Shown one piece after another: positions 1 to 64,000 of a stretch of 64,000 bases of DNA; the first letter of the stretch is position 1; each line of letters opens with the position of its first letter. The position numbers and the translations under genes are program-made. The notes under the pieces were generated by a model. It was not told the origin of the DNA, did no database searches, and saw nothing but the letters and a program-made list of their open reading frames with translations. The stretch is from Micromonospora violae (GTDB taxonomy: Bacteria > Actinomycetota > Actinomycetes > Mycobacteriales > Micromonosporaceae). The stretch spans positions 2,294,001-2,358,000 of the forward strand of contig NZ_SHKK01000001.1 in assembly GCF_004217135.1 (NCBI RefSeq), given 5' to 3'.

Positions 1-992
1 CGGTGATCCCGGCCCAGCCGGGTGACCGCACCGGCAAGCGGCTGCTCGCCATGCCGGACAACGGCTTCGGCGCGAAGACCAACTCGGCCGACTTCCTGCT
101 GCGCGCGTACGAGATCGAGCCGCGCTACCGCAGCCACGACGTCACCATTCGGGGGCACATCAGCTTCCGCGACCCCGACCACAAGGTGCCGTTCCCGATC
201 GTCAACGGCGACACGCGTGAGCGACTGCTGACCGGCGCGGACTTCGACGTCGAGTCGTTGGCCCGCGACGCGCGCGGCAACCTGTGGATCGGCGACGAGT
301 TCGGGCCGTACCTGGTTCGCACCGACAAGACCGGCAAGGTGCTCCAGGCACCGATTCCGCTGCCGGACGGGACCAAGTCCCCGCAATCTCCGGATCTCGC
401 CCCGGGTGAGACCCCGACCCTGCGCGCCAGCAACGGCTTCGAGGCGATGGCGGTCAGCGAGGACGGCTGGACGCTGTACCCGATCCTTGAGGGCGCCCAG
501 GTCAACGATCCGGACCAGCGCCGCCGGGTCGTCTACGAGTTCGACGTACGGCACAACCGGTACACCAACCGCACCTGGTCCTTCCGGGTGGACGACCCGT
601 CCCTGTTGGTCGGAGACGCGGCGGTGATCGACGGCCACCGGCTGGTGCTGATCGAGCGGGACAACGGCATGGGCCAGCAGTCGCTGGTCAAGCGCCTGGT
701 CGTCACCGACCTGGACGAGGTGGGTTCGGACGGCTACTTGGTCCGCCGTACCGCGGTCGACCTGATGTACATCGCCGACCCGAAGGGCGTCTCCACCCCG
801 GCCCGTCCGGGCGAGTACGGCGTCGGCCCGCTCCTCTCGTTCCCGCTGCAGTCGGTCGAGTCGGTGCTGCCGCTCGGTGGCGACCGGGTGCTCGTTGCCA
901 ACGACAACAACTTCCCGGGCAACGACGGTCGGATCCCGGGGCGCGCGGACGACACGGAGCTGATCGTGATCGACGTGCCCGGCCTGCGGTAA
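1..992 (+). CDS. Phytase-like esterase domain protein (5' end outside window)
   Basis: The reading frame is open from the first bases, so the N-terminus (presumably with a signal peptide) lies upstream; about 329 residues are visible. Segments such as PDNGFGAKTNSADF, DVESLARDARGNLWIGDEFGPYL, SNGFEAMAVS and VANDNNFPG match the family annotated as esterase-like activity of phytase, usually secreted beta-propeller proteins of uncertain substrate. Acidic and asparagine-rich loops suit metal and phosphate binding, but I cannot assign an activity. A strong hairpin follows the stop codon, so the gene appears to end its transcription unit. The family call is good; the biochemical role is inferred only from the family name. 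Confidence 0.8.
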   Translation, partial: VIPAQPGDRTGKRLLAMPDNGFGAKTNSADFLLRAYEIEPRYRSHDVTIRGHISFRDPDHKVPFPIVNGDTRERLLTGADFDVESLARDARGNLWIGDEFGPYLVRTDKTGKVLQAPIPLPDGTKSPQSPDLAPGETPTLRASNGFEAMAVSEDGWTLYPILEGAQVNDPDQRRRVVYEFDVRHNRYTNRTWSFRVDDPSLLVGDAAVIDGHRLVLIERDNGMGQQSLVKRLVVTDLDEVGSDGYLVRRTAVDLMYIADPKGVSTPARPGEYGVGPLLSFPLQSVESVLPLGGDRVLVANDNNFPGNDGRIPGRADDTELIVIDVPGLR

Positions 993-1008
993 CCCGTCTG
1001 AACGAGCG

Positions 1009-1035
1009 GCCCCCGACGCGCGCGGCGTCGGGGGC
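1009..1035 (+). terminator. Hairpin terminator after the phytase-like gene
   Basis: A perfect 11-bp inverted repeat (GCCCCCGACGC / GCGTCGGGGGC) with a 5-base loop begins 17 bases after the stop codon. There is no T-tract, as is usual for actinomycete terminators. Confidence 0.7.
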
Positions 1036-1094
1036 GGTTCGCGTCCATGCAGGTCTCGGCGGGCCGCAGACATTGATATCGATGGGTTCCCCTG

Positions 1095-1119
1095 TAACGA
1101 TTAATAGACTTTACAGTTA
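1095..1119. promoter_or_regulatory. AT-rich imperfect dyad upstream of the lectin/alginate-lyase gene
   Basis: A 25-base imperfect palindrome with outer arms TAAC and GTTA and central ATAGACTTT lies 26 bases before the start codon, in an AT-rich island that stands out from the surrounding GC-rich DNA. Eight of twelve base pairs are complementary. It resembles the AT-rich operators of actinomycete carbohydrate regulators with central AAACTTT. Its position fits an operator overlapping the promoter of the next gene. Confidence 0.35.
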
Positions 1120-1145
1120 TCTTCCCCGCCCGGAAGGACCCCCAC

Positions 1146-2633
1146 ATGGCGCGACGATCGGCCGGGCTCACTCCCCGCCACCCCCGCAGCAGACTGACCT
1201 CCGCGCTCGCCGTGGCCCTGCTCGCCGTACCGACCGGCCTGGTCGTCGGCGCGACGCCCGCGATCGCCGCCGCGACAGGCGCCATCACCGGGTACGGCGG
1301 CAAGTGCGTCGACGTGGCCGCCGCCGGCACCACCAACGGCACCCGGGTGCAGATCTACGACTGCAACGGCACCGGGGCGCAACAGTGGTCGCCCAGTGCC
1401 GGGCAACTCGTCAATCCGACCTCGGGAAAGTGCCTCGACGCGACCGGCCCCAGCTCGGCCGACGGCACCCCGTTGCAGATCTGGAGCTGCACCGGCACCG
1501 CCAACCAGACCTGGGCGCTGCCCACCGGCGGCACCACACCGCCGCCCTCGGGTGGCTTCACCCACCCCGGCGTGCTGGTCAGCCGAGGTCAGCTCGACTT
1601 CATCCGGGGCCGGGTGCAGGCCGGCGCGCAGCCGTGGGCGGCGGCCCACAACCAGATGATGAGCAGCCGGTACGCGTCCCTGTCGCGTACCCCGGCTCCC
1701 CGTTCGGTGGTCGAGTGCGGCTCCTACTCCAACCCCAACAACGGATGCACCGACGAGCGTGAGGACGCGATCGCCGCGTACACCGACGCGCTCGCCTGGT
1801 ACCTCACCGGTGATGCCCGCTACGCGCAGAAGTCGATCCAGATCATGGACGCCTGGTCGGCCACGATCACCGCGCACACCGGCAGCAACGCTCCGCTGCA
1901 GACCGGCTGGGCGGCCTCGGTCTGGCCCCGCGCTGCCGAGATCATCAAGTACACGTACACCAGCTGGCCCAACGCCAACCGCTTCGCCACCATGCTGCGC
2001 AACGTCTACCTGCCGGTGGTGCGCAACGGCTCGAACAGCAACGGCAACTGGGAACTCACCATGATGGAGGCGGCCGTCGGCATCGCGGTCTTCCTGGAGG
2101 ACCGGGCGGCGTACGACGCGGCGGTCACCCGCTTCCTCAACCGTGCCCGGGCCTTCGTCTACCTGCCCAGCGATGGCGCGCTGCCGTACACGATGCCCGG
2201 CAGTGGCCTGGACGCCAGCGCGGAGATCATCGGCTACTGGCACGGCCAGTCCACCTTCGTCGCCGGCCTCGCCCAGGAGACCTGCCGCGACTTCGTCCAC
2301 ACCGGGTACGGGATCTCCGCCATCTCGCACATCGCGGAGACCTCCCGGATCCAGGGGCGGGACCTCTACCCCCAGGTCGGCGAGCGGCTGCGACACGCGC
2401 TCGGCCTGCACTCGCGCTACCAGCTCGGCGAGGCGCCGCCCTCCTGGCTCTGCGGCGGCAGCCTCACCCGGGGCCTCGGCCCGATCACCGAGGTCGGCTT
2501 CAACGCGATGAGCAACCGGTTGGGCCACGTCATGACCAACACGCAGACCCTCACGCTGCAACAACGTCCGGCCGGCACCAACAACCTCTTCGTCGCCTGG
2601 GAGACGCTGACCCACGCCAACAACCCCACCTGA
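1146..2633 (+). CDS. Secreted alginate-lyase-family protein with ricin-B lectin repeats
   Basis: Predicted polysaccharide lyase exported through a Sec-type signal peptide (residues 1 to about 42, positively charged start, hydrophobic core, Ala-rich end). Residues 45-125 are a ricin-B beta-trefoil segment with two QxW-type repeats (QQW at 79-81, QTW at 121-123), each with a paired Cys. A full trefoil has three repeats, so this one looks short. A Pro/Gly linker leads to an alginate_lyase-type alpha/alpha barrel from about residue 137 to the end (DALAWYLTGDARYAQKS, NGNWELTMMEAAVGIAVF). The ATG follows GGAAGGA at good spacing. The lectin presumably tethers the enzyme to polysaccharide; the uronate substrate is inferred. 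It is monocistronic and closed by a hairpin shared with the next, convergent gene. Confidence 0.85.
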   Translation: MARRSAGLTPRHPRSRLTSALAVALLAVPTGLVVGATPAIAAATGAITGYGGKCVDVAAAGTTNGTRVQIYDCNGTGAQQWSPSAGQLVNPTSGKCLDATGPSSADGTPLQIWSCTGTANQTWALPTGGTTPPPSGGFTHPGVLVSRGQLDFIRGRVQAGAQPWAAAHNQMMSSRYASLSRTPAPRSVVECGSYSNPNNGCTDEREDAIAAYTDALAWYLTGDARYAQKSIQIMDAWSATITAHTGSNAPLQTGWAASVWPRAAEIIKYTYTSWPNANRFATMLRNVYLPVVRNGSNSNGNWELTMMEAAVGIAVFLEDRAAYDAAVTRFLNRARAFVYLPSDGALPYTMPGSGLDASAEIIGYWHGQSTFVAGLAQETCRDFVHTGYGISAISHIAETSRIQGRDLYPQVGERLRHALGLHSRYQLGEAPPSWLCGGSLTRGLGPITEVGFNAMSNRLGHVMTNTQTLTLQQRPAGTNNLFVAWETLTHANNPT

Positions 2634-2641
2634 CCCGGCCA

Positions 2642-2678
2642 CCGTGGGTGGCGCCGACCTGCGTGGCGCCACCCACGG
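2642..2678. terminator. Bidirectional terminator between convergent genes
   Basis: A perfect 14-bp stem (CCGTGGGTGGCGCC / GGCGCCACCCACGG, arms 2642-2655 and 2665-2678) with a 9-base loop lies between the lyase stop and the end of the minus-strand ABC permease gene. Confidence 0.8.
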
Positions 2679-2684
2679 CCGGGC

Positions 2685-5216
2685 TCAGCTATCGACCCCC
2701 AGGGCCACCACCGGGCTGACCTTCGAGGCCCGACGGGCCGGCAGCACCCCGGCCAGCGCGGTCAGCACGACCAGCGCCACGAAGAGCCCGGCCAGCGGCA
2801 GCAGCGGCGCGGTCAGCGGCGCCTCGATCCCGAGGGTCTGGACCGCCAACCAGGCGTACGGAACGCCGAGCACCAGGCCGATGGTCGCGCCGATCACCCC
2901 GTACAGGCCGGATTCGACGGTCAGCATGGTGCGCAGGCCGGCCCGGGACAGCCCGATCGCCCGGAGCAACCCGGACTCGCGGACCCGCTCCACCACCGAG
3001 AGCGCGGTCGTGGAGCCCACGCCGACCACCGCGATCAGCACGGTCAGGCTGACCAGACCGACCGCGATCCAGACCAGCGTGCCGACCAGCGCGTCGTTGC
3101 GGTCCCGCTCGTCGGCGAGCACCGCGAGGCCCACCCCGTCGCTGCCCGCGATCGCCTGCCGCAACGCCCGCACGCCAGCGGTACGGCCGTCCTCGCCGGC
3201 CCCGGCCGCGTCGGCGAGCAGACCGGTGTACGCGGCCGACACGTCGAGCCGGTCCAGGTCGGCCGGATCGGCGAGGATGCCCGCGTGCAGCGGGCCGTCA
3301 CCGGGCAGGACCGCGACCACCCGCACCTCGACGGTGCTCGTGGCGACAGCGAGCGCCACGGTGTCGCCGACCCGCAGCCCCGTGTCCCGCGCGACCCAGC
3401 TGTTGAGCACGATCCGGCCGGGTCCACGATCGGCCAGCGTGCCCTGGGCCACGTCCAGGTCATCTGTGGTCGGCAACGCCGCCAGGTCCAGGTCGCTGGT
3501 CGGATAACCGGATCCGACGTCGCCGAGCTTGTCGGCGCCGCGCAGCAGCGTGGCCTCGTTGATCTTCCGGTACGGCACCACCCGGGCCAGCGCGCCCTGG
3601 GCCGCCTCGGCCCGGGCCACCACCGCCGGCGGCAGTGTCCCGCCGTTGCTGGTGACCTCGAAGTCGCTCGGGGCCGAGAGCGCCATCTCACGGTCGGCGA
3701 GGATCTGCAACGACGCGCCGCCGATGACCACCCCGGAGATCAGGGTCACCCCCAGTGCGACCACGACGGAAACCGCGGCGGCCCGACGCGGCGCCCCGCC
3801 GATCCCACCGACCGACATCTTCCCGAGCGGGCCGAGCTGGCGCAGCGGCCAACCCACCACGGCCAGCACCGGGCGCACCAGCAGCGGGCCGAGCGCCACC
3901 AGCGCGAAGAACGCCAACGTGCCGGACCCGATCAGCAGGAGCAGCGGCAGCGTCGGGTCGTAGCTCTGCTGGTCCGGCTTCGGCAGCTGGCTGATCGTCG
4001 CGGCCGCCGCCAGGGTCGCGCCGACGGCCAGCAGCAGCCCGAAGACCAGACGCGGCACGCCGATGCCGCGCCGGCCGGAGGTGGTGCTCGACGTGCGCAG
4101 CGCCTCCAACGGGGAGACCCGGGCGGCGGAGAGCGCCGGTGCCAGCACGGCCAACACGGTGATCACGACCGCGCCGATCACCACCAGGACCGCCGCCGTC
4201 AGTGGCAGACCCGGCGAGGAGACCGCGCGGCCGGTGGCGCGCAGGATCGCCGGCAACGCGTACCCGAGGGTCAGGGCGCTGGCGACACCGACGACCCCGG
4301 CGACCAGGCCGGTCAGGGCCCCCTCGGCGGTCAGGGCACCCACCAGGGTGCCCCGGCTCGCGCCGACCGCCCGCAGCAGCGCGAGCTGCCGCATCCGTTG
4401 GGCGAAGACGATCCGGAAGGTCGAGGTGACCACCAGCGCCGCCGCGGCGACCGCGATGGAGACGAACATGGCGACCAGGACGAAGAGCCTCCCGACCTGC
4501 TCGGCCGCGGCGTTGGCCTCGGCCTCACGCACCTCGGCGCCGGTGCGGATCGGTTGACCGGCGACCGCCGCGCTCACCCGTTGCCGGACGACGTCCGCCG
4601 TGGTGCCCGGGGCCACCCGCACGTCCACGCGCTCCACGGCCGTCAGGCGCGCCCAGTCGATCACGGCGCTCTCCGGGGCGTACGCGTCGTAGCCGGCGTC
4701 GGCGGCGGTGGCCACCACTGCGGTGACCGTGAGTGGGGCGGGCGCGGTGAGTTCGCCGGCCGTACCGCTGGTGGTGGTGCCCACCGAGAGCCCGAGCCGT
4801 TCGGCGGTGCGCGGCGTGATCGCGATCTCGCCGGGCTGCTCCGGGTAACTGCCCTCGATCACTCGGACCGTGCTCAGCGGGCCGGTGCCCGGATCGGACT
4901 GGAGGTTGAGGTACCCCTCACCGAGGGAGACCCCGGTCGCGACCCGGGCCACCGCCTCGGCCACACCGGGCACCGCACGGATCTGCCGCACGTCCGCCAC
5001 GGTGGGTGGCGGGACGTCCACGTTGCCGATCACCAGGTCGGTGACGGCCGGGGTGCCGCTGAGGTTGTCCCGCACGGTCCGTTCGGTGATCTGCTGCACC
5101 AGCACGGTGCCGAAGACGACGAACGACGCGACCAGGATCGCCAGGCCGGTCAGGATCAGCCGGCCGGGCCGCCGGGCCACGGCGCTGGTCTGGGTACGCA
5201 GCACGGTCGCCCTCAT
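2685..5216 (-). CDS. FtsX/MacB-type ABC transporter permease
   Basis: Large integral-membrane permease of 843 residues with the duplicated FtsX layout. An N-terminal membrane anchor (TGLAILVASFVVFGTVL) is followed by an extracellular domain, three central membrane spans, a second extracellular domain, and three C-terminal spans ending in PARRASKVSPVVALGVDS. Proteins of this kind are MacB-like mechanotransmission exporters or drug and peptide resistance pumps rather than channels. Its start overlaps the end of the ATPase gene (ATGA-type, 5213-5216), so the two are translationally coupled. The divergent two-component system next door suggests induction by a membrane-active compound. The substrate is unknown. 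Confidence 0.9.
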   Translation of the reverse strand: MRATVLRTQTSAVARRPGRLILTGLAILVASFVVFGTVLVQQITERTVRDNLSGTPAVTDLVIGNVDVPPPTVADVRQIRAVPGVAEAVARVATGVSLGEGYLNLQSDPGTGPLSTVRVIEGSYPEQPGEIAITPRTAERLGLSVGTTTSGTAGELTAPAPLTVTAVVATAADAGYDAYAPESAVIDWARLTAVERVDVRVAPGTTADVVRQRVSAAVAGQPIRTGAEVREAEANAAAEQVGRLFVLVAMFVSIAVAAAALVVTSTFRIVFAQRMRQLALLRAVGASRGTLVGALTAEGALTGLVAGVVGVASALTLGYALPAILRATGRAVSSPGLPLTAAVLVVIGAVVITVLAVLAPALSAARVSPLEALRTSSTTSGRRGIGVPRLVFGLLLAVGATLAAAATISQLPKPDQQSYDPTLPLLLLIGSGTLAFFALVALGPLLVRPVLAVVGWPLRQLGPLGKMSVGGIGGAPRRAAAVSVVVALGVTLISGVVIGGASLQILADREMALSAPSDFEVTSNGGTLPPAVVARAEAAQGALARVVPYRKINEATLLRGADKLGDVGSGYPTSDLDLAALPTTDDLDVAQGTLADRGPGRIVLNSWVARDTGLRVGDTVALAVATSTVEVRVVAVLPGDGPLHAGILADPADLDRLDVSAAYTGLLADAAGAGEDGRTAGVRALRQAIAGSDGVGLAVLADERDRNDALVGTLVWIAVGLVSLTVLIAVVGVGSTTALSVVERVRESGLLRAIGLSRAGLRTMLTVESGLYGVIGATIGLVLGVPYAWLAVQTLGIEAPLTAPLLPLAGLFVALVVLTALAGVLPARRASKVSPVVALGVDS

Positions 5217-5971
5217 CCGTGGACCGCCAGCTCACGCAGCGCGTCGGTGACCGACACCTGGTTCGGCTTGTCGATCTCGCCGGCCAGTCGCCCGTCGGCG
5301 AGCAGCACCACCCGGTCGGCGTACGCGGCGGCGATCGGGTCGTGGGTGACCATGACGACGGTCTGGCCGAGGTCGCGTACCGAGTCGCGCAGGATGGTGA
5401 GCACCTCCGCGCCGGAGCGGGAGTCGAGGTTGCCGGTCGGCTCGTCGGCGAAGACCACCTCGGGCCGTGCCACCAGTGCCCGGGCGAGCGCGACTCGCTG
5501 CTGCTGGCCGCCGGACAGTTCGCTGGGCCGGTGGTTCAGGCGGTCGTGCAGGCCCAGCACCCGGACCAGGTGAGCGAGGAGTTGCGGGTCGGGCTGTCGA
5601 CCGGCGAGGTCCAGCGGCAGGGTGATGTTCTGCGCGGCGGTGAGCTGCGGCAGCAGGTTGAAGGACTGGAAGACGAACCCGATCCGCTCCCGGCGTACCC
5701 GGGTCAGCGTCCGGTCCGACTGGCCGGTCAGCTCCGTGCCACCGAGCAGGACGCGGCCGGAGGTGGCGGTGTCGAGGCCGGCGAGGCAGTGCATCAGGGT
5801 CGACTTGCCGGACCCGGACGAGCCCATGATCGCGGTGAACTCGGCCCGGCCGAAGGCGACCGAGACCCCGTCCAGGGCACGGACGGCGGTGTCACCGCTG
5901 CCGTACACCTTCACCAGGTCGACCGCGGCGACCGCGGCGTGGCTGGTCTCCGGTGGGGCGTGGGTTGTCAT
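5213..5971 (-). CDS. ABC transporter ATP-binding protein (LolD/MacB type)
   Basis: ATPase of 252 residues partnering the FtsX-type permease. Visible motifs are Walker A (GSSGSGKST), the Q-loop (FVFQSFNLLPQLTA), signature LSGGQQQR, Walker B (VVFADEPTGNLDS) and the H-loop (VMVTHD), all typical of the MacB/LolD subfamily. The ATG at 5971 is preceded by GGAGGAAC, which decides the start; a longer upstream reading frame has no such site. It is divergent from the histidine kinase gene across 145 bases, the usual layout for a sensor that controls its neighbouring exporter. Confidence 0.93.
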   Translation of the reverse strand: MTTHAPPETSHAAVAAVDLVKVYGSGDTAVRALDGVSVAFGRAEFTAIMGSSGSGKSTLMHCLAGLDTATSGRVLLGGTELTGQSDRTLTRVRRERIGFVFQSFNLLPQLTAAQNITLPLDLAGRQPDPQLLAHLVRVLGLHDRLNHRPSELSGGQQQRVALARALVARPEVVFADEPTGNLDSRSGAEVLTILRDSVRDLGQTVVMVTHDPIAAAYADRVVLLADGRLAGEIDKPNQVSVTDALRELAVHG

Positions 5972-6116
5972 CGTTCCTCCAGTGGCTGCGTGGTGACGGG
6001 GAAAGCCTCGCCCACGCCGGCGGATGGCGCATCGACCCCCAGTGGGGTATCCCCGGTGCCGGGTCTGCCTTTTGGCCGATCCGCCACCTCCGTCCGACTG
6101 GCTACGCTGGGTCACC

Positions 6117-7307
6117 ATGAGCACGCCGGATCTTCGACAGTGGTGGGTCCGCCTGGCCCAGGCCGCCGGGCTGGTGGCCATCGGCCTGCTCGCCCTCTTC
6201 GACCTGCGGTTCAGCCGGCCCCAGAGCATGGCCGATCTCGTGATCCTGCTGGTACGGGTGGGGCTCGCGGTGGCGACGGTGCCGCTCTGGCTGCCGGTGC
6301 ACCGGCTGGGCTCCCGTCGGCTGCCGCTGGCCGCGTTGGCGCTCGCCTCGACGTCACTGGCCGTGACCGCGGCGATCCTGGTCCTCCCTGGCGGCCGCTA
6401 CGTGCTCGGCGGCGGCAGTTGGGGGCTCGCCGAGTCGGCCGGGTTGATCGGGGTGGTCTTCGTGGTGGCGCGCTGGGGTGCGCCCCGGCTCGCCCCGGCG
6501 GCGGCGGTGGCCGCCGGGCTCGCCGTCGCCACGTTGCCGCTGCGTTCCGGTGCCGAGAGCCTCCTGGTGATCTTCGGTCTGCTCCAGGTGCTCGCCGCGG
6601 CGGGAGCCGCCGCGGTGGGCCTCTACCTGCGGGTCATGGCCGCCGGCCGGGACCGGGCCATCGCCCTGGTGCGCGCCGAGCAGCGCGCGGAGTTCGCCCG
6701 GGACCTGCACGACTTCATCGCCCACCACGTCACCGGCATCGTGGTGCAGGCACAGGGTGCCCGGTTCGTCGCCGAGCAGGACCCGCAGCGGGTGATCACC
6801 GCCCTGGAGCAGATCGAGCGGGCCGGCGCGGAGACGATGGCCTCGATGCGACGGATGGTCGGGATCCTCCGCAACCCGGATGCCCCACCGGACGCGCCGC
6901 TGGCACCGCTGGCCGGGGTGACCGAACTGGCGCCGCTGCTGAGCGGGTTCAACGGCACGGCGAACGCGCCGGCCCGACTGCACGTCGACGGTGACCTGTT
7001 CGGGCTACCGGTGGAGGTCTCGACGTCGGCGTACCGGGTGGTGATGGAGGGGCTGACCAACACGCGGCAGCACGCGCCGGACGCGCGCACCGTCGACGTG
7101 GCCGTGCGGCGTACCCCGGACTGGTTGCTGATCCGGGTCGCCGACGACGGCGCGTCGCCGCGCACCGCGCCGGCCCGGGGGCACGGCTTCGGCCTGATCG
7201 GCCTCACCGAGCGGGTACGCGCCCTCGGCGGCACGATCACCGCCGGGCCCGGCGTCGCCGGTGGCTGGGTACTCGACGCGGCGTTCCCGCTGCGGGTGGC
7301 CCGATGA
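6117..7307 (+). CDS. Sensor histidine kinase, NarL/DesK type
   Basis: Membrane histidine kinase of 396 residues. About five hydrophobic segments fill residues 12-172 with almost no extracellular domain, the intramembrane-sensing form often paired with ABC exporters. The HisKA_3 dimerisation helix contains phosphoacceptor His198 in RDLHDFIAHH, followed by a HATPase domain (VMEGLTNTRQHAP as N-box, DDGAS and GHGFGLIGLTERV as G-boxes). Its last four bases overlap the start of the response-regulator gene. It probably senses envelope stress or a peptide and controls the divergent ABC transporter; this link rests on gene order only. Confidence 0.9.
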   Translation: MSTPDLRQWWVRLAQAAGLVAIGLLALFDLRFSRPQSMADLVILLVRVGLAVATVPLWLPVHRLGSRRLPLAALALASTSLAVTAAILVLPGGRYVLGGGSWGLAESAGLIGVVFVVARWGAPRLAPAAAVAAGLAVATLPLRSGAESLLVIFGLLQVLAAAGAAAVGLYLRVMAAGRDRAIALVRAEQRAEFARDLHDFIAHHVTGIVVQAQGARFVAEQDPQRVITALEQIERAGAETMASMRRMVGILRNPDAPPDAPLAPLAGVTELAPLLSGFNGTANAPARLHVDGDLFGLPVEVSTSAYRVVMEGLTNTRQHAPDARTVDVAVRRTPDWLLIRVADDGASPRTAPARGHGFGLIGLTERVRALGGTITAGPGVAGGWVLDAAFPLRVAR

Positions 7308-7942
7308 TCCGGGTGCTGATCGCCGACGACCAGGCCATGGTCCGGACCGGCTTCGGCATGATCATCGGGGCCCAGTCGGACATGGCGGTGGTCGGCGAGG
7401 CCGCCGACGGGGTGCAGGCCGTCGAGTTGGCCCGACGGCTGCGCCCGGACGTGGTGCTGCTGGACATCCGGATGCCCCGCCTCGACGGCCTTGAGGCCCT
7501 GCGGCTGCTCGCCGGGCCGGGCGTCGCCGACCCGATCCGGGTGGTCGTCGTGACCACCTTCGACCTCGACGAGTACGTGCACACCGCGCTCGCCAACGGC
7601 GCGTGCGGCTTTCTGCTGAAGGACTCCGGACCGGCCCTGCTGGTGGAGGCGGTCCGCGCGGCCGTGTCCGGTGACGCGCTGATCAGCCCGTCGATCACGG
7701 TACGGCTGTTGGAGCACCTCAGCTCACCCGCACCGGCGCGCGATGACAGCGGCCTGTCTCCACGCGAACTCGACGTCGTGAAGCTCGTCGCCCGAGGGCT
7801 GACCAACGCCGAGATCGCCACCCAACTCTTCATCGCCGTGGGCACGGTCAAGACCCACCTGGCGAGCGTGCAGATGAAGCTCAAGGCCCGCAACCGGGTC
7901 GAGATCGCCGCCTGGGCCTGGGAGCGCCGCCTCGTCGGCTGA
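7304..7942 (+). CDS. Response regulator, NarL/LuxR family
   Basis: Transcription factor of 212 residues: a receiver domain with phosphoacceptor Asp54 in VVLLDIRMP, acidic pocket DD at 8-9 and a conserved Lys (LLKDSGP), then a LuxR-type helix-turn-helix (LSPRELDVVKLVARGLTNAEIA, SVQMKLKARNRVE). It is the cognate partner of the preceding kinase (4-base overlap). No obvious duplicated operator is visible in the 145-base divergent region where its target promoter should be. Confidence 0.92.
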   Translation: MIRVLIADDQAMVRTGFGMIIGAQSDMAVVGEAADGVQAVELARRLRPDVVLLDIRMPRLDGLEALRLLAGPGVADPIRVVVVTTFDLDEYVHTALANGACGFLLKDSGPALLVEAVRAAVSGDALISPSITVRLLEHLSSPAPARDDSGLSPRELDVVKLVARGLTNAEIATQLFIAVGTVKTHLASVQMKLKARNRVEIAAWAWERRLVG

Positions 7943-8044
7943 CGGGACCATGCTGCGGCCACCGCCCAGCTGCGTGGTGGCAGACGAGTAACACTCACCT
8001 ACGAAGGCTGGCGCGCGCCGCGACATCTTGCGACGCTAACGATC

Positions 8045-9448
8045 GTGTATGACTACGACCTGGTGGTGCTGGGCTCCGGACCCAGTGGTCAGAAGGCCGC
8101 GATCGCCGCCGCCAAGCTTGGCCGGCGGGTGGGCATCGTGGACCGTCGCGACATGATCGGTGGGGTGTGCATCAACACCGGCACCGTTCCCTCCAAGACC
8201 CTGCGGGAGGCCGTGCTCTACCTCACCGGCCTGAGCCAGCGGGACCTGTACGGCAGCAGCTACCGGGTCAAGGAGGAGATCACGGTCAGCGACCTGGCCG
8301 CCCGGACCCAGCACGTCATCACCCGACAGACCGACGTCATCCGCAACCAACTTGCCCGCAACCGGGTCTCGATGATCACCGGCACCGGCCGCTTCGCCGA
8401 CCCGCACTCGATCTGGGTCGACGGTGGCTCCGGCCGCGAGTCCAAGGTGACCTTCGACAAGATCGTCATCGCCGCGGGCACCCGTCCCGCGCGCCCGGAC
8501 AGCGTCGACTTCGACGACCGGACGATCGTGGACTCCGACGGCGTCATCAACCTCCAGGCCGTACCCCGCAGCATGGTGGTGGTCGGCGCCGGCGTGATCG
8601 GCATGGAGTACGCCTCGATGTTCGCCGCGCTCGGCACGAAGGTGACGGTGGTGGAACGCCGCGACCGGATGCTGGAGTTCTGCGACGACGAGGTCGTCGA
8701 GTCACTCAAGTACCACCTGCGCGACCTGTCCGTGGCGTTCCGCTTCGGTGAGGAGGTCGCCGCCGTGGAGAAGCACCGGACGGCGGCGCTGTGCATCCTC
8801 AAGAGTGGCAAGAAGATCGTCGCGGACACGGTGATGTACTCGGCCGGACGGCAGGGCCAGACCGACGACCTGGCGCTGGAGGCGGCCGGGCTGGAGGCGG
8901 ACCGACGGGGCCGGATCGCGGTGGACGCCAACTACCGCACCTCGGTGGAGAACATCTACGCCGTCGGCGACGTGATCGGCTTTCCCGCGCTCGCGTCCAC
9001 CTCGATGGAGCAGGGCCGGTTGGCCGCGCAACACGCCTGCGGCGAACCGATCCGGGAGATGCACGGCCTGCAACCGATCGGCATCTACACGATTCCGGAG
9101 ATCAGCTTCGTCGGGCAGACCGAGGCGCAGCTCACCGAGAGCTCAACGCCGTTCGAGGTGGGCATCGCCCGCTACCGCGAGCTGGCCCGGGGCCAGATCG
9201 TGGGCGACTCGTACGGCATGTTGAAGCTGCTCGTCTCCCCCGACGACGGCCGGCTGCTCGGGGTGCACGTGTTCGGCACCGCCGCCACCGAGATCGTCCA
9301 CATCGGGCAGGCCGTGATCGGCTGCGGCGGCACGATCGACTATCTGGTCGACGCGGTGTTCAACTATCCGACGCTGGCGGAGGCGTACAAGGTGGCCGCC
9401 CTGGACGCGTCCAACAAGATCCGCAACATCACCCGCCTCGACGGCTAG
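8045..9448 (+). CDS. sthA: Soluble (Si-specific) NAD(P)+ transhydrogenase
   Basis: Flavoprotein disulfide-reductase family, 467 residues. It carries [10 protein letters not shown] for [22 protein letters not shown] for NAD(P) and [13 protein letters not shown] FAD contacts, with the dimerisation domain at the C-terminus. The redox motif reads [10 protein letters not shown]: Cys42 is present but the second Cys of the usual CxxxxC pair is Thr47. That single-Cys form distinguishes SthA from dihydrolipoamide or mercuric reductases. It balances NADPH against NADH in the cytoplasm. The start is GTG at 8045 with only a weak ribosome site. Its stop overlaps the stop of the convergent MerR-like gene by four bases. 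Confidence 0.92.
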
Positions 9449-9744
9449 CCACTGCCCCCGACCTCCACCAGCTCCGCCAACCGGGTGCGGTAGTTCGGGC
9501 AGGTCGAGACGTCTTCGTGTGAGCAGTTCAGCCCGGCCTCCAGCAGGTCGAGCGCCGACTGCAGCGCGGCCATCCTGGCCCGCAACGCGCCGTGGTTGCG
9601 GCGCAGCACGTCCTTGCGGACGGCTGGGTCGCCCGCGGCGAGGAACGCCCGGATGTCCGGCAGCGACAGGCCGGCCTGTTTCGCGCGCAGGATCGACGCC
9701 ACCCGGAACAGGTCGTCGCGGGTGTAGCCAGGCCGGCGGGCCAT
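9445..9744 (-). pseudogene. MerR-family regulator lacking its N-terminal HTH (probable remnant)
   Basis: The 99-residue product begins inside the usual MerR fold: YTRDDLFRVASILRAKQAGLSLPDIRAFL corresponds to the second half of the winged-helix domain. It is followed by the long dimerisation helix and a C-terminal pair of Cys (CSHEDVSTC). The expected first 35-40 residues with the DNA-reading helix and the YYE(R)xGLL motif are absent, and DNA upstream on this strand is occupied by the start of the divergent LAL gene. It is either a 5'-deleted pseudogene or a small protein that dimerises without binding DNA. I found no frameshift that restores the missing part. Confidence 0.55.
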
Positions 9745-9802
9745 CCCCGATCACCCATTGGCGGGATGCCCCGGCGACCGTCTCCAATGCCAGAATTCCC
9801 CC

Positions 9803-12550
9803 ATGCGACGCGCCATCGTCGGGCGGGACGAGGTGTTCGACCGGGCCTGGCAGCAACTGGGCCGATCCGCGCCGGTGCTGGTGGAGGGGCCGGCCGGCAT
9901 CGGCAAATCCGAACTCTGGCGGGCGCTGGTCGCGCACGCCACACAGGCGGGTTGGCTGGTGCTCAGCTGCGCGCCCACCGAGGCCGAGGCGGAGCTTCCC
10001 TACGCCGCCCTGGCCGACCTGCTGCGCCCGCTCGCCGACCGGGTCGCCGCGCTGCCCGAGCCGCAGCGGGCCGCGGCCGAGGTCGTGCTCCTCTCCGGTG
10101 ACGTCCGGGAGGCCGTCGACGTTCGGGTGGTCGGGGCGGCGACCCGTTCACTGCTGGAAGCCGCCGCGACGGGCCCGCACCCGAGGACGCTGGTTGCCGT
10201 GGACGACGCTCCGTGGTTGGACCGGCCGAGCGAGCGCGCGTTGCGGTACGCGCTGCGCCGGGTGGCGGGCCTGAGCGTGCTGGTGAGTCGCCGACGCGGT
10301 CAGGGCGACCCCGAGGACGTGCCACTCGGGCTCGACGAGGCCCGCCACGGCAGCCGACTCGACCGGGTGGAGCTGCCGCCACTCGACGTCGGCGCACTGC
10401 ACCACGTCCTACGCGATCAGCTCGGCGTCACGCTCACCCGACCGATGCTGGTGCGGGTGGTCCGGGAGGCCGGGGGCAATCCGCTGCTCACCATCGAAGT
10501 GGTTCGCGCCATGCAGCGTCTGCCGCGCCACCCCTCGCCCGGCGACGACCTGCCGGTGGCCGCGTCCATGCACCACCTGCTCGCGGACGTTGTCGCCGGG
10601 CTGCCGCCGGCCAGCCGCGACGCGGTACGACTGGCCGCGCTGCTGACCGTGCCCACGCTGGTCGACCTGTCCGCGGCCGGGGTGCCCGCCGCCGCGCTGG
10701 ACGCGCCCGAGGAGGCCGGGCTGATCGTCGTGACACCGACGGGCGTGCGGTTCACCCACCCGGTGCACGCCGCCGCCGTACGGGCCGGCATCCCGCCGGG
10801 GGTCCGCCGCCGCCTGCACCGCCGACTGGCCGATCTGGTGGCCGACCCGGACGAACAAGCCCGGCACCTGGCGCTCTGCACGACCGCACCCGACCCGCTG
10901 GTCGCGGAGACCCTCGCCGCCGCGGCCGACCGGTGGCACAGCCGGGGCGCGCCCGACCTCGCCGCAGATCTACACGAGCGCGCCAGCCAGCTCACCCCGG
11001 TCGAGGACCAGGTACGGCTGGGCCGGCGGCGGCTGGCGGCGGCGCGCTGCCGACTCGACAGCGGTGACCTCCCGGCGGCCCGGCAGGCGGCCGAGGCGGT
11101 CGCGGCCGATTTCACCGGCGACCTACGGGCCGAGTCGTTGCTGCTGCGCGCCATCGTCGCGTGGTCCAGCGGCGAGGCCGGCCAGGCGGCTGTGGATTTC
11201 GGCACCCGCGCGCTGGCGGCGGTCCGGCCCGGCTCGGCCCTGGCCGGCCGCGTCCACGCCCACCTGGCCGTCTTCGACGATCACACCGAGTCGGCGCGGG
11301 CGCACGCCGAGGCCGCCGCCGCGCTGTTGGACGGCCGCGACGACGAACACGACCTGCTCGCGGCCGCGCTGGTTTTGCTCTTCTTTCAGGAGGTACGCCT
11401 CGGCCGGGCACCGCGTACCGACCTGTTGGAGCGGGCTCTCACCCTGGAGAGCGACAAACCGTCGTGGCTGGCGAGCACGGTGCCCGCGATCTGGTGGAAG
11501 TCGATGGACGACGCGGAGCGGGCCCGTATTCGGCTGCACCAGATGCTCGCTCGGGCGGAGGCCCGCGGAGACGAGCCCCTGCAACACGAGTTGCTCACGC
11601 ACCTGGGCGAGGCCGAGTTGCTGGCCGGGCGGTGGGACGACGCCGCACAGCACATCGCCGCCGCCCGGGATCTCGGTGACCAACTCGGCAGTGGCCTGGT
11701 CGCCGAGACCTGGCTGGCCGCCCTGCTCGATGCCCATCGGGGCCGGCTGTCCGAGGCGACCCGGGTGGCCGAGTCCGGCCTGCGGCTCGCCGAGGATCTG
11801 GACGACGACTGGTGCCGACGCATCCACCAGCAGTTGGCCGGGTTCGTGGCCCTGTCGGCCGGTCGGATGGCGGAGGCCGCCGCCGCGTACACGGCGCTGG
11901 CCGCGACGATCGACGCGAGGGGTCTGGTGGAGCCCCTGTCGATGCGCTTCGAACCGGACTGGATCGAGGCGTGCATCGGGGCCGGCGACCTCGACCGGGC
12001 GGGGGCCGTGCTGGAGCGCCTGTACGACCGACACCGCCGGCTGCCCCGACCCTGGACGATCCTGGGCACCGCTCGGGCTCGGGTGCTGCTGGACAGCGCC
12101 ACCGGCCGGGACCCCGGGCCGGCGCTCGACGCGTTGACGACGGCGCGGGACGCCGTACCGCCGGATGTGCTGCCGCTGGACCGCGCGCGCTGCCTGTTCG
12201 TGGCGGGGATGGTGCACCGGCGGTCCCGCCGCAAGTTGCCGGCCCGGCAGGCGCTGGAGGCGGCGGTGGCGGAGTTCACCGCGATCGGCGCGGCGGTGTT
12301 CGCCGAGCGCGCCCGGGCCGAGCTGGCTCGCGTCGGCGGCCGGGCACCGACACAGGGGCATCTCACCCCCACCGAGGATCGAGTGGCGCGGCTGGCGGCG
12401 CGCGGCCGGACCAACCGGGCCATCGCCGACGAGCTGTTCGTCAGCCCGAAGACCGTCGAGGCCAACCTCGCTCGGGTTTACCGCAAGCTCGGCATCTCCA
12501 CCCGCGCGGAGCTGGGTGCGGCGATGACCAGGGCAGACGCGCAAACATAG
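9803..12550 (+). CDS. LAL-type LuxR regulator with AAA ATPase domain
   Basis: A 915-residue regulator. The N-terminal ATPase has an intact Walker A (VEGPAGIGKSELW) and a Walker B-like LVAVDDAPWLD. A long Ala-rich helical (TPR-like) middle follows, and a C-terminal LuxR helix-turn-helix (LTPTEDRVARLAARGRTNRAIA, then VEANLARVYRKLGI). LAL proteins usually activate nearby catabolic or secondary-metabolism genes after binding an effector. The ATG at 9803 places the ATPase domain at the very N-terminus as usual. A small protein and three lipoproteins follow after 46 bases and are the closest candidate targets. Confidence 0.9.
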   Translation: MRRAIVGRDEVFDRAWQQLGRSAPVLVEGPAGIGKSELWRALVAHATQAGWLVLSCAPTEAEAELPYAALADLLRPLADRVAALPEPQRAAAEVVLLSGDVREAVDVRVVGAATRSLLEAAATGPHPRTLVAVDDAPWLDRPSERALRYALRRVAGLSVLVSRRRGQGDPEDVPLGLDEARHGSRLDRVELPPLDVGALHHVLRDQLGVTLTRPMLVRVVREAGGNPLLTIEVVRAMQRLPRHPSPGDDLPVAASMHHLLADVVAGLPPASRDAVRLAALLTVPTLVDLSAAGVPAAALDAPEEAGLIVVTPTGVRFTHPVHAAAVRAGIPPGVRRRLHRRLADLVADPDEQARHLALCTTAPDPLVAETLAAAADRWHSRGAPDLAADLHERASQLTPVEDQVRLGRRRLAAARCRLDSGDLPAARQAAEAVAADFTGDLRAESLLLRAIVAWSSGEAGQAAVDFGTRALAAVRPGSALAGRVHAHLAVFDDHTESARAHAEAAAALLDGRDDEHDLLAAALVLLFFQEVRLGRAPRTDLLERALTLESDKPSWLASTVPAIWWKSMDDAERARIRLHQMLARAEARGDEPLQHELLTHLGEAELLAGRWDDAAQHIAAARDLGDQLGSGLVAETWLAALLDAHRGRLSEATRVAESGLRLAEDLDDDWCRRIHQQLAGFVALSAGRMAEAAAAYTALAATIDARGLVEPLSMRFEPDWIEACIGAGDLDRAGAVLERLYDRHRRLPRPWTILGTARARVLLDSATGRDPGPALDALTTARDAVPPDVLPLDRARCLFVAGMVHRRSRRKLPARQALEAAVAEFTAIGAAVFAERARAELARVGGRAPTQGHLTPTEDRVARLAARGRTNRAIADELFVSPKTVEANLARVYRKLGISTRAELGAAMTRADAQT

Positions 12551-12596
12551 GGAAACGCCCGATTCCTCGCCGCCCGAAGCGTCCTAGCGTCAGGTC

Positions 12597-12881
12597 ATGG
12601 CCAACCACCTGTTCGTCCTGGAGCAGTACTACTGCTCCGCCGACGCGGGCACGGCGGCACCGCTGATCACCACCCTGGGCTGCCGGCTGGTCGCCACCAT
12701 CCGGTTGCCCACCGACGATGTCGTGATCGCGCTGGTCGAAGGTCCCAACGCGGAGGTGGTGGCCGAGGCCGCCGCCATCAGCGCATGGCGGGTCGACCGG
12801 CTGATCCCGGCCCGGTGGATCCATCCGCCGCAGGCCAGCCCCACCATTTCGGATGTTCCACGACAGGTGAAGGAAGCATGA
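12597..12881 (+). CDS. Small conserved-looking protein, 94 residues, function unknown
   Basis: Soluble protein with no signal peptide or membrane span. The pattern (LFVLEQYYCSADAG, then TLGCRLVATIRLPTDDVVIALVEGPNAEVV) alternates strands and helices like a small ferredoxin-like or DUF4242-type alpha/beta fold, which I offer only as a possibility. It has two Cys and C-terminal WIHPPQ. Its stop codon overlaps the start of the next lipoprotein gene (ATGA at 12878-12881), so it is co-translated with a secreted-protein block although itself cytoplasmic. Confidence 0.7.
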   Translation: MANHLFVLEQYYCSADAGTAAPLITTLGCRLVATIRLPTDDVVIALVEGPNAEVVAEAAAISAWRVDRLIPARWIHPPQASPTISDVPRQVKEA

Positions 12882-13417
12882 CTGTGCGCCGACTGATCGC
12901 ACCCCTGTGGTGCTCGCTGCTGCTGTTCCCGCTCGTCGCCTGCGGCCCGGACGACACCGGCGGCAGTGCCCCCGCCGCCGGGGTCGGGGTCGACGCGGAC
13001 GCCGACGCGGACACTGACGCTGGCGGTGACCTGCCGAATGTCTCCCGGCCCGCGTGCCCGTTCACCGCCGACAAGGTCTCCGACCTCGTCGGTCAACCGA
13101 TGCAGGACCAGGGCAACTGCCTGTTCGGCGACGGCAACGGCGTCGCCTCGCTCACCATCACCACCGCCTCCCCGCTCGCCGGTGAGAGCACTTACGACTA
13201 CCAGCGCGAGCAGGCCACGCAGACCTACCGCGAGGTGAAGGACGTCGACAAGGGTCGCAAGGCGTACCTGGCGGTCAAGGACATCGCGGGCGAGGCCGTC
13301 GTCATCGGCGACAAGGGCAGCTACACCGTGACGCTCAGCAGCTTCGAGGCGATCGGTGCCAGCGCCGGGGGGTACGAGCCGACGCTGCGCAAGGTGCTCG
13401 ACGCCCTTCCCCTGTGA
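12878..13417 (+). CDS. Lipoprotein, DUF3558-like (first of two)
   Basis: Predicted exported lipoprotein of 179 residues. The signal peptide ends in lipobox PLVAC with the acylated Cys at about residue 24. An acidic, Ala/Asp-rich linker (repeated DADAD) leads to a domain with CPFTADKVSDLVG and GNCLFGD, a Cys pair typical of DUF3558-type actinobacterial lipoproteins. The function is unknown; such proteins sit on the outer face of the membrane and are thought to bind ligands or partner proteins. It is co-translated with the 94-residue protein upstream. Confidence 0.8.
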   Translation: MTVRRLIAPLWCSLLLFPLVACGPDDTGGSAPAAGVGVDADADADTDAGGDLPNVSRPACPFTADKVSDLVGQPMQDQGNCLFGDGNGVASLTITTASPLAGESTYDYQREQATQTYREVKDVDKGRKAYLAVKDIAGEAVVIGDKGSYTVTLSSFEAIGASAGGYEPTLRKVLDALPL

Positions 13418-13464
13418 TGCGAAACCCCTCGACCGGTCGACCCCACGGACGAAATGGAGCCACG

Positions 13465-14052
13465 ATGACGCACCTCGGAACCGTCCAACGGCGACGTGTC
13501 CAGTTCCTGGCCACCGTGGCCGCCGTGTCGACGCTCACCGCGCTCGGCGGCTGCGGCCTGATCGGCGGTAAGGATGATGACGGCGGCGCCCCGGCGGCCG
13601 GCGCGGGGCCGAGCGTGGCGGCGACACCCGCCGGCGAGCCGGAGCCGACGCCGTCGACGGAGGCTCCCCCGGCCGCGGTGAAGGTCGACGCCTGCACCCT
13701 GGTGACCAAGGACGAAGCCGAGAAGCTGGCCGGCACCCCGCTGCAGGACCCGCTGGAGAAGCCGGAGAATCGGGACAGCTGCACCTACACCGGGCCGGTG
13801 ACCGGGCCGACCGCGCAGGTCGAGGTGTACGTCGGCGACGGCGCGAAGAAGTTTCTCGACATCGACCGGGAACTCGGGCACAAGCTGACCCCGATCAGCG
13901 GGGCGGGTGATGAGGCGTACGCCGAGGACGGCACGGTCTTCGTCAGCAAGGGTGGCGTGTGGGCCTGCGTCCGGTTGGTCCGCACCGACGACCCGGCGAC
14001 GTACCGCAAGGCTCTGGAAACCGCGGCCCGCACCGCCGCCGGCCGTCTCTGA
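13465..14052 (+). CDS. Lipoprotein, DUF3558-like (second of two)
   Basis: Lipoprotein of 195 residues from the ATG at 13465, which has GGAG upstream. The signal peptide ends in lipobox TALGGC, followed by a Pro/Ala/Glu-rich linker and a compact domain starting DACTLVTKDEAEKLAG with a second Cys in DSCTYTGP and a third in VWACVRLV. The arrangement repeats that of the preceding gene, so the two look like diverged duplicates in one operon. Ligand unknown. Confidence 0.8.
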   Translation: MTHLGTVQRRRVQFLATVAAVSTLTALGGCGLIGGKDDDGGAPAAGAGPSVAATPAGEPEPTPSTEAPPAAVKVDACTLVTKDEAEKLAGTPLQDPLEKPENRDSCTYTGPVTGPTAQVEVYVGDGAKKFLDIDRELGHKLTPISGAGDEAYAEDGTVFVSKGGVWACVRLVRTDDPATYRKALETAARTAAGRL

Positions 14053-14069
14053 ACGGCGAGGGAGGCGAC

Positions 14070-15440
14070 GTGGCGGCACGCGGCCGGAGGCGTCACCCGG
14101 CGGTGGCCGCGCTGCTCACCGTGACCCTGTTGCTCCTCACCGGCTGCTCGTCGGGTGCCGCCGACCCGAAGCCGCCCCGCCCGCCGGCCGACGGCGGGGA
14201 CCAGCGGTACGGGGTGGCGCCCGCGTCCGACCCGGAGGTGACCTACCAACCGGACGTGGTGTTCGTGGGCGGCGGGGGCGGGTCGGTGCGCGGGCTCTCC
14301 GAGGACGCGCTGACCTGGCGAATCGATCCCGGTGCCAGTGGCGCCGACAAACTCGCCCGGGGAAAGGTCATGTTCCTGACCGGGCGGGCGGTCGGGCGGG
14401 TCCTCGACGTCCGCTCCGACGGCGACGACCTGGCGGTGACCCTCGGGCCGGTGGACATCACCCAGGTGATCCGGGACGGAACCTTCGCCAGTGACGGCCC
14501 GGTCTCCCTGGAGAGCCCGACCCGGTACGACGGGGGCACCCCCTTCTGGGCCGAGTACGACGCCGAGGCCGGGGGTGCCGGAGGTGGCGGGGGTGCCGGG
14601 GGCGCCGGGTTCGCGGTCACCCCGATCTGCTGCGCACGCGGAGTGGGCGCGCACTTCACCTACGACGGCGGCGGGATCCGCATCTCCGGCACGGCGACGT
14701 TGCTGATGAAGAAGCCGACGGCCCGGTTCCACCTGGAAATCCGCGGTGCCACGGTCCAGCGGGCGGAGCTGGAGATCAGCGGAGTGGCCGGGCTGCGAAT
14801 CGAGATCGCCGGAGCCACCGACCGGGGCCACAACATCAACAAGCGCATCCCGATCCCGCTGGACTTCAGCGTGCCCGTGGATCAGATCCTCGGGGTGCCG
14901 TTCGCCGTCACCGCCAGCCAGCTCATCGGGGTGCAGACGGCGTTCAGCGCCAAGGACGGCAACATCAAGGCGGCCGGCGAGTGGTCCCTGGGTGGCTCCC
15001 TCGGGTTCGGCTACGCCAACGGCGCGTTCGGTGCCACGGAGCCCTGGAGCCTCACCCTCCGCAACAGCATCACCGACTCGATCACCGGGCCGTCGGTCGG
15101 CGTGAATGGAATCATCGTGCACTATCAGGCGGCTTTCCGGGCCGGGCTGGGTGCGCTCGGATTCACCGCCGGCCTGTACGCCACGGTCACCACGTCGGTC
15201 GGGCTGACCGTCGGCTCGGCCCTGGGGTCACCGATCACGGTGTGCCGCAGCACCCAGCTCGGTCTGTACCTGGACTACGGCGTCGGCTACTCCATCCCCG
15301 CCGGCCTGGTGAAGGTGATCAACGCGTTCCTGGATCTGGTCAACGTCGCGCCGATCGGGGCCAAGGCCGGCATCGGCGGATCCGACGTCCTGTTCAGCAA
15401 GCTGGACCTCCAGCCGAACACGAGGATCTGCCGGAGCTGA
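14070..15440 (+). CDS. Large secreted lipoprotein of unknown family, 456 residues
   Basis: A GTG start preceded by GAGGGAGGC gives a signal peptide with lipobox LLTGC. The mature protein has a glycine-rich hinge at about residues 168-182, an unusual CC pair directly after it (ICCARG), and a long C-terminal half rich in hydrophobic and Gly/Thr segments (LGGSLGFGYANGAFGATEPWSL, AGLYATVTTSVGLTV, LGLYLDYGVGYSIP) that reads like a large all-beta domain. I do not recognise the family. It ends the lipoprotein block; the stop is followed by a strong hairpin. Confidence 0.75.
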   Translation: MAARGRRRHPAVAALLTVTLLLLTGCSSGAADPKPPRPPADGGDQRYGVAPASDPEVTYQPDVVFVGGGGGSVRGLSEDALTWRIDPGASGADKLARGKVMFLTGRAVGRVLDVRSDGDDLAVTLGPVDITQVIRDGTFASDGPVSLESPTRYDGGTPFWAEYDAEAGGAGGGGGAGGAGFAVTPICCARGVGAHFTYDGGGIRISGTATLLMKKPTARFHLEIRGATVQRAELEISGVAGLRIEIAGATDRGHNINKRIPIPLDFSVPVDQILGVPFAVTASQLIGVQTAFSAKDGNIKAAGEWSLGGSLGFGYANGAFGATEPWSLTLRNSITDSITGPSVGVNGIIVHYQAAFRAGLGALGFTAGLYATVTTSVGLTVGSALGSPITVCRSTQLGLYLDYGVGYSIPAGLVKVINAFLDLVNVAPIGAKAGIGGSDVLFSKLDLQPNTRICRS

Positions 15441-15469
15441 CCTCCGTACCGGCGCGATCCGGGCCGGGG

Positions 15470-15504
15470 CCGGTGCGGAGGGCTGTGCGCTCCCTCCGCA
15501 CCGG
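15470..15504. terminator. Bidirectional terminator between lipoprotein block and xylanase
   Basis: A 13-bp perfect stem (CCGGTGCGGAGGG / CCCTCCGCACCGG) with a 9-base loop lies between two convergent genes. Confidence 0.8.
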
Positions 15505-15512
15505 CGTGGCTG

Positions 15513-18273
<2,761 letters not shown>

Positions 18274-18374
18274 CGTCGCGATCCCTAGCGAAAAAGGCGC
18301 GTGGAAGGGGACTTAAGTCGAGGACTGCCCTTCGCCCGACCTTGACCGCGGCTCGCGTGACCATGTCAGCTTCG

Positions 18375-18415
18375 ATCGAGTCTGCTCGATTGTCAAGACT
18401 TCCGGAAACCTTTCG
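18375..18415 (-). promoter_or_regulatory. Operator-like palindromes upstream of the CE1 esterase gene
   Basis: Two elements flank a consensus -35 box (TTGACA on the minus strand, 18396-18391). At 18375-18390 is a perfect 6-bp dyad ATCGAG-N4-CTCGAT. At 18399-18415 is a TTCCGGAAACCTTTCG element sharing CTT(T)CCGGAAACC with the operator candidate before the GH3 operon. I could not find a convincing -10 box at normal spacing. The shared motif suggests control by the LacI protein encoded at 29.7 kb or a relative. Confidence 0.4.
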
Positions 18416-18522
18416 CCGCAACGGATCCGGCGTCACCTGCGCGGCAATGGGTATCGACCGGCATCGTCAGCGGCGATAGCCGGCGAGAAATTATCGGGAC
18501 GTTTTCGGAACCAGCGGACCGC

Positions 18523-20661
18523 TCAGTAGATGGTCCGCCCGCGCTCGTCCGGCACCCCGGACTTGCGGAAGAAGTACGTGTTGATCTGGTCGCGCCACTC
18601 GGTGGCGCAGCGCACCTGCTCCTCCAGGCGTTCGGCGACCCGTTCGTACACGCTCGGGTCGATCATGCCGTTCAACGTCTGCCACCGCCGTCGCATCGCC
18701 GTCACCTCCTCGACCCCAGCGAAGTGGGTGTCGTAGATGTGCTGGATGACTGTCGAGCCGCTGTGCAGCACATGCCCGTACGGCACGTGGTGGAAGAAGA
18801 GCAGCAACTCGTCGGGGCAGGTCTCGGGTGACTCGTACACCTGCGCCCAGTACGGCGGGTACTGGCCGGCAAAGCCGGTCCCCGAGGCGCGGCTGCGGTC
18901 CACGCCGACGCCGTCGCGGTCGGCGAAGTGGTAGGTGCCCCAGCGCGTGTACTCGTACCCGTCGACGCCGGGGCCATAGTGGTTGCCGGGGTTGACCATG
19001 AAACCGACGCCCAGCGGGGCGGTGTAGCGCTCGTAGGTACGCCACGAATCGTCCATGATCTCGTGCAGGGTCCGCCGCACCAGCTCCGCGTCGGCGGTCG
19101 CCGACGGCGGAAAGGTCAGCGTGATCCACTCGTCGAGGATCGCCGTCGGGTCCTGCCGAGGGTCCCAGGCCAGCCGGCCGAACGTGTACAGGTTGGCCTG
19201 CGCCAACGGATGCCCGGTCCAGAAGAGGTCGTCGCCGACGTTGGCGACGGCGACCATCCCGCCGCCCGCCGCCGCCTCTCCCGTGACCACGTCGGCGATC
19301 GTCCGCCCGCCCGGCCCCCAGGGGGCGAAGCGCAGCACCTCACTCCAGCACGGGCCGAGGTGGCAGACATGCCGCTGTTGACCCGTGTACTCCTGCGTGA
19401 CCTGCAACTCCACCGCCAGCCGGGTCGCCGGCATTGCGGCGAGCACCGGTGAGACCGGCTCGCGCGGCTGGAAGTCCACCGGGCCGAACTTCACCTGGAC
19501 GACCACGTTGGTGCGGAACCGCCCGTCCAGCGGGGCGAAGTGGTCGTACGCGGCCCGCGCCCGGTCGGTGGACCGGTCCCGCCAGTCCTGGTGGTGGTTG
19601 TAGACGAACGCCCGCCAGTGCACCACTCCCCCGTACGGGGCGAGCGCCGCGGCCAGGACGTTCGCCCCGTCGGCGTGGTCGTGGCCGTAGGCGAACGGGC
19701 CGGGTTGCCCCTCCGAGTCGGCCTTCACCACAAAACCGCCGAAATCCGGGATGCGGTCGTACACCCGCCAGGTGACCGCGGCCCACCAGACCCGCACGCT
19801 CTCGTCCAGCGGGTCGGCGGTCGGCAGGCCACCCAGGAGCACGGGGGCGGCGAAGCTGACCGACAGGTGCACCCGAATGCCGTACGGGCGCAGCGCGTCC
19901 GCGATCTCGGCAACGTCGCCGAGCCGGTCGGTGAGCAGCAACGCCTCCGTCCGCGACACGTTGACGTTGTTCACCGAGATCGCGTTGACCCCGCACGCGG
20001 CCAGCAACCGCCCGTACTCCCGCACCCGGGCCAGGTCGCCGCGCGGACGGCCGTCCCGCCAGAAGATCGAGCCGCCCGCGTACCCCCGTTCGACCTGGCC
20101 CATCACCGGGTGCACGGCCACGTTGTCCCAGTGGTTCAGCATTCGTCGGCGCAGCGCCGGCCGGTGCCGCTCCGGCGGGCGGGTCGGGTCGAAGGCCGCC
20201 GCGCAGAGCCGCACCACGTGGAAGAGCCCGTACAGCAGGCCGGCGGGCGCGTCGGCCAGCACCGCGGTCACGTCACCGGCCCGCGCCAACACGAAACCCT
20301 CGTCGCCGAGCGCCCCACCGTCACCCCACTCGACCAGCGCTGCCTCTGCGGCGGCACGCGCCGCCTCCACCGACGGGTTGGGCAGCTCGTCGGCATCGCG
20401 TAGGGCGAACACCACGTCGACGTCGACGTCCCAGGAGGGGGAATGCCACATCCGCCCTCCGTAGCGCGCGCAGGCCCGCGACACCTCGTTGAGGACGGTG
20501 CCGACGAGCCGCCCCTCGCCGTGCAGGAGGATCCGACGCGCACCGAGCGACCGGAACGCCTCCGGGGGCAGCCAGGCCGGGTGGACGCGCGGCCCGTCAC
20601 CATCCATCGGCTCCTCGACGAACATCAACTGCTCCAACTCCAGGGACTCTTCGGCGTTCAC
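18523..20661 (-). CDS. aguA: Alpha-glucuronidase, GH67
   Basis: Removes (4-O-methyl)-glucuronic acid from the non-reducing end of aldouronic acids. The 712-residue protein has no signal peptide, so it acts in the cytoplasm on imported oligosaccharides. Putative catalytic residues are acid Glu317 (KADSEGQPGP) and the base pair Asp396 (FGPVDFQP) and Glu424 (TQEYTG). Their spacing of 79 and 28 residues equals that of Glu285, Asp364 and Glu392 in Geobacillus AguA. C-terminal motifs (NPGNHYGPGVDGYEY, LFFHHVPY) are also family-typical. It is the last gene of the operon and overlaps the GH42 gene by four bases (20658-20661). Confidence 0.95.
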   Translation of the reverse strand: MNAEESLELEQLMFVEEPMDGDGPRVHPAWLPPEAFRSLGARRILLHGEGRLVGTVLNEVSRACARYGGRMWHSPSWDVDVDVVFALRDADELPNPSVEAARAAAEAALVEWGDGGALGDEGFVLARAGDVTAVLADAPAGLLYGLFHVVRLCAAAFDPTRPPERHRPALRRRMLNHWDNVAVHPVMGQVERGYAGGSIFWRDGRPRGDLARVREYGRLLAACGVNAISVNNVNVSRTEALLLTDRLGDVAEIADALRPYGIRVHLSVSFAAPVLLGGLPTADPLDESVRVWWAAVTWRVYDRIPDFGGFVVKADSEGQPGPFAYGHDHADGANVLAAALAPYGGVVHWRAFVYNHHQDWRDRSTDRARAAYDHFAPLDGRFRTNVVVQVKFGPVDFQPREPVSPVLAAMPATRLAVELQVTQEYTGQQRHVCHLGPCWSEVLRFAPWGPGGRTIADVVTGEAAAGGGMVAVANVGDDLFWTGHPLAQANLYTFGRLAWDPRQDPTAILDEWITLTFPPSATADAELVRRTLHEIMDDSWRTYERYTAPLGVGFMVNPGNHYGPGVDGYEYTRWGTYHFADRDGVGVDRSRASGTGFAGQYPPYWAQVYESPETCPDELLLFFHHVPYGHVLHSGSTVIQHIYDTHFAGVEEVTAMRRRWQTLNGMIDPSVYERVAERLEEQVRCATEWRDQINTYFFRKSGVPDERGRTIY

Positions 20662-22691
20662 CGGTCCTCCTCCAGCACGACAACCCCGAACACCGGCAGC
20701 CGCAGGGCGGCGCCGGGTGCCGTGCGGTCGCCGGTGAGCAGGTCGACGCCGCCGACCCGGGTGGTCACCTCGACCGGCTCGGCGCGGTGGTTGAGCAGAA
20801 ACCGCAGCCGCGACCCGTCCGCGGCGACGCGGACGGCGGATTCCAGGTCGGGCACGTCCGGGTGGGGCCCGAGCAGGTCGTGCCGGTCGAGCACCTGCCG
20901 CACCACCCAGGACACCCCGACCTGGTCCAGCCCGGCGGCCACGTACCAGCCGTCACCCGCACCGAAGGAATTGCGGGTCACCGCCGGGGTGCCCGCGTAG
21001 AAGTCGGCCTGGTAGGTGCCGACCACCTCCGCGCCCTGCGGAATCACCAGTTCGAACAGCAGCCGCGCATCGACGTCGACCTGGTCCGCGCCGTCGCCGA
21101 GGCGGACCGGGTTGACCACGTCCGGGCCGCGCGCGTCCCACTCGTCGACCCGGACACCCATCAACTGCCCGAGCGGGCCCGGCACGTCCATCAGGAACGC
21201 CTGATCGTTCTCGTCCACCCGGCCGGACAGGTAGGTGGTCAGCACTGATCCCCCGCGCGTCGCCACCGCCTCCAGTCGCTGCGGCAGGTCACCCTTGAGC
21301 AGGTACAGGGCCGGGGCGACGACCACGTCGTAGCGGGACAGATCGGCGGTCACCGCGACGACGTCCAGGTCCACACCGGCGTCCCAGAGCGCCCGGTGGT
21401 ACGCGAGCACGACCTGCTGGTAGCCGACCAGCCGGGACGGCCCGTCGGACAGCTCCAACGCCCACCAGCTGTCCCAGTCGAACAGCAGCGCCACCCGGGC
21501 CGGGGTTCGCGCGCCCAGCGACACCGGGCCGAGGCGCTCCAGTTCGGCGCCCAGCTCGGCGACCTCCTGGAACACCCGGGTGTCGGCGCGACCGGCGTGG
21601 CCGATGACCGCCCCGTGGTACTTCTCGCTGGCCCCGCGCGAGGCGCGCAGCTGGAAGAAGAGCACCGCGTCGGCGCCGTGTGCCACGGCCTGCCAACTCC
21701 ACAGCCGCAGCAGACCGGGGCGCTTCAACGGGTTGACGTCGCGGCACGCGGTGACGCTCGGGGTCTGTTCCATCAGCCAGAACGGCTGGCCGTCCTTCAG
21801 GCCGCGCATCAGGTCGTGGGTCAGCGCCATCCGGGCCGCCGACTCGTCGTCCGGCGGGTAGTTGTCCCAGGAGACGAAGTCCAGGTGGGGGGCCCAGCGG
21901 TGGTAGTCGATCGGCCGGTACATGCCCATGAAGTTCGTGGTCACCGGCAGTGTCGGGCTGGATTCCCGGATGGCGGCCTTCTCGTCGCGGAAGTTGGTCA
22001 GCATCGCGTCGGAGGTGAACCGCCGATAGTCCAGAGTGATGCCCGCGAACGCGCTGTGGTCCGGGCCGCGCCAGTGCTCGGTCAACGCCGACGGTGGCTC
22101 GATCTCGTCCCAGTCGGTGAAGGTGTGCGACCAGAAGGTCGTGTACCAGGCCTCGTTCAGCGCGTCGAGGGTGCCGTAGCGGTCGCGCAGCCAACCCCGG
22201 AAGCCGGCCGCGCACAGCGCGCAGTAGCAGGCGCCGCCGTACTCGTTGCCGACGTGCCAGGCGAGCACCGCCGGGGTGTCGGCGTAGCGGCGGGCGACCC
22301 GGCGGGCCAGCTCCGTCGCGAGCCGGCGGAAGACCGGTGAGCTGGGGCAGGAGTTGTGCCGCTGACCGAACCGGTGCTTGCGGCCTTCGAAGTCGGTCCG
22401 GGTCACCTCGGGGTACGCCTTCGCCAACCACGGCGGGTGGGCGCCGGTGCCGGTGGCCAGGCAGATCCCGCGCCCCTCGGCGCCGGCCCGCTCGACGATC
22501 GTGTCCAGCAACGCGAAGTCGTAGGTGTCCTCGGCGGGCTGGGTGAGCGCCCAGTCGAACACGCCGAGGGTGACCAGGTCGATCCGTGCGGTGTCGAAGA
22601 GACGGTAGTCCTGCTTCCACACGTCCTCGGGCCACTGTTCCGGGTTGTAGTCGCCCCCGAAGGGCACCTTGGCGCTGAGGGGCAGGCTCAT
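20658..22691 (-). CDS. Beta-galactosidase / arabinosidase family GH42
   Basis: Cytoplasmic GH42 enzyme of 677 residues with no signal peptide. Acid/base Glu150 (AWHVGNEYG) is followed by the zinc-type Cys cluster (CYCALC), and nucleophile Glu307 lies in FWLMEQTPS. A trimerisation domain and a small C-terminal beta domain complete the usual layout. GH42 members cleave terminal beta-D-galactose or, in some cases, alpha-L-arabinopyranose. Placed between a transport system and an alpha-glucuronidase, it most likely trims galactose or arabinose side groups from imported hemicellulose oligosaccharides. It overlaps both neighbours by four bases, so translation is coupled. Confidence 0.92.
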   Translation of the reverse strand: MSLPLSAKVPFGGDYNPEQWPEDVWKQDYRLFDTARIDLVTLGVFDWALTQPAEDTYDFALLDTIVERAGAEGRGICLATGTGAHPPWLAKAYPEVTRTDFEGRKHRFGQRHNSCPSSPVFRRLATELARRVARRYADTPAVLAWHVGNEYGGACYCALCAAGFRGWLRDRYGTLDALNEAWYTTFWSHTFTDWDEIEPPSALTEHWRGPDHSAFAGITLDYRRFTSDAMLTNFRDEKAAIRESSPTLPVTTNFMGMYRPIDYHRWAPHLDFVSWDNYPPDDESAARMALTHDLMRGLKDGQPFWLMEQTPSVTACRDVNPLKRPGLLRLWSWQAVAHGADAVLFFQLRASRGASEKYHGAVIGHAGRADTRVFQEVAELGAELERLGPVSLGARTPARVALLFDWDSWWALELSDGPSRLVGYQQVVLAYHRALWDAGVDLDVVAVTADLSRYDVVVAPALYLLKGDLPQRLEAVATRGGSVLTTYLSGRVDENDQAFLMDVPGPLGQLMGVRVDEWDARGPDVVNPVRLGDGADQVDVDARLLFELVIPQGAEVVGTYQADFYAGTPAVTRNSFGAGDGWYVAAGLDQVGVSWVVRQVLDRHDLLGPHPDVPDLESAVRVAADGSRLRFLLNHRAEPVEVTTRVGGVDLLTGDRTAPGAALRLPVFGVVVLEEDR

Positions 22692-23377
22692 GCCGTGAAC
22701 TCCTTCCGGATCAGGTGGATCATCGGGTCGCTGACGCGCAGGAACGCCAGCACCGCGACCGACGCGAGCAGCATCAGCACCGCCTCGGAGAAGACCGCGG
22801 TGATCCCCGCCGCCGCGGCCAGCAGCAGGGCGTTACCGACCGGGACACCGGGGGTACGCACGAGGAAGTGCACGGCCAGCCGGAGCACGTCCCGGGTGCG
22901 GAAGTCGAACAGCGCGATGATCACCAGGGCGTTGGCCGCGCCGAGGGTCACCGCCCCCGCGATCAGCACCAACGGCACCGCCCACCAACCCGCGAGGCCG
23001 ACCGCGCCGGAGTAGACGAGGTTCAGTGCGAGCACGGTCAGCCACAGCAGCGCCGGCACCCAGATGCGCAGCACGCCGAGCGCGTTCGCCCGGTAGCCGC
23101 GCCAGAACAGGGCGGCCGGGCGCAGGTCGGTCAGGTCGGTTCGTTGGTGGCGCAGGGTGTACAGGGCTGCGGCGATGGCCGGGCCGACCGGCACCAGGAA
23201 GAGCGCGACCAGCGGCAGGTTGCTGGGGTCGCGGCCCAACAGCAGCAGTGGGAGCAGGCCGGGCAGGGTGGTGAGCAGCAGGAGCAGTTCGACCACGAGC
23301 AGGATGTAGACGCGCGAGGTGATCCGCGACAGTGGGCCGTCGCCGAACTGTCGCCAGGCCTGGGCCGCGCCACTCAC
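22688..23377 (-). CDS. YesL/DUF624-family membrane protein
   Basis: A protein of 229 residues with five or six hydrophobic helices (VYILLVVELLLLLTTLPGLLPLLLL and others) and the DUF624 features LSRITSRVYILLVVELL near the start and RNFK-like F(D)FRTRDVLRLAV. This family always travels with YtcQ/LplA-type sugar importers; its role is unproven, perhaps helping transport or signalling. I chose the GTG at 23377 because of GAGGGAGCG upstream. An ATG-initiated frame reaching 23548 would overlap the preceding lipoprotein gene by about 100 bases. Its end overlaps the GH42 start. Confidence 0.88.
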   Translation of the reverse strand: MSGAAQAWRQFGDGPLSRITSRVYILLVVELLLLLTTLPGLLPLLLLGRDPSNLPLVALFLVPVGPAIAAALYTLRHQRTDLTDLRPAALFWRGYRANALGVLRIWVPALLWLTVLALNLVYSGAVGLAGWWAVPLVLIAGAVTLGAANALVIIALFDFRTRDVLRLAVHFLVRTPGVPVGNALLLAAAAGITAVFSEAVLMLLASVAVLAFLRVSDPMIHLIRKEFTA

Positions 23378-23444
23378 GATCGCTCCCTCTGGTCGCCCGG
23401 GGCCCGGTCGGGCGGCGGCAGACCGCCCGACCGGACCCCGCTGG

Positions 23445-25082
23445 TCAGCCGTTGTTCTTCTGGAACCGCTCGTACGCCTTGTTGACCAGGTCGATGTACT
23501 GGTCGGAGTTCTTGGCCTTGAGCTCGGCCACGTACGCGTCCCACTCACTGAGCGGGCGCTGGCCCAGGGCGAACTTCAGCGTGTTCTGGGTGACGAAGTC
23601 CTTCAGCGGGGTCTCCCAGAGCGACACCTGCTCGCGCTCCTCGTCGGTCAGCGGAGCGGGCGGGTTCACCTCCCTTGGCTTGCGGGCGTCCATCACCTTC
23701 TGGAACTCCAGCTCCTCCGGCGAGAAGAAACCACGGACCAGGTCGGGGCCACCACCGTAGGCGAAGACGCCGTTCTGGAAACCGAAGTCCTTCTGCAGGT
23801 GTTTGGGCGCCGTCGGGTTGAGGCCGAGGAAGTCGACGGCGGGGTCGAGCGTGCGCTTGCCGGAGGTGTCCTTGGTGAAGGTGGTGCCCTCGACGCCCCA
23901 GCGGGCGAACTCCTGGCCGGCGTCGGAATACCAGAGCCAGTCGATGAACTGCATCATGGCCACGAAGTTCTTGCTCTCCCGCGCCTTCGAGGAGATCATG
24001 ATGCCGTTCTCCAGGCGGAAGAAGGTGTTGATCTCACCGGCCGGGCCGACCGGCAGTGGAATCTTCGCCATTTTCGCCTTCGGCAGCGTCTTGGCCAGGT
24101 CGGGCCGGTGGTTGTTGACAAGCGTCTGGGCGTTGCCGGTGACCACGAAGGACTTGCCGTTGGCGAGCTTCTGGCGCGCCTGGTCGTCGGTCTGGGTGAA
24201 GCTCTCCGGGTCGAGCAGACCCTCGGCGACGAGCTTGTGCAGGTACGTGAGCATCTGCTTGTACTGCTCGGACGCGCCGGTGTAGGTGAACTTCTTCGCC
24301 GTCGGATCCCACGTGGCGTGCTGGTAGTCCCAGCCGGCCCGCGTGCCGTAGGACGCGCCGAGGATGCTGAGCAGGGCGCCGGTCGGGTTGGGCTTACTGA
24401 ACAGGTCGGAGTACGGGTAGACGCTCGGGTACTTCGCCTTCATGGCCTTGAGCACCGTGTACAGATCGTCCCAGGTCGTCGGCACCGACAGGTTCAGCTC
24501 CTCCAGGATGTCGGTACGCACCAGCACCGTGTATTCCTGGGTGGGCTTCTCGTGCACGCCGGGCAGCAGGTAGAACTTGCCGTCGGCCTGCCGCAGGGTG
24601 TCGATCTCCGGCTGGAGGTTCCACTTGGCAATCTTGTCCTTGAGGTTGGGCATCAGATCCAGGTAGTCGCTTACCGGCAGGATCGCCCCGGAGGACACGA
24701 AGGCGTCCTCCTGCGGGTGGTACGTCTTCGGGATGATCAGTGGGGCGTCCCCGGCGCCGATCAGCAGGCTGCGCTTCTGCTCGTAGTCGCTCAGCGGCAC
24801 CGCGACCGGCTCGATCTTCACGTTCGTCCGCTTGGTGAGCTCCGACCAGAACAGCCAGTCTTCCTTGAGCGGGTAGAACGTGTGGTTGTTGTAGAGGGTG
24901 GGGAACGACAGTGCCTCGGTGGCCTTGAACTGGTCGCCGACACCGTAGTCCGCCATCGCGCCGACCCGGTTCTCGGAGAGGTCCGTCGACTCGGCGGGGT
25001 CCTCGGAGCAGGCGGTGGTCAGGCTGAGCGCGAGCAGACCCGCGGTGGCCAATGCCACGCGGCGCCACGTCTGGTGGAGCAT
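23445..25082 (-). CDS. Sugar ABC transporter solute-binding lipoprotein (LplA/YtcQ/AguE type)
   Basis: Captures oligosaccharide outside the membrane. At 545 residues it is much larger than ordinary sugar-binding proteins, as in the LplA/YtcQ/AguE group. The signal peptide ends in lipobox LTTAC (Cys25), so it is lipid-anchored. Bacterial extracellular solute-binding features are visible (ETEALSFPTLYNNHTFYPL, MMQFIDWLWYSDAGQEFARWG). The ATG follows AAAGGA. AguE-type systems next to GH67 enzymes import aldotetraouronic acid, so that is the favoured ligand here by inference. Confidence 0.92.
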   Translation of the reverse strand: MLHQTWRRVALATAGLLALSLTTACSEDPAESTDLSENRVGAMADYGVGDQFKATEALSFPTLYNNHTFYPLKEDWLFWSELTKRTNVKIEPVAVPLSDYEQKRSLLIGAGDAPLIIPKTYHPQEDAFVSSGAILPVSDYLDLMPNLKDKIAKWNLQPEIDTLRQADGKFYLLPGVHEKPTQEYTVLVRTDILEELNLSVPTTWDDLYTVLKAMKAKYPSVYPYSDLFSKPNPTGALLSILGASYGTRAGWDYQHATWDPTAKKFTYTGASEQYKQMLTYLHKLVAEGLLDPESFTQTDDQARQKLANGKSFVVTGNAQTLVNNHRPDLAKTLPKAKMAKIPLPVGPAGEINTFFRLENGIMISSKARESKNFVAMMQFIDWLWYSDAGQEFARWGVEGTTFTKDTSGKRTLDPAVDFLGLNPTAPKHLQKDFGFQNGVFAYGGGPDLVRGFFSPEELEFQKVMDARKPREVNPPAPLTDEEREQVSLWETPLKDFVTQNTLKFALGQRPLSEWDAYVAELKAKNSDQYIDLVNKAYERFQKNNG

Positions 25083-25121
25083 GGCTGGTCCTTTCGGTGG
25101 TGGGGTGGGAGGTGCGGTGGC

Positions 25122-26033
25122 TCAGCCCTTGACGGCGCCGAGCATCACGCCGCGGACGAAGTACCGCTGGACGAAGGGGTAGACCGCCAGGATGGGCAGG
25201 GTGGTGAGCACGATCGTCACGGCCTGGAGGGTGGCCGCCGCCTGGACCTTGTCGGCGTCGGCGGCACCGGACGACTCGGCGCTGGTGGCGCCCGCGATGA
25301 GGTTGCGCAGGTACACGGTGACCGGCAGCAGGTCCTGCTTGTCGATGTAGAGGAACGCGGTGAACCACGAGTTCCAGAAGGCGACCGCGTAGAAGAGCAC
25401 CATCGTGGCGATGATCGCCTTCGACAGGGGCAGCACGATCCGCAGCAGGATGCCGTACGTGTTCAGCCCGTCGACCGCCGCGGCCTCTTCCAACTCGTTC
25501 GGCAGGCTCTCGAAGAACGCCTTCATGACCAGCAGGTTGAACACGCTGATGGCGTTGGGGATCACCACGGCCCAGATGGTGTTCTTCATCCCCAGGCTGG
25601 TGACCAGCACGTAGTTGGGGATCAGGCCACCGGAGAAGAACATGGTGAACAGCGCGACACCGATGAGAAAGGGTCTCCCCTTGAGCTGCGGTTTCGACAA
25701 CACGTACGCGTAACAGGTGGTCAGCACGATCGAGATGAGCGTGGCGACCACCGTGTACACCACGGTGTTGCGGTAGTTCGTCCAGAACATCGCGTCGGAC
25801 ATCACCAGCTTGTACGCGGTCAGGTTGAACCCGCGCGGGACGATGGTGACCTTCCCGGCGATGATGTACGCCTCGTTGCTCAGCGAGCGGGCCACGATGG
25901 TGAGGAACGGGTACAGCGTCACCACCACGACGCCGAGCAGGACGACCGTGTTGACGATCCGGAAGATCCGGTAACCCCGGCTGTCGTCCGGCCCACGGGT
26001 CTTCGGGGCGTCGATCTTCGTACCGAGGGTCAC
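25122..26033 (-). CDS. Sugar ABC transporter permease, second (LplC/YtcP/AguG type)
   Basis: Inner-membrane permease of 303 residues with six predicted helices. The EAA loop reads ELEEAAAVDGLNTYGILLRIVLPLSKA, and the C-terminus is typical of the family (YPFVQRYFVRGVMLGAVKG). The GTG at 26033 is chosen because it overlaps the upstream stop in a GTGA arrangement. A longer frame would run about 425 bases back into the other permease gene. No ATPase is encoded in the operon, so it presumably uses a shared MsiK-type ATPase encoded elsewhere. Confidence 0.93.
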   Translation of the reverse strand: MTLGTKIDAPKTRGPDDSRGYRIFRIVNTVVLLGVVVVTLYPFLTIVARSLSNEAYIIAGKVTIVPRGFNLTAYKLVMSDAMFWTNYRNTVVYTVVATLISIVLTTCYAYVLSKPQLKGRPFLIGVALFTMFFSGGLIPNYVLVTSLGMKNTIWAVVIPNAISVFNLLVMKAFFESLPNELEEAAAVDGLNTYGILLRIVLPLSKAIIATMVLFYAVAFWNSWFTAFLYIDKQDLLPVTVYLRNLIAGATSAESSGAADADKVQAAATLQAVTIVLTTLPILAVYPFVQRYFVRGVMLGAVKG

Positions 26034-27019
26034 CACAGGCTCGTCCCCACCGTGCGACGGGAGATGACGTTCGCCGACAGGACGAGGATCAGCCCGATCA
26101 CCGCCTCGAAGAGGCCGATGGCGGCCGCGTAGCTGAAGTTGCTCGACTGGAAGCCCATCCGGAACAGGTAGGTGGAGACCACGTCGGCGGTCGGGTACGT
26201 CAACGGGTTGTAGAGCAGCAGGATCTTCTCGAACCCGACGGCCAGGAAGCTGCCGATGTTGAGGATCAGCAACGTCACCATCGTGGGTCGGATGCCGGGC
26301 AGGGTGACGTGCCAGGTCTGCCGCAGCCGGCCGGCGCCGTCGATCCGGGCCGCCTCGTACAGGTCCTCGTCGATGGTGGTGAGCGCGGCGAGGTAGAGGA
26401 TGGTGCCCCAGCCGACGGTCTGCCAGACCTCGGACGAGACGTAGATGGTGCGGAACCACTCCGGTTGTTGCAGGAATGCCACCGGGTCGCCGCCGAACAG
26501 GCTGACGAGTTGGTTGGCCGTGCCCTCGATCGAGGTCAACTGCATGACCATCGCCGCCACGATCACGATCGACAGGAAGTGCGGCAGGTAGGACACGGAC
26601 TGGACGAACCGCTTGAAGCGGCGGGCCCGGACCTCGTTGAGCAGCAACGCCAGCACGATCGGCAGCGGGAAACAGAACAGCAGGGTCAGCGTCCCGAGCA
26701 CCAGGGTGTTGGTGAAGACCTCCCAGAACGTCGGGTCGGTGAGGAACATCCGGAAGTAGCGCAGCCCGACCCAGTACTCACCGAAGATGCTGCCGCCCGG
26801 CTTGAACCGGCGGAAGGCGATGATGTTGCCGACCATCGGCAGGTACCGGAAGACCAGGAAGAACAGCAGCGGCAGGATGGCGAGGGAGTAGAGCTGCCAG
26901 TCCCGGCGCAGGGCTTGGCGCCAACTGCGATGGTGTCGTGGCGAGCGCGGGGCGGGGCTGTGCGCCGCCTGCGGCGAACGCGGCGGTGCTGGCGGGGGTG
27001 GCCGCAGGGTGGATGTCAT
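26030..27019 (-). CDS. Sugar ABC transporter permease, first (LplB/YteP/AguF type)
   Basis: Inner-membrane permease of 329 residues with a Pro-rich cytoplasmic N-tail (1-35) and six helices starting LYSLAILPLLFFLVFRYLPMVGNIIAFRRF, the recognisable beginning of LplB-type proteins. The EAA loop is YEAARIDGAGRLRQTWHVTLPGIRP. The ATG has GGAGG eight bases upstream. It forms the channel with the following permease, whose start overlaps its stop, and follows the GH3 gene by only 10 bases. Confidence 0.93.
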   Translation of the reverse strand: MTSTLRPPPPAPPRSPQAAHSPAPRSPRHHRSWRQALRRDWQLYSLAILPLLFFLVFRYLPMVGNIIAFRRFKPGGSIFGEYWVGLRYFRMFLTDPTFWEVFTNTLVLGTLTLLFCFPLPIVLALLLNEVRARRFKRFVQSVSYLPHFLSIVIVAAMVMQLTSIEGTANQLVSLFGGDPVAFLQQPEWFRTIYVSSEVWQTVGWGTILYLAALTTIDEDLYEAARIDGAGRLRQTWHVTLPGIRPTMVTLLILNIGSFLAVGFEKILLLYNPLTYPTADVVSTYLFRMGFQSSNFSYAAAIGLFEAVIGLILVLSANVISRRTVGTSLW

Positions 27020-27029
27020 CCTCGGCCTC

Positions 27030-29405
27030 CTATGCCGACTGCGGTACGGCCACGAGGGGCTCCACTCGCACCGAGGTGAGCAGTTCGCGCTCGTAGCCGA
27101 CCTGGCGTTCGGCGCCGACCAGTCGCAGCGGCAGCGCCGCCGCCACGTCGCCGCTCGATCGGGCGATCCGCAGCTCGACGTCGCCCGGCTCGACGATCCG
27201 CCGGCCGGCCAGCCCGGTGAACGAGGCGACGTCGGCCGGGACGGCGAACGTCACGTGCGCCGCCTCGCCGGGTGCCAACGGCAGTCGGGTGTAGCCGATC
27301 AGCCGGACCACCGGGCGGGTGGTCTGCGCGACCGGGTCGTGCAGGTAGAGCTGCACGACGTCGGTGCCGGCCCGCGCACCGGTGTTGGTGACGGTGACCC
27401 GCACCCGCACCTCGCCGTCGACCGGCCAGCTCGCCGGTTCGTCGCGCGTGTCGGTGGCCGGCTCGACCACCGCCGCGTCGGACCACTCGAAGGTGGTGTA
27501 GCTCAGCCCGTGGCCGAACGGGTACGCCGGGGTCGGGTCGATCGAGGAGACCTTGTTGCGGTGGCCGAGCGGTGGTGCGAGGTAGGTGCTGGGCAGTCCG
27601 CCGGCGTCGCGGGGCACGCTGACCGGCAACCGCCCGGAGGGGTTCACCGCGCCGGTGAGCACCTCGGCGAGGGCCTGCCCACCGCGCTGGCCGAGGAAGA
27701 ACGCCTGCACCACGGCCGCCACGCCGTCGAACTCCGGGCCGAGCGCGTAGGGGCGGCCGGTCATCAGCACCAGCACGACCGGGGTGCCGGTGGCGAGGAC
27801 AGCGCGGACGAGGTCGGCCTGCACGCCGGGTAGTCGCAGGTCGACGGCGTCGCAGCCCTCACCGGAGGTGCCTCGGCCGAACATTCCCGCGCGGTCGCCG
27901 ACGGCCAGCACGCAGACGTCGGCGGCGGCAGCCGCGGCGACCGCGGCCGGGATGCCCGAGGTGTCCTCGCCGGTGATGGCGCACCCCGGCTCGTGGGTGA
28001 GCAGCGGAACGCGTCGGGCCAACTCGTCGCGCAGGGTGGGGATGTCCACGCCGAACCCGACGTCGACGTGGTGGATGCCCACGTGGTTGGGGAACGTGTA
28101 ACAGCCGAGCATGGCCATCGGGTCGTCGGCGACCGGCCCGAGCAGGGCGACCCGGCTGCCCGTGGGCAGCGGGAGGAGGCCGGTGTTGCGCAGCAGCACG
28201 ACGGACTCGCGGGCCAGGCGCACGGCGATGTCCTGGCTGGCCTCGTCGTCGAAGCGCAGGGACGCCACGTCGTCGGGCAGTTCCTGCCAACCCTCGTCGA
28301 GCAGGCCGAGCTCGATCTTCTGGATCAGCACCCGGCGCAGGGCGCAGTCGATCAGCGCCTCGTCGACCCCGCCTCGGCGCGCCGCCTGCACCAGCGGTTC
28401 GCCGAAGGCGTCCACCGTGGGCAGTTCGACGTCGATCCCGGCCCGCAGGGCGAGCCGCGCCGCTTCGGCGGCGTCCCCGGCGACTCCGTGCAGGGTCTGC
28501 AGGAACCGTACGGCGAAGTAGTCGGCCACCACGGTGCCGGTGAAGCCCCACTCGTCGCGCAACAGCCCGGTCAGCAGTCCACGGTCGGCCGCGACGGGCA
28601 GGCCGTCGATCTCGGCGTAGGAGTTCATCACCGAGCGGGCGCCGCCGAGACGCAGCGCCATCTCGAACGGCGGAAGGATGACATCGGCGAGTTCGCGGCG
28701 GCCCATCGGCGCCGGCGCGAGGTTACGTCCGCCACGGGAGGCGGAGTAGCCGGCGAAGTGCTTCAGTGTGGCCACCACGCCGGCCCGTTCCAGGCCCCGC
28801 ACGTACGCGGCGCCGGTCGTCCCGACCAGGTAGGGGTCCTCGCCGATCGTCTCTTCGGTACGGCCCCAGCGGTAGTCACGGGTGACATCCAGGACCGGGG
28901 CGAGGCCCTGGTGCACACCGGCGGCGCGCATCGACCGCCCGATCCGGTCGGCCATCGCCTCCACCAGGTCGGGGTCGAAGGACGCACCCCAGCTGAGCGG
29001 GGTCGGGTAGACGGTGGCCCGCCACGCCGCGAACCCGGTGAGGCACTCCTCGTGCACCTGAGCCGGGATGCCGAACCGACTGGCGGCCACGATCTGCGCC
29101 TGCGAGGCCGCCAGCGACCGGGCACCGAGCACCGGGTCGACCGGGGCGGTGCCGAACGGGCGGGTGAGCTGACCCAACCCGTGCTGGATGACCGTGCTCC
29201 AGGGCGGCAACTCGCTGATCATGTCCGATTGGTGCGGTGCGACGCCCTCGCCGCTGGCCTCGGCGCCGACCCAGACCCCGACGAGCTGGGCGATCTTCTC
29301 TTCCAGGGACATCTGTGGCAGGAGCGCCTCGGCCCGCTCGGTCGGCGACAGCCGTTGATCACGCCACGGCGCGACGCCGCTGTCCCCGAGCGACTGACTT
29401 CCCAT
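27030..29405 (-). CDS. Cytoplasmic GH3 glycosidase, probable beta-xylosidase
   Basis: A GH3 enzyme of 791 residues without a signal peptide. The N-terminal barrel has the conserved KHFAGY (215-220) and nucleophile Asp295 (VVADYF). The alpha/beta sandwich domain and a C-terminal fibronectin-III-like domain (VRVTVTNTGARAGTDVVQLYLHDP) follow. Its place as first gene of an operon with aldouronate uptake and GH67, beside a LacI gene, points to beta-xylosidase, as in the Streptomyces bxlA/bxlR arrangement; beta-glucosidase cannot be excluded. The ATG at 29405 has AAGGGG upstream; an ATG nine codons earlier (29432) is possible. Confidence 0.88.
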   Translation of the reverse strand: MGSQSLGDSGVAPWRDQRLSPTERAEALLPQMSLEEKIAQLVGVWVGAEASGEGVAPHQSDMISELPPWSTVIQHGLGQLTRPFGTAPVDPVLGARSLAASQAQIVAASRFGIPAQVHEECLTGFAAWRATVYPTPLSWGASFDPDLVEAMADRIGRSMRAAGVHQGLAPVLDVTRDYRWGRTEETIGEDPYLVGTTGAAYVRGLERAGVVATLKHFAGYSASRGGRNLAPAPMGRRELADVILPPFEMALRLGGARSVMNSYAEIDGLPVAADRGLLTGLLRDEWGFTGTVVADYFAVRFLQTLHGVAGDAAEAARLALRAGIDVELPTVDAFGEPLVQAARRGGVDEALIDCALRRVLIQKIELGLLDEGWQELPDDVASLRFDDEASQDIAVRLARESVVLLRNTGLLPLPTGSRVALLGPVADDPMAMLGCYTFPNHVGIHHVDVGFGVDIPTLRDELARRVPLLTHEPGCAITGEDTSGIPAAVAAAAAADVCVLAVGDRAGMFGRGTSGEGCDAVDLRLPGVQADLVRAVLATGTPVVLVLMTGRPYALGPEFDGVAAVVQAFFLGQRGGQALAEVLTGAVNPSGRLPVSVPRDAGGLPSTYLAPPLGHRNKVSSIDPTPAYPFGHGLSYTTFEWSDAAVVEPATDTRDEPASWPVDGEVRVRVTVTNTGARAGTDVVQLYLHDPVAQTTRPVVRLIGYTRLPLAPGEAAHVTFAVPADVASFTGLAGRRIVEPGDVELRIARSSGDVAAALPLRLVGAERQVGYERELLTSVRVEPLVAVPQSA

Positions 29406-29479
29406 GCCATGACCCCTTAGCTCCGGCCACATCCTGTGCCCTCGCGGAACCAGCTCCGTGCCGGACGTTTCTCACGATC

Positions 29480-29496
29480 CGAAACTTTCCGGAAAC
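29480..29496. promoter_or_regulatory. LacI-type operator candidate for the GH3-ABC-GH67 operon
   Basis: The sequence CGAAACTTTCCGGAAAC contains the perfect 10-bp palindrome TTTCCGGAAA and one arm of the CGAAACTTTCG motif found at the LacI gene. It lies roughly 10-30 bases downstream of the start point predicted from the -35/-10 boxes at 29543-29515, a classical repressor position. The whole intergenic region 29406-29722 (317 bases) contains no gene; it holds this operator, the operon promoter and the operator of the LacI gene. Confidence 0.6.
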
Positions 29497-29514
29497 CCGC
29501 GTAACCTTTTCGGC

Positions 29515-29543
29515 AACCTAAGGTCCCCATCGATGCCTGTCAA
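29515..29543 (-). promoter_or_regulatory. Sigma-70-type promoter of the GH3-ABC-GH42-GH67 operon
   Basis: On the minus strand TTGACA (29543-29538), a 17-base spacer and TAGGTT (29520-29515) form a near-consensus HrdB-type promoter about 110 bases before the GH3 start codon. Confidence 0.7.
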
Positions 29544-29693
29544 GAGTCTCAATCGGACTACCAGGGGGTGTTCCCTGCACACGGTGACTCCGCTATCCGC
29601 ACTCGGTCGCCGAGGGACCGCATTCGGACTGACGAATGGGCCGTCCGACCTCGGCACCGACTGGCGTGAATGTTTCATCATGTTAAGGTCGCC

Positions 29694-29704
29694 CGAAACT
29701 TTCG
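29694..29704. promoter_or_regulatory. Perfect CGAAA-C-TTTCG operator before the LacI gene
   Basis: An 11-base palindrome with 5-bp arms lies 18 bases before the chosen start codon and just downstream of a -10-like TAAGGT (29684-29689). It matches the CGAA-N-TTCG half-site form described for the actinomycete xylan regulator BxlR. Autoregulation is likely. Confidence 0.65.
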
Positions 29705-29722
29705 ATGTTGTATGAGGCTGCG

Positions 29723-30760
29723 ATGACAGAGCACCGCCCGCTCGACCCACCCGCCTCCACCACCATCGCGACCATCGCCAACGACGTCGGCGTCTCGGTC
29801 GCGACCGTGTCCAAGGTCCTCAACGGACGCGGCGATGTCGCACCGGGCACCAGAGCCCGGGTGGAGGCGAGCCTCGACCGCCACCAGTACCAGCGCCGTG
29901 CCCGGCGACACGCGACCAGCGGCGGCCGGGTGGACCTCGTGTTCCACGAGTTCGACACGGGCTGGGCGATGGAGATCCTGCGGGGCGTCGAGGCGGTGAC
30001 CTCCGCGGCCGGCATCGGGTTGTCGATCGCCCAGCTCGACGGCGCGCACCGCCCGCCAGCTCGATGGCTGGAGGCGTTGCTCGCCGACCGCCCACTGGGC
30101 GTGGTGTTCGTCCTCTCCCACCTGGCCGAGGCGCAACAGCAGCACCTGCGGCGCCAGGGCATACCGTTCGTCGTCGTCGACACCGACAGCGCGACGTCGG
30201 CCTCCGTGCCCACCGTCGGGTCGAACAACTGGAACGGCGGCCTGCTCGCCGCTCGACACCTCCTGGACCTGGGGCACCGGCGGATCGCCATCATCTCCGG
30301 GCCACCCGATGTGCTGTGCAGCCGCGCCCGCGCGGCCGGCTTCCAGTCGGCCCACGACGAAGCCGGGATGACTGTCGACCGTGAGTTGATCCGCTACGGC
30401 AGCTTCTCCGCCGGGGCCGGACATGCCCACGGGCTGCAACTGCTCCAGCGGCCGGATCGACCCACCGCGATCTTCGCCGGGTCGGACATCCAGGCGATGG
30501 GGGTGCTCCGGGCCGCCCGTCAGTGCGGCCTGCGAGTGCCCGAGGACCTGTCGGTGATCGGGTACGACAACCTGCCGGTCTCCGCCTGGACCGACCCGGC
30601 CCTCACCACGATCAACCAGCCGCTACGCGACATGGCCGGCATCGCCACGCAGATGTTGCTCGACCTGACCAGGGGGAACGAGCCGGCGACCAGCCGGATC
30701 GACCTGGTGACCGAGCTGGTCGTCCGGGAGAGCACCGCGCCGCCCGCCACCGCACACTGA
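29723..30760 (+). CDS. LacI-family repressor of the xylan-utilisation operon (BxlR-like)
   Basis: A 345-residue regulator. The N-terminal LacI helix-turn-helix reads TIATIANDVGVSVATVSKVLNGRGDVAPGTRARVE, followed by a periplasmic-binding-type ligand domain with conserved RIAIISGPPD, TAIFAGSDIQAMGVLRAAR and LSVIGYDNLPVSAWTDPALTTINQP. The ATG at 29723 is preferred because GAGG lies six bases upstream; the ATG at 29705 abuts the operator. It is divergent from the GH3 operon and followed after 20 bases by a CE7 esterase gene. Likely inducers are xylobiose or aldouronic oligosaccharides, inferred from context. Confidence 0.92.
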   Translation: MTEHRPLDPPASTTIATIANDVGVSVATVSKVLNGRGDVAPGTRARVEASLDRHQYQRRARRHATSGGRVDLVFHEFDTGWAMEILRGVEAVTSAAGIGLSIAQLDGAHRPPARWLEALLADRPLGVVFVLSHLAEAQQQHLRRQGIPFVVVDTDSATSASVPTVGSNNWNGGLLAARHLLDLGHRRIAIISGPPDVLCSRARAAGFQSAHDEAGMTVDRELIRYGSFSAGAGHAHGLQLLQRPDRPTAIFAGSDIQAMGVLRAARQCGLRVPEDLSVIGYDNLPVSAWTDPALTTINQPLRDMAGIATQMLLDLTRGNEPATSRIDLVTELVVRESTAPPATAH

Positions 30761-30780
30761 TCCGGCCCCTGCGAGGACCC

Positions 30781-31788
30781 GTGCCCCACTCCGCCTTCAC
30801 CTTCGACGACCTCCAGCGGTACGCACCCTCGGTCGCCGAGCCAGACGACTTCGACGAGTTCTGGCGGGCCACCCTCACCGAGGCGGCGGCCGTGCCGGTG
30901 CTCGTCGACGTCCGTCCGGAGCCCACCGACCTGCGGCTGCTCGACTCCTGGGACGTCACGTTCGCCGGCTTCGGCGGTGACCCCGTACGCGCCTGGTACA
31001 CCCGTCCGGCCGGTGTCCGAGAGCCGCTGCCGGCACTGGTCGAGTACGCCGGCTACGGTCGCGGCCGAGGTCTGCCCCACGAACGGCTGACCTGGCCGGT
31101 GGCCGGGTACGCGCACCTGCTGATGGACAACCGGGGTCAGGCGGGGCAGCACGGCGCCGGGGACACCCCCGATCCACACGGCGCGCCCGGCGGGCCCTCA
31201 CCGGCCACCTGGGGGATTCTCGATCCGCGGACCTACCACTACCGTCGCCTCATCACCGACGCCGTCCGCGCGGTCGAGGCGGTCCGCGCGCTGCCGGGGG
31301 TCGAGGGCGACCGGGTCAGCGTGGTCGGCAACAGCCAGGGCGGCGGCCTCGCCCTGGCTGTCGCCGGTCTCGTCGACGATCTCAGCGCGGTGCTGACCAC
31401 CGCCCCGTTCCTCTGCGACATGCGCCGGGCCGTCGCGCTCACCGACCTCGCGCCGTACGGCGAGATCGCCCGGTACCTGGCCGTGCACCGGGAGGCCGAG
31501 GAGGCGGTGTGGCGCACGCTGTCCTATGTCGACGCGGTGAGCTTCGCCCGCCGAGCGACCGCGCCGGCGCAATTCGGGGTTGGCCAGCGCGACACCGTCT
31601 GCCCACCGCGAACCGCCTTCGCCGCCTACAACCACTACGGCGCCGCGAACGGGCGGCCCGTCCCGCCCGAACGGCAGATGCACGTCTACCCGTTCAACGG
31701 CCATGAGGGCGGTGAGGCCGTCCACGTCCGGCGTCAGCTGTGCTGGCTCGATTCGGTGCTCCAAACGGTTCGCGCGTCCGTCATGTGA
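30781..31788 (+). CDS. Acetylxylan esterase / cephalosporin-C deacetylase, CE7
   Basis: Cytoplasmic deacetylase of small acetylated xylo-oligosaccharides, 335 residues, no signal peptide. The alpha/beta hydrolase has nucleophile Ser185 (GNSQGG), Asp271 (QRDTVCPP) and His308 (NGHEGG), plus the CE7 motifs VEYAGYGRG and MDNRGQ. The GTG at 30781 is preceded by GAGGA and lies 20 bases after the LacI stop, so the two are co-transcribed. It complements the secreted CE1 esterase: one acts outside on polymer, this one inside on imported fragments. Confidence 0.93.
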   Translation: MPHSAFTFDDLQRYAPSVAEPDDFDEFWRATLTEAAAVPVLVDVRPEPTDLRLLDSWDVTFAGFGGDPVRAWYTRPAGVREPLPALVEYAGYGRGRGLPHERLTWPVAGYAHLLMDNRGQAGQHGAGDTPDPHGAPGGPSPATWGILDPRTYHYRRLITDAVRAVEAVRALPGVEGDRVSVVGNSQGGGLALAVAGLVDDLSAVLTTAPFLCDMRRAVALTDLAPYGEIARYLAVHREAEEAVWRTLSYVDAVSFARRATAPAQFGVGQRDTVCPPRTAFAAYNHYGAANGRPVPPERQMHVYPFNGHEGGEAVHVRRQLCWLDSVLQTVRASVM

Positions 31789-31919
31789 TCGCCGTCGGGC
31801 AGCGACCAGACGGCCAACCATCGAAGCTCTGCGATGCTACCTTCGGGCTTCATCGGTTCCGCTCAATGCGCCCCCGTGCCTTCGACGGGGCAGCATCGAA
31901 ACCTACGACGGGGGAGATC

Positions 31920-33218
31920 ATGACGAGCCGCACCCAGAGACGTCGAACGATCTGGTCACGCATCATTTCCGCAACCATCGCACTCGGCTCGTTGGGCGCG
32001 TCCACGATGACCGGGCCGGCACCCTCCGCCGCAGCCGCGATTCCCGGCACCGGCGCCAATCCGGTGATCACCTGGGACCTCAACGCCCAGACGGCGATCT
32101 GGGACGTCGCGGCCCAGCAACCAAACGAGCAGGTGCGCAGCTTCGCGATGGTGAACGGAGCCGTCTATGACGCACTGAACGCGATCGCCGGTACCCCGTA
32201 CCAGCCGTACCTCGTCGCACCGCCGTCGAACGGGACCGAGTCGGTGGACGCTGCCGTCGCCGCCGCCGCCCACGACGTACTCGCCGCCCTCTTCCCCGGT
32301 CAGCGGGAGCGCCTTCAGGCACAGTACGACGCGGCTCTGTCCATGATTCGCGACGGTCGGTCGAAGCAGGGCGGCATCAGGGTCGGGGCACGAGCCGCGG
32401 CCGCAATGGTCACCGCACGGCAGGACGACGGCGCGTACGGGGACCAGCAGTGGAGGATCGGGACGAGACCCGGCCAGTGGCAACCCACACCGCCGCTGTT
32501 CCTGTCCCAGGGCGCATGGACCGGACACATGCGGCCGTTCCTCATCCCCGGTGTGTCGACGTTCCGCACACCCGAGCCGCCCCGATTGACCAGCAGCGCG
32601 TACGCCCGCGACCTCAACGAGGTGAAGGCGGTCGGGTCGGCGACGAGCACCGTGCGCACCCGGGACCAGACGGAGGCCGCGCTCTGGTGGCACGACCGGC
32701 GTTCCGGCTCCTGGGAAATCAAGCGCCAGCTCGCCACCACCCAACGGCTGGACACCCTGCAGACCGCGCGTTTCTTCGCGATGACCGACCTCATCGTGGC
32801 CGACTCAGGAGTGGCGTGCTTCAACCAGAAGGACTTCTGGAGCTACTGGCGTCCGGTCACGGCGATCCACCAGGCCGACACGGACGGTAACCCGAGGACG
32901 GCCGCCGACCCGGGCTGGCAGTCATTGCTCGTCACGCCCCCCTTCCCCGAGTACCCCTCCGGCCACGCCTGCGGCACCGGTGCGCGGATGTCGCTGTACC
33001 GGTACTTCTTCGGCCGGGACGACATCGCGTTCAGCGGATCCAGCGTCGACTCGGGCACGACCAGGCAGTTCACCAGCTTTTCGCAAGCGCTCGACGAGCT
33101 CATCGCCGCGCGCGTCTGGGGCGGCGTCCACTTCCGCACTGCTGACGTCGAGGGGGCGAAACTCGGTGCGGAGGTCTACCGCTACGCGGTCCGGCACCAC
33201 TTCCGCCCACTGAGATGA
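31920..33218 (+). CDS. Secreted vanadium-dependent haloperoxidase / PAP2-superfamily protein
   Basis: A 432-residue protein with a basic N-terminus (SRTQRRRTIW) and a signal peptide ending about ...SAAAA. The C-terminal half carries the three-part oxyanion pocket shared by vanadium haloperoxidases and acid phosphatases: K-x6-RP (QKDFWSYWRP), PSGH (EYPSGHACG) and an R-x3-GxH motif (ARVWGGVHFRTAD). Members can be true haloperoxidases or phosphatases, and the sequence alone does not decide. The ATG at 31920 follows GGGGGAG. It stands alone, 131 bases after the CE7 esterase, with no obvious metabolic link to it. Confidence 0.85.
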   Translation: MTSRTQRRRTIWSRIISATIALGSLGASTMTGPAPSAAAAIPGTGANPVITWDLNAQTAIWDVAAQQPNEQVRSFAMVNGAVYDALNAIAGTPYQPYLVAPPSNGTESVDAAVAAAAHDVLAALFPGQRERLQAQYDAALSMIRDGRSKQGGIRVGARAAAAMVTARQDDGAYGDQQWRIGTRPGQWQPTPPLFLSQGAWTGHMRPFLIPGVSTFRTPEPPRLTSSAYARDLNEVKAVGSATSTVRTRDQTEAALWWHDRRSGSWEIKRQLATTQRLDTLQTARFFAMTDLIVADSGVACFNQKDFWSYWRPVTAIHQADTDGNPRTAADPGWQSLLVTPPFPEYPSGHACGTGARMSLYRYFFGRDDIAFSGSSVDSGTTRQFTSFSQALDELIAARVWGGVHFRTADVEGAKLGAEVYRYAVRHHFRPLR

Positions 33219-33230
33219 CGTCGCGGGCGG

Positions 33231-33695
33231 TCACTGCTGCACGGCGCGGTAGAGCCGGCTCACGGTCTCGGCCACGCAGACCGGCTTGCCGCCGCTGTCG
33301 CTCTCCACGGTGACCGTCACGACCAGTTGCACACCGCCGCTCACCGGCGACACGTCGACGATGGTGGCGGTCGCGCGTACGGCGGCGCCGACCCGCAGCG
33401 GCGCGGGGAACCGCACCCGGTTCAGCCCGTAGTTGACCCCCATCGCCACCCCCTCGACCCGGTAGAGCCCGCCCGCCAACGCGGGTAGCAGCGACAGGGT
33501 GAGGTATCCGTGCGCGATCGTCGCGCCGAACGGCCCCGCCGCGGCCCGGACCGGGTCGAGGTGGATCCACTGGTGGTCGTCGGTGGCGTCGGCGAAGAGG
33601 TCGACGCGGCTCTGCTCGATGCGCTGCCACGGGCCGGGCCCGAAGCTCTCACCGGTCGCGGCGGCCAACTCCTCGAACGAGGTGAACACTCTCAT
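33231..33695 (-). CDS. MaoC-family (R)-specific enoyl-CoA hydratase
   Basis: Hot-dog-fold protein of 154 residues. The hydratase signature DATDDHQWIHLDPVRAAAGPFGATIAHGYL includes the Asp and His expected to activate water. NodN/MaoC-like proteins hydrate enoyl-CoA or act in branched acyl-CoA breakdown. The ATG at 33695 is the only start that begins the domain correctly. It lies 16 bases after the acyl-CoA dehydrogenase gene, so the two form a dehydrogenation-hydration pair of a beta-oxidation-like path. Confidence 0.92.
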   Translation of the reverse strand: MRVFTSFEELAAATGESFGPGPWQRIEQSRVDLFADATDDHQWIHLDPVRAAAGPFGATIAHGYLTLSLLPALAGGLYRVEGVAMGVNYGLNRVRFPAPLRVGAAVRATATIVDVSPVSGGVQLVVTVTVESDSGGKPVCVAETVSRLYRAVQQ

Positions 33696-33711
33696 GCCGG
33701 TCTCCCTGCTG

Positions 33712-34860
33712 CTAGAAGGCGTTGACGCCGGTGAGCGCGCGTCCGATGAGGAGTTGCTGGATCTGGCTGGTGCCCTCGTAGAGGGTGGCGACCCGGGCGT
33801 CGCGCAGGTACTTGCCGACCGGGTACTCGTCGATGTAGCCGTACCCACCGAACACCTGGACCGCGTTGTTGGCCGCGCGGACGGCGGCCTCGCTGGCGAA
33901 GAGCTTGGCCATCGACGCCTCGGTGGCGAACGGCTGGTCCCGGTCGATCAGGTCGGCCACCTGCCACACCAGCAGCCGGGCGGCGGCGGTGTCCACCGCG
34001 ATGGCGGCGAGCAGCTGTTGGACGAGCTGATGCCCGGCGATCGGCTTGCCGAACTGGGTCCGCTCCCCCGCGTAGCCGACCGCCGCGTCGAGGCAGCCCT
34101 GGGCGATGCCGACGCACCCGGCGGCCACCGACATCCGGCCCTTGGCGAGGGTGGCCAGGGCCAGCCGGAACCCGGCGCCCTCGGCGCCGAGGCGGGCCGT
34201 GTCGGGTACGCGTACCGCGTCGAAGCCCAGCTCGCCGGTGGCCTGGCCGCGCAGGCCGAGCTTGCCGTGGATCTCCCGTCGGGTCAGCCCCGGGCTGTCG
34301 GTGGGCACCAGGAACGCGCTGATTCCCCGGTGCCCGGGGCCGCCGGTGCGGGCGAAGACCAGCGCGACGTCGGCGGTGGTGCCGTTGGTGATGAACGTCT
34401 TCGTGCCGGTGAGCAGCCAGTCGGTGCCGTCGCGGACGGCACGGGTGCGCAGGGCGGCCGCGTCCGAGCCGCTGTCCGGCTCGGTCAACGCGAAACAGCC
34501 GAGGGCGCTGCCGGCGCAGAGCTTCGGCAGCCACTCGGCGCGCTGGTCCGCGCTCCCGTGGGCGGCGATCGACTTCGCGACCAGGCCGAGGGAGACCGAG
34601 ACGATGCCGCGCACGGCGGAGTCGCCCCGGCCGAGCTCTTCCAGGACCAGGCAGTACGCGAGGTGGTCGCCGCCGGAACCGCCGTCGGCCTCGGCGATGG
34701 TCAGCCCCAGGAAGCCCAGGTCACCGAGCATGCCGACGATGGCGGGGTCGACCGACTCGCGGCGGTCCCAGGTGGCCGCGTGCGGCAGCAGCTCGCGGTT
34801 GGCGAACTCGGCGGCCAACTGGCGGACCGCCGCCTGCTCGGCGGTGAGGGTGAGGTCCAT
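33712..34860 (-). CDS. Acyl-CoA dehydrogenase
   Basis: FAD enzyme of 382 residues with the standard helix/beta/helix order. It has CFALTEPDSGSDAAALRTRA for flavin and substrate contacts and the catalytic base Glu in the C-terminal YEGTSQIQ motif (position typical of short-chain dehydrogenases). It introduces the alpha-beta double bond into an acyl-CoA; chain specificity cannot be read. The ATG at 34860 begins the family-typical MDLTLTAEQAAVRQLAAEF. The -10-like TAGTTT and an imperfect dyad lie within 25 bases upstream, suggesting a very short leader. It is the first gene of the pair with MaoC. Confidence 0.94.
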   Translation of the reverse strand: MDLTLTAEQAAVRQLAAEFANRELLPHAATWDRRESVDPAIVGMLGDLGFLGLTIAEADGGSGGDHLAYCLVLEELGRGDSAVRGIVSVSLGLVAKSIAAHGSADQRAEWLPKLCAGSALGCFALTEPDSGSDAAALRTRAVRDGTDWLLTGTKTFITNGTTADVALVFARTGGPGHRGISAFLVPTDSPGLTRREIHGKLGLRGQATGELGFDAVRVPDTARLGAEGAGFRLALATLAKGRMSVAAGCVGIAQGCLDAAVGYAGERTQFGKPIAGHQLVQQLLAAIAVDTAAARLLVWQVADLIDRDQPFATEASMAKLFASEAAVRAANNAVQVFGGYGYIDEYPVGKYLRDARVATLYEGTSQIQQLLIGRALTGVNAF

Positions 34861-34868
34861 GACGGCTA

Positions 34869-34885
34869 AACTAGCGGTGATAGTT
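34869..34885 (-). promoter_or_regulatory. Dyad overlapping the acyl-CoA dehydrogenase promoter
   Basis: Perfect 5-bp arms AACTA / TAGTT separated by seven bases in an AT-rich stretch 9-25 bases before the start codon, overlapping a -10-like TAGTTT. It could be a TetR- or GntR-type operator for acyl-CoA control. Confidence 0.35.
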
Positions 34886-34906
34886 AAAGGCGTCCAGACC
34901 GGACGG

Positions 34907-37729
34907 TCACCGGTCGGAGGCCAGACCGACGTGCCGTTCGGCGGTGAACGCGCGAGCCAGCTCGGTCCGCGAGCGGATGCCCAGCCGGTGGAACACGTTG
35001 CGCAGGTGATGGTCGACCGTACGGGTGGAGAGGAACATCCGGGCGGCGATCTCCCGGTTGGTGGCACCCTCGGCGACCAGCTCGGCGATCCGCAGTTGCT
35101 GGCCGGTCAGCAACCGCGCCGCGGGCAGGTCCGGGGGACCGATCGACTCCCCCGCCGCCCGCAGCTCCGTGGTGGCCTGCTCGGCCCAGCACTCCACCCC
35201 GAGCAGGTTGAACATCTCGCGGGCCTGGTGCAGATGGGTTCGCGCGTCGCGGGGGCGTCGGCTGCGGCGCAACTCCTGGCCGAAGAGCAGTTCGGTGCGG
35301 GCCCGCTCGAACGTACCGGCCTCCGTCGGGTGCAGGCGCAGCGCCGCCTGGAAATCCCGTTCCGCCTCGGTGCCGCCCCGGGGCGCGAGCAGCGCGTGGC
35401 ACCGCGCGGACAGGGCCCGACGCAGCGGGCTCGCGGTGCTGCTGGCCCACCTGTCGAACGCGGCGAGCGCGGCCGTCGCCGCCGGCCGGTGCGCCAGGTG
35501 CGCCGCCGCCTCCACCAGGTACGGGGTGGCCATCACCTGAACCAGAACCTGACCTCGACCGGTGCCGAGCCGGGCCAGCGACGCCAACCGGTCCGCAGCC
35601 TCGGCGTGCCGGCCATCGACCAGGTCGAGCACCGCCAGCGCCCACGCGGCGAGCGCGTGCGGGCGGCTGCCCGGCGTCGGCGACTCGCCGATCTCGCGGA
35701 TCCGTCGCCGGCTGGTGTCCCGATCCGCTCGGATCGCGGCGAGGACGGCGAGCATGCCCAGATGAACATGGGCGCAGTTGACCTGGCCGGTGGCCCGGGC
35801 GACGCGCAGCCCGGCACGGGAGGTCTCCGCCGCCGCCTCGTGTCGACCCAGCCAGTACTCGGCGACCGCCCGCAGCTCCAACGCCCGCGACAGCATGGAG
35901 AGCTCGCCTCGTTCCCGGGCCAGCTCGACGGCGCGCTCGGCGAGCCGGTGCGCCGCGCCGTCCACGGCGACCAGCAGTCCGGCGGCCGCGGCACAGCTGA
36001 GCGCGGTGGGGGTCAAGGCCGATCCGGTCAGCCGACCGCCCAGCACCACGGCGCGGCGCAGCGCCGGTCCGGCCCGCTCGTGGTCGCCCCGCAGCGTCGC
36101 CGCCACCCCGGTGATCAGACAGCCCATGACCTCCAGGGCCGGCGGGTCGTTCGGGTGCCGCAACGCCAGCGCCCGGCGGCCGACCTCGGCGTACCGGTAC
36201 TGGTCGCCGGCGAAGCAGACCGCTTCCCCGGCCCGCACCAGCCCGGTCAACGCCAGGGCGCGGTCGGCACCGTCCAGCGCCGTGGCGGAGGCCAGCAGTG
36301 TGACCGACGCGCTCGACGCGGTGCCGCAGCGCAGCTCCAGCTCACCCCGGAGCAGGTCGGCGCGTGCGCGCACGACCGGGTCGTCGCAGACCGCGCGGAG
36401 GCGGTCGAGCAGCAGCCGGGCCGCGTCGGGTTGCCCGCCGACCCAGGCGTACCGGGCGGCGGTCAGCAGACGGGCGGCGGCCAGCTTCGGATGATCGCTC
36501 AATTCGGCGGCCCACCGCAGGGCCGCCGACGCGGTGGCCCAGCCGTCGGATCCGCCCACCGCAGCCGCTTCCAGCTCGGCGGCGAGGGCCGGATCGGCAC
36601 CCGCGGTCGCGGCCGCGCGGTGCATCGCCCGGCGCAGCCGCTGCCCCTGCGCGACCAGCACCTCGGCGAGTAGTCGGTGCGCCGCGCGGCGCTCCGCGAG
36701 CGGCGCGCTGGCGGCGATCATCGTACGCACCAGCGGCTGCGGAAAGGTGACACCTCGTTGCTCGACACGGACCAGACCGGCGACCTCCGCCGGGGCGAGC
36801 GCCTCCACCTCGGCGCCGGCGGCCGCCGCGGCCCGGATCAGGGTGCCCGGCTCACCGTCCTCGTCGAGCGCGGCGAGCAGCAGCACCCGTCGGGTCTCCG
36901 GCGGCAGCCGGTCCAACCGGGCGCGGTAGGCGCGACCCAGCGCGCCGTCGGCCGGTGGCGCGGCGGGCAACGGCTCCTCTCCCCGCCACTGGCCGGCGGT
37001 GAGCACCTCGGCGAGGTCCACCAGGGCCTGTGGGTTGCCACCACCGATCGTGGCCAGGGCGGTCAGGGCCGACGCGGCGGGCCGCTCGGGGAGTCGGTCG
37101 GTGCCCTCGCGCTCGATCAGCAAGCGAAGCCGGTCGGTGAGGACGGCGGTGCTGTCGTGCTCGGTCAACGCGCGCAGTCGGTGTGCCGGTATCCCGTCGA
37201 GGTTGGCGGTGACGTCCGCGGTGAGCAGGACGGCGAGCGGCAGGTGCCGCAGGCGGCGGGCCACGAACGCCAGCACCTGCGCGGTCTGCGGGTCACCTCG
37301 GTCGACGTCGTCCATGGTGGCGAGCAACGGCCGCTCCCGGGCGGCGGCGACGAGCAGCCCGAGCACCGCCATCGACAGGGTCAGTTGCCGCTCAGCCGGG
37401 CAACTCTCGCCGGCCAGCGCGCGCCGCAGCAGCTGGCGCTGTTCGGTGGGCAGGTCGGCGGCCCGATCCAGCACGGGGTCGACCAGTCGTTGCAGGCCGG
37501 CGTACGGCAGGTCGGCCTCCTCCGCGAGCCCGCTGCCGGCGAGCACGGTGCGCCCCTCGGCGTACCGATGGGCGTGGCCGACCAGCGCGGTCCGGCCCGA
37601 TCCGGGCTCTCCGCGCAGCAGCAGGGCACCGCCGGCGTTGGTCATTGCGTCGAGCAGGCTCCGGACAGCCCGGCACTCGTCGTCCCGGCCACGCAGCACG
37701 GTTAGTTGCACTCTTGATGCAGTAACCAT
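34907..37729 (-). CDS. LAL-type LuxR regulator with altered Walker A
   Basis: A regulator of 940 residues: N-terminal AAA domain, long helical repeat region, C-terminal LuxR helix-turn-helix (LTGQQLRIAELVAEGATNREIAARMF, then VDHHLRNVFHRLGIRS). The phosphate-binding loop reads RGEPGSGRTALV: the usual GK[ST] lysine is Arg, so nucleotide hydrolysis may be weakened, while the Walker B-like LLATMDDVD is retained. The ATG at 37729 begins MVTASRVQLTVLRGRDDE; a GTG seven codons later is an alternative. It runs toward the acyl-CoA dehydrogenase gene with a 46-base gap. Target genes unknown. Confidence 0.88.
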   Translation of the reverse strand: MVTASRVQLTVLRGRDDECRAVRSLLDAMTNAGGALLLRGEPGSGRTALVGHAHRYAEGRTVLAGSGLAEEADLPYAGLQRLVDPVLDRAADLPTEQRQLLRRALAGESCPAERQLTLSMAVLGLLVAAARERPLLATMDDVDRGDPQTAQVLAFVARRLRHLPLAVLLTADVTANLDGIPAHRLRALTEHDSTAVLTDRLRLLIEREGTDRLPERPAASALTALATIGGGNPQALVDLAEVLTAGQWRGEEPLPAAPPADGALGRAYRARLDRLPPETRRVLLLAALDEDGEPGTLIRAAAAAGAEVEALAPAEVAGLVRVEQRGVTFPQPLVRTMIAASAPLAERRAAHRLLAEVLVAQGQRLRRAMHRAAATAGADPALAAELEAAAVGGSDGWATASAALRWAAELSDHPKLAAARLLTAARYAWVGGQPDAARLLLDRLRAVCDDPVVRARADLLRGELELRCGTASSASVTLLASATALDGADRALALTGLVRAGEAVCFAGDQYRYAEVGRRALALRHPNDPPALEVMGCLITGVAATLRGDHERAGPALRRAVVLGGRLTGSALTPTALSCAAAAGLLVAVDGAAHRLAERAVELARERGELSMLSRALELRAVAEYWLGRHEAAAETSRAGLRVARATGQVNCAHVHLGMLAVLAAIRADRDTSRRRIREIGESPTPGSRPHALAAWALAVLDLVDGRHAEAADRLASLARLGTGRGQVLVQVMATPYLVEAAAHLAHRPAATAALAAFDRWASSTASPLRRALSARCHALLAPRGGTEAERDFQAALRLHPTEAGTFERARTELLFGQELRRSRRPRDARTHLHQAREMFNLLGVECWAEQATTELRAAGESIGPPDLPAARLLTGQQLRIAELVAEGATNREIAARMFLSTRTVDHHLRNVFHRLGIRSRTELARAFTAERHVGLASDR

Positions 37730-37793
37730 GCCTGCCAGTGTTACCCATCGGAAACCGAATGGAAAGAGGGGGCGATATCGGGCCGGGCCGGAA

Positions 37794-38429
37794 TCAGTCG
37801 GGCGCGACCTCGGCCAGCAGCGCGCCCACGGTCCGGGCCATCACCGCGCGGGACTGGTCCACGCCCAGACCGAGCCCGTAGCGCAGCATCGACCAGGCCT
37901 GCCACGTGCTGGCCACCACCAGGGCGTTGAGCAGCTGCTCCCGCCCCTGCCCAGCGTCGGCCAGCTCGACGGCGAAGAGCTCCTCGACCTCGTCGCGGAC
38001 CCGTTCGATGTGCTTGAGCCGGTTGCGGTGCAGCTGCTCGGAGACCGGCTCACGCATCTGGGCGGCCTTCGCCGACGGTGCGATGAGCTGGAGCAGCCGA
38101 GCCCGCTGCCGGCAGTACGCGTCGACCCGCTTCGCCAACGGCAGCCCGGGTGAGATCGGCCGGTAGGCGGCGTCCTGCTGGCGGAGCACCTCCGCGCCGC
38201 TGGCCTCGAAGAGCGTCTCCATGTCCTTGAAGTTGGTCCAGAGGGTGCGCAGCGAGATGCCGGCCCGCTCGGCGATGCGTTCCCCGGTCGGCCGCAGGTC
38301 CCCCTCGGAGATCAGCGCGAGGTGCGCCTCGACGATGGCCGCGCGCGTCCGCTCCGCGCGGGCCGTACGCCCGTCGACCCGGCCGGCCACATCGACCCCG
38401 TCCATCCGCCCCCGCCCTCTCACCGCCAT
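37794..38429 (-). CDS. TetR-family transcriptional regulator
   Basis: About 211 residues from the ATG at 38429. An N-terminal TetR helix-turn-helix (IAERAGISLRTLWTNFKDMETLFEAS) is followed by a helical ligand domain rich in Arg and Leu. Other starts are possible: ATG at 38405, or ATG at 38642. The latter would add a 71-residue low-complexity tail but sits only a few bases after a predicted transcription start. A 15-base dyad on that promoter matches one on the Liv importer promoter, so it probably represses both itself and the importer. Confidence 0.85.
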   Translation of the reverse strand: MAVRGRGRMDGVDVAGRVDGRTARAERTRAAIVEAHLALISEGDLRPTGERIAERAGISLRTLWTNFKDMETLFEASGAEVLRQQDAAYRPISPGLPLAKRVDAYCRQRARLLQLIAPSAKAAQMREPVSEQLHRNRLKHIERVRDEVEELFAVELADAGQGREQLLNALVVASTWQAWSMLRYGLGLGVDQSRAVMARTVGALLAEVAPD

Positions 38430-38637
38430 GGCATCCCCCGACGCACCGCCGAGTCTAGACAGAAGGTGATCAGCGGCCCCGGACGCTCCACCGACGGCGT
38501 CATCGGGCCCGACCGGGAGCGACCACGTTCGCGGCCGGGATCCTGCGGGCTGCGGCCGGGCCCAGCGTGACCAGCCCGGTGATGCTCCGGCGGGCACCGG
38601 TGACGATGGCGGCCCGACCCACGAGCCGACCCCAATA

Positions 38638-38652
38638 TGCATTCACAGTGCA
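38638..38652. promoter_or_regulatory. TetR-type operator candidate TGCATT-N3-AGTGCA
   Basis: A 15-base near-perfect dyad (6-3-6 layout; TGCACTGTGAATGCA on the minus strand) lies directly downstream of a -10 box and over the predicted start point of the TetR transcript. It has the same layout and half-site (TRCAYT) as the dyad at 43720-43734. Confidence 0.6.
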
Positions 38653-38653
38653 G

Positions 38654-38683
38654 ATAGTAGGAGCGGGGATCGGTATCGGTCAA
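38654..38683 (-). promoter_or_regulatory. Promoter upstream of the TetR gene
   Basis: Minus-strand TTGACC (38683-38678), 18-base spacer, TACTAT (38659-38654). The predicted start lies at about 38645-38648, a few bases before an in-frame ATG at 38642. Confidence 0.55.
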
Positions 38684-38791
38684 CGCCGCGAACAATCCGC
38701 CGGCAGGGCCGCGTGGGCAGCACAGGCGCAGCCGTCCGACCGAGCGTGGTGGTGGGACCACGCCCGGTCGAACGGCCGGAGGTACGGAGCC

Positions 38792-40087
38792 TCAGGAGAC
38801 GGTCGGCACCCCGTTCGCCGGCGGCGCGGCCGGCGCGGCGGTGTACTCGTTGACCGGCCCGTCCGCCTCATCCGTCTCGTACGCCGGTCCGAAGTAGCTC
38901 TGCACTCCCCCGGTCACCCGGCTCAACCGCTGGCCGCCGTACCCGGAGTGGTCCTTGTCGGAGAAGCGCAGCGGCACCAGCCCGGGGCCCTGGAAACCGC
39001 CCTTCTGCACGGCGTCGATGATCTTCTCCCGGGTGAGGTCCTTGCCGGCGGCGAGCAACGCCTGCACGAAGAGGTAGCCGACCGACATGCCGTAGACGGT
39101 GTTGCCGTCGAACGGGGCGTCCCCGTTGTGCTCCTTGTTGACCTTCGTGAAGAGCTGGATCCACGGGTTGGCCGTGTCGTTCTGCATCGGCAGGTAGTTG
39201 GTGCCGACCATGCCCTCCAGCATCGGAGCGGCGGCGCCGAGCTGCTTGGCCAGGGTCGGGTAGTCGGCGCCGACGTTGGAGACCAGCCACTGCGCCTTGT
39301 AGCCCAGCCGCGAGGCGGTGCCGATCGACAGCGCGGTGAAGCCGGGCACGGTAGCGAGCACGACGACCTTGCATTCGGCCGCCTTGAACGCGCCGATCTG
39401 CGGCGCGACGTTGGTGTTGCTGGTGACGTACGTCTGCTTGACCGCCACCGCGCCGGCACCGAGCACCTTCTCCACGCCGGCCAGACTGTCCCGGCCGAAG
39501 TCGTCGTCCTGGCCCAGGAAGCAGACCTTCTGCCCGGCCAGGTTCGTCTTCGCGTAGGTAGCGAGAATCTTGCCCTCGACCGTGTAGTCCGGGTTGAAGC
39601 CGAACGTGCCGGGATACTTGTCCGGCTGATCCCAGCTGCGGCTGCCGGAGGCGACGAAGAGGTCTGGAACGCGGTTGCTCTTGAGGAAGTCGAGCACGCC
39701 GGTGTGCGTCGGCGTGCCGAGGCCGTTGAGGATGGCGAACACCTTGTCCTGCAGGACGAGCTGACGGACCACCTGCTGCGTGTTCGCCGGATTGTAGCCG
39801 TCGTCCATGATCTTGTAGGTGATCTTGCGGCCGTGCACCCCGCCGTTGGCGTTGACGTAGTCGAAGTACGCCTTCGTCGCCGGAGCGATCTTGGAATAGC
39901 CGGCCGAGGCCGGCCCGGTCAGCGGCATGTGGGTACCGACGGTGATCTCGGTGTCGGTGACGCCCGGCACCGACGCCCCGCCGGAGCCGGGGCCGTCGCC
40001 GCCGCTACAGCCGGCCGCGGTGATGAGCAGAGCGATGGTGCTGGCGATCGCGAGGCCGCGATGCGCTTTACGGTGCATGGGAGACAC
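38792..40087 (-). CDS. Branched-chain-amino-acid-type ABC solute-binding lipoprotein
   Basis: Lipoprotein of 431 residues with lipobox ITAAGC. The mature part is a type-I periplasmic-binding fold of the LivJ/Peripla_BP_6 family (EITVGTHMPLTGPASAGYSK, YKIMDDGYNPANTQQVVRQLV, KVCFLGQDDDFGRDSL). Ligands of this family include Leu/Ile/Val, urea, amides and aromatic acids, so the actual substrate is open. The start is GTG at 40087 (AAAGG upstream) or ATG at 40078. It closes the five-gene importer operon after a 74-base gap. Confidence 0.92.
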   Translation of the reverse strand: MSPMHRKAHRGLAIASTIALLITAAGCSGGDGPGSGGASVPGVTDTEITVGTHMPLTGPASAGYSKIAPATKAYFDYVNANGGVHGRKITYKIMDDGYNPANTQQVVRQLVLQDKVFAILNGLGTPTHTGVLDFLKSNRVPDLFVASGSRSWDQPDKYPGTFGFNPDYTVEGKILATYAKTNLAGQKVCFLGQDDDFGRDSLAGVEKVLGAGAVAVKQTYVTSNTNVAPQIGAFKAAECKVVVLATVPGFTALSIGTASRLGYKAQWLVSNVGADYPTLAKQLGAAAPMLEGMVGTNYLPMQNDTANPWIQLFTKVNKEHNGDAPFDGNTVYGMSVGYLFVQALLAAGKDLTREKIIDAVQKGGFQGPGLVPLRFSDKDHSGYGGQRLSRVTGGVQSYFGPAYETDEADGPVNEYTAAPAAPPANGVPTVS

Positions 40088-40161
40088 CGACCTTTCTCGG
40101 TCCGGTTATCGGGGAACGGTGTGGTGGTGGGGCGCCCGGCCGAGGCCGGACCGAGGACAGC

Positions 40162-41274
40162 TCAGGAACGCCTGGTCGGCCGCCTGGCCAGCAACGCCCG
40201 GCCGAGACGCGACAGCAGACCCTGCACACCGCCGGGGGCGGCGATCATGACGACGATCAGGGTGAGTCCGAAGATCGCCAACGGAAGGTTGCCCTCCAGC
40301 CGCTGCGCCACCGCGGGTGAGAGCGTGAGCATCTCGGTGACCGAGTGGGTGAGATCGGGCAGGGCGACCAGCAGGACCGCCCCCCACAGCGCACCGGTCA
40401 GTCGACCCAGGCCACCGATCACCACCGCCATCAGCAGGAACAGCGACAGGGTCAGCGAGAACGCCCCGGGGGACACGCTCTGTGCGAGCACCGCCAGCAG
40501 CGCACCGCCGAGCCCGGCGGTGGCGGCGCTGACCACAAACGCGAGGACCTGGGTGCGGGCCACGTGGATGCCCGCCAGGCGGGCCGCCACCTCGTCGTCA
40601 CGGACCGCCCGGAAGGTACGCCCGTATCGACTGCGGATCAGGTTCGCCAACAGCAGCATGGCGAGCAGGGTGGCCGCGCCGGTGACCCAGAGCTGCCACC
40701 GCTCGTAGGGGAAATACGGCCCGAGCGCCAACGGTGGCGGCTCGACCGGCACCGACAGCCCCTGCTCGCCGTTGAACACGCCGTCGAAGGTGACGGCCAG
40801 CGCCGGCACGACGACGGCCACCGCGAGCGTCACCCCGGCCAGGTAGGGGCCACGCAGCCGGGCCGCTGCCACACCGACCACCGCGCCGACCGCTACGGTG
40901 CTGACGATCGCCGCGACCAGCGAGAGCGGCAACAGCCAGCCGCCCGTCATGCCGCGGTCGGCGAACGCGTTCTGGCACAGCGCCACTGTGTACGCCCCGG
41001 TCGCCATCAACGCCCCGTGCCCGAGCGACAGTTGACCGTTGAGACCGGTGAGGACGGTCAGCCCGGCCGTCGCGCAGAGGTAGGCCGCCACCGTGGCGAG
41101 CTGGAAGTTGCGGAACGGTTCGACGGCGTAGCTGACCCCGACCAGCACCACCCCGGCGACGAGCACGATCGCCAGATGGCGCAGCAGTGTCGAGCCGCGT
41201 CGCCGGTCGACGGGCCGGTCGGCGGCGTCGTCCGGCCGCTGCTTCGGCGGCACCGCCGCCGTCGTGGCGCTCAC
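40162..41274 (-). CDS. livM: Branched-chain-amino-acid-type ABC permease (LivM-like)
   Basis: Membrane permease of 370 residues with a charged N-tail (1-38), eight or more helices and the LivM hallmark TGLNGQLSLGHGALMATGAYT. The loop FRAVRDDEVAARLAGIHVARTQVLAFVVSA is the conserved cytoplasmic coupling segment. It pairs with the LivH-like permease, whose stop overlaps its GTG start (41271-41274). Confidence 0.93.
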   Translation of the reverse strand: MSATTAAVPPKQRPDDAADRPVDRRRGSTLLRHLAIVLVAGVVLVGVSYAVEPFRNFQLATVAAYLCATAGLTVLTGLNGQLSLGHGALMATGAYTVALCQNAFADRGMTGGWLLPLSLVAAIVSTVAVGAVVGVAAARLRGPYLAGVTLAVAVVVPALAVTFDGVFNGEQGLSVPVEPPPLALGPYFPYERWQLWVTGAATLLAMLLLANLIRSRYGRTFRAVRDDEVAARLAGIHVARTQVLAFVVSAATAGLGGALLAVLAQSVSPGAFSLTLSLFLLMAVVIGGLGRLTGALWGAVLLVALPDLTHSVTEMLTLSPAVAQRLEGNLPLAIFGLTLIVVMIAAPGGVQGLLSRLGRALLARRPTRRS

Positions 41275-42149
41275 ACCCGCCTCGCCGCGACCGGGGCGAA
41301 CAGCCCACCGGGCCGGACCAGCAGCACCGCCAGCAGCAGGACCAGCACCGCGAGCGGGGTGAGGTCACTGCCGGCGTAGCCGCTCACGTAGGAGAGCAGC
41401 AACCCCACCACCAGGCCGCCGACCACCGCCCCCGGTGGACTGTCCAGCCCACCGACCACCGCCGCGGTGAACGCCGAGACGAACACCAGGTCCATCGCGT
41501 GCGGGTGCAGACCCAGCTCGGTCGGCAGGACCAGCATGGCGGCCAGCGCGCCCACCCCGGAGGCGAGCGCCCAACCGAGGGTCAACATGCCACCGACGTT
41601 GACCCCGAGCAGCCGGGACACCTCCGGAGCGAAGGCCGCCGCGCGCATCCGCAACCCCACCGGAGTACGCGCGAACATCCACGCCAGGCCGCTGACCACC
41701 ACCCCGATCGTGGCGAAGACGAACAGGTCGTACGGGGACAGCACGGCGACCCCACCCACGGTGAGGGCGGACCGGCTGAAAGGGGCCTCGGCGGGGCGGA
41801 ACTCACTGCCGTACACCATGCCCAGCACGGCCTGGATCAGCAGCACCAACCCGAGCGCGACGATCACCGGGTTGAGCGGTGAGGCGTGCTCGACGTGTCG
41901 CATCACCACGCGGTCCACCACGGCACCGAGCAGCAGGCCGGCGACGATCGCGACCACGAAGCCCAGCCAGTAGGAGCCGGTCGCGGTGCTGACGGTGTAG
42001 GCGACGTACGCGGCGGCCACGGCCATCGCCCCCTGGGCGAAGTTGACGACCCGCGCCGCCCGCCAGATGAGCACCAGGGCCAACGCGAAGGCGGCGTACA
42101 CCGCGCCTCGGGACAGGCCGTCGACGGTCAGGAAGACGAAGCGGTCCAA
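41271..42149 (-). CDS. livH: Branched-chain-amino-acid-type ABC permease (LivH-like)
   Basis: Membrane permease of 292 residues with LivH features: GLSRGAVYAAFALALVLIWRAARVVNFAQGAM at the N-terminus, the FRPAEAPFS loop, and GVNVGGMLTLGWALASGVGALAAML. The apparent start is the rare codon TTG at 42149 with GGGAGGA only four bases upstream. No ATG or GTG upstream gives a better start, and the family N-terminus begins exactly here. It is 30 bases from the LivF-like gene. Confidence 0.92.
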   Translation of the reverse strand: MDRFVFLTVDGLSRGAVYAAFALALVLIWRAARVVNFAQGAMAVAAAYVAYTVSTATGSYWLGFVVAIVAGLLLGAVVDRVVMRHVEHASPLNPVIVALGLVLLIQAVLGMVYGSEFRPAEAPFSRSALTVGGVAVLSPYDLFVFATIGVVVSGLAWMFARTPVGLRMRAAAFAPEVSRLLGVNVGGMLTLGWALASGVGALAAMLVLPTELGLHPHAMDLVFVSAFTAAVVGGLDSPPGAVVGGLVVGLLLSYVSGYAGSDLTPLAVLVLLLAVLLVRPGGLFAPVAARRV

Positions 42150-42179
42150 CAGTCCTCCCTCCGGGGGACGAGGTGGTGG

Positions 42180-42902
42180 TCAGAAACCGAGGTACGCGTG
42201 GCGCAGGTCGACGTCGTCGCGCAGCGTCGCCGCCGGGGCGGCGATCACCACCCGACCGAGGGACATCACGACGCCCTGGTCGGCGACGGCGAGCGCGCTG
42301 CGCACGTTCTGCTCGACCAGCAGGACGGTCAGGCCGGTGCGGTCACGCAGTTGGCGGAGCAGGGCCATGGTCCGGGCGACCACCCGTGGCGCCAGGCCGA
42401 GCGACGGCTCGTCCAACAGCAGCAGACGGGGTCGGCCGACCAGGGCCCGGCCCAGCGCGAGCATCTGCCGTTCACCGCCGGAGAGCTGGTGGCCGAGGTG
42501 CCGACGGCGTCGGGCCAGCGGCTCGAAGAGCTGATAGACCTCGTCGAGAGCCCGGCCGGCGTCGGCCCGGTCGCGCCGCCACAGGCCGCCCAGTCGCAGG
42601 TTCTCGTCGACGGTCAGCTCGCTGATCACGCCCCGACCCTCCGGGACGTGCGCCATGCCGCGTCGCACGAGCTGCTCCACCGGCGTACCGCGAAGATCCT
42701 CCCCGGCCAGCAGGACCTGGCCGGCGGCCGGGCGGATCATGCCGGAGAGCGTACGCAGCAGGGTGGTCTTGCCGGCGCCGTTGGCGCCGACGACGGCGGC
42801 GATCGTGCCGGTCGGGACGGTGAGGTCGATGGCCCGCAGCACCGGCGCGGCACCGTAACCGGCGACCAGCCCGCGCACCACGAGCAGGTCGGTCGTGGTC
42901 AT
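42180..42902 (-). CDS. livF: Branched-chain-amino-acid-type ABC ATPase (LivF-like)
   Basis: ATPase of 240 residues with Walker A GANGAGKTT, signature LSGGERQML, Walker B LLLLDEPSLGLAP and LivF-type GVVMSLGRVV near the end. It energises the importer with the LivG-like partner, whose stop overlaps its ATG (42899-42902). Confidence 0.94.
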   Translation of the reverse strand: MTTTDLLVVRGLVAGYGAAPVLRAIDLTVPTGTIAAVVGANGAGKTTLLRTLSGMIRPAAGQVLLAGEDLRGTPVEQLVRRGMAHVPEGRGVISELTVDENLRLGGLWRRDRADAGRALDEVYQLFEPLARRRRHLGHQLSGGERQMLALGRALVGRPRLLLLDEPSLGLAPRVVARTMALLRQLRDRTGLTVLLVEQNVRSALAVADQGVVMSLGRVVIAAPAATLRDDVDLRHAYLGF

Positions 42903-43687
42903 GGGGAAACCTCTTCCTCGACGGTGGCACCGAGGTACGCGTCGGTGACCGCGGGATCGTCACGGATCTCGTCCGGGGTGCCGGCGGCGATGACCCGGCC
43001 GAAGTCGAGCACCACGATCTCGTCGCAGACGGCCATCACCAGGTCCATGTGGTGCTCGACCAGGAGCACGGCACAGGGGTCGGTGTCCCGCCGGGGCAGT
43101 TGGCGGATCAGCTCCCCCAGCTCGGCGATGTCGTCGGCGCCGAGGCCACCGGCCGGTTCGTCGAGCAGCAGCAACCGGGGCCGGGCGGCGAGCGCGCGGG
43201 CCAGGGCTACCCGCTGGCGTACGGCGAAGGGCAGGGTGGTCGGCGCGGCCTCGGCGTGCTCGGCGATGCCCAGGTCGTCGAGGATGGCCAGGGCGTCCGC
43301 GCGCAGCCGGCGCTCGTCGCGGTCGCTGGCCGGCAGCCCGAGCAGCGCCGGGACGAAGCCGGCCCGGGCGGTGTGCGAGGCGCCGGTCATCACGTTCTCC
43401 AGGACGCTGAGCCCGGCGAAGAGCCCGGTGCCCTGCAACGTCCGGGCGATGCCGAGCCGGGTCAGCCGGTGCGGGCGCGGTCGCAGCGGCCGGCCGTCGA
43501 GGGTGAGTGAACCCGTCTGCGGCGCGACGAAGCCGCAGACCACGTTGAACAGCGTGGTCTTGCCGGCGCCGTTGGGCCCGATGACGCCCACCACCTGGTG
43601 GGGTGGCACCCGCAGGGAGACATCGTCGAGGGCGGTGAGGCCGCCGAAACGGACGCCGATGTGGTGCAGTTCGAGGCCGCGCTCCAT
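42899..43687 (-). CDS. livG: Branched-chain-amino-acid-type ABC ATPase (LivG-like), unusual signature
   Basis: ATPase of 262 residues and first gene of the importer operon. Walker A (GPNGAGKTTLF), a Q-loop region, Walker B (LLLLDEPAGGLG) and H-loop (LLVEHHMD) are normal. The ABC signature reads LPFAVRQRV, without the glycine of the LSGGQ/LPYGxQ consensus. In a heterodimer one weakened site is tolerated. The ATG at 43687 follows GAGGGA; a GTG one codon earlier is the alternative. Confidence 0.9.
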   Translation of the reverse strand: MERGLELHHIGVRFGGLTALDDVSLRVPPHQVVGVIGPNGAGKTTLFNVVCGFVAPQTGSLTLDGRPLRPRPHRLTRLGIARTLQGTGLFAGLSVLENVMTGASHTARAGFVPALLGLPASDRDERRLRADALAILDDLGIAEHAEAAPTTLPFAVRQRVALARALAARPRLLLLDEPAGGLGADDIAELGELIRQLPRRDTDPCAVLLVEHHMDLVMAVCDEIVVLDFGRVIAAGTPDEIRDDPAVTDAYLGATVEEEVSP

Positions 43688-43719
43688 CACCCATCCCTCT
43701 GTCGTGGCGGGTGTTTATT

Positions 43720-43756
43720 TACACTCGCAGTGTACGTTTCTCGGGTTTGGCGTCAA
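43720..43756 (-). promoter_or_regulatory. Promoter and TetR-type operator of the Liv importer operon
   Basis: Minus-strand TTGACG (43756-43751), a 16-base spacer and TACACT (43734-43729). The -10 box is the left arm of a perfect 15-base dyad TACACT-GCG-AGTGTA (43720-43734), so a bound repressor would block RNA polymerase. The dyad matches the one before the TetR gene in layout and half-site. Confidence 0.6.
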
Positions 43757-43786
43757 GACCTTCAATGCCCCGCTCCGCAGGTGGAC

Positions 43787-43813
43787 GGGGCGGTCGCCAA
43801 CGGCGACCGCCCC
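43787..43813 (-). terminator. Terminator of the cutinase gene
   Basis: Perfect 12-bp stem GGGGCGGTCGCC / GGCGACCGCCCC with a 3-base loop, 12 bases beyond the stop codon. Confidence 0.8.
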
Positions 43814-43824
43814 GGTGACCGCCG

Positions 43825-44733
43825 TCAGGCGCTGGGACAGGTGTTGCGGTACTCCTGGATCTGCGAACCGCTCGGGCCCGGGCACAGGAACTGCTCGTAG
43901 CGGGTGTCGTCGTCGACGAACCGCTTCAACCAGGCCACCATCTGCCGCGCGGTCGGCGTGTTCGTGGTCTGCGGGAAGAAGTGGCTCGCCCCGTTCAGCT
44001 CCAGGTACGCCTTCTCGGCGGACGCCGGGATGCTGTTGTAGAAGGGCACCGAGTGCGTCGCGACCGGCGCGACGCTGTCGCTCTCGCCACCGATGATCAG
44101 GGTCGGCACCCGCAGCTCGGACCAGCTCTTGTCCGTGTTCCAGGGCGCGAGCGGCACCGCGGCCTGCAACGACGGTCGCGACGAGGCCGCCTCCAGGCTC
44201 CCCCCGCCACCCATGGAGTGGCCGGCCACCGCGAGTCGACTGCTGTCGATCCGGCTCCGCACCGAGCTGCGCTCGGTGAGGTAGTCCAGCGCGGCCAGCA
44301 ACTGCCGACCCCGGCTGTCCGGCTGATCCAGGCGGGTGTTGGTTTCGATGCCGATCACCACGAAGCCGTGCGAGGCGATGCGCGGCCCGAGCCAGCTGAT
44401 GCTCGACCAGCTGGCGGTGAAGCCCGGCGAGATGGCGATGGCACCGAAGGTGCCCTCGCTGGTGCTGGTCGGGTAGTAGATGACGCCACCGCCGAAACCG
44501 ATGACGCTCAGCGAGGACACGCTCTGCGAGGCCGTGGCGAACGGGCCGCGGCTCGCCTCCAGGATCGCGGTGGTCGGGGCGGGGCCCCGCTCGTACGGGC
44601 CGGCGGCCTGGGCGGCGCTGGACGATCCGGCCAGGGCGCCGCCGGCGGCCAGGACGGCGGCCAGCGCGAGCCGGGTGGCTCGGGCCGCGATGGAACGGGG
44701 ACGGGTGGTGGTTGGTGAGGACACGTCGGGCAC
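43825..44733 (-). CDS. Secreted cutinase / polyester hydrolase (PETase-like)
   Basis: Serine hydrolase of 302 residues, closely matching Thermobifida-type cutinases over its whole length. A signal peptide (to about 43) is followed by the mature N-terminus [21 protein letters not shown]. Catalytic residues are Ser173 (GHSMGG), Asp219 (GESDSVAPV) and His251 (GASHFFP), with substrate-cleft Trp198 (APWNTDKSW) and Met174. A C-terminal Cys284-Cys299 pair probably forms the family disulfide. The aromatic oxyanion residue, Tyr in known PET-active members, is Phe105 here (SPGFTAS). Natural substrates are probably cutin or suberin-like polyesters. The start is GTG at 44733 behind AGGGA. It is monocistronic. 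Confidence 0.93.
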
Positions 44734-44783
44734 TCCCTAGAGTCGAGGGATATCGACGTGTGTCAGTTTTGGCCGCCCGGCCC

Positions 44784-44830
44784 GTCCCGGCATCGGTGAA
44801 ATCACCAGTCCCGACGCAGGATGCCGGGAC
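44784..44830. promoter_or_regulatory. Nested dyad between divergent cutinase and catalase genes
   Basis: Perfect 11-bp arms GTCCCGGCATC (44784-44794) and GATGCCGGGAC (44820-44830) enclose 25 bases that start with a second palindrome, GGTGA-AA-TCACC (44795-44806). It sits in the 174-base region shared by both promoters, so it could be an operator or a structured leader. Confidence 0.45.
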
Positions 44831-44907
44831 CAGGTGTGTTTCGCGCCTCTGACCAGGGGTAGCAGGGCAGGCGCCGGCCCGTACACGCGCCATGGAGAGG
44901 TTCATCA

Positions 44908-47169
44908 GTGGATTCCAGCAAGCCCGCCGAGGCGGTCAAGAACGCCGTGAAGACCGCATCAGGAAAGATCGCCGACGCCCTCAGCCCGGACGTCCCCGGT
45001 GCGCCGGGAAGCGCGCCACCGACCGTCGAGGAACCGACAACGCCGCATGACCCGCTGCCACCGAAGCCGGAACAGGGGGCGCCGCAGACGCGTACGCCCA
45101 CCGGGGCGGAGACCGGCGCACCGACGATCGCGAACGGTCAGCAGGGGGCCTACCTCACGACCGCGAACGGGGCGCGGTTGCGCGACACCGACCACTCGCT
45201 CAAGGCGGGCCCGCGCGGCCCGGTGCTGCTCCAGGACCACCACCTACGCGAGAAGATCACACACTTCGACCACGAACGCATCCCGGAGCGGGTGGTGCAC
45301 GCCCGGGGTGCCGGCGCGCACGGTGTGTTCACGGCGTACGGCACCGCCGAGGCGGTCACCCGGGCCGGCTTCCTCAAGAAGGGGCGCGAGACCGAGGTCT
45401 TCGTCCGGTTCTCCACCGTGCTCGGTTCGCGAGGTTCGGCCGACACGGTCCGCGACACCCGGGGCTTCGCCACGAAGTTCTACACCGACGAGGGCACCTT
45501 CGACCTGGTCGGCAACAACATGCCGGTCTTCTTCATCCAGGACGCGATCAAGTTCCCGGACATCATCCACGCCGGCAAACCGCACCCGGACCGGGAGATC
45601 CCGCAGGCGCAGAGCGCGCACGACACCTTCTGGGACTTCGTGTCCCTGCACACCGAGGCACAGCACCACACCATCTGGAACATGTCCGACCGTGGGATTC
45701 CGCGGTCGTACCGGACGATGGAGGGCTTCGGCGTGCACACCTTCCGCCTCGTCAACGAGGCCGGGGAGACGGTGCTGGCCAAGTTCCACTGGAAGCCGAA
45801 GCTGGGTGTGCACTCGCTGACCTGGGAGGAGGCTCAGCTGCTCGGCGGCGTGGACCCGGACTTCCATCGCCGCGACCTCTACGACGCCATCGAGGCCGGC
45901 GCGTACCCGGAGTGGGAGCTGGGCATCCAGGTCTTCCCGGACACTCCCGAGGAGACGTTCGCCGGGATCGACCTGCTGGACCCGACGAAGATCGTGCCGG
46001 AGGAGCTGGCCGAGGTGCAGCCGATCGGCCGGCTGGTGCTCAACCGGACGCCGACGAACTTCTTCGCCGAGACCGAACAGGTCGCCTTCCACCTCGGTCA
46101 CCTGCCGCCCGGCATCGACGTCACGAACGACCCGCTGTTGCAGGGCCGGCTCTTCTCGTACCTCGACACGCAGCTCACCCGGCTGGGCGGGCCCAACTTC
46201 CCGCAGATCCCCATCAACCGCCCGCACGCCGCCGTGAACGACATGCTGCGTGACGGCTTCCACCAGCACGCCGTGCACGCGGGCGTCGCGCCGTACCGAC
46301 CGAACTCGCTCGACGGCGGAAATCCGTTCCCCGCCGGGGATGCCGAGCACGCCGTCGTCGACGTGCCGGTCACGGTCGCGCAGGCACCGAAGGTACGCGC
46401 GAACCCGGCCTCGTTCGACGACCACTACAGCCAGGTCCGCCTGTTCTGGCTGAGCATGTCGCCGGTCGAGAAGGAGCACCTCATCCGGGCGTACACCTTC
46501 GAGCTGGGCAAGTGCTACCACCAGGCGATCAAGGAGCGTCAGCTGCGGAGCCTCGCCAACATCGACCCGGTGCTGTGCGAGCAGGTCGCCACCGGCCTGG
46601 GCCTGCCCGCGCCGCAGCCGACGGTTCCCCTCGCCGACGTCGCGCCCAGCCCGGCGCTGTCGCAGGTCGGTCGGGAGTGGCCGAGCGACGGCCGCGTCAT
46701 CGGGATCGTCGTCGACCCCGACGGCGACCTGGACGGCGTCGACGAGGTCCGCCGGGCCGTGTTCGGCGCCGGCATGGTGCCGCTGCTGATCGCCCCGCAC
46801 GGCGGCGTGGTGGGCGGCCTGCCGGTGCAGCGCACCTTCGCCACCGGCCGGTCGGTCGAATTCGACGCGGTCCTGCTGGCCGCGGCGCCGGCGCCCGCGC
46901 CGGACGCCCTGCCCGCCCGCGACGCCAAGGCGGGCCGGCCGGACCCGACCACCGTGGACCCGCGCGTGCTGCTGCTCGTCGAGGAGTGCTGGCGGCACGC
47001 CAAGGCGATCGGCGCCTGGGGCGCGGGCGTCACCGTGCTGGAGCAGGCCGGCGTCGCCGGCACCCCGGGCGTCGTGGCGGCGGGCTCGGGCACCGAGGCG
47101 CTGACGGCGGTGCGGCAGTTGCTGGCCGCGCACCGGGTGTGGGAACGGTTCCCCGCCTCGGTCGTCTGA
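44908..47169 (+). CDS. katE: Large-subunit (clade 2) monofunctional catalase, HPII-like
   Basis: Haem catalase of 753 residues degrading hydrogen peroxide. Distal His131 ([11 protein letters not shown]) and Asn204 (VGNNMPVFF) keep the 73-residue spacing of His128 and Asn201 in E. coli HPII, and the haem-ligand Tyr lies in [11 protein letters not shown] long N-terminal tail and a C-terminal flavodoxin/DJ-1-like domain (about 590-753) mark the large-subunit clade. The start is GTG at 44908 after GGAGAGG. It probably serves stationary-phase or oxidative-stress protection, and ends at a strong bidirectional terminator. Confidence 0.95.
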
Positions 47170-47175
47170 CACCGC

Positions 47176-47222
47176 CACCGTAGGGCCGTCCTCCGCCGCA
47201 CCGGGAGGACGGCCCTACGGTG
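47176..47222. terminator. Bidirectional terminator between catalase and kinase genes
   Basis: A perfect 19-bp inverted repeat (arms 47176-47194 and 47204-47222) with a 9-base loop, placed between convergent genes; one of the strongest hairpins in the window. Confidence 0.88.
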
Positions 47223-47230
47223 TCCGGACG

Positions 47231-49273
47231 CTATCTGCGGGTCCACTGCAGCTGGCTCGTGCCGGCGCTACAGCTGCGCTGCTCGATCAGCGCACCGTTC
47301 ACGGTGCTCTGGCCGACCGTACCCAGACACATCCCGCTGTGCGCGTTGACGAGTTGCCGGGCCTCGTTCAGGGTGAACCGCTGCGCCGGGGTCGTGTTGC
47401 AGGTGGTGAGCTGGATCGCCGCCCCGGCGTCGCTGGACGCGCCGAGCACGTCGAGGCAGCGCCCACCCAACCGCACACTCCCGTCCGCCCGCACCGCCCA
47501 GAGCTGGTGCGACGCGCGGTCGTCCCGGCAGTCCCAGATCCGAAGCCGGACCGGGTCGGGTGAATCGGGCGTGCTGACGTCCAGGCAGCGGTTGCTCGCC
47601 ACCCCGACGAGCTGGTTGCCCGACCGCGCCGGGGGTGCGCTCGGCGTCGGTGACACTCGACGGTCCGGCGTGGCGGACGGGGAGACGCCTCCCGTAGCCG
47701 CCGGCCGGAAGCCCGTGGTGATCTCCCGGAACGCGTCCGTCCCCGCCACCGCCCAGTCGGACTCGGGTGTCAGCCAGGCCAGGCTGTAACCCTGCCGCTG
47801 CGCCGTCGTGAAGGTGCGCCGGCGGGCGTGCATCGCCGTACCCGCCTCGCTGGTGTAGACCCACTCCAGGTCGGCGGCCTTGAGCTGGTAGTCGACGGCG
47901 AGCAGCTCGATTCGGTGGTAGCCGCGGTACCGCTCGCCCACGGCCGGTCCGCCCAGTTCGGCCAGCGGGTCGCCGGGTGGCGAGTCGGTCCGGGTGACGA
48001 CCAGCATCCGTTCGCCGCCCGGCTCGTGGAGTTCCACCTGCTGGCCGTGGCGGGCAATCCGCCAGTCGCGGGGCGCCGGCACGGAGAAGCCGCTGGTGTC
48101 CCGGTAGACCGACCACGAGATCGGCGGGAGAGTAGCGCCCGCCGGTGCGGCAGCGGGCGTCGACGGCGCACCCGGCACGGCCGCGGCGTCCACCAACTCG
48201 GCCCCGCTGCCGGTCGGCCGCGACGCACCGCGGGTGGCCAGTGGAACCCCGACCGCCAGGCCGAGCGCGACCAGGGCCGCGAGGCCGCCGAGAAGCCGGG
48301 TCCGCCGTCGGCGGGCCGGTCCCGGACCGTCCGCCGCCGCTGTCGTCGACGACCGGGGTACGTCGGACGCGCCGACCGGAGCGGACGTGATCGCCGCTGG
48401 TGCGGGCGCGCCGGACGCCGGACGCCACGTCACGGTGATGGGTGCCGGGGTGCCGGCCAGCGCCGCCTGGAGCAACTGCTCGGCCGTTTCGGCGTCCATC
48501 CGCTCGGCCGGGTCCTTACGCAGCAGCCCGGCCAGCACCGGCGCGAGCGGTCCGGCGCGTCGCGCCACGGGAGGCGGCTCGGTGACCAGCGCGCTGAGGC
48601 TCATCAGACTCGACGGCCGGGCGTACGGGGACTGGCCCTCGACGGCGGCGTACAGGGTCGCGCCGAGCGACCACAGATCCCCCTCCGGACCCACCGTGCC
48701 GCGCATGGCCCGCTCGGGAGAGACGTACGCGGGCGAGCCGAGGACCACACCACTGAGGGTCAGGTTCACATCCTCGACGGCGGTGGCCAGGCCGAAGTCG
48801 GTGAGCACGATCCGGCCGTCCGCGCCGACGAGGATGTTGGCCGGTTTGACGTCCCGATGCATGATCCCGGCGCGGTGGGCGGCGCGCAGCGCGCCGAGCA
48901 CGGCCAGCCCGATCTCGGCGGCCCGTGCCGGCGGAATGGGGCCGTCGGTGGTGATGGTGTCGTGCAACGACCGGGACGGCACGTACTCCATCACGATCTG
49001 CGGGTCACCGTCGGCACTCAACAACACGTCGAAGACCCGGACGACGTTGACGTGGTCGAGTCGCGCGATAGCCCGGGCCTCTCGAAGTGACCTGATCCGC
49101 AATTCCTGTCGCGCCTCATTGGTCAGGCCGGGCGGCGGAACGATTTCCTTGATGGCGACGTCCCGTTGCAGCATTGGGTCGCGGGCTTTCCACACTCGAC
49201 CCATTCCGCCCTGGCCGATGAGCTCGACGACGTCATACCGATCGGTAACAAGAAGCGGCAAGATCCGTGACAC
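47231..49273 (-). CDS. Membrane Ser/Thr protein kinase with extracellular ricin-B lectin domain
   Basis: A 680-residue PknB-type kinase. The kinase domain (about 13-270) has GQGGMG, Lys42 (VAIKEI), HRD Asp141 and DFG Asp159, all intact. A Pro/Ala juxtamembrane segment leads to an RRRR-flanked single membrane helix (about 327-347). Outside the cell follow a linker domain (about 380-530) and a complete ricin-B beta-trefoil (about 555-680) with three CLD/QxW-type repeats. The layout suggests a receptor kinase that reads a glycan, perhaps of the cell wall or an exopolysaccharide. The start is GTG at 49273. It has no operon partner. Confidence 0.9.
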   Translation of the reverse strand: MSRILPLLVTDRYDVVELIGQGGMGRVWKARDPMLQRDVAIKEIVPPPGLTNEARQELRIRSLREARAIARLDHVNVVRVFDVLLSADGDPQIVMEYVPSRSLHDTITTDGPIPPARAAEIGLAVLGALRAAHRAGIMHRDVKPANILVGADGRIVLTDFGLATAVEDVNLTLSGVVLGSPAYVSPERAMRGTVGPEGDLWSLGATLYAAVEGQSPYARPSSLMSLSALVTEPPPVARRAGPLAPVLAGLLRKDPAERMDAETAEQLLQAALAGTPAPITVTWRPASGAPAPAAITSAPVGASDVPRSSTTAAADGPGPARRRRTRLLGGLAALVALGLAVGVPLATRGASRPTGSGAELVDAAAVPGAPSTPAAAPAGATLPPISWSVYRDTSGFSVPAPRDWRIARHGQQVELHEPGGERMLVVTRTDSPPGDPLAELGGPAVGERYRGYHRIELLAVDYQLKAADLEWVYTSEAGTAMHARRRTFTTAQRQGYSLAWLTPESDWAVAGTDAFREITTGFRPAATGGVSPSATPDRRVSPTPSAPPARSGNQLVGVASNRCLDVSTPDSPDPVRLRIWDCRDDRASHQLWAVRADGSVRLGGRCLDVLGASSDAGAAIQLTTCNTTPAQRFTLNEARQLVNAHSGMCLGTVGQSTVNGALIEQRSCSAGTSQLQWTRR

Positions 49274-49431
49274 CCGGCGAGGCTACCTGGCACGCCGTCG
49301 GACAATTTTCGGCAGTCGCAGCGGACGACCAAATGTGATCCCGCTCATCCCGTCGGAATGGGGCGTTGGGAACTGATTGCGGTGCGGGTCGCCGTGCTTC
49401 ACGGGATTCGGCCCTTCGTTCACAATGGCCA

Positions 49432-49472
49432 CCCGCACCGTCGTGGCGAGGGCCGCCCGCACCGTCGTGGCG
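49432..49472. repeat. 17-base direct repeat next to the LLM oxidoreductase gene end
   Basis: Two identical copies of CCCGCACCGTCGTGGCG start at 49432 and 49456, the second ending two bases before the stop of the convergent gene. The rest of the 201-base gap between the kinase start and this gene shows no gene. Confidence 0.5.
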
Positions 49473-49474
49473 GA

Positions 49475-50347
49475 TCAGCCGATGTCGGCCAACCGGGGCA
49501 GCACCTCGTCGCCGAGCCGCTGGGCGAACTCGACCGGGTGCCGATCCGGTGTCACCTGCACCTCGCTCACGCCGAGCGTGGCGTACGCGGCGACCTCGGC
49601 GAGGAACGCGTCGACGTCGTCCAACGGCGCCTGGGCGGCGACGACCGTCTTCTCGATGGTGTCGTAGTCGCGGCCCTCGGCGGCGCAGTGCCCGCGCAGC
49701 ACATCCAGCTTGCGGGCGATGTCGTCGGTGCCACCGCGACCGAACAGGTTGCAGGCGTCGGCATACCGGGCCACCAGCAGCAAGGTCTTCTTCTCGCCCC
49801 CGCCACCGATCATGATGGGCGGGTGCGGGCGGCTCAACGGCTGCGGTGAGTTGATGGTCTCGGCGAGCTGGTAGTGCTGCCCGTTGAACGGGCCGTCGTC
49901 GGCGCTCCACATCTGCCGGCAGATGCGCAGCGTCTCCTCCAACCGCTCGAACCGCTCGGCCACCGGGACCACCGGCACGCCCAGCCCGAGCTGCTCCCGC
50001 TCGTACCAGGAGGCGCCGATGCCGAGGCGGGCGCGGCCGCCGGAGAGCACGTCGAGGGTCGTCACGGTCTTGGCGAGCAACCCCGGGTAGCGGTACATCA
50101 CACCGGTGACCAGCACACCCAGCGTCATCCGCCGCGTCGCCGCCGCGACGTAGCCCAGCGTGGTGTACGCCTCCAGCATCGGCTCCTCGGCCGCGAACAC
50201 CGCGTCCATCTGGAAGAAGTGATCCATCACCGTGAACGATGCGACACCGGCCTGCTCGGCGGTGGTCGCCGTCTGCGCCAGGGTCGGCGCGATCGCGGCC
50301 GGGTCGGCCGGGATCGAGTAGTTCCAGTAGTGCAGCCCGAGCTTCAT
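49475..50347 (-). CDS. LLM-class F420-dependent oxidoreductase
   Basis: TIM-barrel flavin/F420 protein of 290 residues starting MKLGLHYWNYS. It shows the luciferase-like features SFTVMDHFFQM, TTLDVLSGGRARLGIGASWYEREQLGLG and IMIGGGGEKKTL. This subgroup is annotated as F420-dependent oxidoreductases; a substrate cannot be deduced. The ATG at 50347 has GGAGG eight bases upstream, which excludes the longer frame. It is divergent from the acyltransferase/racemase/ligase trio. Confidence 0.9.
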   Translation of the reverse strand: MKLGLHYWNYSIPADPAAIAPTLAQTATTAEQAGVASFTVMDHFFQMDAVFAAEEPMLEAYTTLGYVAAATRRMTLGVLVTGVMYRYPGLLAKTVTTLDVLSGGRARLGIGASWYEREQLGLGVPVVPVAERFERLEETLRICRQMWSADDGPFNGQHYQLAETINSPQPLSRPHPPIMIGGGGEKKTLLLVARYADACNLFGRGGTDDIARKLDVLRGHCAAEGRDYDTIEKTVVAAQAPLDDVDAFLAEVAAYATLGVSEVQVTPDRHPVEFAQRLGDEVLPRLADIG

Positions 50348-50485
50348 GTTCGGCACCTCCAAACCGAGCCTAGTGCCGCCCGGCGTCCGCTGGGGCCCGC
50401 TCGGAATCGACTCCGGCGGCATCCATTACCGGGTCATGACAATTCGTGGATCCCGTGCGGATATCCGGCTGGCAGCTTTCGGTAC

Positions 50486-51634
50486 GTGATCCAACAGCTG
50501 TCTCCGACCGAGCACCGGCCCGTCGACCTGGGCCCGGCCGCCCCGCGCGTCCGGTTCCGCCACCGCTACCGGGCCGGGACCGCGTCCGCCGCAGGACCGT
50601 CCCAGCGGGCCCAGTGGGCCGATGCCGCGAAGGGCGTCTGCATCGTCCTCGTCGTTCTGTGGCACGTCGTCGTCAAGGACTACCTCCAGATCGACTGGCA
50701 CATCGGCCTACCGGTGCCGGGCTTCTGGGGAACGCTGGGTGAGCAGTTCCTCCCGCTGCGGATGCCGCTGTTCTTCACCATCTCGGGCGTCTTCGCGGCG
50801 AACGCCGCCCAGCGGCCGTGGCGGCTCGTGGCCCGCGGCCGCATCGCCGGGTTCCTCTACCTGTACGCGATCTGGCTGTTGATCCACACCGTGGTCCTCG
50901 CCGCCGCGCCGCAACTGCCCACCGACCGTGCCACCTCGGCTCTCGGTCTGCTGGAGCAGCTCACCATCACCCCGTCCAACCTCTGGTACCTGTACGCCCT
51001 GGCGCTGTACTTCACGATCGCCAAGGCGACCCGTCGGGTGCCCCGGGCGGTGGTCCTGGTCCCCGCCGCCGCGCTGTCCGCTATCGCCGCCGCCGGCCTG
51101 CTCGACACCCCGGGCAACCGCGCCGGCCTCTACCAGAACCTGGTCTTCTTCCTCGCCGGTCTGCACCTGCGGCCACAGATCCAGCAGTGGGCCGCCACCG
51201 CCAACCGGCGTCGTCTGCTGCTGACCTCGGGCGGTTACGTCCTCGCCCTCGCCGCGATGGCGGTGACCGGCGCCCAGCAGTGGTTCGGCGTGTGGCCGGC
51301 CGTCTCCGTGCTGGCAGTGATCTTCGGCATAACCGCCGCTGCCCGGCTGGCCCGGTGGTCGGCGCTCAGCGATCCGCTGGCTAGGCTCGGCCGCATCACC
51401 CTGCCGATCTACGTCATCCACATGCCGGTCCTGGCCCTGCTGCACCGGCTGTTGCTCGTACCGGTTTCCGGGCTGGGCGGGTCCGCTCAGGTCCTGATCG
51501 TGTTCATTTATCCGATTCTGCTGACCGGTCTGGTGATCGGCCTGAGCCTGGCCGTGCACCGCGGGTTGCTGGCGGTTCGCGCCGGTTGGCTGTTCGCGCT
51601 CCCCGCCAAGCGCCGGTTGGCGGCGGCCGGATGA
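50486..51634 (+). CDS. Acyltransferase-3 family membrane protein (VanTm-like)
   Basis: Integral-membrane protein of 382 residues with about ten helices. AT3 features are KGVCIVLVVLWHVVVKDY (conserved His in helix 1), MPLFFTISGVFA and LPIYVIHMPVLALLHR. Alone it would be called an O-acyltransferase. But its last four bases overlap the start of a racemase gene, and the order (AT3 membrane module, then Alr-like racemase) is that of VanT, the membrane serine racemase of D-Ser-type glycopeptide resistance. In the vanL operon these modules are also separate genes (vanTm, vanTr). The GTG start at 50486 is the best available but not certain. Confidence 0.75.
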   Translation: MIQQLSPTEHRPVDLGPAAPRVRFRHRYRAGTASAAGPSQRAQWADAAKGVCIVLVVLWHVVVKDYLQIDWHIGLPVPGFWGTLGEQFLPLRMPLFFTISGVFAANAAQRPWRLVARGRIAGFLYLYAIWLLIHTVVLAAAPQLPTDRATSALGLLEQLTITPSNLWYLYALALYFTIAKATRRVPRAVVLVPAAALSAIAAAGLLDTPGNRAGLYQNLVFFLAGLHLRPQIQQWAATANRRRLLLTSGGYVLALAAMAVTGAQQWFGVWPAVSVLAVIFGITAAARLARWSALSDPLARLGRITLPIYVIHMPVLALLHRLLLVPVSGLGGSAQVLIVFIYPILLTGLVIGLSLAVHRGLLAVRAGWLFALPAKRRLAAAG

Positions 51635-52773
51635 GCGCCCTGGCCGAAGCCCTGGTCGACCTCGACGCCATCGCCAGCAACGTGCGGGCCATCGCGTCGG
51701 TCACCGGCAACGCGCTGATGGCGGTGGTGAAGGCCGACGGGTTCGGCCACGGCGCGGTGCCGGTGGCCAGGGCCGCGCTGCGTGCCGGCGCCACCTGGTT
51801 GGGGGTGACCTCGACGGCCGAGGCGCTGGCCCTGCGCGACGCGGGTGTGACCGCGCCCACACTGAGCTGGCTGCACGGCCCGAACGACGACTTCGGTATG
51901 TTGATCAAGTGTGGCGTCGACGTCGGCGTGTCCACGACGACGCACCTGCACGCCGTCGCCGACGCGGCCCGTCTGCTGGGCGTACCGGCCATGGTGCAGC
52001 TCAAGGCGGACACCGGGTTGTCCCGCAACGGGGCCGCCGGGAACGACTGGCCCGAGTTGGTCGGTTGGGCCCGCAAGTACGAGCGGGAGGGCGGGATCCG
52101 GGTGCGCGGGGTGTGGTCCCACCTCGCCGACGCCGACCTGCCGGGCGCCCCCGAGCTCACCCGGCAGGTGGCGATCTTCGAGGAGGCGCTGCGGACCGCG
52201 CGGGCGGCCGGCCTGGACCCCGACCTCGTGCACCTGGCCAACTCGGCAGCGGCGCTCGACGCGCCACGGACCCGCTTCGACCTCTGCCGGATCGGAATCG
52301 CCCTGTACGGCGTGGACCCGTTCGGCGCCGGCGGTCCGGGCGAGTTCGGGCTGCACGCCGCGATGACGCTGCGGACGAGCGTGGTCAACGTCAAGCGGGT
52401 GCCGGCCGGGACGGGCGTCTCCTACGGGCCCGAGCACGTGACCGACGCACCGACCACGCTGGCGCTGCTGCCGCTCGGCTACGCCGACGGGTTGCCGCGG
52501 GCCACGGGCGGTCGCGCCTCGGTGTGGCTCGCCGGCCGACGGTGCCCGGTCGTCGGACGCATCGCCATGGACCAGTGCGTGGTCGACGCCGGGGATCTTC
52601 CCGTGGCGATCGGCGACCCGGTCGTGGTGTTCGGCCCCGCCGAGGGTGAGCAGGGCCCGCCGACAGTCGTCGAGTGGGCCCGCTGGGCCGACACCAACCC
52701 CCACGAGATCTTGACCGGCATCGGGGCCCGGGTGGCCCGCGACCACCTCCACGGAAGGGCACGTAATTCATGA
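51631..52773 (+). CDS. Alanine/serine racemase (Alr fold, VanTr-like)
   Basis: PLP enzyme of 380 residues supplying a D-amino acid. It has PLP-lysine Lys34 (VVKADGFGHG) and catalytic Tyr265 (GVSYGPEH). The substrate loop reads GYADGLPR, like VanT, where alanine racemases usually have DGYPR. By my alignment the residue equivalent to Tyr354 of Geobacillus Alr (Asn in VanT) is His358 (NPHEIL), so substrate choice between Ala and Ser is open. ATG at 51631 overlaps the previous stop (ATGA), and its own stop overlaps the ligase start, so all three genes are translationally coupled. Confidence 0.9.
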   Translation: MSALAEALVDLDAIASNVRAIASVTGNALMAVVKADGFGHGAVPVARAALRAGATWLGVTSTAEALALRDAGVTAPTLSWLHGPNDDFGMLIKCGVDVGVSTTTHLHAVADAARLLGVPAMVQLKADTGLSRNGAAGNDWPELVGWARKYEREGGIRVRGVWSHLADADLPGAPELTRQVAIFEEALRTARAAGLDPDLVHLANSAAALDAPRTRFDLCRIGIALYGVDPFGAGGPGEFGLHAAMTLRTSVVNVKRVPAGTGVSYGPEHVTDAPTTLALLPLGYADGLPRATGGRASVWLAGRRCPVVGRIAMDQCVVDAGDLPVAIGDPVVVFGPAEGEQGPPTVVEWARWADTNPHEILTGIGARVARDHLHGRARNS

Positions 52774-53792
52774 CAACCCGACTGGCAGTGCTGTACGGCG
52801 GGCAGAGCGGTGAGCACGAGGTGTCCTGCCGCTCGGCGGCGAGCATCCTCGCCCACCTGGACCGTGAGCAGTACCAGGTCACCGAGGTGCTCATCGACCG
52901 CGACGGCGGGTGGCACGTCGACGGCCAACCGACGCCACTGCCGGCGGCGTTGCGCGTGCTGCGCGCCCAGGACGTGGTGTTCCCGGCCCTGCACGGCCCG
53001 TACGGCGAGGACGGCACGGTGTCGTCGCTGCTGGAGTGGCTCGGCGTGCCGTACGTCGGCAACGGTGTCTTCGCCAGCGCCGCCGGCATGGACAAGGGGG
53101 TCACCAAACGGCTCCTCGCGGCGGAGGGCCTGCGGGTCAGCCCGGGGGTGACCCTGCGTCCGGGCGAGGACCTGTCCCCCGATGACCAGCGTCGGTTGGA
53201 GCTGCCGGTGTTCGTGAAGCCGGCCCGGGCCGGGTCGAGCCTGGGCGTCGTGAAGGTGGACGACTGGGCGGGGGTTCCCGCCGCGGTGGAGCAGGCCCGC
53301 CAGGTCGATCCGAAGGTGCTCATCGAGCAGGGGGCGCGCGGGCGCGAGATCGACGTGGCCGTCCTCCAACACCCGGACGGCCGGGTGCAGGCCGGCCCGC
53401 CGCTGGAGATCCGGGTGACCGGCGCCGGCTTCTTCGACTACGACGCGAAGTACGACGGCGGGGCGATCTTCCAGATCCCCGCCCCGCTCGACGAGGCGAC
53501 CACCGAGGTGCTTCAGGACCGTGCGATCCGCGCCTTCCAGGCCCTCGACTGCCGCGGCCTGCTGCGGGTCGACTTCTTCCTGCCGACCGAGGGGTCGCCG
53601 GAGCCCATCGTGAACGAGGTCAACACGTTCCCCGGTTTCACCGCCGCGTCACAGTTCCCGCAGATCTGGCAGCAGGCCGGCATCGGGTTCGCCGCGCTGA
53701 TCGACATCCTGATCTCCGGCGCGCTCGCGGACCAGGACCACAGCCACCACAGCGGGCTGCCCCGGCAGGCACGAGCGGTCGACCTGGTGTGA
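52770..53792 (+). CDS. D-Ala-D-X ligase (Ddl/Van family)
   Basis: ATP-grasp ligase of 340 residues. It shows LYGGQSGEHEVS at the N-terminus, FPALHGPYGEDGT, the ATP-loop PARAGSSLG, and metal ligands in LLRVDFFLPTEG and VNEVNTFPGF. The specificity loop at 222-228 reads FDYDAKY. AKY is the form seen in D-Ala-D-Ala ligases, whereas D-Ala-D-Ser ligases have EKY and VanA/VanB types differ further. The enzyme is therefore probably a D-Ala-D-Ala ligase despite its VanT-like neighbours. It is likely a second ligase beside the housekeeping one. Confidence 0.9.
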   Translation: MTTRLAVLYGGQSGEHEVSCRSAASILAHLDREQYQVTEVLIDRDGGWHVDGQPTPLPAALRVLRAQDVVFPALHGPYGEDGTVSSLLEWLGVPYVGNGVFASAAGMDKGVTKRLLAAEGLRVSPGVTLRPGEDLSPDDQRRLELPVFVKPARAGSSLGVVKVDDWAGVPAAVEQARQVDPKVLIEQGARGREIDVAVLQHPDGRVQAGPPLEIRVTGAGFFDYDAKYDGGAIFQIPAPLDEATTEVLQDRAIRAFQALDCRGLLRVDFFLPTEGSPEPIVNEVNTFPGFTAASQFPQIWQQAGIGFAALIDILISGALADQDHSHHSGLPRQARAVDLV

Positions 53793-53808
53793 GGTGAGCG
53801 GTGCCCGG

Positions 53809-54315
53809 TCAGCGGATCGGGCACCGCCGAGGCGGCCGGGCGCCGTCCGGCCCGACGATGGTGACCGGACCGGTACTCGTCGCGAGGCCGGTCCGCGCCG
53901 CGGCGTCGGCGGCCGTGCAGACGATCTGGTGGACCGCGTTCACCGACAACGCCCGCGCCGCGGTGGCGGTCCGCACGGTGACGCCATCGGTTTGATCGGC
54001 CGTGGGCGTCACCGTGACCGGGTCGAATCCGGCCGGCACCTCGCTGGTGAAGCCCTGGCGGCGTTCGTTCTCCGCCGGGCCGGCCGCGAGCAGGGCGAGG
54101 ATGGTGGCGGTGTCGGGAACCGCCCTCGCCGGACGGACGACCAGCACGATGTCGCCCTGGGCGACCAGGTAGAGCCCGAAGCCCTGGGCGGGGCCGCTGA
54201 CCGCTGACCGACCGGTGATCACGTCGCTGGGGCGTACCCCACAACCCGCTGCCAGCAGCGTGCTGAGCAGCAGCCCGCCGGCAAGAAGGGCGCGGCCGGT
54301 CCGCCGGCCGCTCAC
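53809..54315 (-). CDS. Small lipoprotein, GerMN-like, in a two-component operon
   Basis: Lipoprotein of 168 residues with lipobox LLAAGC. The mature part resembles the GerMN/sporulation-spore-germination fold (VVRPARAVPDTATILALLAAGP, then a Thr/Val-rich strand region and a second Cys pair). Its GTG start overlaps the kinase stop. A lipoprotein coupled to an OmpR/EnvZ-type pair recalls CseA with CseB/CseC in Streptomyces, where the lipoprotein tunes kinase signalling. That role is inferred from layout only. Confidence 0.8.
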   Translation of the reverse strand: MSGRRTGRALLAGGLLLSTLLAAGCGVRPSDVITGRSAVSGPAQGFGLYLVAQGDIVLVVRPARAVPDTATILALLAAGPAENERRQGFTSEVPAGFDPVTVTPTADQTDGVTVRTATAARALSVNAVHQIVCTAADAAARTGLATSTGPVTIVGPDGARPPRRCPIR

Positions 54316-55769
54316 CGGTCGCCTCCGGCGTCCGTCGTCTCGCGGGGCAGCCGGAGGGTGAAGACCGCGCCGCCGGCCGGGCCGTTGCCCGCGACGAGGG
54401 CCCCCCGTCGCTCGCCGTGGCGGTGCAGCCGCGCGTTCTCCCAGGAGATGGCGAGGCCCAGACCACTGCCCTCGGAGCGGGTACGCGCGGTGTCGGCCTT
54501 GTAGAAGCGGTCGAAGACGTGCGGCAGCACCTCCGGGTCCAGCCCCGGCCCCTGGTCGGCCACCTCGATGGTGACCCAGTCCGGGTCGGCGCTCAGCCGC
54601 ACGGACACCGGTTCGGCACCGTGCCGAAAGGCGTTGCCGACCAGGTTGGCGACGATGACGTCCAGCCGGCGGGGATCGAGCCGGGCCAGCACCCCGGGCG
54701 GCAGGTCGGCGCGTACCCGGTCGACCCAGCCGCGGATCCGCAGGGTCGCGGTCACCGCCGCGCCCACGTCCACCTCGTCGAGGGCGAGCCGCGCCGTGCC
54801 GGAGTCGAACCTGCTGACCTCCATGAGGTCGTTGACCAGTTGGGTGAGGTTCTGCGCCTCCTGGCTGACCAGCCGAGCGGCCCGGCCCGCGTCCCCGGGC
54901 AGGTGGTCGGCCTCCTCGTCGAGCACGTCGGTGACCGCCGTCATCGCGGCCAGCGGCGTACGGAGTTCGTGCGAGACGTCGGCGACGAAACGGCGCGCAT
55001 CGGCTTCCATCCGCCGCAGCTCACCGACCTGACGCTCCAGTGTGCCCGCGGTCTCGTTGAAGGTCCGCGCCACGTCGGCCAGTTCGTCGACACCCCGGAC
55101 CGTCAGCCGGGTGCTCAGGTCGCCCTCACCGAGGCGACGCGCCGCCCGGCCCAGGTCGCGGACGGGTCGCAGGACTCCGCGGGCGGACAGCAGGGCCAGC
55201 AGGACGGCGAGGACCAGGGAGAACCCGCCGGTCAGCCACGCCCTGGTGGCGAGCCGGTCGATGCTCTGCTGCTCGGGCACGAGACTGCGCACCGAGTAGA
55301 CCTCCAGCCCGGACGCCTGGGACGTGCCGTCGGTGCGGTCGAGCTTCAGTTGGGTGCCGATGAGCAGCCAGGGTTGGCCGTTGAGCGAGACACGCTGCCA
55401 GGCGATCTGGCCGTCGCTGACCGCCTGGCGCAGCTCGGGAGTGAGCGGGGCGGGGGTCTGGGAGCCCTGCCCCCGCATGTTGCGGTAGAGCACCACCGCG
55501 AACCCCTCCCGGTCGGAGAGCCGCTGGGCCAACAGGTCCAGCTCAGCCTGGGTCGGCGGGATCTGACTTATCGGGTAGACCTTGGTGAGTTGGTCGGTCA
55601 GCGACAACACGGCCGCGTCCTGCGCCTGTTGGAGAATGACGGTCCGGGCCTGGAAGTAGCTGCCGCTGGCCACGATGGACGTGGTGGTCACCCCCAGCAG
55701 CGCGAACGCCAGGATGAGCCGGACCCGTAGGCCCGATACCTGGGCGGCGATCGAGCGCCAGAACGTCAC
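54312..55769 (-). CDS. Sensor histidine kinase, EnvZ/MtrB type
   Basis: Membrane kinase of 485 residues: helix 1 at about 17-36, an extracellular sensor (40-175), helix 2 (178-196), a HAMP domain (198-250), HisKA with phosphoacceptor His267 (FVADVSHELRTPLAAMTAV), and an ATPase domain (VGNAFRHGAEP, DQGPGLDPEVLPHVFDRFY, GSGLGLAI). The GTG start at 55769 overlaps the response-regulator stop. With the regulator and lipoprotein it forms a three-gene operon resembling AfsQ1/Q2 or CseBC envelope-stress systems. It converges on the ligase gene and may sense cell-wall damage. Confidence 0.92.
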   Translation of the reverse strand: MTFWRSIAAQVSGLRVRLILAFALLGVTTTSIVASGSYFQARTVILQQAQDAAVLSLTDQLTKVYPISQIPPTQAELDLLAQRLSDREGFAVVLYRNMRGQGSQTPAPLTPELRQAVSDGQIAWQRVSLNGQPWLLIGTQLKLDRTDGTSQASGLEVYSVRSLVPEQQSIDRLATRAWLTGGFSLVLAVLLALLSARGVLRPVRDLGRAARRLGEGDLSTRLTVRGVDELADVARTFNETAGTLERQVGELRRMEADARRFVADVSHELRTPLAAMTAVTDVLDEEADHLPGDAGRAARLVSQEAQNLTQLVNDLMEVSRFDSGTARLALDEVDVGAAVTATLRIRGWVDRVRADLPPGVLARLDPRRLDVIVANLVGNAFRHGAEPVSVRLSADPDWVTIEVADQGPGLDPEVLPHVFDRFYKADTARTRSEGSGLGLAISWENARLHRHGERRGALVAGNGPAGGAVFTLRLPRETTDAGGDR

Positions 55770-56458
55770 AGCGGCCCGAACCGGTATCCGAAGCCCCGCA
55801 CGGTCTGGATGTAGACGGGCGACGACGAATCCGCTTCGATCTTGGCGCGTACGCGCTGCACGCACGCGTCCACGAGTCGCGAGTCACCGAGATACCCGTG
55901 CTCCCACACGGCCTCCAGCAGTTGCTGGCGGCTGAGGACCTGACCCGGCGTGTGCGAGAGTTCGAGCAGCAGCCGCAGCTCCGTCGGGGCGAGGCTGACC
56001 GGCGTCCCGTCCTTGCTGACCACCAGTGCGGCCCGGTCGATGGTCAACGCGCCGTGCTGCTCCACGCCGGCCCGGTCGCCGCCGCGCCGCGAGTCGCCCC
56101 CGGTCCGGCGCAGCACCGCGCGGATGCGCGCCTCGAGGACCCGGGCCTGCACGGGCTTGACCACGTAGTCGTCGGCGCCGGCCTCCAGGCCCGCCACCAC
56201 GTCCATGTCGTCGTTGCGGGCGGTGAGCATGATGATCGGCAGGTCACCGAGCTGCCGGATCCGGCGGCAGACCTCGAACCCGTCCATCCCGGGCAGCATG
56301 AGATCGAGGACCACGACATCGGACGGCGTGGTGCGCAACCGCGCCAACCCCTGCTCACCGGTCTCCACGGCGTGCACCGTGTGGCCCTGTCGGGTGAGCG
56401 CCAACTGCAGTCCGTCGCGCACCGTCTGGTGGTCTTCGATCAACAGCACCTGGGACAT
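55766..56458 (-). CDS. Response regulator, OmpR/PhoB family
   Basis: DNA-binding regulator of 230 residues with receiver Asp52 (VVVLDLMLPGMDGF), conserved Lys in YVVKPV, and a C-terminal winged helix (LAPTELRLLLELSHTPGQVLSRQQLLEAVW, TVRGFGYRF). It is first in the operon with the kinase and lipoprotein. The PAP2 gene upstream lies 16 bases away in the same direction, so the four may be transcribed together. Confidence 0.93.
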   Translation of the reverse strand: MSQVLLIEDHQTVRDGLQLALTRQGHTVHAVETGEQGLARLRTTPSDVVVLDLMLPGMDGFEVCRRIRQLGDLPIIMLTARNDDMDVVAGLEAGADDYVVKPVQARVLEARIRAVLRRTGGDSRRGGDRAGVEQHGALTIDRAALVVSKDGTPVSLAPTELRLLLELSHTPGQVLSRQQLLEAVWEHGYLGDSRLVDACVQRVRAKIEADSSSPVYIQTVRGFGYRFGPL

Positions 56459-56474
56459 GTCGTCAAGTATCCCA

Positions 56475-57461
56475 TCATGAGATCTTTCGCGTTTCGGTCG
56501 ATGGCTGCGGCCGCCCGGGGCTTCGCGGCGAACGCGACGTCGGGAAATCGGTCGAACGCACCAGGAACACCACGGCGCCCACCAGGAACATCGTCGACGC
56601 GGCGGCGGCCACGATGGCGACCAGCACCCCGCGCTGCACGGACGCGGCCAGACCGGGCACGATCACCATCAGCGCCCAGACCAGCGCGACCAGTCCGATG
56701 CCCGCCTCGGCCAGCCCGCGCCAGAGGTTGCCGCCGTCCGCACCGCCGGCCGCGCCGCGGTCGCCGGGCCAGGCCGCCAACGCGGCCGCGGCCAGGCAGA
56801 ACAGGGTCACCCCCAGCAGTACGCCACCGAGCACGTCGCTGAACCGGTGCCAACCCGCGATCATCGTGGCGGCGGCGATCACCGAGACACCCGCCGCGCC
56901 CGGCACGGCCAGCCAGCGCCGGGCCCACCCCGGCAGGACCAGCATGAAGGCCAGCAGCACCGCGGTCGCCGCCGCGACATGACCGCTGGGGAAGCTGTTG
57001 TGGGTGGTGGAGCTGTCGATCTGCAGATCCGGGCGGGGCAGCGCCCCCTTCACCGCGCCGGCCACCAGCACCGCGCAGACGACCATGCCCACGCCGACCA
57101 CCCCCGCCACCACCCGTCGGCGGAGCACACCCACCAGCAGCACCACGCCGAGCAGGGACGCGATGAGGGTCGGGCTGCCGAAGGTGGCCAGCACGGTCTT
57201 GGCCGGGCCCACCAGCACGGTCTGCTGCTCGTACCCCCCACCCCGCTCGGCGCGCGGCAGGAGCACGCCGTCGAGCCACTGCCCCGCATACGTCCGCACG
57301 AAGACAGCGGCGGTGAGAGTCAGGGCGAGCAGACCGCACAGCGCCGCCGCGAGCAGCCGAAGCCCCAGCGGCACCGTCGCGCGGGCGGACGGCAGCGGTC
57401 GTGCCGGGCCGGACGTCGAGCGCCCCACGGAGTACAACGATCCGATGGTCATGGCGACCAT
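56475..57461 (-). CDS. PAP2-family membrane phosphatase
   Basis: Protein of 328 residues with six core membrane helices. It carries the three PAP2 signatures KGALPRPD, SFPSGH and GWHRFSD, and three further helices at the C-terminus. Such enzymes dephosphorylate lipid phosphates such as undecaprenyl pyrophosphate, recycling the wall-precursor carrier. That would fit the neighbouring cell-wall genes, but the lipid is inferred. The start is ATG 57461 or 57452. A 259-base upstream region precedes the divergent winged-helix gene. Confidence 0.88.
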   Translation of the reverse strand: MVAMTIGSLYSVGRSTSGPARPLPSARATVPLGLRLLAAALCGLLALTLTAAVFVRTYAGQWLDGVLLPRAERGGGYEQQTVLVGPAKTVLATFGSPTLIASLLGVVLLVGVLRRRVVAGVVGVGMVVCAVLVAGAVKGALPRPDLQIDSSTTHNSFPSGHVAAATAVLLAFMLVLPGWARRWLAVPGAAGVSVIAAATMIAGWHRFSDVLGGVLLGVTLFCLAAAALAAWPGDRGAAGGADGGNLWRGLAEAGIGLVALVWALMVIVPGLAASVQRGVLVAIVAAAASTMFLVGAVVFLVRSTDFPTSRSPRSPGRPQPSTETRKIS

Positions 57462-57587
57462 GCTCGCCCCGCCAGGTCCGTACGCCGTGCTCGGATTGTC
57501 TTGGTTCTGTCACAACCACCCCCGCCGCTTGCGAGAGAGCGCATGGTCGGCGGTGGGGCCGAGGCGGACGTGAACAGCGCCGTGGCA

Positions 57588-57604
57588 TTCACATGCTTAC
57601 ATGC
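57588..57604. promoter_or_regulatory. Tandem TT(C)ACATGC repeats upstream of winged-helix gene 1
   Basis: TTCACATGC and TTACATGC stand head to tail in a short AT-rich island 117 bases before the gene, the spacing expected for a winged-helix protein binding direct repeats. Confidence 0.35.
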
Positions 57605-57720
57605 AACTATGTTTTACCCAGCCGAGATCAACCACCACTAGGGTCAGGACACCGATCGATGTCTCGGCGGTGTGAAAAATCCATCCGGAGTACGTTGGGG
57701 AACCGGAAGGTGTTGGAAAA

Positions 57721-58233
57721 ATGCAGGGAGTTCCCGCCGCCAGCCTCGTCATCGGCATCGCCTCCTCGCCGGCCGAGCGGCGACATCTGGCCCGCCTGCT
57801 CGGCGGCAGTGACGCCTTCCTGATCGTCTCGACCGTCGACCAGGCACGAGAGTTCCTCCGGGTGGTCGAGGCGTCTCCCGTCCCGGCTCCCGCGACCAGG
57901 ACGGCGCTCGCCGAGGTGACGCCGAGCCCACAACCGCCGCCACCGCCACCGGATCTGGCCGTCGACTCCGACCGTCGGGTGTTGCGCTGGCGCGACCAGG
58001 AGATCGACCTGACCCGGTTGGAACACGATGTGCTGCTCTGCCTGGTGCACGCGCCCGGTCAGGTCTGGACCTACGAGCGCCTGCACCTTGAGGTCTGGGG
58101 CAACCGGCACCTCGGTCGGGGCTCCGACATGCATTCGGTCGTCCGCCGGGTGCGCGGCAAGCTCGCCCGGCTCAACGCGGCGGCGACGATCCACTCGGTA
58201 CGCGGGGTCGGCTTCCGGCTCGCCCCCGTCTGA
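57721..58233 (+). CDS. Winged-helix DNA-binding protein with receiver-like N-domain (paralog 1)
   Basis: A protein of 170 residues. The C-terminal 90 are an OmpR-type winged helix (EIDLTRLEHDVLLCLVHAPGQVWTYERLHLEVWG, then SVVRRVRGKLA and VRGVGFRL). The first 55 (LVIGIASSPAERRHLARLLGGSDAFLIVSTVDQAREFL) have receiver-like secondary structure but no phosphoacceptor Asp, so control by phosphorylation is unlikely. A Pro-rich linker (PSPQPPPPPP) joins them. The ATG has GGAAGGTG upstream. It is paralogous to the gene at 62959-63531, the two enclosing a giant protease gene. Confidence 0.85.
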   Translation: MQGVPAASLVIGIASSPAERRHLARLLGGSDAFLIVSTVDQAREFLRVVEASPVPAPATRTALAEVTPSPQPPPPPPDLAVDSDRRVLRWRDQEIDLTRLEHDVLLCLVHAPGQVWTYERLHLEVWGNRHLGRGSDMHSVVRRVRGKLARLNAAATIHSVRGVGFRLAPV

Positions 58234-58284
58234 TCCCCTCGGGCCTGGTCCGGCCCGCCCTCGTCTGACGCCCCCCGAACGTGG

Positions 58285-58319
58285 TCCGGCCCGCCTGGTC
58301 GGAGACCAGACGGGCCGGA
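58285..58319. terminator. Bidirectional terminator between winged-helix gene 1 and the subtilase
   Basis: A 16-bp stem with one mismatch (arms 58285-58300 and 58304-58319) and a 3-base loop between convergent genes. The motif TGGTCCGGCCCGCC also occurs just upstream at about 58247. Confidence 0.75.
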
Positions 58320-58340
58320 TCGTGCGTCAGCGTTCAGGCG

Positions 58341-61300
58341 TCAGCACTTGATCGGCACCAACCCGAAGTTCTCCACCGTGGGAGTGGTGGTGTTGACCTT
58401 CGTCTGGCGGGTCTGCGGCTTCCAGCCGTCCTTGGCGACGATCATCGTGAGCGGGTTGTTGCGGCGGTCCACCCAGTAGGCGTACTTGCCCTCGGCGTCG
58501 GTGGCGAAGGTGTACGACGCCGCCCACGAGTCGACCTGCACGACCGCGCCGGTGATCGGCGAAGTCCCACCCTGGCAGCTGCTGCCGATGACCGTCCCCA
58601 TGAGCTTGCCCCAGGTCTTCGGGGGGTTCACGGTCATGGCCACCGCGACCGGCGCCACCGAGTACGGGGTGTTCTCGGAGATTCCGACCGAGCCGAGGTA
58701 GGTGCCCGGCTGGTCCACGTTCGCCGTCAGGCCGACGGTGACCGTGACCTTCTCACCCGGCTCGAGGGTGGCCGACGTCTTGTCGATGGTCATCCAGCTG
58801 ACGTCGGCCGCCGCCTCGGTGCATCCCTCGAAGCCCGGGAGCACCTCGTTGTTGGCGGTCGCGTCGAAACTGCCGGCCGAGCCGCCGATCTTGTAGAAGC
58901 CGCATGCCGCGCCGCCCCGGTACCGGGGGGCGTTGGCGTTCGGCAGGCTGGACCACGAACCGGCGGCCGGGTCGAAGGCGAAGCCGGCGTTGCTGATCGC
59001 CCCACCCTGCGAACCACCGACGACGAGCAGCTTGCCGCTGGCGACAGCGAACGAGCTGGCCCAGTTGTCGCTCGGCGCGTCAGCGATGGCAGTCCACGTG
59101 TTGGCACCCGGGTCGAAGGCGTAGCTGGACTTCTGCGAGGCGGAACCGTCGTTGCCGCCGGTGCAGTAGAGCACGCCGTCGATCCCACCGCAGGAGGCGA
59201 AGGCCACCGACTTCGGGTAGTTGGCCATCGCCGCCCAGGTGTCGGTGACCGGGTCGTACTGGACGACGCTGTTCGACATCGGCGTGCAGGCCGACGTCGT
59301 GCAGCCACCGACCGTGTACAGCTTGCCGTCGACGACGCCCTGACCGGCCGCGGCCCGGGGTGCCGGGTTGTCGGCCAGCTCGGTCCAGGTGTTCGTCCCC
59401 GGGTCGTACGACCAGGTGGCGGAGTCCGGGCCGGCGTCGGCCCAGCCACCGGTCACGATGATCTTGCCGTTCACCACGCCCGCGGCCACGGCGTTGCGGG
59501 CGCCCGGAAGGTCGGCGATCGCCGTCCAGGTCTGTGCGGCCGGGTCGTACACGTAGTTCTTGGTGGTGGACGCCGTACCGTTGCCGCCACCGATCGAGTA
59601 CACCTTGCCGTCCAGGTTCACCACCCGGTTGTCCATGATCACGGACGGGTAGTTGGCGATGTCGGTCCACGGCGCCGCGTTCGGGCCGACCGCAGAGGCG
59701 GCGGCCTTGGCCTCCTTGCCGGACGCCTTGGCGGCGAACGACGTCGGCACGGTGAGCCGCTGCTCCGGCGCGCCGCTGGAGCCGAGCACCTGCTGGCGGG
59801 TGACCGTGGACCCGTCCGCCCGCAGGAGTTCGAACCCGTTGTCGCGCTCACCGAACTTCACCTCGACCGGCGCCCCGCCGGTGTTGGTCACCGTGAACGT
59901 CTTGCTGGTCTTACCGCTGGGCATCTGGAGCGTCGCGTTGAGCTCCGTCGGCGTCACCGACAGTCGGCCGGCCGCGAGCTGGAAGTTCGCGGTGGTCGCC
60001 CAGTCGGCCTCGACGTCGACCGACTTGGTCAGGCTGACGTAGTTGCCGGCGCTCGCCGTGAACTTGTACGAGCCGGTCAGCGACGAGTAGATCCAGTAGA
60101 AGCCGTCGGCCAGCCCCGGGTCGTCCGGGGTCGCCACGGTGACGGCCTTCTCGGCCGGCCGGTCCTTGCTGGTGACGGTCGCGCCGTTGACGTAGCTGCC
60201 GTCGTTCTTGTCGCGGACGTTGCCGACGACCAGACCGCCGTCGACCGGCGTGCAGAGGACCGTGCTGCCGATCAGGACGTTGTCGATCTCCCACCACCAC
60301 TCGTACGAGGCGTCGTAGTAGTGGAACCGCACCTGCACCTGCGCCTGACCGGCGGCCTGCGGGATCGGGATCTCGGTCAGCTTCGGTCCCCGGACGTCGG
60401 TCTCCTGGCGGAGCACGTTGGTCCAGGTGGCACCGCCGTCGATGCTCAGGTCGACGTCGGCGGTGTCGTCGTTGAGCTGGTTGAAGTCCTGGTTGAACCG
60501 GATCACCGGGGCGGTGACGTCGGTCAGGTCGACCACCGGGCTGACCAGGGAGGTGTCCTGGCTGGTGCCCGGCCCGTAGTCGTCGCTGTCGATCATTGCG
60601 AAGTTGCCGGTGCCGCCGGTCAGGTTGCCCCGGTTGCCGTCGTCGGTGAACTTCCAGACCTGACCGCTGCCCGCGTTGTCCACGACGGTCCAACCGGCCG
60701 GCGTGGTCGTGGCGTCGAAGGTCTCGTACTCACCGTCGGAACCGAACGTGTACCCGGGTGCGGTGGTGCAGGCATTGCTCTCCACCGGCACGGCGACGTT
60801 GGCGGTGGCGTTGCCCGAGCCGACCACGACCTCCTTGGTGACGGTCTGGTAGCCCGGGTACTGCGACTCGTACTTCAGGGTGTACGTCTGCCCGGCCGGC
60901 AGCTTGATGCTGTAACGGCCGTTCGCCGGGTTGGTGTAGTCGTAGACGCCGGACACCCCGGTCACGGTCACCTTCGCGTACAACGGCCAGCCGTGGCCGG
61001 AGCCGTCGGTGACCGCACCGGTGACGTTGACGCTCGGCACCGCCGTGAGGGCGACGTTCACCGTCGTGGTCGTACCCTTGGCGATCGTCGCCGTCCTGGT
61101 GACGCTGCCGTAGCCGAACGCCGCGACGGCGACCTGGTAGTCGCCGATGGGGAGCTGGGTCGAGAATTTGCCGTCGGCGCCGGTGGTCAGCTCACGCGCG
61201 GTCGGGCCGGTGAGCGTCAGGGTCGCCCCGGCGACCGCGGTGCCGGAGGACGCGTCGGTGACCGTGCCGGTCAGCGTGCCGATGTCGCCGGTCGGGGCGG

Positions 61301-62765
61301 CGTTGAGCAACGCGAGTGCGTCCAGTCGGCCTTCGCCGTAGACGTTGTTGTCGGCCGCGGTGCCACCGCACTGGTCGTCGGCCTTGTCGATCGCGGCACC
61401 GTTGAGCAGCGCACGGGTCGCGTTGACGTCACCGATCAGCGACGGGGCCGCCGAGTACAGCAGCGCGATCGCGCCCGCGAGGTGCGGTGCCGCCATCGAG
61501 GTGCCGCTGATGCTGCCGTAGGCGCTGCCCGGGATGCTCGACCGGACGTTCACGCCCGGCGCGGAGATGTTGGGCTTGATCTCGCCGTTCTGACCGACGC
61601 CGCGGGCGGAGAAGCCGGCCACGTTGTTGTTGATGTCGTACGCGCCGGTCGAGTAGTTGCTGACGAGGCTGCCCGGCGAGCCGCTGGTCTGGCAGGCCGG
61701 CCCGCTGTTGCCGTTGGACCAGGTGCCGAAGATCCCGGAGGCGGTCCAGGCGTCCGTCACGTCCTCCATGAACGGCTCGTTGGACGGGTCGCGGGTGCCC
61801 CACGAGTTGTTGATGATGTTCGGTCGCTTGCTCGCGTCCGGGTTCTGGCCGTTGAGGTCCAGCGGCTCGAGCATCCACTGACCGGATTCGATCAGAGCGG
61901 CGTCACTGGGGCAGCAGCCGTTCGCCGCGATCCACGTGACCCCGGGGGCGACACCGATCTGGTTGGCGCCGTCGGCGCCGGCCATGGTGCCCATGGTGTG
62001 CGTGCCGTGACCGTCGCCGTCGCAGGGCGCGGTCGCGCAGGCACCGCCGGCGGAGGCGGCGTTGAACCAGTTGTAGTTGTGGTCGAACGTCCCGTCACCG
62101 TTGTTGCCCCGGTAGGAGTTCACCAGCGCCGGGTGGTCGAACTGCACCCCGGTGTCGATGTTCGCGACGGTGATGCCCTCGCCCGTGACGCCGTACTGGG
62201 ACCAGACGTCGTCGGCGTTGATGTTGGCGATGCCCCACTCCAGGGCGTTCACGGTCTTCTCGTCGGTGCCCTTGGTCGTCTCGGGCACCTTGTACGCGAC
62301 CGGGGCGTAGAGGCCCTCGACCTCCGAGTGCCCGGCGAACTTCTGGGCCATCGCCAAGGAGCCGCTGTTCACCTTGATGGCGTTGGTGGCCCAGAAGGTC
62401 TGGTACTTCGTGCCCGAGCTGTCGAGGTCGGCCCGGATCTTGCCCTGGCTCGCCGCGGCGGTCTTGCGCAGCGCGTCCGCCACCGCCGTCCCGCGCTTCG
62501 ACCAGTCCTTGATGGCGCTGGCCTTGCTCAGGTCCGCCTTGTCCTTGAACCGGATCCAGAAGTCGCCTTCACTCTTGGCCTGGAGCTGCTTGGCGAGCTC
62601 CGGTCGGATCTTGTCCCCGGTCGAGGTGCCCGCCCCCATCTCGCCGCCCGGCGCGGCCTGCGCGCCGGAGCTGATGGTGGCCAAGCATGTCGCGGCGAGG
62701 ATTGTCGCCGCGCCGGCGCTCACCAGTGATCTGGCTGTGCGCCGCCATTGTGGACGTCTGAACAT
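58341..62765 (-). CDS. Giant secreted S8 serine protease with Kelch repeats
   Basis: A subtilase of 1474 residues. It has a signal peptide (1-37), an inhibitor-like propeptide, and a catalytic domain (about 190-500) with Asp204 (NIDTGVQFDHP), His253 (GDGHGTHTMGT), oxyanion Asn353 (SNGNSGP) and Ser423 (SGTSMAAPH). Behind it follow two carboxypeptidase-regulatory-like domains (about 510-680), a jelly-roll/immune-inhibitor-like domain (about 690-850), another beta domain, a six-bladed Kelch propeller (about 1120-1390) and a final regulatory-like domain. It resembles bacillopeptidase F-type proteins. The ATG at 62765 follows GAGGAGG; an ATG 19 codons upstream is unlikely. Confidence 0.92.
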   Translation of the reverse strand: MFRRPQWRRTARSLVSAGAATILAATCLATISSGAQAAPGGEMGAGTSTGDKIRPELAKQLQAKSEGDFWIRFKDKADLSKASAIKDWSKRGTAVADALRKTAAASQGKIRADLDSSGTKYQTFWATNAIKVNSGSLAMAQKFAGHSEVEGLYAPVAYKVPETTKGTDEKTVNALEWGIANINADDVWSQYGVTGEGITVANIDTGVQFDHPALVNSYRGNNGDGTFDHNYNWFNAASAGGACATAPCDGDGHGTHTMGTMAGADGANQIGVAPGVTWIAANGCCPSDAALIESGQWMLEPLDLNGQNPDASKRPNIINNSWGTRDPSNEPFMEDVTDAWTASGIFGTWSNGNSGPACQTSGSPGSLVSNYSTGAYDINNNVAGFSARGVGQNGEIKPNISAPGVNVRSSIPGSAYGSISGTSMAAPHLAGAIALLYSAAPSLIGDVNATRALLNGAAIDKADDQCGGTAADNNVYGEGRLDALALLNAAPTGDIGTLTGTVTDASSGTAVAGATLTLTGPTARELTTGADGKFSTQLPIGDYQVAVAAFGYGSVTRTATIAKGTTTTVNVALTAVPSVNVTGAVTDGSGHGWPLYAKVTVTGVSGVYDYTNPANGRYSIKLPAGQTYTLKYESQYPGYQTVTKEVVVGSGNATANVAVPVESNACTTAPGYTFGSDGEYETFDATTTPAGWTVVDNAGSGQVWKFTDDGNRGNLTGGTGNFAMIDSDDYGPGTSQDTSLVSPVVDLTDVTAPVIRFNQDFNQLNDDTADVDLSIDGGATWTNVLRQETDVRGPKLTEIPIPQAAGQAQVQVRFHYYDASYEWWWEIDNVLIGSTVLCTPVDGGLVVGNVRDKNDGSYVNGATVTSKDRPAEKAVTVATPDDPGLADGFYWIYSSLTGSYKFTASAGNYVSLTKSVDVEADWATTANFQLAAGRLSVTPTELNATLQMPSGKTSKTFTVTNTGGAPVEVKFGERDNGFELLRADGSTVTRQQVLGSSGAPEQRLTVPTSFAAKASGKEAKAAASAVGPNAAPWTDIANYPSVIMDNRVVNLDGKVYSIGGGNGTASTTKNYVYDPAAQTWTAIADLPGARNAVAAGVVNGKIIVTGGWADAGPDSATWSYDPGTNTWTELADNPAPRAAAGQGVVDGKLYTVGGCTTSACTPMSNSVVQYDPVTDTWAAMANYPKSVAFASCGGIDGVLYCTGGNDGSASQKSSYAFDPGANTWTAIADAPSDNWASSFAVASGKLLVVGGSQGGAISNAGFAFDPAAGSWSSLPNANAPRYRGGAACGFYKIGGSAGSFDATANNEVLPGFEGCTEAAADVSWMTIDKTSATLEPGEKVTVTVGLTANVDQPGTYLGSVGISENTPYSVAPVAVAMTVNPPKTWGKLMGTVIGSSCQGGTSPITGAVVQVDSWAASYTFATDAEGKYAYWVDRRNNPLTMIVAKDGWKPQTRQTKVNTTTPTVENFGLVPIKC

Positions 62766-62898
62766 CGGTGCTGCCTCCTCAGAACGACCCAGGGTGTGAT
62801 GGGCCATGGTGGACCTCCCCATGCACCGCGCGGGTCACGCCGGTTGCCCGAGTGGACACTATGATCGAGAAGAACGGACGATCAAGAACTTGCCGTGA

Positions 62899-62920
62899 GC
62901 AACTTGTCGCTAAGAGTTGC
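62899..62920. promoter_or_regulatory. GCAACT-N10-AGTTGC dyad before winged-helix gene 2
   Basis: Perfect 6-bp arms lie 39-60 bases before the chosen start codon, with an extra AACTTG copy at 62887. The element sits between the divergent subtilase and winged-helix genes and could bind the winged-helix protein itself. Confidence 0.35.
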
Positions 62921-62958
62921 CCTGGCTCGCGGCGCGCTTGCCAATCATTGTCAGGACC

Positions 62959-63531
62959 ATGACGAGAGCTGGGCAGGGATGCCCATCGATCCCGGGCGGT
63001 GCGGTGGCCGAGGACGACGAGGCAACGGTGCACAGGGGCGAACCGGCCGACGGGCCGTTCCCACTGCTGATCGCGGTGACCCCGTCGCCGGCCGAGCGCA
63101 TCCGGCTCGCGGAGCTTCTCGACGGCATCGCACCGCTGCTGCTGGTGGCCGACCTCGACGAGTTGCGCCGGCTGATCGCCGCTCCGCAGCAGGTCACCGC
63201 CACGGCCGAGCCGGCACCGACCGCCGCCCTGGTGATCGACTCGGCCCGCTCCAGCGCCCGTTGCGGAGAGCGTGAGATCGACCTCACCCGCCTGGAGCAC
63301 GACCTGCTGACCTGTCTGATCACCGAGCCGGCCCGGGTCTGGACCTACGCCGAGCTGCACCGGTCGGTCTGGGGTGACGAGGGGCGTGAACGCAAGGCGG
63401 ACGTGCAGTCGCTGGTGAAGCGGCTGCGCCGCAAGCTGCACGACCTGGGCACCGGGGCCACCATCGATGTCGTTCGCGGCGTGGGGCTCCGGCTGACCGA
63501 CCACCAGCAGGTGCGGGTCGAACGGGCCTGA
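62959..63531 (+). CDS. Winged-helix DNA-binding protein with receiver-like N-domain (paralog 2)
   Basis: About 190 residues. The same plan as the gene at 57721: a receiver-like segment without Asp (PLLIAVTPSPAERIRLAELLDG), a short Ala/Pro linker and an OmpR-type winged helix (EIDLTRLEHDLLTCLITEPARVWTYAELHRSVWG, VKRLRRKLHDLG, VRGVGLRL). The two share EIDLTRLEHD and VWTY blocks, so they are clear paralogs. Start choice is uncertain: ATG 62959 (AGGA nearby), ATG 62917, or a GTG near 63003. It is divergent from the subtilase gene and may control it. Confidence 0.8.
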   Translation: MTRAGQGCPSIPGGAVAEDDEATVHRGEPADGPFPLLIAVTPSPAERIRLAELLDGIAPLLLVADLDELRRLIAAPQQVTATAEPAPTAALVIDSARSSARCGEREIDLTRLEHDLLTCLITEPARVWTYAELHRSVWGDEGRERKADVQSLVKRLRRKLHDLGTGATIDVVRGVGLRLTDHQQVRVERA

Positions 63532-63623
63532 CGCCACGGCCGGTTGAACTGATCCAGGGGTGGGTACGACCTGAAGATCATCAGCAACACCGGCTGAGAA
63601 GAACGCTGGTAAGGAGAGTCAAG

Positions 63624-64000
63624 ATGGCATTCCCCAACCCCTCGACCGTGTCCATCGGGCTGAAGAAGGCCGCGCATGTCGGGATCGCGGTGAGTGACCT
63701 CGACCGCTCGGTCGCGTTCTACCAGGCCCTGCTCGGCGCGGAACCGGTCGTTCGGGACGAGAGCATGCACGGCGCCGGCTTCGCCCAGTCGCAGGGGCTG
63801 CCGACGACGAAGCTGCGGTACGCCACCTTCAACCTCGACAACCTCGGCATTGATCTGATCCAGTTCCAGGAGCCGGTCGGCGAGGTCGCCCAGGTGGCGG
63901 CCAACCGACCCGGCTCGATGCACCTGTGTTTCCACGTCGACGACGTGCGCGCGGTCCACGACCGGATGAGCGAGGCCGGGTTCGAGTTTCTCGGGCAGCC
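63624..64000 (+). CDS. VOC-family (glyoxalase/dioxygenase fold) protein, 3' end outside window
   Basis: The first 125 residues are present, beginning MAFPNPSTVSIGLKKAAHVGIAVSDLDRSVAFYQ with AAGGAGAG upstream of the ATG. HVGIAVSDLDRSVAFYQALLG and SMHLCFHVDDVRAVHDRMSEAGF are the paired beta-alpha-beta modules of the vicinal-oxygen-chelate superfamily, with a metal-ligand His in each. It could be a lactoylglutathione lyase-like, methylmalonyl-CoA-epimerase-like or dioxygenase protein; the truncated sequence does not decide. Confidence 0.8.
   Translation, partial: MAFPNPSTVSIGLKKAAHVGIAVSDLDRSVAFYQALLGAEPVVRDESMHGAGFAQSQGLPTTKLRYATFNLDNLGIDLIQFQEPVGEVAQVAANRPGSMHLCFHVDDVRAVHDRMSEAGFEFLGQ

Follow-up and report, generated by a model that had tools for sequence, protein, structure and literature searches.

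A probable D-Ala-D-X remodelling cassette in Micromonospora, convergent with VanT/VanG

A swap of the wall-precursor end from D-Ala-D-Ala to D-Ala-D-X underlies vancomycin resistance in some bacteria, and among the closest described systems are the vanC/E/G/L operons, which combine VanT, a D-Ser ligase and VanXY. Tyr354 has been tied to the specificity of Alr, and VanT is described as carrying Asn there (PMC3485190, in extract). The role of the AT3 domain of VanT is called unknown in the part of one review used here (PMC9558356), and an excerpt of a later paper states that the domain has not been considered so far, though resistance mutations fall in it (PMC12423673). Two further arrangements come from the accessible text of PMC8698665: the pdx operon of Micromonosporales, with a PALP serine-threonine dehydratase and Ddl-like, VanX-like and VanRS-like genes, and loci with vanRSY, racemase and Ddl genes in Allonocardiopsis, Murinocardiopsis and, rarely, Geodermatophilales, which are called rare and for which its authors suggest a D-Ala-D-Ser-like mechanism. 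On the peptidoglycan chemistry of Micromonospora, our literature search found nothing.

We consider here a three-gene cassette of Micromonospora violae (Table 1), located in what we call the window, the whole 64-kb stretch of DNA that was analysed. An earlier note on this DNA had described three genes overlapping by four bases each, and both the coordinates and the ATGA sequences at the AT3/racemase and racemase/ligase junctions agree with it. The AT3 gene starts with GTG, a start position shared by most of the aligned orthologues. Pfam scores are 106.6 bits for Acyl_transf_3 in the AT3 protein, 198.7 and 137.1 bits for Ala_racemase_N and Ala_racemase_C in the racemase, and 190 bits for Dala_Dala_lig_C in the ligase. 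The adjacent lipoprotein-like gene has no Pfam match and owes its label to judgement by eye.

Table 1. The cassette and its convergent neighbours, with positions in the window.
Feature	Coordinates	Strand	Basis
AT3 membrane acyltransferase-like protein, 382 aa	50486..51634	+	Pfam PF01757; K-x10-H motif DAAKGVCIVLVVLWH
Alr-fold amino-acid racemase, 380 aa	51631..52773	+	Pfam, residue alignment, tree
Ddl-type ATP-grasp ligase, 340 aa	52770..53792	+	Pfam, residue alignment, tree
Small lipoprotein-like gene, adjoins sensor kinase, convergent to cassette	53809..54315	-	Neighbourhoods
Sensor histidine kinase	54312..55865	-	Best NCBIfam MtrB, below cut-off
Response regulator	55766..56458	-	Best NCBIfam CseB, below cut-off
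PAP2 phosphatase, upstream of response regulator, gap 16 bases	56475..57461	-	Pfam, neighbourhoods

The gene order AT3-racemase-ligase is not a matter of chance, because the ligase is present in 53 of 151 Micromonospora genomes (this genome counted) and the racemase adjoins it in 18 of 20 fetched neighbourhoods, the ligase standing without a racemase in the other two (L051, L053). Long open frames hinted at a racemase-ligase fusion within the genus, but the offsets examined by hand, those of L037 and L039, are out of frame, and such fusions are seen only on three Streptomyces plasmids (L077, L081 and L082). The sensor kinase hardly occurs outside cassette genomes (41 of 53 as against 1 of 98 others, counts that ignore shared ancestry). 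Of the 14 neighbourhoods that have a window-type kinase, 13 also have a PAP2 gene close to it.

The earlier note had reported no vanX-like gene, and the window indeed contains no gene of Peptidase_M15, the one family sought; two such genes lie elsewhere in the genome. Among the 53 cassette genomes, 12 have a VanX-like gene in cis (partial in three), and the VanX motifs are retained in all six cis copies that were aligned. Two congeners show the order AT3-racemase-ligase-VanX, with the AT3 gene broken in one, while in L046-L050 and L074 the racemase-ligase pair is followed by a MurG-like gene, so named from the Pfam run, and a VanX-like gene, which is partial in L046. Of the other 41 cassette genomes, 33 have a VanX-like gene at another place, compared with 41 of 98 cassette-free genomes when shared ancestry is ignored; at 1e-20, 8 of the 53 have none.

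The gate residue of the racemase is His358 (codon 52702-52704), just as the earlier note had it: in the alignment TNPHEIL faces TIAYEIV of 1vfh, which we take to be a Streptomyces Alr. Phe38 occupies the Bst Tyr43 site, and the catalytic Lys and Tyr are retained. Of the 39 cassette rows, which represent 37 distinct genes, 34 have His at the gate and the remaining 5 have Asn; in 14 readable rows of other Alr the residue is Tyr 13 times and Trp once. Asn is the VanT residue and stands at the gate of the VanT reference L080; it appears in 4 of 19 genus rows and also in Asanoa and Promicromonospora. The Tyr43 site can be read in 38 cassette rows, 37 of which have Phe, versus Tyr in 16 of 16 others. 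For a His gate in a serine racemase we met no precedent. The tree places the cassette racemases in one clade, split from actinobacterial Alr and away from VanT, and the window racemase scores below the NCBIfam cut-offs (vanT-G-Cterm, 198.6 against 460; vanT-CELN, 111 against 900; vanT-L-cat, 82.7 against 750). Two Alr-type racemases are held by the genome.

The cassette ligases likewise group in a single clade, which branches off from actinobacterial Ddl and lies away from VanA/B/G. The window ligase reads AKY (A226, K227, Y228), the common Ddl form, and SQFP, where 4fu0, presumably VanG, reads EKY and SRYP. Phe222 (codon 53433-53435) falls at what we take to be the DdlB Tyr216 site, usually Tyr in Ddl, and Gln295 (codon 53652-53654) aligns with Arg in VanG (4fu0) and with a residue that in Ddl is usually Met; residue numbers for D-Ser ligases come from alignment to 4fu0. 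All 41 cassette rows, drawn from 39 distinct genes, have both residues. Within an 80-locus sample they occur together in all 8 loci with an adjacent non-Tyr-gate racemase, and the remaining 72 loci have Phe in none and Gln in one. Phe is shared with VanG (4fu0) and the VanG-like L080, but is not decisive alone, because one other Ddl (L109) and VanA/B, for which the loop alignment is unsure, show it in the same column. The 'vanG' of Acetoanaerobium (L076) reads a Ddl-like FYDYDAKY and was set aside as a VanG reference. With Phe222 and Gln295 changed, AKY alone therefore does not make a D-Ala-D-Ala ligase. The earlier note had read AKY as the mark of a possible D-Ala-D-Ala supply line, a view weakened by the two residues that do mark the cassette ligases and by the VanX-like gene in some relatives' operons; its other idea, a new precursor dipeptide, is supported. 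The pair also differs from housekeeping enzymes in lacking the Tyr gate and the Tyr/Met ligase residues and in not being the sole copy.

Is the AT3-racemase part a VanT that has been split? The AT3 protein has no NCBIfam match at E<=1, VanT models included; in the same kind of search the VanT of L080 does hit vanT-CELN and vanT-L-mem, with scores under the cut-offs, and the best blastp of the window AT3 against that VanT gives E 0.033. The likeness to a split VanT that had been proposed thus holds for the gene order beside the ligase and fails for descent, given the trees and the AT3 model search. Nor is there support for the locus as an ancestor of van operons, which had also been suggested, since its ligase and racemase are offshoots of actinobacterial Ddl and Alr and its AT3 protein matches no VanT model. 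Two findings had been named as speaking against the whole proposal: a ligase that is the only Ddl copy, whereas the genome holds four clear Ddl-type ligases, and an AT3 protein far from VanT modules, which is what the model search finds.

The AT3 subfamily of the window is present in cassettes and in the pdx operons of congeners, where a member can have the kinase on one side and the PALP gene on the other. It flanks either an Alr-type pair or a PALP-type enzyme with a ligase, and the two core types therefore look interchangeable. The model relatives of the PALP enzyme are mostly serine/threonine enzymes, and this genome has one pdx operon (L018:5287-9898). Of a second AT3 subfamily, only the L050 and L077 members are intact; the tree join of the pdx and L042 AT3 proteins has weaker support.

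On the observed gene order, residues, phylogeny, linkage and co-occurrence we base a prediction of substrate, product, regulation, AT3 role and antibiotic phenotype: the cassette is rather more probably than otherwise a D-Ala-D-X remodelling module, likely for D-Ala-D-Ser, convergent with VanT/VanG. The racemase would form some D-amino acid that is not D-Ala. D-Ser is the most likely, since some relatives have an Asn gate and a Ser/Thr-dehydratase-type enzyme seems able to take the place of the racemase. The ligase would join D-Ala and D-X into D-Ala-D-X for MurF, and the convergent two-component system may sense envelope stress and switch the module on. Competing D-Ala-D-Ala would be cleared by a VanX-like dipeptidase, supplied here by the pdx operon and in some relatives by the cassette. 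The AT3 protein may act at the membrane in the same pathway, in L-serine supply or precursor acylation. Against this reading, the ligase is without the EKY and Arg of VanG, the gate of the window is His, and the window has no VanX in cis.

The main rival is D-cycloserine insensitivity, in which second, drug-tolerant copies of Alr and Ddl would still make D-Ala and D-Ala-D-Ala. The racemase gate aligns with position 364 of 1xfc, which we take to be M. tuberculosis Alr. D-cycloserine targets both Alr and Ddl (PMC5717164, in extract), and Y364D in the M. tuberculosis enzyme lifts the D-cycloserine IC50 about 50-fold (PMC5700341, in extract), as a tolerant pair would lead one to expect. We nevertheless hold it unlikely: sister operons add a MurG-like gene and a VanX-like dipeptidase, whose activity would break D-Ala-D-Ala down, and the rival explains neither the AT3 shared with pdx operons nor the Asn variants of the gate. 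X could instead be something other than Ser, Lac or Ala (e.g., Gly, D-Thr or another polar D-residue) and form a new precursor terminus; the combination of Gln295, AKY and Phe222 departs both from the VanG-like reference (Arg, EKY) and from the common Ddl (Met, Tyr), and the contrast at the Tyr43 site is in keeping with this. Here the same two pointers to serine stand in the way, and we judge the proposal improbable. Finally, the cassette might be organised at the membrane to supply ordinary D-Ala-D-Ala, as a reserve or during development. This would suit the AKY loop and the catalytic residues, all present among those inspected; the coupled substrate-position changes in every cassette row and the cis VanX of some relatives make it very improbable.

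If the cassette is a D-Ala-D-Ser-type module, actinomycetes may have invented VanT/VanG-type chemistry again from their own Alr and Ddl, with AT3 as a recurrent, racemase-independent part of such pathways, an idea that we put forward tentatively, as somewhat short of an even chance. The core beside AT3 would then be of the Alr type in the cassette and of the PALP type in pdx operons, with AT3 fused to VanT in Firmicutes, and the AT3 step, besides serine racemisation, would belong to how such cells alter their wall. In this soil genus AT3 is a free-standing gene moving between two unrelated racemase-ligase cores; it can therefore be deleted separately and the wall precursors measured. The cassette also points to more than one origin of D-Ala-D-X switching from housekeeping enzymes and to additional systems of this kind in actinomycetes, some as racemase-ligase fusions on Streptomyces linear plasmids.

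Compared with the known systems, the cassette shares with vanC/E/G/L the combination of an AT3 module with an adjacent Alr-fold racemase and Ddl-type ligase, the ligase-loop Phe of VanG, a two-component system and, in some relatives, the gate Asn and a VanX-like peptidase in cis. It differs in its separate genes of actinobacterial Alr/Ddl descent, and the window differs in its His gate, AKY and Gln295, in an AT3 outside the VanT models and in having no cis peptidase. Housekeeping Alr and Ddl have the same fold and catalytic residues and are closest in phylogeny, whereas the cassette genes are extra copies in separate clades with altered specificity residues. The vanRSY loci of Allonocardiopsis and Murinocardiopsis also place a racemase and Ddl beside van-like regulators; they are set against the cassette by description only, and the excerpt of PMC8698665 mentions neither residues nor AT3 nor VanX. 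The pdx operon is similar in proposed chemistry and, in congeners, carries the window AT3 subfamily, although the excerpted description (PMC8698665) mentions no AT3 gene; its racemase-type enzyme is unrelated to the Alr-fold racemase of the window core, and its ligase is a different one.

The cassette in the window pairs an Alr-fold racemase with a Ddl-type ligase behind a gene for an acyltransferase-3 (AT3) membrane protein, with ATGA overlaps at both junctions (51631-51634 for AT3/racemase, 52770-52773 for racemase/ligase). The genome, a single contig of 7.14 Mb in which the window spans 2294001-2358000, holds two Alr-type racemases and 13 ligase-family matches, four of them clear Ddl-type ligases (see the table). 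Among 15 genomes checked, all nine with a cassette racemase have two Alr genes each and all six without it have one, which in G181 is split into two matches.

Coordinates of the cassette, its surroundings and related genes
Feature	Location	Strand	Remarks
AT3 protein	50486-51634	+	gene call, Pfam
Alr-fold racemase	51631-52773	+	gene call, Pfam
Ddl-type ligase (cassette)	52770-53792	+	gene call, Pfam; clear Ddl-type
PAP2, response regulator, histidine kinase, small lipoprotein-like gene (in that order)	57461 down to 53809	-	convergent to cassette
Ser/Thr protein kinase	47231-49273	-	ricin-type lectin domain at C-terminus
1493-aa protein	58341-62822	-	subtilase domain, carboxypeptidase-regulatory-like domains, Kelch repeats
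Ddl-type ligase, own genome	L017		clear Ddl-type; presumed housekeeping (~5 kb downstream of gpsA)
pdx-type operon, own genome	L018:5287-9898 (G000:C1:6653286-6657897)		response regulator, histidine kinase, PALP Ser/Thr-dehydratase-like enzyme, clear Ddl-type ligase, VanX-like
Fourth Ddl-type ligase, own genome	L019:6659-7738		very divergent (YDYAARY); ~2.4 kb from parB-like gene (read by eye)
Racemase-ligase fusion genes	L077:5879-8065; L081:6001-8202; L082:6001-8262		on Streptomyces linear plasmids; annotated only as alr

Within the genus, the cassette ligase (at least 68% identity) is found in 53 of 151 genomes, our own included, and a clear gap separates its scores (at least 346 bits) from those of other Ddl proteins (at most 272 bits). 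The racemase adjoins the ligase in 18 of the 20 neighbourhoods retrieved, while the window-type kinase is present in 14 and the window-type AT3 in 11 (broken in L043). This kinase occurs in 42 of the 151 genomes, 41 of which carry the cassette; the remaining one, G083, has a fragmented assembly that includes part of an AT3 gene. Beyond the cassette, L034-L041 likewise contain the gene for the 1493-aa subtilase-domain protein. Carriers in the genus include Micromonospora phytophila and M. tarensis, the ligase of the latter being a 94% match to that of the window with the same neighbours. From an order-wide search of 298 genomes, eight candidates from other genera were examined, with an adjacent racemase in four (L064-L067) and none in four (L068-L071). 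Carriers in other genera are Asanoa siamensis, Catellatospora sp. KI3, C. paridis, Catenuloplanes japonicus, Promicromonospora sp. AC04 and Saccharomonospora sp. NB11. In the last (L195), the ligase match is interrupted by ~1.6 kb, and response regulator, histidine kinase and lipoprotein genes resembling those of the window follow the cassette on the same strand. Three Streptomyces linear plasmids carry racemase and ligase as a single fusion gene, with a GNAT gene downstream in all three and an AT3 gene after the fusion in one.

We turn to the residues that bear on specificity. The racemase position of Bst Tyr354 (His358 in the window), which we call the gate, is linked to substrate specificity and is Asn in VanT, according to passages of PMC3485190. 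Of 39 cassette rows, 34 carry His there and the other five Asn; 13 of the 14 readable rows of other Alr carry Tyr and one Trp, and the VanT of our reference locus L080 carries Asn. At the Tyr43 site, every readable cassette row but one has Phe (37 of 38; L050 has Asn), and all 16 rows of other racemases have Tyr. All 41 cassette ligase rows combine Phe, at the position of DdlB Tyr216, with Gln in S-Q-F/Y-P; among 14 other Ddl proteins the first site is Tyr in 13 and Phe in one (L109), and the Gln column holds Met in 12, Ala in two and Gln in none. This L109 ligase (genome G387) lies outside the cassette clade and reads WFDFEKKY, its Met site being occupied by Ala. Phe and Met occupy the two sites in the pdx ligase (WFDYQQKY and SMYP in our own), and 4fu0, which we take to be VanG, has FFDYTEKY and SRYP. 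In an outside sample of 80 loci of named genomes, among the matches listed, Phe and Gln occur together in 8/8 loci with an adjacent racemase of non-Tyr gate; the remaining 72 have Phe in none and Gln in one (L155), and L190, the sole other listed locus where a racemase is close by, has Tyr at the gate.

A VanX-like M15 protein is encoded in 45 of the 53 cassette genomes vs 41 of the 98 others. The gene stands beside the ligase in 12 of the 53 (partial in three), and a search at 1e-20 found no second VanX-like protein in these 12. Among the 41 cassette genomes without VanX in cis, 33 have a VanX-like gene elsewhere, vs 41/98 (Fisher p = 3e-5, uncorrected for ancestry). Six aligned cis proteins keep HxxGxxxD, EWWH and GYRP, the same motifs as in enterococcal VanX; the two tested (L042, L050) lie above the Pfam Peptidase_M15 cut-off, and that of L042 matches NCBIfam VanX below cut-off. 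The gene order is AT3-racemase-ligase-VanX in L042 (G067) and L043 (G071), and racemase-ligase-MurG-like-VanX in L046-L050 and L074, with VanX partial in L046. The MurG-like proteins belong to glycosyltransferase family 28 (L048, L073 tested), and passages of PMC8698665 already place MurG alongside some actinobacterial van operons.

The AT3 subfamily of the window gives 71 matches in 68 of the 151 genomes: 37 precede a cassette ligase by 1.1-1.4 kb on the same strand, another 32 precede a pdx-type VanX by 1.3-2.5 kb, and two (G009, G083) are unplaced. AT3 and VanX thus occur around two kinds of core, one Alr-type and the other PALP-type, and this interchange of cores is the strongest hint that both make the same product. 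The model relatives of the PALP enzyme are mostly serine and threonine enzymes. Of eight pdx loci with AT3 retrieved, seven read response regulator-histidine kinase-AT3-PALP-ligase-VanX. The eighth, L204 (G128:C72), has AT3, PALP and VanX without a ligase in a genome that also has the window-type cassette, whose ligase may serve both. Unlike those of many congeners, our own pdx operon has no AT3, nor does that of G144 (L207); both genomes have the cassette AT3. AT3 is present in 33/33 cassette genomes with VanX elsewhere, and at 1e-50 none is found in 14 of the 53 cassette genomes. The AT3 proteins of pdx operons group in a single clade (100/99), which joins the L042 protein with lower support (90/91). 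K-x10-H is kept in all 23 subfamily rows listed. A second AT3 subfamily, whose members in L050 and on plasmid L077 share 49% identity, adjoins racemase-ligase in those two loci, with N-terminal matches only in L047 and L074. No NCBIfam match at E<=1 is found for the AT3 proteins of the window, L050 or L077, and that of L065 has a weak MdoC match.

The module would most likely make D-Ser (or another polar D-residue) and, from it, most likely D-Ala-D-Ser, which would enter the wall via MurF while VanX would eliminate D-Ala-D-Ala; we infer substrate, product, induction and phenotype alike. Glycopeptide affinity is reduced by D-Ala-D-Ser ends, as part of PMC7325946 reports. The best rival is that the cassette enzymes are insensitive to D-cycloserine: M. 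tuberculosis Alr altered at this gate residue is inhibited less (passages of PMC5700341), but such a reading leaves VanX, MurG and AT3 unexplained.

The pdx operon is described in passages of PMC8698665, along with rare racemase, Ddl and vanRSY loci for which D-Ala-D-Ser is suggested; these passages mention neither an AT3 gene, the Phe/Gln signature nor the Alr-type cassette in Micromonospora, and we found no further description, judged by titles and abstract openings. In the ligase tree of 59 rows, the 40 from cassettes cluster together (support 99/98) within actinobacterial Ddl and separately from VanA, VanB and the VanG-like ligase. In the racemase tree of 54 rows, the 39 from cassettes are likewise a single group (93/100), distant from VanT. 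The two trees had one VanT and one VanG-like reference between them. The exact positions of outer members are unsure owing to long branches. Because ligase and racemase are both placed away from the Van references, the likeness of the cassette to VanT/VanG is probably convergent.
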